IMG/VR virus record: IMGVR_UViG_3300035698_010795
Coordinates: 1-24,902 of that record
DNA from: a virus
Length of the DNA: 24,902 bases
Direction: 5' to 3' (one strand)
Shown: positions 1 through 24,902 of the stretch, one piece after another
Position numbering within the stretch: position 1 is the stretch's first letter
How the letters are laid out: every line of letters starts with the position of its first letter
The notes under the pieces: generated by a model
The model's database searches: none
Told to the model about the DNA's origin: nothing
The model's input: only the letters and a program-made list of their open reading frames with translations
Position numbers and translations under genes: made by a program

Positions 1-2412
1 CCTCCAAATTATAAAGTTATAACTTCCATTGTACTGGATACTGGACTATCATGGACTGTGTATAGTGCATGGTTAACTATATTTTATGCAAATAATGTAA
101 TGACTTCATTTGTTGATTCAACTCAAGATAAAAATGTACATTATTACGTACATCAAGGTTCAGGTAGTAAGATCGCAGAAGTAACAATCAGAACTAATAC
201 GAATGAAGTTCCAGAAATAGTATTTACAGATACAGGTAAAACCTTTACAGCTATCAATACTGATGTGGATGATGGTGGATTTGAATTCCTACCTCATCGA
301 AGACCTTCAGGATTAGCCGATCATTCAGTGCCTTCTTTCTGGGACGCCCAGTCATTTGCAGAAGGAAGAGAAGTTATAGTTAACCTTACTGCTGAAGCAG
401 ATGCAGGTGGATCATATATTAAAAAAGATGGTTTACATAGCAGTCATGTATATTTTAAAAATGAAAATGATTGGTACATGTACTGGGATAGTGTCCAGAC
501 TGAATGGAGAATTGGTTTAGGTATCGCAGGTGCAATTCCTCTTGATTCCATAGCTAATTGTTATAGAAGTACGGTTTTAACTACTAATGATATACCTGGT
601 GGATATGGATTATTAGATGAATTTACATCAGTAGGTGCTTATACAGACACATTAAATGTAAAAAGATTCGTAGATGAACCATTTGTAGAATATATGAACT
701 GGGGTTATGATCCAGATAATGATTGGATTTACTTAATAGGTACAAACGAAGACACTAATTTAAGTAATAGGCTCACTACGACTACAACTATAATTAATGG
801 TGGTACTGGATATACAAATGGTAACTTTGTACTTATATTCACTGGTGGTGGCGGTACAGGTGCTATTGGTAATTTTGATGTAGCTGGTGGTATCATCACA
901 ACCGTAACTATCACTAATCAAGGTCAAAGTTATACTTCAGCGCCTGTTTTAAGTTTTACTAATTCTGGTCATACACCTGGCATAGTAGCTGATATAACTA
1001 TCAGTACAGAGCCACACCCAGATAATAAATTCTTTAAACAACATGCTTTCTTAAGTGACACTGGTGCTGGATGGATAGAACTGACAGTAAGTGCATCATC
1101 CCATTATATAAATGAAACACAGATGGAAGCAACTATGGCATTGAATGGTGGTAATTTGTATTATGATCTACCAAACGGGTCTATGATTACTGAAGATGGA
1201 TTTTGGATAGTAAATAATAGAACTAAAAATGGTAGTGCTGGTTATTCCGCAGTTGGTAATGATACTGCGGATACATATACATATTCAGGAACAGGAACTG
1301 AAATGACTGTCACTGCTTTTGGTGCAAGATCAAATCTAAAAACTGGTTTTGGTCTTAGTTCTAGAGGTACTATCGGATTCCATCAAGAACTTGGATATTA
1401 TATATCTTCAGCTGATGCATATTCACAGACTGATACTCCAGCTAGTTCTAGGTTTCAAACTAAATTAGGTGCTATTAAATTTATAGTTTCTAGAGATGGA
1501 GTTGATTCAAGTAGTTCAAGTGCACAGAGTAGTGAAGATGATAATTTCTTTAATTACTTTGGTGATGAAGAGAGTTATAATGGCAAATATCTATTAAACT
1601 CAACTCCAGCTGGTCATCAAGCTATAATTTCAACAGCCAAATTATATCTAGGTGGTTATTATTATGAAGATATACTTGCTCCTATCAGAAAATATTCAGC
1701 GGGAGCAGACATTGTTGCTTTAAATGAACCTATTCCCCCATCAATAACAGCGAACACATATGTATATCTTAAATCAAAAGGACCAGATACTATTGAAGTA
1801 TTGACTTCTAGATTCATATTAACTGAATCAATATATACTCAAATTTTAATAGCTAAGTTTATTGCGAATGTAGATGGTATTGATTCTTCTGTAGTATATG
1901 ATAATAATTTGGTATATCTATCTGAACCTCAATTAAAATCATTAACTGATGGTAGTGGTAAAATTGTATTACATACTCATAAAGTATTATCAGATGCAAA
2001 CAATTCTATTTTAGGTTCTACTGGTTTAGCTACTACTAGTGGTTCATGGTCGCCAGTTCCATCTGATTTAGATAATATGTTTATTCCTTCTGATACTGGT
2101 ACAGGTACTGTTACAACTGGGACTACTGGTACTATTGATATAGATTTAGGATCAGTTAAGAAAGGTAATGTATTCTGTTTATTGAATATAGCTGCAACTA
2201 GTGGCGGAACTGCAGTTTGTACTTTAAGTCAAAAATATTCTTCTGCTACTCCATTTACTCAAATTCAAACAATTTCAGTAATAAATGCAACATCAGGAGT
2301 AATAGCATTAACAGGTTCTGTATGGGGTCAATATTTAAAAATTGATATAGCTGAAAGTGGTGGGGTCAGTAGTGATGTTACAGTTAAAAACTTTGAAGTA
2401 TACTCAGACTAA
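1..2412 (+). CDS. Tail fibre/adhesin-like virion protein (5' partial)
   Basis: The frame is open from the first base of the window, so the gene begins upstream; the GTG at 58 is only the first start-like codon, not a supported start. The product is rich in Thr, Ser, Gly and aromatic residues, typical of beta-structured phage fibres. Around bases 780-1010 it has a Gly/Thr-rich beta-repeat unit (GGTGYTNGNF, then TGGGGTGAIGNF, then GQSYTSAPVLSF), a pattern common in phage and bacterial surface-exposed beta-helical or adhesin proteins. A Ser-rich acidic linker (SSSSSAQSSEDD) lies near 1504-1545, and the last ~130 residues are again Gly/Thr-rich, perhaps a small beta-sandwich tip domain. No enzymatic motif was seen. 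Its place upstream of the sheath gene fits a host-contacting tail or baseplate appendage. The role is inferred from composition and context, not from a recognised family. Confidence 0.55.
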   Translation, partial: PPNYKVITSIVLDTGLSWTVYSAWLTIFYANNVMTSFVDSTQDKNVHYYVHQGSGSKIAEVTIRTNTNEVPEIVFTDTGKTFTAINTDVDDGGFEFLPHRRPSGLADHSVPSFWDAQSFAEGREVIVNLTAEADAGGSYIKKDGLHSSHVYFKNENDWYMYWDSVQTEWRIGLGIAGAIPLDSIANCYRSTVLTTNDIPGGYGLLDEFTSVGAYTDTLNVKRFVDEPFVEYMNWGYDPDNDWIYLIGTNEDTNLSNRLTTTTTIINGGTGYTNGNFVLIFTGGGGTGAIGNFDVAGGIITTVTITNQGQSYTSAPVLSFTNSGHTPGIVADITISTEPHPDNKFFKQHAFLSDTGAGWIELTVSASSHYINETQMEATMALNGGNLYYDLPNGSMITEDGFWIVNNRTKNGSAGYSAVGNDTADTYTYSGTGTEMTVTAFGARSNLKTGFGLSSRGTIGFHQELGYYISSADAYSQTDTPASSRFQTKLGAIKFIVSRDGVDSSSSSAQSSEDDNFFNYFGDEESYNGKYLLNSTPAGHQAIISTAKLYLGGYYYEDILAPIRKYSAGADIVALNEPIPPSITANTYVYLKSKGPDTIEVLTSRFILTESIYTQILIAKFIANVDGIDSSVVYDNNLVYLSEPQLKSLTDGSGKIVLHTHKVLSDANNSILGSTGLATTSGSWSPVPSDLDNMFIPSDTGTGTVTTGTTGTIDIDLGSVKKGNVFCLLNIAATSGGTAVCTLSQKYSSATPFTQIQTISVINATSGVIALTGSVWGQYLKIDIAESGGVSSDVTVKNFEVYSD

Positions 2413-2433
2413 AGAATATTTAATACATGTTAT

Positions 2434-2449
2434 TGAATAAATTAAAATA
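2434..2449 (+). promoter_or_regulatory. Candidate late-type promoter box (copy 1)
   Basis: The 16-base string TGAATAAATTAAAATA is shared exactly with 4551-4566, and its first 12 bases recur in reverse orientation upstream of the endonuclease gene. It contains ATAAAT, six of eight positions of the T4 late promoter TATAAATA. It lies just ahead of the ribosome site (TAAGGAG) of the gene starting at 2467. Promoter function is inferred from repetition, position and orientation. Confidence 0.4.
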
Positions 2450-2466
2450 TTAAGGAGCACGACTAA

Positions 2467-3507
2467 ATGAATCAAGAAATCTTAAACATAAATGAAAGAT
2501 ACTCAGCTAATTTGAAAGAGCAAGTATCAACAGGAGTCAATGAACCTCGTATGAAAGGTGCAGTTGAAGTCTTTGAGAAAGATAAAGAAGGTAAACTGAC
2601 TAAGATTGCAGAAAAAGATAATCTGATTGTTTACGGTGGTAGAGAATGGTTATTAAGAAGAGCCTTCGCTGGAGCTATTGCAGGTGATGATACTGAGATT
2701 TATGAAAAGACATTACGTTGGTTTTCAGTTGGTGCTGGTGGCGGTGAACCTGGTAACTCATTACAAGCCGGTGCTACTTATGGAAGTGATACTGAGTTAC
2801 TAGCTCCTGTTAGAATGAGAAGTGATTTAATACCAACTGATGTAGGTTATGATTTTTATGGTTCTGATTATAATGGTGACCATGGTTATTACAAACAATT
2901 CTCAAGTGTTACTATTAAAGAAGATAGAGGTAATCCCTATGTTGAAGATGCAGTAACAAAATACCCTCCTATCATTGCTGAGATAAGAATTGAATTATCA
3001 AGTGATGATGCTAATGGTGGAGCTTTTGAAGATTTAAATGAAGCTGCTTTATTTGTAGCTGATCCTACTGTAGATGATCCTGGTGAACAAACAGGAGCTG
3101 GTGGAGCTTTTTCAACTACATTGGATTGTATTAAAGTAGAGAAAGATGGCGATTATGCTATTTATACTTTAGATACTATTGATTTAGAAAATGAAGGTGA
3201 TCTATCCGGGTTGAATGTTGGTGATTATATATGGATAAATAGAGTAACAGGAACCGATAATACTATTTTACAGGATTCCCCTTTATTAATAGTAGACTTG
3301 TATAATGGTTCTGTTGGAAGAAGTGCTTATATTGTTGTTGACAAATCTGATGCAATCGGAGAGAGTCCTATTACTCCACCTGAGATGACTTGTAATTTTG
3401 TGGATAAAACAATAACTCCTTATATAATGTTTTCTCGTGTTACATTTTCGACCCTGAGGAAGACAATTGATAGAGAAATAGTATTCTTATGGAAGATTTA
3501 TTTCTAA
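2467..3507 (+). CDS. Unidentified virion structural protein, 346 aa
   Basis: The start is well supported by TTAAGGAG nine bases upstream. The product is acidic, soluble, and lacks a signal peptide or membrane segment. The N-terminal ~60 residues are charged, followed by KDNLIVYGGREWLLRRAF, then a long beta-rich region with many Asp/Gly/Thr residues and an ending rich in aromatic and basic residues (FSRVTFSTLRKTIDR). That ending looks complete, so the neighbouring endonuclease insertion does not appear to have cut it. I do not recognise a family. Placed between a fibre-like gene and the sheath, and closed by a strong terminator at 3528-3569, it is most likely a tail, collar or baseplate structural protein made late. 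The function is inference from position only. Confidence 0.6.
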   Translation: MNQEILNINERYSANLKEQVSTGVNEPRMKGAVEVFEKDKEGKLTKIAEKDNLIVYGGREWLLRRAFAGAIAGDDTEIYEKTLRWFSVGAGGGEPGNSLQAGATYGSDTELLAPVRMRSDLIPTDVGYDFYGSDYNGDHGYYKQFSSVTIKEDRGNPYVEDAVTKYPPIIAEIRIELSSDDANGGAFEDLNEAALFVADPTVDDPGEQTGAGGAFSTTLDCIKVEKDGDYAIYTLDTIDLENEGDLSGLNVGDYIWINRVTGTDNTILQDSPLLIVDLYNGSVGRSAYIVVDKSDAIGESPITPPEMTCNFVDKTITPYIMFSRVTFSTLRKTIDREIVFLWKIYF

Positions 3508-3527
3508 GATAAATTAGTATATTTATT

Positions 3528-3569
3528 AGGATCCAAGAATGATTTAAATATTGTTCTTGGATCCTTTTT
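3528..3569 (+). terminator. Rho-independent terminator after the 346-aa gene
   Basis: A perfect 12-bp stem (AGGATCCAAGAA at 3528-3539 pairing with TTCTTGGATCCT at 3554-3565) with a 14-base loop is followed by a short T run on the plus strand. The right arm and loop overlap the last codons and stop of the leftward endonuclease gene. On the minus strand no T run follows, so it should act mainly on rightward transcription. Confidence 0.8.
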
Positions 3570-4464
3570 CTACATTACTTGATTCTAATTCTTTTATCAA
3601 ATCTATAAAAGATAATTTAATTGTATCTGGATTATTTTCCCATTCTTTTTGTGAAACTCTGAATATGTTTAGATTATGGAGTTTATATATACCATCTTTA
3701 ATATTATCACGTTTTCGATGACACTTTTGAGTATGGTAAGGTTCATCGAATTCAATTACTATATCTAATTCCTCAATAAATCCATCTGGAAAACATCCGT
3801 ATATATTCTTTAATGGTCGAATTATTTCATAATTTGTCAATACCTGAAGGAATTCAAAAAATAATGGTTCTAATTTTCCTATAGTAGGAGATACAATGTT
3901 ACCATTTTTCATTTGGTCATTTAATCTATTTATTATTGTTTCCTTAGCCAACTCTCTGAATACTAGAGTTTTTGAATAATTATCAACCCCATATGTTTCT
4001 AATATAGTTTGAGTTGCTTTATCATTTAATTCTTTAGATGCAAAACCTACCCCACCATATTTATCCATACATGTATTTTGAATCTTTCGTTTGATATCAT
4101 CTGACTGTGTTGGAACTTCAACACCATGATTCTTTAAGCATGTGACTTTCTTTTTATGTTTAACAATTTCTATCTTAGATGGATTATCAACACCATATTT
4201 ATCATTCATTGTTAAACGATATTTCTGTTTGACAGTTTCACTTTTAAATATATTGTCAACTCCATACTTTTCCATTAAAGTTTTCTTAGTCTTATCTCTA
4301 CATACCTTACTTTGGAATGAATAATCAGTCCCGTAGTTCTTCAAACATGTCAATCTTTTCTTTTCTTTGACTTTAGGATCTTTATTACAATGACCTAAAA
4401 TATATCTAGATGTTTTTGTATTTACATATTTACCACATCCACACTCACATAATTTATCAATCAT
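3544..4464 (-). CDS. Homing-endonuclease-like protein (EDxHD/Vsr-type)
   Basis: Predicted free-standing mobile endonuclease that cuts DNA at intron- or gene-free sites and spreads by repair. The start at 4464 is chosen because AAGGAG lies seven bases upstream; the ATG ten codons earlier has no such site. The protein (306 aa) opens with a compact Cys cluster (CECGCG...GHC, residues ~6-26), likely a small zinc knuckle. Next come six ~25-residue repeats (~40-165) with the signature KYGVDN or close variants, probably helical DNA-contact units. The C-terminal ~90 residues carry VIEFDEPYH followed by RKRD, matching the Vsr-like EDxHD homing nuclease fold (I-Bth0305I type), with E, D, H and D as likely catalytic residues. 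It is encoded against the surrounding structural genes and carries its own promoter-like box. DNA target unknown. Confidence 0.8.
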   Translation of the reverse strand: MIDKLCECGCGKYVNTKTSRYILGHCNKDPKVKEKKRLTCLKNYGTDYSFQSKVCRDKTKKTLMEKYGVDNIFKSETVKQKYRLTMNDKYGVDNPSKIEIVKHKKKVTCLKNHGVEVPTQSDDIKRKIQNTCMDKYGGVGFASKELNDKATQTILETYGVDNYSKTLVFRELAKETIINRLNDQMKNGNIVSPTIGKLEPLFFEFLQVLTNYEIIRPLKNIYGCFPDGFIEELDIVIEFDEPYHTQKCHRKRDNIKDGIYKLHNLNIFRVSQKEWENNPDTIKLSFIDLIKELESSNVEKGSKNNI

Positions 4465-4481
4465 TACAACTCCTTTTTTAC

Positions 4482-4493
4482 TTAATTTATTCA
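4482..4493 (-). promoter_or_regulatory. Candidate promoter box for the endonuclease gene
   Basis: Read leftward this is TGAATAAATTAA, identical to the first 12 bases of the boxes at 2434 and 4551. It ends 17 bases before the ATG at 4464, directly upstream of the AAAAAAGGAG ribosome site. Its orientation matches the gene it precedes, although that gene lies on the opposite strand to the other two. Confidence 0.4.
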
Positions 4494-4550
4494 AAAGAAT
4501 TTTTTTATATGCGAATAAGAATTTTTATGAAAATTTTCCCAAAATGAACC

Positions 4551-4566
4551 TGAATAAATTAAAATA
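4551..4566 (+). promoter_or_regulatory. Candidate late-type promoter box (copy 2, sheath)
   Basis: Exact 16-base match (TGAATAAATTAAAATA) to 2434-2449. It lies 62 bases upstream of the sheath start, in the 164-base divergent intergenic space between the endonuclease and the sheath, where a promoter is needed because a terminator at 3528-3569 blocks readthrough. Promoter function is inferred. Confidence 0.45.
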
Positions 4567-4628
4567 ATAATCTTTGAGTAGAAGATAGAATTAAAGTAAT
4601 CATAACTTTTAAAAGAAGGAGAGTAGTT

Positions 4629-6809
4629 ATGGCATTAGGACAGCTGATTTCCCCTGGAGTTTATACCAGAATTATTGACTTGTCAGAGTACCTTGCAGAT
4701 GTTCCCGGCACGGTTGGGTTTGTGCCTATACTATCTAAAAAAGGTCCTGATAATAAATTGATGTTTGTTTCTAGTAAAGAACAATTTATTAATTTATATG
4801 GCGAACCAAATATTTTGGATTATGGTAAATATAATGGACAGGGACCATATGTTGCATGGCAGCATTTAAGTGCCTCTTCTCATTTATATGTATTAAGAGC
4901 TTTACCAGATGATGCAACATATTCGCATCTTAATATTGGTATGCAATTAGGTACAGAAGATGTTAGTTATTCATATTCAAGTAGCTCAGGCACAACTGAA
5001 TTTGAATTCTTACAAACAATAGCATTATTCCAAGATGGACAAAGTCATCCTAATCCTGGTAATACTCCTGATCCAATTACATATTTAACAACAAATCATG
5101 TAAGTAAATTAGAAACATTTTTACAAACTGAAGATACATCTCCTTACATGTACACATCTTTAACTGGTGGTACAGGTATTCCTGATGGTATCCTTTGTTA
5201 CTTCAGAGGTATAGGCCGTGGCTCATACTATAATAAATTAGCTATCAAAATTTCAAGTCACACTAATAACCAATTATTCGGTGTATACATTCTTGATATT
5301 TATGAAGAGCAATCAGATGGTGATGATGCAATTGTTGAATCATTCAATGTTTCCTTTGATCCTAGTATCGTTGATGATACTGGTGAATCTTTATATATTG
5401 AAGATGTAGTTAACAAATTCTCAAGTAGAGTTAAATGTTCTATTAATAGTCAAGCACTTATTAGATTAGATGAAGAAATGTTAGATTATTACCAGAATGA
5501 TCCTTCTCTTCCTGATGATGTTACTCGATTTGATGTACTCGATGAAAATGGTCAAAAGACTGTTTTAGGATACAAAGGTACTAGAATTGAATTTGCAAGA
5601 TTAGATTATGATTATACAGTTTCTGTTCTTGATGAAGCATTAACAGCACTTGATGTTGCTAGAGCTTTACCTACAGATACTTCAGCTAATATTCTTATTA
5701 GAAATGATGCAGTCTCTGTAGCTATTGATGATGTGAGTGATGCTAGATCAGAAGTTACAGCAGCAAAAAGAGATCTTGAAGATGCATATGCTTTAAATAT
5801 CATTGACTTGGGTGTTGATCCAATTCATTTTACTGAAGGTACTGAAGGTTCTTTAGTATATGAAGATCAAGATAGTGGTAAAACATTAGTACATCAAGAA
5901 ACTGCAACTCAAACTTTATCAGATGCTTATCTTGGTGAATTAGTTAAACCTGATAATGCTCCTAAATCTGATGGTACATGGAAAACTCAAATAGTTGATG
6001 ATGTATTTGATCTTGATTGGATCTACTTCTCATTAGTATATGATGCTGGATATCTTCCAGATGTCAAAAATTCAGCTAGAAAATTAGTTGATGAATTTAG
6101 ACGCGATTGTATGTTGATCAGTGATTGTGGTGATAATATTGATTATGAAGATACTGTAACTTATGTCGGTGGAAGTATAACTGATGTATCAGAAGTAGAT
6201 ACATATTCATGGAATACTAGATACGCAGCTAGATATGAATCTTATAGCAGAGTATATGATTCATTTACTGGTAGAGATTTATGGGTAACTCCTGTATATC
6301 ATATGGCACAAGTAATTCCACTAAGTGATAGATTATATGAATTATGGTATGCTCCTGCTGGATTTAATAGAGCGACATTAAGTGATATTAAAGAATTAAG
6401 ATGGAGTCCTAAATTAGGTGAGAGAGATGGTTTATACTTAAATCAAGTTAACCCAATCGTTCATTTCCCTGAAGGTTATACTGTATGGGGTAATTTAACT
6501 TCTCAAAAGAGACCTACAGCATTACAAGATGTGAATATTATGAGATTGGTTCTTTATATTAAAAGAGCTTTAGAACAATATTGTAAGTTCTTTATATTTG
6601 AGTTCAATGATGCAGTAACGCATGATCAAATCAAGAGAGGGATTGTTCCTTTCCTTGATAGGATCCAGGCTAAAAGAGGTTTGGTTAGTTATGCTGTTGA
6701 TGTTGGTGCAGATGAATATGAATTCAAAAATAAAATATGTCATGTAAATGTCACACTTGAACCTACTAAGGTTATCGAGAAGATTGAACTTAACTTATTT
6801 GTAAAATAA
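4629..6809 (+). CDS. Contractile tail sheath protein (T4 gp18-like)
   Basis: Forms the outer contractile cylinder of the tail, stacking as hexameric rings on the tube and shortening on infection. The N-terminus (GQLISPGVYTRIIDLSEYL, then GTVGFVPILSKKGPDNKL) and the C-terminal ~120 residues (QDVNIMRLVLYIKRALEQYC, KRGIVPFLDRIQAKRG and a final beta strand ending in NLFVK) are typical of gp18-type sheath interlocking domains. At 726 aa it is somewhat longer than T4 gp18 (about 660 aa). Residues ~328-392 form an Ala/Asp/Leu-rich, coiled-coil-like insert in the outer part. Start supported by AAGAAGGAGAG. It is followed by a hairpin at 6815-6844 and then the tube gene, the usual sheath-tube order. 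Confidence 0.95.
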   Translation: MALGQLISPGVYTRIIDLSEYLADVPGTVGFVPILSKKGPDNKLMFVSSKEQFINLYGEPNILDYGKYNGQGPYVAWQHLSASSHLYVLRALPDDATYSHLNIGMQLGTEDVSYSYSSSSGTTEFEFLQTIALFQDGQSHPNPGNTPDPITYLTTNHVSKLETFLQTEDTSPYMYTSLTGGTGIPDGILCYFRGIGRGSYYNKLAIKISSHTNNQLFGVYILDIYEEQSDGDDAIVESFNVSFDPSIVDDTGESLYIEDVVNKFSSRVKCSINSQALIRLDEEMLDYYQNDPSLPDDVTRFDVLDENGQKTVLGYKGTRIEFARLDYDYTVSVLDEALTALDVARALPTDTSANILIRNDAVSVAIDDVSDARSEVTAAKRDLEDAYALNIIDLGVDPIHFTEGTEGSLVYEDQDSGKTLVHQETATQTLSDAYLGELVKPDNAPKSDGTWKTQIVDDVFDLDWIYFSLVYDAGYLPDVKNSARKLVDEFRRDCMLISDCGDNIDYEDTVTYVGGSITDVSEVDTYSWNTRYAARYESYSRVYDSFTGRDLWVTPVYHMAQVIPLSDRLYELWYAPAGFNRATLSDIKELRWSPKLGERDGLYLNQVNPIVHFPEGYTVWGNLTSQKRPTALQDVNIMRLVLYIKRALEQYCKFFIFEFNDAVTHDQIKRGIVPFLDRIQAKRGLVSYAVDVGADEYEFKNKICHVNVTLEPTKVIEKIELNLFVK

Positions 6810-6814
6810 TTTTG

Positions 6815-6846
6815 ATGGGAGGCTCATATGTTTGAGTCTCCCATTT
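6815..6846 (+). terminator. Hairpin between sheath and tube genes
   Basis: A 12-bp stem (6815-6826 with 6833-6844, one G-T pair) closes a six-base loop five bases after the sheath stop. Only three Ts follow, so termination is probably partial. It may attenuate readthrough or protect the sheath mRNA 3' end, adjusting sheath-to-tube dosage. Confidence 0.5.
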
Positions 6847-6871
6847 AATCTAATAAAAAAGGAGAATTGAA

Positions 6872-7645
6872 ATGGCTGTTAACGCGTTTCAAGGTGTATT
6901 AAACAATATAGCACGAGATAGACACTTTGGTGGTACTACACCGGGTATCGTAGCTGATCCATATATTTCTGGATATCATTATATTAAATTTTCTAAATTA
7001 CCAACAGGTCTAGCTGATTATGTAAAGACTGGTGATGGTGAACTCGCTGGTTCTGAATTAGGAGAACAAAAAATTGAAACATTTTTAGAATCATCATGTA
7101 TGTCAGTACAGGCACCAGGTGGTACTTTAAATAAAACTGAATTCCAGGGTATCGGTGGAATCAAATGGGCAGTTCCGACTAACATTGATTATACTAATAC
7201 TGTATCTCTTAAATTCTTAGAATTCACTCATCTCCCAATATTATCTATTATGAGTGGTTGGGTAAGAATGATCAGAGATTATAAAACTGGTACATCAATG
7301 CTAAATGCTAATATATCAGAATACAGTAAAAGTAATTATGCTGGTAGTATGTTCTATTGGACAACTAAACCTGATGGTGTGACAGTTGAATATTCAGCTT
7401 GTTATACAGGTATGTTCCCTGCAAAAGATCCTCAAGATCTATATACAGGTGATCTAACTGCAATTGATAAATTAGAAGTTGATGTTGAATTCAATTGTGA
7501 TTGGGTATTGCATGAAAATTGGGTACATACTAAATGTCAACAATACGCAGATCAAATTCATAGTGGTGACGGTAATAATCCTACAGCTGGATATAGAGGC
7601 GACCTAACAAATGGTGGTAAAGGTACTGATTCATCAAAACAATAA
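6872..7645 (+). CDS. Tail tube protein (T4 gp19-like)
   Basis: Builds the inner rigid tube through which DNA passes; polymerises on the baseplate inside the sheath. Recognised from its position directly after the sheath and from conserved tube-type segments: an N-terminal GYHYIKFSKLP strand, a central SCMSVQAPGGTLNKTEFQG stretch, and WAVPTNIDYTNTVSLKFLEF, which resembles the beta-strand and tube-ring interface of gp19-family proteins. At 257 aa it is longer than T4 gp19 (about 163 aa), with an extended Gly/Asp-rich C-terminus. Start supported by AAAAAAGGAG. No membrane or enzymatic features. Family assignment is by eye and context. Confidence 0.82.
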   Translation: MAVNAFQGVLNNIARDRHFGGTTPGIVADPYISGYHYIKFSKLPTGLADYVKTGDGELAGSELGEQKIETFLESSCMSVQAPGGTLNKTEFQGIGGIKWAVPTNIDYTNTVSLKFLEFTHLPILSIMSGWVRMIRDYKTGTSMLNANISEYSKSNYAGSMFYWTTKPDGVTVEYSACYTGMFPAKDPQDLYTGDLTAIDKLEVDVEFNCDWVLHENWVHTKCQQYADQIHSGDGNNPTAGYRGDLTNGGKGTDSSKQ

Positions 7646-7680
7646 TATATTATAATTAGGAATTTTAGAATTTTTGGGAT

Positions 7681-7720
7681 TTCTCCTCTTTTAATTAAAA
7701 AGAATATTAAAAGAGGAGAA
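7681..7720. other. Perfect 15-bp inverted repeat in tube-chaperone gap
   Basis: TTCTCCTCTTTTAAT (7681-7695) pairs perfectly with ATTAAAAGAGGAGAA (7706-7720) across a ten-base loop. There is no T run after it on either strand, so it is not a textbook terminator. It could mark an mRNA processing or stability point below the abundant tube message. The rest of the 129-base gap contains ATAAAT at 7731-7736 and the ribosome site CTAGGAG for the next gene. Confidence 0.55.
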
Positions 7721-7774
7721 AGAACAAAACATAAATGAATTACATTAAATTAAAAATACTAGGAGTTATTAAAC

Positions 7775-8596
7775 ATGAGTAAGAATGCAGCCAATGTAGA
7801 AATTTTCAATGGTTTTAATATTGAATACCCAGAGTATTCAATCATTACACCGCAAACTTTATTAGAGTTCTCTATTAGAGCATTAACAGTGGAAGAAGAA
7901 GAGATTTTAAAGGGCAGTCTAGTAACCGAAAATAGACTTGCTGACCATTTAAATAGCGTGATTTATAAATGTATCGTAAAGAAACCAGAAAGTATAAAAA
8001 CCTTCGAAGATATTATGAACAAAATTACGATTAAAGATAGAGATGCATTGATGTATGGTTTATATCATTCTTCTTTTAAAGATATTCATAACTATGATAC
8101 CAAATGTCCAAAATGTGACATAACGAACAGTGTAAAAATTGATTTCCTTAAAAGTTTCAAAGCAGTATTATGGGCAGATGATACCAAATCTATTTGCGAT
8201 CATGAAATAAAAGTAAAATTTGAAATTGCAAAGAATATAACTGCTGTTATAAAACAACCTATGTTAGTAGATGAATATGAATTGATGAAGACTCTTAAAT
8301 TTGCAACTCCAGAAACAAAAGAAATGAGTATGAGTTTACTTATAATCAATCGTTTTGAAATAGATAAACCAAATGCAAAAACAGCAGTTGAAACAATTGA
8401 AGATAGAGATAATATTTTAATGGGTTACAAAGAATTACCTTCAACTGACAGAAAATTAATAGATAAAGCATATGATAAAGAATTTGGTAAATACGGTGTA
8501 GATATTGAATCTATTATTAGATGTAAAAAATGTGGAAATGAGGACAAGATTTCTATTGATCTTGTCAGTCAGTTTTTTCGCGCAATGTATGAATAG
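7775..8596 (+). CDS. Baseplate hub/tail assembly chaperone (T4 gp26-like)
   Basis: Likely a non-structural or minor assembly factor that helps the hub and tape measure fold. The 273-aa protein has the pattern of the T4-type baseplate hub assembly family: a charged helical N-terminus (ALTVEEEEILKG), DRDALMYGLYHSSF, then a zinc-knuckle CPKC (C111, C114), and a second CKKCG (C250, C253) at the C-terminus. The four Cys probably bind one zinc ion. Start supported by CTAGGAG. The position straight after the tube is where tail chaperones usually lie. The stop overlaps the next gene by eight bases, and TTTTTTC at 8573-8579 allows a possible frameshift into it. The match to gp26 is a by-eye family judgement. 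Confidence 0.6.
   Translation: MSKNAANVEIFNGFNIEYPEYSIITPQTLLEFSIRALTVEEEEILKGSLVTENRLADHLNSVIYKCIVKKPESIKTFEDIMNKITIKDRDALMYGLYHSSFKDIHNYDTKCPKCDITNSVKIDFLKSFKAVLWADDTKSICDHEIKVKFEIAKNITAVIKQPMLVDEYELMKTLKFATPETKEMSMSLLIINRFEIDKPNAKTAVETIEDRDNILMGYKELPSTDRKLIDKAYDKEFGKYGVDIESIIRCKKCGNEDKISIDLVSQFFRAMYE
8573..8579 (+). other. Possible ribosomal slippery run TTTTTTC
   Basis: The run falls at codons 267-268 of the 273-aa frame. A +1 (or -2) shift here enters the frame of the next small gene, which is open through this point; a -1 shift meets a TGA at once. The fused product would be about 340 aa. Frameshifting between two chaperone frames downstream of the tube is a known arrangement in many tailed phages; use of this site is conjecture. 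Confidence 0.25.
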
Positions 8597-8789
8597 TAGT
8601 TTTCAGGACGCTTATATTAAACGTCACAAAGAAAACATCTTCTTAACTATGGAACTCAGTGGCATGGGTTATATAGATATTATTAAAATGCCGATATACA
8701 GGCTTGATGAATATTTGAATTGGAAAATTAGATACGACGAAGAAAAAGAAAAATTGAAATCTGAAGGCTTGGATCGACTAGTTAAATAG
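8589..8789 (+). CDS. Small tail-assembly-linked protein, 66 aa
   Basis: Starts at the ATG overlapping the end of the zinc-knuckle chaperone gene by eight bases. The frame is open further upstream but those codons are inside the previous gene and lack a ribosome site. No Shine-Dalgarno sequence precedes 8589 either, so translation is either coupled to the upstream stop or reached by frameshifting at TTTTTTC. The product is short, charged and helical (MELSGMGYIDIIKMPIYRL, then a lysine- and glutamate-rich tail ending LVK). The IIKMPIYRLDEYLNWK stretch resembles the second half of chaperone fusions in other phages in position and size, but no family is recognised. Confidence 0.6.
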   Translation: MNSSFQDAYIKRHKENIFLTMELSGMGYIDIIKMPIYRLDEYLNWKIRYDEEKEKLKSEGLDRLVK

Positions 8790-8800
8790 GGACACACGTT

Positions 8801-9259
8801 ATGGCTCAATCAGATCCTGCTATTTTCTTTGAAAACCAGATAAAGGGTAAGAAAGATGAATTATATGATTACTTGCCTTTCTTTGGTTCGTCAGGTGATT
8901 TAAAAAGAATCAGTGGCATTGATGTTGCTATCCATTCTATACGAACACTCCTTATGACTCCCCTTGGACATTATCCTTTTGATCCAACTTTTGGTTCATT
9001 GCTGTATAGAAAATTATTTGAGATGAGTGATTCTATTACACTAAGCGAGATAAAATACGAAGTAAAGCAGAGAGTAGAACAATTTGAAGATAGAGTCTCT
9101 GTAAAAGATGTACATATCAAAAAATTTGAAGGTGGCAAAGGTGTACAAGTAGATGTTAATATCGAGAGAAAAGGTGTCAAAGGTTCAGTTTCAGTATTCT
9201 TATCTGAACAAAATAGAATGTTTGGTTTAGAAGATGAGATTACAGCAGGGTTAACATAA
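8801..9259 (+). CDS. Baseplate wedge protein (GPW/T4 gp25-like)
   Basis: Small core wedge subunit that helps nucleate sheath assembly at the baseplate. The 152-aa protein carries the conserved gp25 pattern: an N-terminal extension, GIDVAIHSIRTLLMTPLGHYPFDPTFGS, LLYRKLFE, then a helix (EIKYEVKQRVEQFEDRV) and two terminal strands with VDVNIERKG. The TPxGxxxxDPxFGS stretch is the family hallmark. T4 gp25 is about 132 aa, so this has a modest N-terminal addition. A weak AGGGA ribosome site precedes the start. It lies 11 bases after the small chaperone-linked gene and its stop codon shares one base with the start of the next gene, so the cluster is a tight operon. Confidence 0.9.
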   Translation: MAQSDPAIFFENQIKGKKDELYDYLPFFGSSGDLKRISGIDVAIHSIRTLLMTPLGHYPFDPTFGSLLYRKLFEMSDSITLSEIKYEVKQRVEQFEDRVSVKDVHIKKFEGGKGVQVDVNIERKGVKGSVSVFLSEQNRMFGLEDEITAGLT

Positions 9260-9933
9260 TGTCTAAGATAATGTATAATCAAAAATGGTATTCTATCAAT
9301 GAATATCCTCTAGACTATTATGAGTTGATGTATCAGTATTACGATGCATTTGGAATTACATTACCTATTACTTATTATAGTTTAGATTTAACTAACAGTG
9401 TAATGGATAAAGATACATTAGTAGCTGGATCATATGAATTGATGGGTAATTTATCTGGTTATCTATGGAAGAAAATATTAATGCTTCCTGTGTATAACTT
9501 TGAGCAATTCCAATTTAGTATGAGTGCAGATGAGAGCGGGGTTGGATTTAAGAATTCTACTTCTACTTTTTATATACCTTCTATTTATGAATTTAAACCT
9601 ACGGTACATGATCATGTGTTATGGAATCAAATATCATGGAGAGATGATTCATTCAAAGCACAAACTCCTTTATATGAAATAGTGAATGTAGAGAAGACAT
9701 CAAGTACAGAAGTTACATTTTGGAGAGTTACTGTAAAATCATCATCTAAGAGAAAAAACCAAATAGAAAAACAACTAAGCGGAAATTACACTTTTGTTGA
9801 TTATGAAAAACAAATATACCAAACCTCTGATGCTATAGCATTAACCAAGTTACAGTTAAAGAACTCAAAATTAAAAGTTAATGATTTCTTTAAAGAAAAA
9901 ACTGGGTTATACCAAGAAGAGATATCAAATTAA
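9259..9933 (+). CDS. Unassigned structural protein between gp25 and gp6
   Basis: The ATG shares one base with the previous stop (TAATG), pointing to coupled translation. The 224-aa product is soluble and aromatic-rich, with an N-terminal NEYPLDYYELMYQYYDAFG helix, a beta-rich middle containing STFYIPSIYEFKPTVHDHVL and PLYEIVNVEK followed by FWRVTVK, and a lysine-rich C-terminal helix. The middle resembles the general style of neck or connector beta-barrel proteins, in which a strand-rich core is interrupted by an ordering loop. It does not match what I know of T4 gp53. Placement between two wedge genes makes a baseplate or neck role likely, but the exact part is unknown. Confidence 0.6.
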   Translation: MSKIMYNQKWYSINEYPLDYYELMYQYYDAFGITLPITYYSLDLTNSVMDKDTLVAGSYELMGNLSGYLWKKILMLPVYNFEQFQFSMSADESGVGFKNSTSTFYIPSIYEFKPTVHDHVLWNQISWRDDSFKAQTPLYEIVNVEKTSSTEVTFWRVTVKSSSKRKNQIEKQLSGNYTFVDYEKQIYQTSDAIALTKLQLKNSKLKVNDFFKEKTGLYQEEISN

Positions 9934-9965
9934 TCTGAACAAACTATAAAAGGGTTTTAATCAAT

Positions 9966-12900
9966 ATGAAACTGGATAATTTTAATAAATTAGTTGGCGA
10001 TGGAGTTAATATCTATGGATCTAGAGAGAAGATTCGTCTTCAATTAATACAATTTGCTAAAGAGTATTTAGATCTAGAGACAGTTGATTTTTATAAGACT
10101 AGTGTTATATCTTATATAATAGATTCTCTATCCATTCTATCAGCTAATCATCTATTTTATGATTCAGTTATATATAGAGAGTTCTTCATGGTTGAAGCTC
10201 AGATGCAAGAATCAGTATACAATCTAGCTAGATGGATTGGTTATGAAGTTCCAAAAGCAGTACCATCTAAAGTGGATGTATTATTCACTGTCCCTCTATC
10301 ATTCCAATCAGAAGATGTTATATTTACTATCCCTAATGATTACAAAGCTGTAGCTGACGGTATCCCATTTACAATTGATTCTATTTCAGATAGTACACAA
10401 GCTACTAAATTCTCTTTAGACAGACAGTTGTTAACAGAACAGATAGATAATTCGACAGTAGCTACCGGGTCACTAATTAATAATTCAGCATTAACAGTTA
10501 GAGATAGTAATGGTTTATTCTTACCGATATTTTTAAGTCAAGATGGAAAGAATGCTTCATTCAGCATGGCATTTACACAACAAGAAAAAACTCTTTTCCA
10601 ATTTGTAATCCCATCAGGAATTCAACCATACCAGTTCTACACTAAAATTTTAGATTATGTTGGTATGATATCTAGTATCAATGTATGGGTAGCTGAACCA
10701 AATGCAGGTGATAGAATCCCATTAACTCCTGATGTTGTTGATAACTTTGATCCTAATACCCGAGTCAACACTCAACGAGGAGATGTAATAGAATGGAATT
10801 TATGGAATGAATCTCTGCATGGTATTTATACTATGGCACCACAAAGTGAAGAATATGTAGTGGTTACTGGAATTAACAAAGGAGAATTATTCTTTGGTAA
10901 TGGTATTGTTGGAAAGCAACCTGCACAGAATTCAGTAGTTACAATTGAATTGTTCGTAACACAAGGTGAAAATGGTCATGTGATTCCGAACTCGATAACT
11001 AAAGGCGATACCTTAAAGTATTCTGTAAATCCAAACTATGTGTATGACTATGATACTGGTCAATATAATACTACATCCGGTGATAATACAACAAGACCTC
11101 ATACTATAACATACTCTGTAATGAATCCATCTGCGTCTATTGGTGGGGGTGATACTCCATCATTACCAGAAGTTAAAAGAAATGCTATTATTAATTTAAG
11201 AGTTAAAGAACGATTAGTATCTGAATCTGATTATGATGATATAAATATAATCATGGGTGATTCATTCCCTACAGTTGAGGCGTATCCAATTTTAAAGAGA
11301 AGTGATATAAAAGTTAATGAAATAATTGCTTTTATTTTATTGATGTATCATGATGAGAATTATCTACCACAAATTGTTCCAACTAGAAATGCCAAGTTTC
11401 CTGTTTATGACCCTGATTTTGTTGATGGTAAATATACAATACTAAGAACAAGTGAAGTGAATGTAGATGATGAAAATTATCAAACATTATATAACATCAC
11501 AATGGATCTAGATACTATGTCTGCGTCATATGATTATATTTTACAGAATATAATAGGCAGTCCAGTCACTTTGTATAATGAAAGAGAACCTTCATGGTAT
11601 CAACAATATGCATATATACCTATAGCGAATGTTGATATGGATATTGAATTAAATTCAGAAGATGGTTCATCGACATCTAGTTCTTCTGTTCTAAGTAGTT
11701 CTTCTATATACGCACTTAAAGTGAAAGTCAATGTGAATCATATTGCAACATCACCTGATTCAGATTATAAAGTTTTAGAATTTAGATGCAGAATGATAAC
11801 TAAATGGGATTCTAATGAAGAATATGATCAAACTCTAGTATACACTGTAAAAGATACTAATAATGAAGATGTTTATAAATACTTTGAATTTGAAATTCCT
11901 AACTATTTAAATGTTCCTGTTGAAACTCAAAGATTCGAATTTCATATAGATGGTTATGCTATTCTGAGAAACTCAAAAGGTCTGTATGTAAATGAATTAG
12001 GTGAAGTACTGACGACAGGTGAATCTCCTACAGAAGGATGGCAACCAGTTACTAGTTACTATGCAGATATACTTGTCAGAAAAGATCTAAGTAATGTAAT
12101 GAAAAGTGAAATAACAAGTACTACTATTTGGGATGGTGTGGTCCACCCTGATTCAATTAGATATGATATACATAACACTCCAGTTATATTATCTCATTAT
12201 TTAGATGATGGTAGTACAGGTGGTGTTTTAAATAGATCTGATAATGCACAATATCCAAATTTTGAAATAAATGTAATGCAAGCTTTAATGAAGAATTTAG
12301 ATATTGATGAAAAGAGAATGCTTACTGATTTCATAAATGTGAAATTCCCAGATACATATGGTAGATTGAATAATCTTAGATACAATCCTATTGACTATAC
12401 AGTAAGAAGTAGATTTGTTACTCCATTTGAAATAGAGTGTCCTGAAGATATAACCTTTCTTGGTGGTGCTGCATATTGTTCATCATCTTCAGCTACTGTT
12501 GACGAAACAATACGTTACATTGTAAATGGAATAGTTCCTAACTATGAAAACTCACAAATTGAATTGGCAAGTTATATTAACTATATAGCTGAATTCTTTC
12601 CTAGTGATGGTGGTAGTGGAGTTTGGTTTTTAACTGAACCAACAAGAGGAACCTATGTAAAAGTAGAGGATGAAGTCGATTCAGAAGGAAGAGAAAAGAT
12701 TATAGTTTATAATGGCACTAACTGGATAGATGTACAGAGTATGGAAATACCATTAAGAATCAAACTAAAAGTACAACTTGATCCATCTACTACTACTGAA
12801 GGCAGTAAATTAAAAGATAAAATTAAAGATAATCTAATAAGTTATTTCTCATCTAAGATGGGGATTCATAAATCATTAGATAGATCAGAAATTATAACTA

Positions 12901-13073
12901 TAACAAGAGAGACTAGTGGTGTAAAATATTGTGAATTACTTGAACCTGCAGTTGATATTGTATTTGATTATGAAATAAAAGATTTAGAGCAAGAAGACTT
13001 AATCGACTATACTCCTCAACATACAGGATTTACTCATGATACAATTGAGATAGACATAGTAAATAAATTATGA
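9966..13073 (+). CDS. Baseplate wedge protein (T4 gp6/baseplate J-like)
   Basis: Large wedge subunit that ties neighbouring wedges together in the baseplate ring. The N-terminal ~120 residues (EKIRLQLIQFAKEYLDLETV, DFYKTSVISYIIDSLSIL, EAQMQESVYNLARWIGYEVP) are the hallmark of gp6-type proteins, and ELFFGNGIVGKQPAQNSVV with ASIGGGDTPSLPEVKRNAI is the baseplate-J core motif with its conserved Gly-rich loop before the helical arm. It is 1035 aa, well above T4 gp6 (about 660 aa). The extra material includes a beta-rich insert after residue ~550 marked by a Ser-rich stretch (SSTSSSSVLSSSS). A possible late-promoter-like TATAAAAG lies at 9945-9952, and AAAGGG serves as ribosome site. The next gene overlaps by four bases. 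Confidence 0.88.
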   Translation: MKLDNFNKLVGDGVNIYGSREKIRLQLIQFAKEYLDLETVDFYKTSVISYIIDSLSILSANHLFYDSVIYREFFMVEAQMQESVYNLARWIGYEVPKAVPSKVDVLFTVPLSFQSEDVIFTIPNDYKAVADGIPFTIDSISDSTQATKFSLDRQLLTEQIDNSTVATGSLINNSALTVRDSNGLFLPIFLSQDGKNASFSMAFTQQEKTLFQFVIPSGIQPYQFYTKILDYVGMISSINVWVAEPNAGDRIPLTPDVVDNFDPNTRVNTQRGDVIEWNLWNESLHGIYTMAPQSEEYVVVTGINKGELFFGNGIVGKQPAQNSVVTIELFVTQGENGHVIPNSITKGDTLKYSVNPNYVYDYDTGQYNTTSGDNTTRPHTITYSVMNPSASIGGGDTPSLPEVKRNAIINLRVKERLVSESDYDDINIIMGDSFPTVEAYPILKRSDIKVNEIIAFILLMYHDENYLPQIVPTRNAKFPVYDPDFVDGKYTILRTSEVNVDDENYQTLYNITMDLDTMSASYDYILQNIIGSPVTLYNEREPSWYQQYAYIPIANVDMDIELNSEDGSSTSSSSVLSSSSIYALKVKVNVNHIATSPDSDYKVLEFRCRMITKWDSNEEYDQTLVYTVKDTNNEDVYKYFEFEIPNYLNVPVETQRFEFHIDGYAILRNSKGLYVNELGEVLTTGESPTEGWQPVTSYYADILVRKDLSNVMKSEITSTTIWDGVVHPDSIRYDIHNTPVILSHYLDDGSTGGVLNRSDNAQYPNFEINVMQALMKNLDIDEKRMLTDFINVKFPDTYGRLNNLRYNPIDYTVRSRFVTPFEIECPEDITFLGGAAYCSSSSATVDETIRYIVNGIVPNYENSQIELASYINYIAEFFPSDGGSGVWFLTEPTRGTYVKVEDEVDSEGREKIIVYNGTNWIDVQSMEIPLRIKLKVQLDPSTTTEGSKLKDKIKDNLISYFSSKMGIHKSLDRSEIITITRETSGVKYCELLEPAVDIVFDYEIKDLEQEDLIDYTPQHTGFTHDTIEIDIVNKL

Positions 13074-14194
13074 AAAGAATATATTCCCAGAAGAACCAAG
13101 TAATTTCTGAAATTGATCACAAGAGTCTGCATAATTTTATACTCAATAAGATCAGTAATGAATTTTCAAATATGGTAGAAAGTTGTTACTATCCGAAGAT
13201 TGCTGAGATTAAAAGAGAGTTGTTTTTCAGGACCAATTCCAACGAAAAAGAACTTTTAAAGTATTCCAAGCAAAAATATAAGGGAATGAAATTTAACCTC
13301 TTACATGATCCTTTTACCACACTTTTGATACTGATTACGCAGGAGTTTTTACTTAATAAGGATCTTGCAGCAGCGGAAGCTACGTTCCATTTATTTTCAT
13401 TGAGATTCTATACTAATCTACTATATACTTTCACTACTAAAAAAGGAAGTAGGCATCCTTTATGTCTTCCTGATGCATGGCAAACAGCTTTAGATAGATT
13501 GTCAAGAAACCATATGTTCTCGAAACAAAAAACAATTCCTAATAGTGTAATATATTTTTCAAGAGCAGTATTTAAAATATACATGAAAGATTTGATAAAT
13601 AATGATTCAGATAGAATCTTTAGAATGATATATTCACTCAGGAATAGAATTAAACAATCCATGAAAAGTTTCTTCCATCACTATTATGATAGTATAGAAG
13701 AGAAGAAACAAAGTAAAACCGATATCAATGATAAAGAATCTTATGATCCAGCACATGAAACTAAACTAAAAATGTATTCTGCTAGAATTTCAAAGGATAT
13801 GTGTGTGTACAGGAAGATAGATGAATCAGCTATGAGACATGCTTCATCATTGATAAAATTCAATAAAAAATTATCTAAATTATATGTTGATAAATTATCA
13901 ACTTCTAAATACTCAGATGAAGTAGAAACAGCTATATATCTATTAATGGAAAATGTTAAAGACTCGTCTATATTCAAAACAACAAAATTTTTAGATCATG
14001 TACAAAAGATGATGTCTATTAAAGTTACTAATAAACAAGTATATTTTAAGAAAGCAATTACTGATATACATACTCAAATTATCAAAGACTCTGATTTAGA
14101 GAAATGGTATAATGGTCTATCAATTCAATCTAAAGCAATATCAAGGAATTTTATAGCGTATTATATCGCTTTCTTTTTAAAGAATTATCTTTAA
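13070..14194 (+). CDS. Unassigned helical protein, 374 aa, last gene of unit
   Basis: Starts in an ATGA overlap with the gp6-like gene and has no clear ribosome site, so it is probably translated by coupling, which ties its dose to gp6. The product is basic, Lys/Ser/Phe-rich and predicted mostly helical, with no signal peptide and no known catalytic motif. Recognisable landmarks are FTTLLILITQEFLL (~80-95), PLCLPDAWQTALDRL (~130) and VIYFSRAVFKIYMKDLI followed by an arginine-rich helix (~165-200). I do not recognise a family. Operon position suggests a baseplate or tail component. Its stop codon interlocks with the stop of the convergent gene at 14191. Confidence 0.6.
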   Translation: MKRIYSQKNQVISEIDHKSLHNFILNKISNEFSNMVESCYYPKIAEIKRELFFRTNSNEKELLKYSKQKYKGMKFNLLHDPFTTLLILITQEFLLNKDLAAAEATFHLFSLRFYTNLLYTFTTKKGSRHPLCLPDAWQTALDRLSRNHMFSKQKTIPNSVIYFSRAVFKIYMKDLINNDSDRIFRMIYSLRNRIKQSMKSFFHHYYDSIEEKKQSKTDINDKESYDPAHETKLKMYSARISKDMCVYRKIDESAMRHASSLIKFNKKLSKLYVDKLSTSKYSDEVETAIYLLMENVKDSSIFKTTKFLDHVQKMMSIKVTNKQVYFKKAITDIHTQIIKDSDLEKWYNGLSIQSKAISRNFIAYYIAFFLKNYL

Positions 14195-15309
14195 GCTAAA
14201 GAAGATAATAATGAAGCAGCATTAGTTTGCAATGCAGTTACTGGTCTACCTGAATCTACTTCTGTAGATGTTCCAGTATTAACATTAGCTACTGTTTCTA
14301 TAGGATCATTTAATGATGGACCTGCTTGCAACATCCCATCTATTTCACGTTTTAACGTAGGAGCACCACTCGTCGGTTCTTCTAATGACATCAACATAGT
14401 TGAATAAAGTGGCGTGATCGACATTCTTAAATCTATGATATTTGGTTTTTGATCCCATGCAATATCATTCACATCACCACCCTTCACTACTGATATACTA
14501 GTAACTGCAGATGCTATACTATTAACTTGATGTGGTATCTGGAAGCTACATAAGAACGGCCATTCATAAGACGAACCATCTTTACTTTTAGGTAATACAA
14601 ATGATAATAGTGCAACCATAGGAGCTATAATATTTGTCATGTATGCATTCTCATTTTTAGGAAATGGATTATATAATCTAATAGTAAATTCATAACTGGC
14701 ACTATACCCGGATGATCTCCACATCATTGGGAAATCCATCTTCCCATCAGCATTCTTAATCATCTTAGCTATAGCAGCCATTTTACCACCGCTACCTTCA
14801 GCTTGATCTAACATTGCCTTTATTGATCCTGCAGCACCAGAAGCAAAACTATCACCTGCAGCCACGTCATCGATCTTATCCATAACTCGACTGCCAGTAA
14901 TATAATTAAGATCCTGGATAGTTTGACTAGCTGCACCATTCTCTAGTTGAGATAAGATTGAACTATCAGAATATGCAGAATTATATGTTTCTGATATCGG
15001 AGACATATGTTGATACATTATAGGTATATAACTAGCAGTGCCTAAACTACTAGTATCAACATCATGAGCTTTCATATATTTTTCCCATTCTTTGGAATCA
15101 GGCTCTAATTTATATATTTCTAACCCTGATTCATATTGGGCTTTAGAAGGAGTTATATATAACATATTCATAGTTTTATTTATAACTTTGTCCATTGATG
15201 CAGAACCGAAAGCAGCAGCTAGATCATTACTACCTATTGTATAACCTTCAGCTTCATCACCACTAACAGCAGATGGGTATCCGATAATCCTAGGTAATTT
15301 CATAGCCAT
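14191..15309 (-). CDS. Baseplate tube-initiator protein (T4 gp48/gp54-like)
   Basis: Probably sits at the baseplate-tube junction and starts tube polymerisation around the tape measure. The 372-aa product has an Ala/Ser-rich N-terminal half and a C-terminal domain with PMMWRSSGYSASYEFTIRLY, NPFPKNENAYMTNIIAPMVA, LLSFVLPKSKDGSSYEWPFL, then IASAVTSISVVKGGDVNDIA and LRMSITPLYSTM. This order (W-x-x-S-x-Y, sheet, P-x-x-x-LL, Y-x-x-P-F, then a tube-like strand pair) matches the tube-like fold of T4 gp48/gp54 by eye. T4 gp48 and gp54 are of similar length. It lies 15 bases after the tape-measure gene with an AAAGGAG ribosome site, the usual company for such a protein. Which of the two T4 proteins it corresponds to is not resolved. 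Confidence 0.55.
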   Translation of the reverse strand: MAMKLPRIIGYPSAVSGDEAEGYTIGSNDLAAAFGSASMDKVINKTMNMLYITPSKAQYESGLEIYKLEPDSKEWEKYMKAHDVDTSSLGTASYIPIMYQHMSPISETYNSAYSDSSILSQLENGAASQTIQDLNYITGSRVMDKIDDVAAGDSFASGAAGSIKAMLDQAEGSGGKMAAIAKMIKNADGKMDFPMMWRSSGYSASYEFTIRLYNPFPKNENAYMTNIIAPMVALLSFVLPKSKDGSSYEWPFLCSFQIPHQVNSIASAVTSISVVKGGDVNDIAWDQKPNIIDLRMSITPLYSTMLMSLEEPTSGAPTLKREIDGMLQAGPSLNDPIETVANVNTGTSTEVDSGRPVTALQTNAASLLSSLA

Positions 15310-15324
15310 AAGTAATCTTCTCCT

Positions 15325-18300
15325 TTAAACATAATTTCCATTCAAAATTGAATCAATATTCTTCCAGAATGGATCTGGTATTATATTACCACCACCACTA
15401 TTATTATTATTGACGGTTGTACTTGTTGTGTTCACTACCTTCATAACATTTGTAACCATTTCACCTAAAACTCTCTCAGTCTTCTCACCAGTTTTAGTCA
15501 TAGTATCTTTCATCTTTCCAGATATAGATGCTGTAGCTGTCGACCTATTTAATTCTTCTGCTACAGAATTCATTTTAGATTGATCCACTTTAGAAGTTGA
15601 TTTACTAACTTCTGTGATTTTATGTTTTATTTTATTGGTTCGTTCTTCTAATTTTTTAATTGCATTTGTAAACTTTTTATTTATTGATTCAATCTTTTCA
15701 GACTTATTAAATAGTGTCGATATTGGTTTTTTAGAAACTGATATAAGATCATTTTTATGAGGTTGAATCACCTCTCCTGTCCTAGTCAATATCTTAGATG
15801 CTTTACCAAACCAATCATTTACTTTTCTAGAACCATCAAATCGACTTGCAAGATTGTCATTACCTTTCGATTTTTTATTACTAGAACCATCAAATCTGTT
15901 TTCGAATTCAGCTAAACCAACCCTATATGATTTTTTCTTTTTTGATTTAGATTTATCTCCTGTCCTAGTCAATATCTTAGATGCTTTCCTTGGTTTTTTA
16001 TTTTGATTATCTTCATAAGTTAATTTAGCTGAATCTACATATGGGCTATCATACTTTTTCTTACCCACTTCCATTTGTTCTGTATTTGATGTCTTTTGTT
16101 TTTTCAATCTTTCAATTTGATCAATATAACTTTTTAAATTATTCTTTTCAAGCAGAGACATTTTCCCGCTGGATTTTTTCTTTTCTATATAATCTATTCT
16201 TTTCTGAATAAACTCCATATCAGAATTTATTTCTTTATTGTTAGATTTCTTAGCTTCGATCTGTTTTTCATCTAAAGGTTTTTTAGTTTTAATACCAAGA
16301 GCTTTCTTGATCTTTTTAACTGACATACCCTTAGCTAATAAGTTATGAATAGAGTCTGATTTATCTGGATTCTGTTCTAGTAATTGTAAAAGATCGTTAC
16401 CCTTATCATCGGAACTGAATATTGTATTATATGCTTTTTTGACAGATTCTATATCACCCAATCGTTCATATAAACCATATACGGTATTTCTATCATTACC
16501 TCTAGCTATAATTGTATTCAGTACTTTAATGTCACCTCTTTTATCACTAGCCTTTTTCTGGGTAACTTTAGCATCAAGTATAAATTTAATATCTTTTGGA
16601 GCCATCTTTTTAGCTATTAACTGTTCAATCAAAACCATTCTACCTGGATGCTGGACAAATAGACTTTTAAGTTCAGCTGCATTATCACCAGTAATATTAT
16701 TAGTCTTAAGAACTAAATTCATTCGTTTCTTTTTATACTGCCAATGTTCTAATTCTTTCTGTCTATCTTTTTCAGATTTCTTATCTTTAAGTATATCTAC
16801 ACCCATTGAACCTAAACCAACTACATTTTTTGATGCATTCATAATACCATCGAGTGCTAAACTAGCGCCAGCTTTTGCTTTTGCTTTGAAACCTTTAGCT
16901 TCATTAAATGCTGTACCTCTTTCTATTGCTCCCTTTTTAGCTTTAGTTCTAGCGTTTTTACTGAGAGCCAATGTAACCGCATCTTTAGCTTCAAGTGCCA
17001 AAGCTAATGGAGCACCAGCTTTCTTAAGAGCACCTTTACCTACAAGACCTGCTTTACCAGCAACCTTACCTATAAATTTAGCAGCTTTCGGAAAAGTCTT
17101 TTTTAAGAAACCTCCGAATTTTCCGAACTGTTTACCCCACCATTTAATTTGTCTACCAAGCAATTTTATAGATGATGCTATCTTTTTACCAAATAATGCA
17201 ATCCCAGCACCTATTGCAGTAATCTTAGCTATGAGAGGATTATCCTTTGCCCAATTCACTAATTTTGCTAGTCTCCCACCACCAGCTAAGAATATTGCTG
17301 CTATTGCTGCTATTGCCATTCTTGGGTGTTTTGTTATAAAGTCAAATATACTTGATACGTTTTTCTTTATTCCAGATCCTATTTTTTTAACTTTCTCCCA
17401 TACCGACTGTCTCTTTTCTTTTTTTATCTCAGCTTTTTCTTGTCTCTCTTCTCTAGCATCACGTTTCTTTTGAAATTCATATAGTTTAGATGTAACTCGT
17501 GCATCAGTACCCTGGTATATTTTACTCTCTGTTAAAGTATTTGATATTTCTGATAATAATTCAACTGATCTATCTTTTGTTGTTTTGTATGCAGTTACAA
17601 TATCATCTTTATGCGGTATTAATTTTTTACCTTCAGACCATATCGCATCGGCTTTACCTTTAAAGTCATTTATCTTTATACCTTTTTGCTTAGCCGATCG
17701 CACCATAATCTTTTTGATTATCTCTACATTCTTATCAATATTACTTGGTGAAAAATTGGTTTTATTTGATGGTGTACCATCCATCGGTCTTTCATCTATT
17801 CCTGTATGTTGACGGCGTGTTGATTCCTCGTCTACATTACCAAGCATACCAAACAAACTAGTTTCTTTTGTATTCTGATATAATGATTTACCCTTACCTT
17901 CACCTTCAAACATTTTACCTGATATTACTTTTTTCGTTTGTTCACGGTAACCTGATTCAAACGCTTCTGCATCTATTCCTGCTAATTTCACAAAACCTGA
18001 TACGATAGCTGCACTGGCACCAATCTTTTTAGATTTATGTTTGTCTATAAATGCTCCAAATGCACTAGTCTTATGATTTTTTTCTTTAGCTTTGGCTCTT
18101 ACTGCATCTCTTCGTTGTAATGGTTTTAGTTTTTTTATCTTCCATGTTTCAACTTTAAGAACCAATTTTTTAGTTTGCTGTTCTAAGAATTCAAAGAACA
18201 GACCACGTTTACCAAATACATCGTATTGCTGACCACCCTGCATTTTAATTAATTCATTCAGTTGCTTCTTATTTAACTCACCATACAATCTCTGCCATCT

Positions 18301-19383
18301 ATATTGTTCCATTATACCAGACGCTATTGTGATTAATGGATTACTACTTTTTGCAATGTCATTCTTGTACATTCCACCACTGAATATAGGTAACATCAAC
18401 TGCAACCCGGAACCTAGTGATTTAAAGAAACCACCGGCGCCTGCTGGATCACTAAATGCGTCACCTAACTTAGACATAGAAATCAATTGTTCTTCTAATA
18501 AAGAATTCATATTTATTAGTGTACTTAATGTTCTATTCCTGTATTTTTCAACTGAAGTTTTAGGGATTATCAGTTCACCTGAATGAACTATAGCAGCACC
18601 AGTACTAGATACTGAACCACCAGTTGCTGCTTTTGGTAATTCTTTCTTTATCTTAGCAGGTTTCAACTCAGTCTGAGCTTTAGCTATCTGAGTATTACTT
18701 AATCGTAATCTATCAACCGCAGTGACCACATCAGGAGATTTCTTCTTCGCGAAACTCTTATTTGTAATAGATGATGCATAAACATTACCCAGATTGACAT
18801 TAGTAGTTAATGCTCTATTTTTAGATTTCTTAGATAAAGGCGAATTATTATGGACTTCTCCTTTGCCAGATAATATCACATCATCTATATTAGGTTTTTT
18901 CTTCCTGTTGGTAGCTGCATTTTTTAATGAAGAATATGCTTTAGACCCTGCAGATTTAAATTTTCCCTTTGCTGATTCTGCTATAGCTCTTCCAGTTTCT
19001 GACTTCATTAACGTTTGCGCAAATACAGCACCTAATGGACCGCCCAATAAACCTAATCTTCCAGCAGCAATGTCTGTATCTGGTCCTACCTCTTGTTTCA
19101 TTTTAGTTGCAGTTTCACCAACTAATTTTCCAGATGCTTTCACAGCAGAAGATGTAGCAGTAGCGATAGTAGCAGTCCCTGTAGCTATAGTTCTATTCAA
19201 AGAATCAATTGATTTTGACAATGAGTTAACTTTCATCAACTCTTCTTCAGGTATAATAGGAGCTTCTCTTCCCATCTCTCTTGGATATTTACCAAGAGTA
19301 CTAGATAGACTATCAAGATTCCTATTCAATCTATCGAAATCACCTTTATCTGGTGGTGATGGATCTGGAGGTCTATTTGCCAT
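15325..19383 (-). CDS. Tape measure protein
   Basis: Sets tail length and sits in the tube lumen until ejection. Length (1352 aa) is the first sign; at about 1.5 angstroms per residue, the usual rule, it predicts a tail near 200 nm. The sequence is Lys/Ala-rich and helical. It holds a GGSVSSTGAAIVHSGELIIP stretch (255-274), typical of tape measures, and two hydrophobic segments (about 688-704 and 715-733) inside a Gly/Ala/Lys-rich region that could insert in the host membrane. A long coiled-coil-like, charged part follows (about 860-1130) and a repetitive tail region with two KASKILTRTG copies (1133, 1194). PHK-D motifs occur at 590 and 1208. It is flanked by the HELQH gene (8-base gap, TAAGG as ribosome site) and the tube initiator, consistent with a hub/tape cluster. 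Confidence 0.9.
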   Translation of the reverse strand: MANRPPDPSPPDKGDFDRLNRNLDSLSSTLGKYPREMGREAPIIPEEELMKVNSLSKSIDSLNRTIATGTATIATATSSAVKASGKLVGETATKMKQEVGPDTDIAAGRLGLLGGPLGAVFAQTLMKSETGRAIAESAKGKFKSAGSKAYSSLKNAATNRKKKPNIDDVILSGKGEVHNNSPLSKKSKNRALTTNVNLGNVYASSITNKSFAKKKSPDVVTAVDRLRLSNTQIAKAQTELKPAKIKKELPKAATGGSVSSTGAAIVHSGELIIPKTSVEKYRNRTLSTLINMNSLLEEQLISMSKLGDAFSDPAGAGGFFKSLGSGLQLMLPIFSGGMYKNDIAKSSNPLITIASGIMEQYRWQRLYGELNKKQLNELIKMQGGQQYDVFGKRGLFFEFLEQQTKKLVLKVETWKIKKLKPLQRRDAVRAKAKEKNHKTSAFGAFIDKHKSKKIGASAAIVSGFVKLAGIDAEAFESGYREQTKKVISGKMFEGEGKGKSLYQNTKETSLFGMLGNVDEESTRRQHTGIDERPMDGTPSNKTNFSPSNIDKNVEIIKKIMVRSAKQKGIKINDFKGKADAIWSEGKKLIPHKDDIVTAYKTTKDRSVELLSEISNTLTESKIYQGTDARVTSKLYEFQKKRDAREERQEKAEIKKEKRQSVWEKVKKIGSGIKKNVSSIFDFITKHPRMAIAAIAAIFLAGGGRLAKLVNWAKDNPLIAKITAIGAGIALFGKKIASSIKLLGRQIKWWGKQFGKFGGFLKKTFPKAAKFIGKVAGKAGLVGKGALKKAGAPLALALEAKDAVTLALSKNARTKAKKGAIERGTAFNEAKGFKAKAKAGASLALDGIMNASKNVVGLGSMGVDILKDKKSEKDRQKELEHWQYKKKRMNLVLKTNNITGDNAAELKSLFVQHPGRMVLIEQLIAKKMAPKDIKFILDAKVTQKKASDKRGDIKVLNTIIARGNDRNTVYGLYERLGDIESVKKAYNTIFSSDDKGNDLLQLLEQNPDKSDSIHNLLAKGMSVKKIKKALGIKTKKPLDEKQIEAKKSNNKEINSDMEFIQKRIDYIEKKKSSGKMSLLEKNNLKSYIDQIERLKKQKTSNTEQMEVGKKKYDSPYVDSAKLTYEDNQNKKPRKASKILTRTGDKSKSKKKKSYRVGLAEFENRFDGSSNKKSKGNDNLASRFDGSRKVNDWFGKASKILTRTGEVIQPHKNDLISVSKKPISTLFNKSEKIESINKKFTNAIKKLEERTNKIKHKITEVSKSTSKVDQSKMNSVAEELNRSTATASISGKMKDTMTKTGEKTERVLGEMVTNVMKVVNTTSTTVNNNNSGGGNIIPDPFWKNIDSILNGNYV
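15773..15987. repeat. 32-bp direct repeat within the tape-measure gene
   Basis: The 32 bases at 15773-15804 recur exactly at 15956-15987, an offset of 183 bases, exactly 61 codons. On the minus strand they encode the two KASKILTRTG segments. Two FDGS copies 18 residues apart lie between them, so the intervening stretch is itself repetitive. This looks like an in-frame duplication. Confidence 0.9.
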
Positions 19384-19391
19384 ATCTTACC

Positions 19392-20321
19392 TTATTTAAT
19401 TTTTGAAACTAATGAAAAATGTTTAGAAGAAGTGTTGAATTCAGATTCTATACATATAATCTCACCTGGATACAATGCTTCCTGGATACAGAAACTTGAA
19501 TGTTTAATGATTTTGATTTGTCTGTATGAATTATATAATGCAGAGAAAAGTCTATATGCATTACCTGATCTAGAATATACTAACCTAGAATACAATTCCG
19601 GACTTGTTAAATATGTTTTTAGTATAAGTACAAATTGGAATGTATCTTCTTTCAATTTATCCTGAGATCCGTAATGAGGTTTCAACATAATTCTAAGTTT
19701 TGCTAAATACTCTACTAGTAAATTTGTAGAAATCTTATCAATACCTCTTTGAGTTTCTGTTCGTGAATGAAGCCATTTAATAAAATCAATAGCTTGTTTA
19801 TCTGTAATAGGAGCATCGAAGTACAATACAAAGAACCTCTTATAATATTTCACCAATGATTTAATATGTAACTTGATAAATGAATTAGGAAATGCTATTG
19901 ATGTGTAGTGCTGTAATTCATGTAATAGAACTAACGATAAAGCTTCTTGGTTTTTCCAATAATCAGTATTTTCTATATTTTCAACCAATACAAAGATTTT
20001 CCTTGTTGGTACATCAAAGAAGGCTAATTGATTCATTCCTTCAGAGTATTGCTTTTTAGACTTTGAAAATATATTCTTTACTTTTACTAGAATTCCTTGA
20101 GACACATGGACAGGTATAATCTTGTTGTTTTCAATCAATGCATTAATTGTATTTCTTATCGGATTGAATGTAGATTGTTTTGATATGATATCTAGAAAAT
20201 CAGCTTTTATCTTGTCGTTGGTATATAATTTTTTATCATTTAGACTTCCTGCTTCAGTACTTCTATACCCTCTATTCGATAAAGCTACTTTAAGAGATTT
20301 ATTTTGTATATCTGATCCCAT
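19392..20321 (-). CDS. Predicted zinc-metallopeptidase-like protein (HELQH)
   Basis: Unassigned 309-aa protein with LVLLHELQHYT, where HELQH fits the HExxH zinc-binding signature (H134, E135, H138) on a hydrophobic helix, as in zincin proteases. Before it are strands containing GMNQLAFFDVPTRKIFVLVE, a usual layout for the sheet preceding the active helix. A third ligand is not certain; H152, H185, E189 and E204 are candidates. The rest is Lys/Tyr-rich and helical, with no signal peptide. A GAGG ribosome site precedes the start. It is encoded between the terminase and the tape measure, so it may be a virion or assembly component that processes a tail protein or acts on the host envelope. HExxH can occur by chance, but the local context is good. 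Confidence 0.6.
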   Translation of the reverse strand: MGSDIQNKSLKVALSNRGYRSTEAGSLNDKKLYTNDKIKADFLDIISKQSTFNPIRNTINALIENNKIIPVHVSQGILVKVKNIFSKSKKQYSEGMNQLAFFDVPTRKIFVLVENIENTDYWKNQEALSLVLLHELQHYTSIAFPNSFIKLHIKSLVKYYKRFFVLYFDAPITDKQAIDFIKWLHSRTETQRGIDKISTNLLVEYLAKLRIMLKPHYGSQDKLKEDTFQFVLILKTYLTSPELYSRLVYSRSGNAYRLFSALYNSYRQIKIIKHSSFCIQEALYPGEIICIESEFNTSSKHFSLVSKIK

Positions 20322-20358
20322 GTTAAAACCTCAACTTTATTTTATTTTTGTTCTGAAA

Positions 20359-22110
20359 TCATTGTTTATTTTTTTCATTCCTTATATTGATCATTTGAAT
20401 TATATCAACAGTACTTCCATTATTATCCTCAACAATTTTATGAAGATTCTTTTTAATATGTTTTTCCAATATTCTATTAGAATGTTCTGCTTTATCAATT
20501 AAGTCACCTTCAAAATTCTTTTCATTAGAGAACTCAATCAACTCAGGAGACATTATAACACCAATTCCATCATTCCATCCTACTATATTTTGCATTGCAG
20601 CCATTGATTCAGGACTGTTGAATGATTTAGAAATACCTAATGGAGGATCATATAATTTAACATATGAACAGAACGCATACGCCATTGCTAAATCGTCCTT
20701 CTCACCATCATCAGCCTGAACCTTACCACTTTTATCTATCAACCCTATCAATTCAAGTGCTAGTCTTTCAGAATGGATTAAATGAGGATCTTCTGTAACA
20801 TATGTATATAGAGCATCAGTCATTAATGGTCTATTAGTAGGACCTGTCCACAATCCATATTTGAATTTAGGTTTCTTGGGTTGTTCTATATTATTAGTCT
20901 TGACCTTAGTATGATATATATTATAGAATACATCACCCTTAGTTAGATATTCACATACTTGATTACCATAAGAGTTGGATTCAGGTATAATTAAATAGTT
21001 TGGATACATGACAGTTACGAGATGTATTACTTTACAAAAATCATCTACTCTCAGTTTACCTTGGAATTCCGCTACCTCTTCGAATGTCTCATAATCAAGG
21101 ACTACGATAGTACTATTATCATCACCTGATTCAGAAGCTGTATCAACTCCTATCAAATATAATCTATCTTTTTCAAAAGATTTCCATTGATATAATTCAA
21201 ACCCATGTAATTTAATTTTATGCAATGGATCTCTGCCACTATGATTCAATACTTCAATAGCTTTGGTAGGTAAGAATGACTCATTACTAGCAACAAACTG
21301 CATATCTAATTCTTGAGCAATTTTCCATTTGATATTCTGTAACAATCCACATTGATTATTATACCAATCAGGATCATCAGCTAACTCTTGAATCATCGAC
21401 CAATGGAATTTAAATGGTTTGAATACAGAATCACCATTAACAGCTTTAGTCCACATCGAGAAATACCACTTACCTTTACCAACTGTTTTGTTCGGTGTTG
21501 ATATAATGACAGTACCATACGGGATACCAGCTTCCTTAGCTGCTTTTTGTGCTCTGAATAGAGTAGGTGCACATGATGTATATGCATCATCAATTTTAGG
21601 TATGAATGCTGCTTCATCTAATATTAAAAGAGTAATCGCTTTACCTCTTAATAGACCTTCAGGGTTAGATTCATCTACTTGAGCAGAATAGAACTTACAT
21701 CCATTCTCGGTAATGAATGATTGTTCTGTACGTTTGACCATTGTCGGTCTCATCCATTCAGGTAGAGTATCAACCATACCTAACACCAATCTACAGAAAT
21801 CAGTTGATTCTGAACCACTCTTACTAACTACACCGATGACTGCATTTTTATAAAATGTCACCATATGAGCACATAACATCTGAGTCACAGTTGATAATCC
21901 AGTCTGTCTAGATTTCAATACTGTTACATTATGTTCATCATAAAATAACTTAATGAACTCCTGTTGTTTATCATATAATGGGACTGTAGTATCACCACCA
22001 GCAATAGCCAATTTAATATACTTCTCTATGAAATATATTGGATCGCTTTTACATTTAAAATATTCTAATAAACGATCTTTTTGTTGCTGGGGTAAATTAT
22101 CTATATCCAT
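20359..22110 (-). CDS. terL: Terminase large subunit (T4 gp17-like)
   Basis: ATP-driven motor and nuclease that packages genome DNA through the portal. The N-terminal ATPase has a Walker A variant SRQTGLST (67-74), Walker B LLILDE (161-166, D165 and E166), and the coupling motif STPN (204-207). The C-terminal RNase H-like nuclease has GVDTASESGDDNS (D323), IPESNS (E377) and EKDDLAMAYA (D472/D473), the metal-binding acidic set. At 583 aa it is close to T4 gp17 (610 aa). The start follows the hub-like gene stop by two bases and has no clear ribosome site, so it is probably coupled. All key residues are present, suggesting an active enzyme. The small subunit is not in this window. Confidence 0.97.
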   Translation of the reverse strand: MDIDNLPQQQKDRLLEYFKCKSDPIYFIEKYIKLAIAGGDTTVPLYDKQQEFIKLFYDEHNVTVLKSRQTGLSTVTQMLCAHMVTFYKNAVIGVVSKSGSESTDFCRLVLGMVDTLPEWMRPTMVKRTEQSFITENGCKFYSAQVDESNPEGLLRGKAITLLILDEAAFIPKIDDAYTSCAPTLFRAQKAAKEAGIPYGTVIISTPNKTVGKGKWYFSMWTKAVNGDSVFKPFKFHWSMIQELADDPDWYNNQCGLLQNIKWKIAQELDMQFVASNESFLPTKAIEVLNHSGRDPLHKIKLHGFELYQWKSFEKDRLYLIGVDTASESGDDNSTIVVLDYETFEEVAEFQGKLRVDDFCKVIHLVTVMYPNYLIIPESNSYGNQVCEYLTKGDVFYNIYHTKVKTNNIEQPKKPKFKYGLWTGPTNRPLMTDALYTYVTEDPHLIHSERLALELIGLIDKSGKVQADDGEKDDLAMAYAFCSYVKLYDPPLGISKSFNSPESMAAMQNIVGWNDGIGVIMSPELIEFSNEKNFEGDLIDKAEHSNRILEKHIKKNLHKIVEDNNGSTVDIIQMINIRNEKNKQ

Positions 22111-22112
22111 AA

Positions 22113-23435
22113 TTAGTCTTTTGTTGATGTGGCTCTATGAGCTCGTATAAAACATACACAGTTAATGTTTTCTTGTTCTACACCCTTATTCATTTTAGTT
22201 AATACAATATCAGAATCAGAAACTAAATAACCACCTTCATAATTTGAACCTGGTACTATTTCATGCATTGCGGATGGTTTGAAATACATTATCTCTCCAA
22301 CTTTCTGACAATGATACAGTTCAACATTCCTGTATAGAGTAAATTGAATAGAAGCTGAGTCTTGAAAACACGAAGATAGATCACTAGTCATATTAAAATC
22401 ATTATATATACCAGAATAACCACTACCTGTTTCAAATCCCTGCATATCAGAATAATACAATTTTCTATGTTTCAAATCATTATGGAATTTTAATTTTGGA
22501 TTATCATGCCATAATCCAAATTCTTCAATTATCTCATCTGATTTCTTTTTGTTAAAGTATACTATGTCTTCATGTGGATGCTGTATATAGATATTATCAT
22601 ATCCATATCTAAGCATTGATGCATTACCCGAGTATAAGGTTTGAACTAGATCATAAGTGAGTAATTGAAATGCGTCATCACCTGAATCTAAGTTTATTTG
22701 TTGGAATTTCTCTTCTGATTCAAATTTAGAAGATAGTTTATGGTATTTAAGATAACCATCATCTTTCAGGAGATCGAATCTTTGTTTCAAATCCCATACA
22801 TTTATCTCTCCACCATATGTTGCAAATCTAAATAAAGGACCAGAGAATACTCCGAATTTTTCATGTATAAAATCTATTGCGCTCTTAATAGTCATTGGAG
22901 GAATTAATAATTGTTGTACTGTTTCCTCATTCATACCCAAATCATAAATATTGTATTTAATAGCATTCTGATCTAATATTTCTTTTATAAAATCTAAAGG
23001 TTTAAGTGCAGTTTCTTCTTCCCACACTTTATTAACAAAGGTAGTCATAGCAACAACTGAAGGTTTAGATAAACACTTTATACATATATCAGTTCGCTCG
23101 AAATCTTTCTGATCTTCAAGGACACCAGAATCCTCTTTCTTTGGAGGTAAATCTAAATTGGATTGTAAATATAATAGGTTATATGTTATTTCATGATCTA
23201 ACGGTTCAGTACCTTCAGCAGTAACTGTTATCTTAACTTGGATATCCTGACTGCCATATAAATCTTCTTCAATAATTAATTGATTATCAGACCTGAAATA
23301 TAATTCATATATCGGCCATGGAGCTCGGATTGAGTTTATTATTCTAAAGGTGGTAAAATGAGTAGTTAAGGCTTCATTGAATGAACCATCTATAAAAATA
23401 TTAACTAGGTATTGAGATACAGCTCTTTTTTCCAT
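22113..23435 (-). CDS. Baseplate hub-like structural protein (gp27/gpD type)
   Basis: Probably forms the central hub ring to which the tube and spike attach. The 440-aa product has an N-terminal strand-rich domain, a middle QLLIPPMTIKSAIDFIHEKF segment followed by GPLFRFATYGGEINVWDL, and a C-terminal GGYLVSDSDIVLTK segment. That order, a short helix that positions a beta-barrel domain and a final SDSDI-like strand, resembles T4 gp27 and phage gpD-type hubs. Two CxxC-like Cys (ICIKC at ~118-122) are present but no full zinc site was made out. Start supported by AAAGGAATTTT. It is the first gene after a clear terminator at 23489-23523 and is immediately followed by terL. The assignment is by fold-like pattern only. 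Confidence 0.5.
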   Translation of the reverse strand: MEKRAVSQYLVNIFIDGSFNEALTTHFTTFRIINSIRAPWPIYELYFRSDNQLIIEEDLYGSQDIQVKITVTAEGTEPLDHEITYNLLYLQSNLDLPPKKEDSGVLEDQKDFERTDICIKCLSKPSVVAMTTFVNKVWEEETALKPLDFIKEILDQNAIKYNIYDLGMNEETVQQLLIPPMTIKSAIDFIHEKFGVFSGPLFRFATYGGEINVWDLKQRFDLLKDDGYLKYHKLSSKFESEEKFQQINLDSGDDAFQLLTYDLVQTLYSGNASMLRYGYDNIYIQHPHEDIVYFNKKKSDEIIEEFGLWHDNPKLKFHNDLKHRKLYYSDMQGFETGSGYSGIYNDFNMTSDLSSCFQDSASIQFTLYRNVELYHCQKVGEIMYFKPSAMHEIVPGSNYEGGYLVSDSDIVLTKMNKGVEQENINCVCFIRAHRATSTKD

Positions 23436-23488
23436 AAAATTCCTTTAAATATTATATTCCTATTTTTGTATTTGTTCTTTATTTCAAG

Positions 23489-23523
23489 AAAAAAAATAAG
23501 GATGGCTGTTAACCACCCTTATT
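23489..23523 (-). terminator. Rho-independent terminator of the small-gene unit
   Basis: Read leftward, AATAAGGGTGG pairs with CCATCCTTATT (11 positions, one mismatch) around a seven-base loop, followed at once by a run of Ts (23494 down to 23489). It starts two bases past the stop of the 127-aa gene, so it closes the leftward small-gene unit and implies that the hub-terL group has its own promoter or depends on readthrough. Confidence 0.85.
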
Positions 23524-23525
23524 TA

Positions 23526-23909
23526 TTATTCTACTTTATGTTCTACTGTCTTAACGGACAATATATTATGTTTATCATGTTTAGTAATATAAAATTGAAT
23601 CCTGTTAAGCAATTCACCTGGATTCGGTATTAATATATTACCAGATTCATGAAAATATCTCTCATATTCCGACTCACCAATAAACCTTACTATTGTATTA
23701 TCAATAGGAATATCATGTTCATCAGTACCAATTGAATCAATGACCACGGAAGAACACGCGTTAACACTTTCGATATGATATCCATGTGTTATCTTATAGT
23801 CACCAAAAGGTCCATCTATATTAATTATAAAGCATAATATATCTAGATTCACTTGAATTACATTAACCTCTGTAACCCTAACTCCTGTACCTTCTATAAC
23901 AGTTTTCAT
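23526..23909 (-). CDS. Unassigned small protein, 127 aa
   Basis: Last gene of the small leftward group. The product is acidic, beta-rich, without membrane segment or signal peptide, and opens with MKTVIEGTGVRVTEVNVIQV; landmarks are IDGPFGDYKITHGYHIE and NPGELLNRIQFYITKHD. The upstream sequence GGAAATACA gives only a weak ribosome site. It has no recognisable family. The layout (small genes, tight spacing, then hub, terminase, tape measure) hints at tail or baseplate accessory roles, but that is inference. The terminator two bases downstream of the stop supports the gene as real. Confidence 0.6.
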   Translation of the reverse strand: MKTVIEGTGVRVTEVNVIQVNLDILCFIINIDGPFGDYKITHGYHIESVNACSSVVIDSIGTDEHDIPIDNTIVRFIGESEYERYFHESGNILIPNPGELLNRIQFYITKHDKHNILSVKTVEHKVE

Positions 23910-23928
23910 TGTATTTCCATTTATGGGT

Positions 23929-24192
23929 TTATAATGACTCTACTATTTCCTTGATCTTATCTGAAGTGGCTTTCCCGAAATTCTCAAGATCTTCATTTGA
24001 ATCAGAATCAGAAACTAATCGTAATGTTTCTTTCTTCTGAATTGAGAACGATACAGTTGTAGCGATCTCACCTGTGTCAGTTATTGAAAAAGAAGATATT
24101 ACTAAAATATTTCTCCCGTCAATTAATTCATATAACATAACACCACAATCAGATGACTGTGGGATTTCTACTGTTCGTACTATTGCTGACAT
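23929..24192 (-). CDS. Unassigned small protein, 87 aa
   Basis: Start supported by a good AAGGAG six bases upstream, which itself lies inside the overlapping 53-aa gene. The product has a beta-rich first half (VEIPQSSDCGVMLYELIDG, ILVISSFSITDTGEIATTVS) and an acidic helical C-terminus (SDSDSNEDLENFGKATSDK). It is soluble with no enzymatic motif. The gap to the next gene is 19 bases. Unknown function; the size and fold style fit a small virion or assembly protein. Confidence 0.6.
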   Translation of the reverse strand: MSAIVRTVEIPQSSDCGVMLYELIDGRNILVISSFSITDTGEIATTVSFSIQKKETLRLVSDSDSNEDLENFGKATSDKIKEIVESL

Positions 24193-24341
24193 AACTTCTC
24201 CTTGATTTGATCTGTTTGTTTTGTTATTGGGTTTAAAACCTTTTTATCAACCTCTGTAACTACATCTGATTGATCATCGACTTCTTTATGGACCTTTCTC
24301 CATATCTTCATTGAACACTTTTTCCTTATATCACTCATCAT
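24180..24341 (-). CDS. Small charged protein, 53 aa
   Basis: This short gene links its two neighbours. Its ATG lies in an ATGA overlap with the stop of the 77-aa gene, AGGAAAATGTCC just upstream provides a ribosome site, and its end overlaps the start of the 87-aa gene by 13 bases. Reading gives MMSDIRKKCSMKIWRKVHKE at the start and ends in IKEKLCQQ; the rest is Lys/Asp-rich and hydrophilic, with two Cys. No family is recognised. Coupled overlaps on both sides, rather than the sequence itself, are what support it as a gene. Confidence 0.65.
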   Translation of the reverse strand: MMSDIRKKCSMKIWRKVHKEVDDQSDVVTEVDKKVLNPITKQTDQIKEKLCQQ

Positions 24342-24571
24342 GGACATTTTCCTAGAGTAACTTCAGCCCTCACAGAACCGCATGTTTCCACCCAACACAC
24401 ATCTGTAACAACCAATTTTAGTTTAGGTTTAATTGATTCGATGGTATCACCAATCATAGGTCTAGATGGTAATACTTTAGGAAAATTAAGTTCAGAAAAA
24501 AGAACCTCGATCCCATGTCCAATAGTTTCATTTTTCAATAATGAATCTAATATATAATTTATATTCACCAT
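24338..24571 (-). CDS. Unassigned small protein, 77 aa
   Basis: First gene of the leftward unit in this window. The start at 24571 is chosen because a near-ideal AAGGAGG lies five bases upstream; a longer frame from 24643 exists but its ATG has no ribosome site and the extra 24 residues add nothing recognisable. The 77-aa product starts MVNINYILDSLLKNETIGHG, with KVLPSRPMIGDTIESIKPKL and a beta-rich end that includes VVTDVCWVETCGS, carrying two of its Cys close together. It could be a small structural or assembly protein, but no family is recognised. The stop overlaps the next ATG (ATGA), so the downstream 53-aa gene is probably coupled. Confidence 0.6.
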   Translation of the reverse strand: MVNINYILDSLLKNETIGHGIEVLFSELNFPKVLPSRPMIGDTIESIKPKLKLVVTDVCWVETCGSVRAEVTLGKCP

Positions 24572-24902
24572 AAGAACCTCCTTATTATTTTTAAAGTTAA
24601 CGGCAGTATGTAAAACATCTAATCCCAAAACTAAATATTTCAAAACCCATTAAGAAATATTTAATCGGACTGCCATGATTCTAGTAGATTTGTAAGATCA
24701 ATATTTACTACAAATGAATGTGTATCTATCACCTTAATTACCGATCAAGATCGGCGTATAGTCATTGAAGATATGTTTTACCAATCTCCATACTTTTTGA
24801 TGAACTGAGAGTTATTATTAGTTAGTTCGAATACTAGTTTCCACTAAGCCAACTCACAATGCAGTATTTAAATCTCTATTCATTTATTAATATATATAGA
24901 TA
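24572..24902. other. Gene-free leader of the leftward unit
   Basis: About 330 bases with no open frame of note on either strand. It is AT-rich. Contents: a 7-bp inverted repeat, ATTTGTA paired with TACAAAT across 14 bases, near 24684-24711; a short CCGAT/ATCGG hairpin near 24743-24757; the candidate promoter at 24831-24859; and ATAAAT read leftward at 24882-24887. No tRNA could be folded. Most likely a long untranslated leader or regulatory gap; a small RNA is possible. Confidence 0.5.
24831..24859 (-). promoter_or_regulatory. Candidate sigma70-like promoter, leftward
   Basis: Read leftward, TTGTGA (24854-24859) and TAGTAT (24831-24836) are separated by 17 bases, resembling the -35 and -10 hexamers of host housekeeping promoters with two mismatches in each. 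It lies about 260 bases ahead of the first gene of the leftward unit. In an AT-rich genome such matches arise by chance, so this is weak. Confidence 0.3.

What the first reader, a model, noticed from the sequence alone, without database searches (positions are those of the whole stretch)
2434..4566. A 12-base box repeated upstream of three genes, oriented with each gene
TGAATAAATTAA occurs at 2434 (+), 4551 (+) and 4482-4493 (-), each upstream of a gene start and pointing toward it; the two plus copies match over 16 bases. The box includes ATAAAT, six of eight positions of the T4 late promoter TATAAATA. ATAAAT also occurs at 7731-7736 ahead of the chaperone gene and leftward at 24882-24887. 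This may be the late promoter of this phage and shows the inserted endonuclease gene bearing the same control signal. Sharing is seen; promoter function is inferred.
Basis: partly seen in the sequence, partly recalled or inferred. Interest (0 to 1): 0.6.

Follow-up and report, generated by a model that had tools for sequence, protein, structure and literature searches.

The report
Promoter box of RNA-polymerase-encoding large phages

Summary
In detail: TGAATAAATTAA lies at 2434(+), 4551(+) and 4482-4493(-), each just upstream of a co-oriented gene. It is one form of a larger signal, GAAYAAA followed by AAA (Y = C or T), found in 7 of 14 upstream regions of the window (0 of 3000 shuffles). Relatives confirm it: ten phages share an invariant GAATAAATTAAAA before the tail-sheath gene while the flanks diverge, and de novo motif search in relatives returns GAATAAATTAAAAA, GAACAAATATTAAA, GAACATATTAAAAA or AATAAATTAAAA, co-oriented with genes and rarely closer than 21 nt to a start codon. 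A promoter role is well supported, though no transcript was mapped. The T4-late reading is not: the core differs from TATAAATA, which is not enriched, and no gp55 sigma factor is found; a distant relative that has gp55 shows TATAAATA instead. The box tracks phages encoding a multisubunit RNA polymerase with unsplit beta and beta' genes (61 of 79 such loci). Most likely it is the -10-like element of a promoter read by that polymerase, resembling the AR9 late promoter AACA-(6N)-TA/G but in phages that probably have T-containing DNA. The specificity factor is unidentified. The endonuclease gene does carry the same signal.

The parts
2435..2447 (+). Promoter box GAATAAATTAAAA upstream of the 346-aa virion-protein gene (ATG 2467, 32 nt from the G)
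   Evidence: the 345-aa orthologue in G002 has GAATAAATTAAAA 39 nt from its ATG
4480..4492 (-). Promoter box GAATAAATTAAGT upstream of the endonuclease gene (ATG 4464, 28 nt from the G); overlaps a probably unused TTG start at 4494
4552..4564 (+). Promoter box GAATAAATTAAAA of the tail-sheath gene (ATG 4629, 77 nt)
   Evidence: 13 of 13 positions invariant in 10 phages
4530..4536 (+). AAANTTT element 15 nt before the sheath box, invariant in the sheath promoters of the near relatives
7722..7728 (+). C-type box GAACAAA upstream of the T4_baseplate (gp26-like) gene (ATG 7775, 53 nt)
   Evidence: orthologues in G003, G006, G010 have GAATAAATTAAAA there
9937..9943 (+). C-type box GAACAAA upstream of the gp6-like baseplate wedge gene (ATG 9966, 29 nt)
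   Evidence: same in G006, G007, G010
20347..20353 (-). C-type box GAACAAA upstream of the 309-aa gene (start 20321, 32 nt)
23471..23477 (-). C-type box GAACAAA upstream of the 440-aa gene (start 23435, 42 nt)
3544..4464 (-). Inserted endonuclease gene (DUF7487 / homing endonuclease family) carrying its own box
   Evidence: PF24308 1.3e-31; phrog_3339 homing endonuclease 2.4e-16
3528..3565 (.). 16-bp hairpin with T tail between the convergent 346-aa gene and the endonuclease gene (intrinsic terminator candidate)

Best explanation
The box is the conserved -10-like element of a phage promoter with consensus GAAYAAA followed a few bases later by AAA; the window uses both the T form, GAATAAATTAAAA, and the C form, GAACAAA. 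By its spacing to Shine-Dalgarno sites and start codons, transcription would start about 11-13 nt after the G, inside the A run, giving short leaders that can begin just before the ribosome-binding site. The likely reader is the phages' own multisubunit RNA polymerase (unsplit beta' and beta genes found in relatives) working with a specificity factor not yet identified, not host polymerase with a T4 gp55-type factor. The endonuclease inserted next to the sheath gene carries its own copy, so it can be expressed independently, against the direction of its neighbours. Shown: motif, orientation, spacing, conservation, co-occurrence with polymerase genes in relatives. Inferred: promoter activity, start site, identity of the polymerase, timing.
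For: Clade A: GAATAAATTAA 24 sites, 22 intergenic and co-oriented within 150 nt of a start; the reversed word 1 and 0. EM converged on this motif, also from unrelated seeds, in clade A (45% of 129 upstream regions), clade B (37% of 160), and found it in G017 and G012. Sheath promoter: 13/13 columns invariant in 10 of 10 phages amid variable flanks; C-type box at the sheath gene of more distant relatives. Sharp lower limit of distance and, in beta loci, a mode at 23-25 nt. Polymerase link: beta and beta' in G011, G012, G017; 11 of 18 further beta-bearing contigs carry this sheath family; in 79 beta loci GAACAAA upstream 104 times against 9 reversed and 2 reverse-complement, 61 of 79 loci having it; motif also in G032 and G035. 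Control: the gp55-bearing relative without beta (G023) shows TATAAATA and no GAACAAA excess.
Against: No transcript 5' ends exist. The window is a 24.9-kb fragment without a polymerase gene, and no fragment of the nearest clade contains one, so the link is by kinship. The specificity factor was not found. G011 encodes the polymerase but gave no clear motif. The gp55 contrast rests on one independent genome. A polymerase and a motif may share ancestry without acting together.
Confidence: 0.7

Rival explanations
1. T4-type late promoter: host RNA polymerase carrying a phage gp55-like sigma factor reads a TATAAATA-like element.
For: ATAAAT inside the T-form box matches six of eight positions; the structural proteins and terminase are of T4 type.
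Against: A third of clade A sites and nearly all clade B sites have C where T4 has T; G and AA before it are almost invariant; TATAAATA is not enriched in clade A, B, G012 or G032; no phrog_234 or Sigma70_r2 hit in these contigs whereas G023 has gp55 and TATAAATA.
Confidence: 0.07
2. Promoter read by host RNA polymerase with a host sigma factor, possibly helped by a phage activator.
For: AT-rich -10-like element; a phage fragment cannot show which enzyme acts.
Against: No general -35 element in the motif models; sigma-70-like sites are no more frequent than in shuffles (43 against 49.6); the motif follows phage kinship and polymerase carriage across many samples.
Confidence: 0.15
3. RNA-level or mobile element: a translation signal, or a repeat spread by the endonuclease or by recombination.
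For: The box often lies just before Shine-Dalgarno sites; two of the three copies flank the endonuclease start.
Against: Distance to the start codon ranges from 21 to 87 nt; the box stays invariant at the sheath gene in phages with no insert (G001, G003, G006); only about 13 bases are shared, with unrelated flanks.
Confidence: 0.04
4. Chance repetition in AT-rich DNA.
For: Some 12-mer is expected three times in such a window; two-mismatch matches are at chance level.
Against: Position, orientation and conservation in relatives.
Confidence: 0.01

Closest known systems
AR9 (PBS1-type) late promoter AACA-(6N)-TA/G, read by the non-virion multisubunit RNA polymerase with gp226 (PMC5312081, PMC9209446)
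   Same: AACA core on the non-template strand in the C form, a further element about 10 nt downstream, use at virion genes, in phages encoding multisubunit polymerase; the core GAACA stays while the following bases vary between genomes (G032 GAACATAT, G017 GAACAAAT).
   Different: Preceded by G; position 3 of AACA may be T in the window's clade; the spacer is conserved; the downstream element is AAA, not TA/G; the AR9 464-aa sigma-like subunit has no detectable homologue by sequence; thymidylate synthase or dUTPase genes in relatives suggest T- rather than U-containing DNA; beta and beta' are single unsplit genes.
T4 late promoter TATAAATA with gp55
   Same: Single -10-like AT-rich element without a general -35; the T form shares ATAAAT.
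   Different: GAA at the 5' side, C allowed at position 4, no gp55 found, own polymerase in relatives.
phiKZ late promoter (TATG at the start site; PMC7598289)
   Same: Own multisubunit polymerase in jumbo phages.
   Different: No TATG element seen; here a strong motif is found by sequence alone, which that review says fails for middle and late promoters of known polymerase-encoding jumbo phages.
Free-standing homing endonuclease genes with their own phage promoter in T4-like phages (own knowledge)
   Same: Endonuclease inserted between structural genes with its own promoter.
   Different: The promoter is of the GAAYAAA kind; DUF7487-type endonuclease.

Membership tests
T4 late promoter | TATAAATA core | tested here: not met
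   Consensus GAAYAAATTAAAA; TATAAATA not enriched
T4 late promoter | gp55-type sigma factor encoded by the phage | tested here: inconclusive
   phrog_234 and PF04542 absent from polymerase-bearing and near-clade contigs, present in G023; near-clade contigs are fragments
AR9-type nvRNAP late promoter | AACA at -11 to -8 | tested here: inconclusive
   GAACA core in clade B, G017, G032, G035 and 4 of 7 window sites; AATA in the rest; start sites unmapped
AR9-type nvRNAP late promoter | TA/G at the start site after 6 nt | tested here: not met
   AAA instead at that spacing in the motif models
AR9-type nvRNAP late promoter | uracil in place of thymine in the template strand | tested here: inconclusive
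   ThyX in G012 and G040, dUTPase in G017 and G040 suggest T-DNA; base content not measurable here
AR9-type nvRNAP late promoter | gp226/gp68 specificity subunit | tested here: inconclusive
   phmmer with the AR9 464-aa subunit: no hit; these subunits diverge beyond sequence recognition
Promoter of a phage multisubunit RNA polymerase | beta and beta' encoded in the same lineage | tested here: met
   G011, G012, G017 and 11 of 18 further contigs join polymerase and this sheath family; not seen in the window itself
Promoter of a phage multisubunit RNA polymerase | polymerase initiates at the box | not testable with these tools
   needs in vitro transcription or 5' end mapping
Sigma-70 promoter | TTGACA and TATAAT 16-18 nt apart above chance | tested here: not met
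   43 found, 49.6 in shuffles

The most novel reading that the evidence does not exclude
A widespread, undescribed group of large phages with T4-type virions uses its own unsplit multisubunit RNA polymerase with a distinct promoter code (GAAYA...AAA) in place of the T4 gp55 system. The AACA core is recognised much as in AR9, perhaps on the template strand, but in T-containing DNA, by an unknown specificity factor.
Probability: 0.3. Interest if true: 0.75.

Novelty: new variant of a known kind. Interest (0 to 1): 0.58.

Why it matters
Middle and late promoters of polymerase-encoding jumbo phages are reported not to be predictable by bioinformatics (PMC7598289). Here a strong promoter motif is found by sequence alone and follows the carriage of an unsplit phage RNA polymerase, with one gp55-bearing relative showing the T4 motif instead. 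It gives a direct way to annotate transcription units in uncultivated large phages, a test case for how a promoter code changes when a virus changes polymerase, and a search target for a new specificity factor.

Tried and rejected
Own-genome search: the window is the whole 24.9-kb virus record, so nothing more of this genome is held. Terminase as bait found no viral-contig relatives. T4 gp55 by phmmer gave only sub-threshold hits to the 374-aa family at 13070-14194 (E 0.24-0.33 and worse); an AlphaFold model (pLDDT 86, all helical) has no significant Foldseek match and only weak VIA matches (best Z 3.9), with no sigma factor standing out, so a sigma role was dropped without being excluded. A phrog_12791 hit in G011 proved to be a false lead to a multi-copy family. 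Conserved genes next to beta in 79 loci have no recognisable sigma domain. YerA41 has its own polymerase but showed no such motif in 22 upstream regions. Literature: no paper found reporting GAACAAA or GAATAAAT as a phage promoter of this kind, though short strings search badly. Moraphages (PMC12619734) are said to lack RNA polymerase and are not this group.

Full report
What was claimed and what is there. A 12-mer found three times is not rare by itself in this window (about 1.8 such words expected), but one shared by three upstream regions is: 4 of 5000 simulations. Loosening the match to two mismatches destroys the signal, because the true motif is not a fuzzy version of the 12-mer.

The real motif. 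The window is a complete IMG/VR record of 24,902 bases and cannot be extended. The tail-sheath protein (4629-6809) retrieved relatives at 54-70% identity and then more distant ones at 25-50%, and whole contigs were fetched. In 12 near contigs (clade A, 258 kb), GAATAAATTAA occurs 24 times, 22 of them intergenic and pointing at a start within 150 nt; the reversed word occurs once, never upstream. K-mer counting found a second word, GAACAAA, about as enriched as GAATAAAT (27 against 3.2, and 33 against 2.6 expected). EM motif search merged them, also when started from unrelated seeds: clade A tt.tGAAtAAATtAAAAA (C in 31%, T in 68% at position 4), clade B aGAACAAATattAAAa, G017 TAGAACAAATAttAAA, G012 AAtAAATtaaAA. 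In the window 7 of 14 upstream regions hold GAAYAAA against 1.0 expected (0 of 3000 shuffles reach 7).

Evidence that it is a promoter. (i) Orientation: in 79 loci chosen only because they encode RNA polymerase beta, GAACAAA upstream of genes occurs 104 times, its reverse complement 2 times, its reversal 9 times. (ii) Distance: from the G to the start codon the values in those loci pile up at 23-25 nt and few are under 21; clade A and B show similar lower limits. That is expected if a transcript begins about 11-13 nt after the G and must still hold a Shine-Dalgarno site. Longer distances are allowed (77 nt at the sheath gene), which argues against a translation signal. (iii) Conservation: before the sheath gene of ten phages 13 of 13 box positions are invariant while most neighbouring columns fall to 0.4-0.7, with a second invariant AAANTTT 15 nt upstream. 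In more distant relatives the sheath gene has the C form. (iv) Orthologous genes swap forms: the gp26-like gene has GAACAAA in the window and GAATAAATTAAAA in G003, G006 and G010, so C and T look like variants of one element. No transcript was mapped; promoter activity remains an inference.

Why it is not the T4 late promoter. T4 needs TATAAATA and gp55. The near-invariant GAA, the C form, and the lack of TATAAATA enrichment (4 upstream of 53 in clade A) do not fit. No gp55 (phrog_234) or Sigma70_r2 match was found in any near or polymerase-bearing contig tested, although fragments limit this. The internal control is G023, a distant relative with gp55 and no beta subunit: there the same procedure returns TAAATA.TT, TATAAATA is enriched (14 against 3.0) and GAACAAA is at chance (4 against 4.15). 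That is one independent genome only.

Which polymerase. G012 (321 kb) has two beta'/beta pairs, G017 and G011 one each, all with beta' and beta as single unsplit genes. Eleven of 18 further large beta-bearing contigs also carry this sheath family. In two of them, G032 (207 kb) and G035 (224 kb), EM gives taGAACAtAtTAaAAA and aGAACAAAttaaAAA. The most constant part across genomes is GAACA plus an A run about ten bases on. AR9's non-virion polymerase reads AACA-(6N)-TA/G (PMC5312081), on the template strand and only with uracil (PMC9209446). The likeness is real but short, and differs at the start-site element; ThyX or dUTPase genes in relatives argue against uracil DNA, and no gp226 homologue was found by sequence. 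I therefore say it works like a phage-polymerase promoter of the AR9 sort, and do not file it as a member.

Inserted endonuclease. The gene at 3544-4464 is a DUF7487/homing-endonuclease family protein. The gap before the sheath gene holds such a gene in the window, G002, G004 and G008 and none in G001, G003 and G006. In several relatives the box precedes the endonuclease or a short ORF directly before it (G004, G008, G009, G010).

Limits. Gene starts were called by a simple script; contigs are fragments; clade A polymerase genes were not seen, only those of kin; G011 has the polymerase without a clear motif, so the association is strong but not complete. Whether the promoter acts late, middle or throughout is unknown.

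Noticed in passing
L091:8567-15967 and L093:3950-10240 (G012): Two complete beta'/beta pairs of unsplit multisubunit RNA polymerase in one 321-kb phage that also has this T4-like sheath family; jumbo phages of T4 type are described as lacking RNA polymerase (PMC7824862).
   Followed up: partly
window 4530-4536: AAANTTT lies 15 nt before the box at the sheath promoters of the near relatives and hardly elsewhere, like an upstream element of a strong promoter.
   Followed up: partly
window 3508-4628: The gap before the sheath gene is an insertion hot spot: different endonuclease genes in the window, G002, G004 and G008, none in G001, G003, G006.
   Followed up: partly
L046:9056-9598, L106:15874-16695: The AR9 274-aa protein encoded next to the polymerase specificity subunit (phrog_20045, unknown function) has homologues in G002, G010, G012, G015, G018 and G022.
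   Followed up: no
window 13070-14194: Conserved 374-aa all-helical protein whose gene overlaps the gp6-like gene by 4 bases, found in 17 of the related contigs, without a significant fold match.
   Followed up: yes
window 7680-7721: 16-bp AT-rich hairpin (-19.3 kcal/mol) directly before the C-type box of the gp26-like gene; no T tail on the plus strand.
   Followed up: no
G023, gp55 at 95466-95780 (L191): A distant relative with gp55 and the T4-type TATAAATA motif, useful as a contrast for a polymerase switch.
   Followed up: yes
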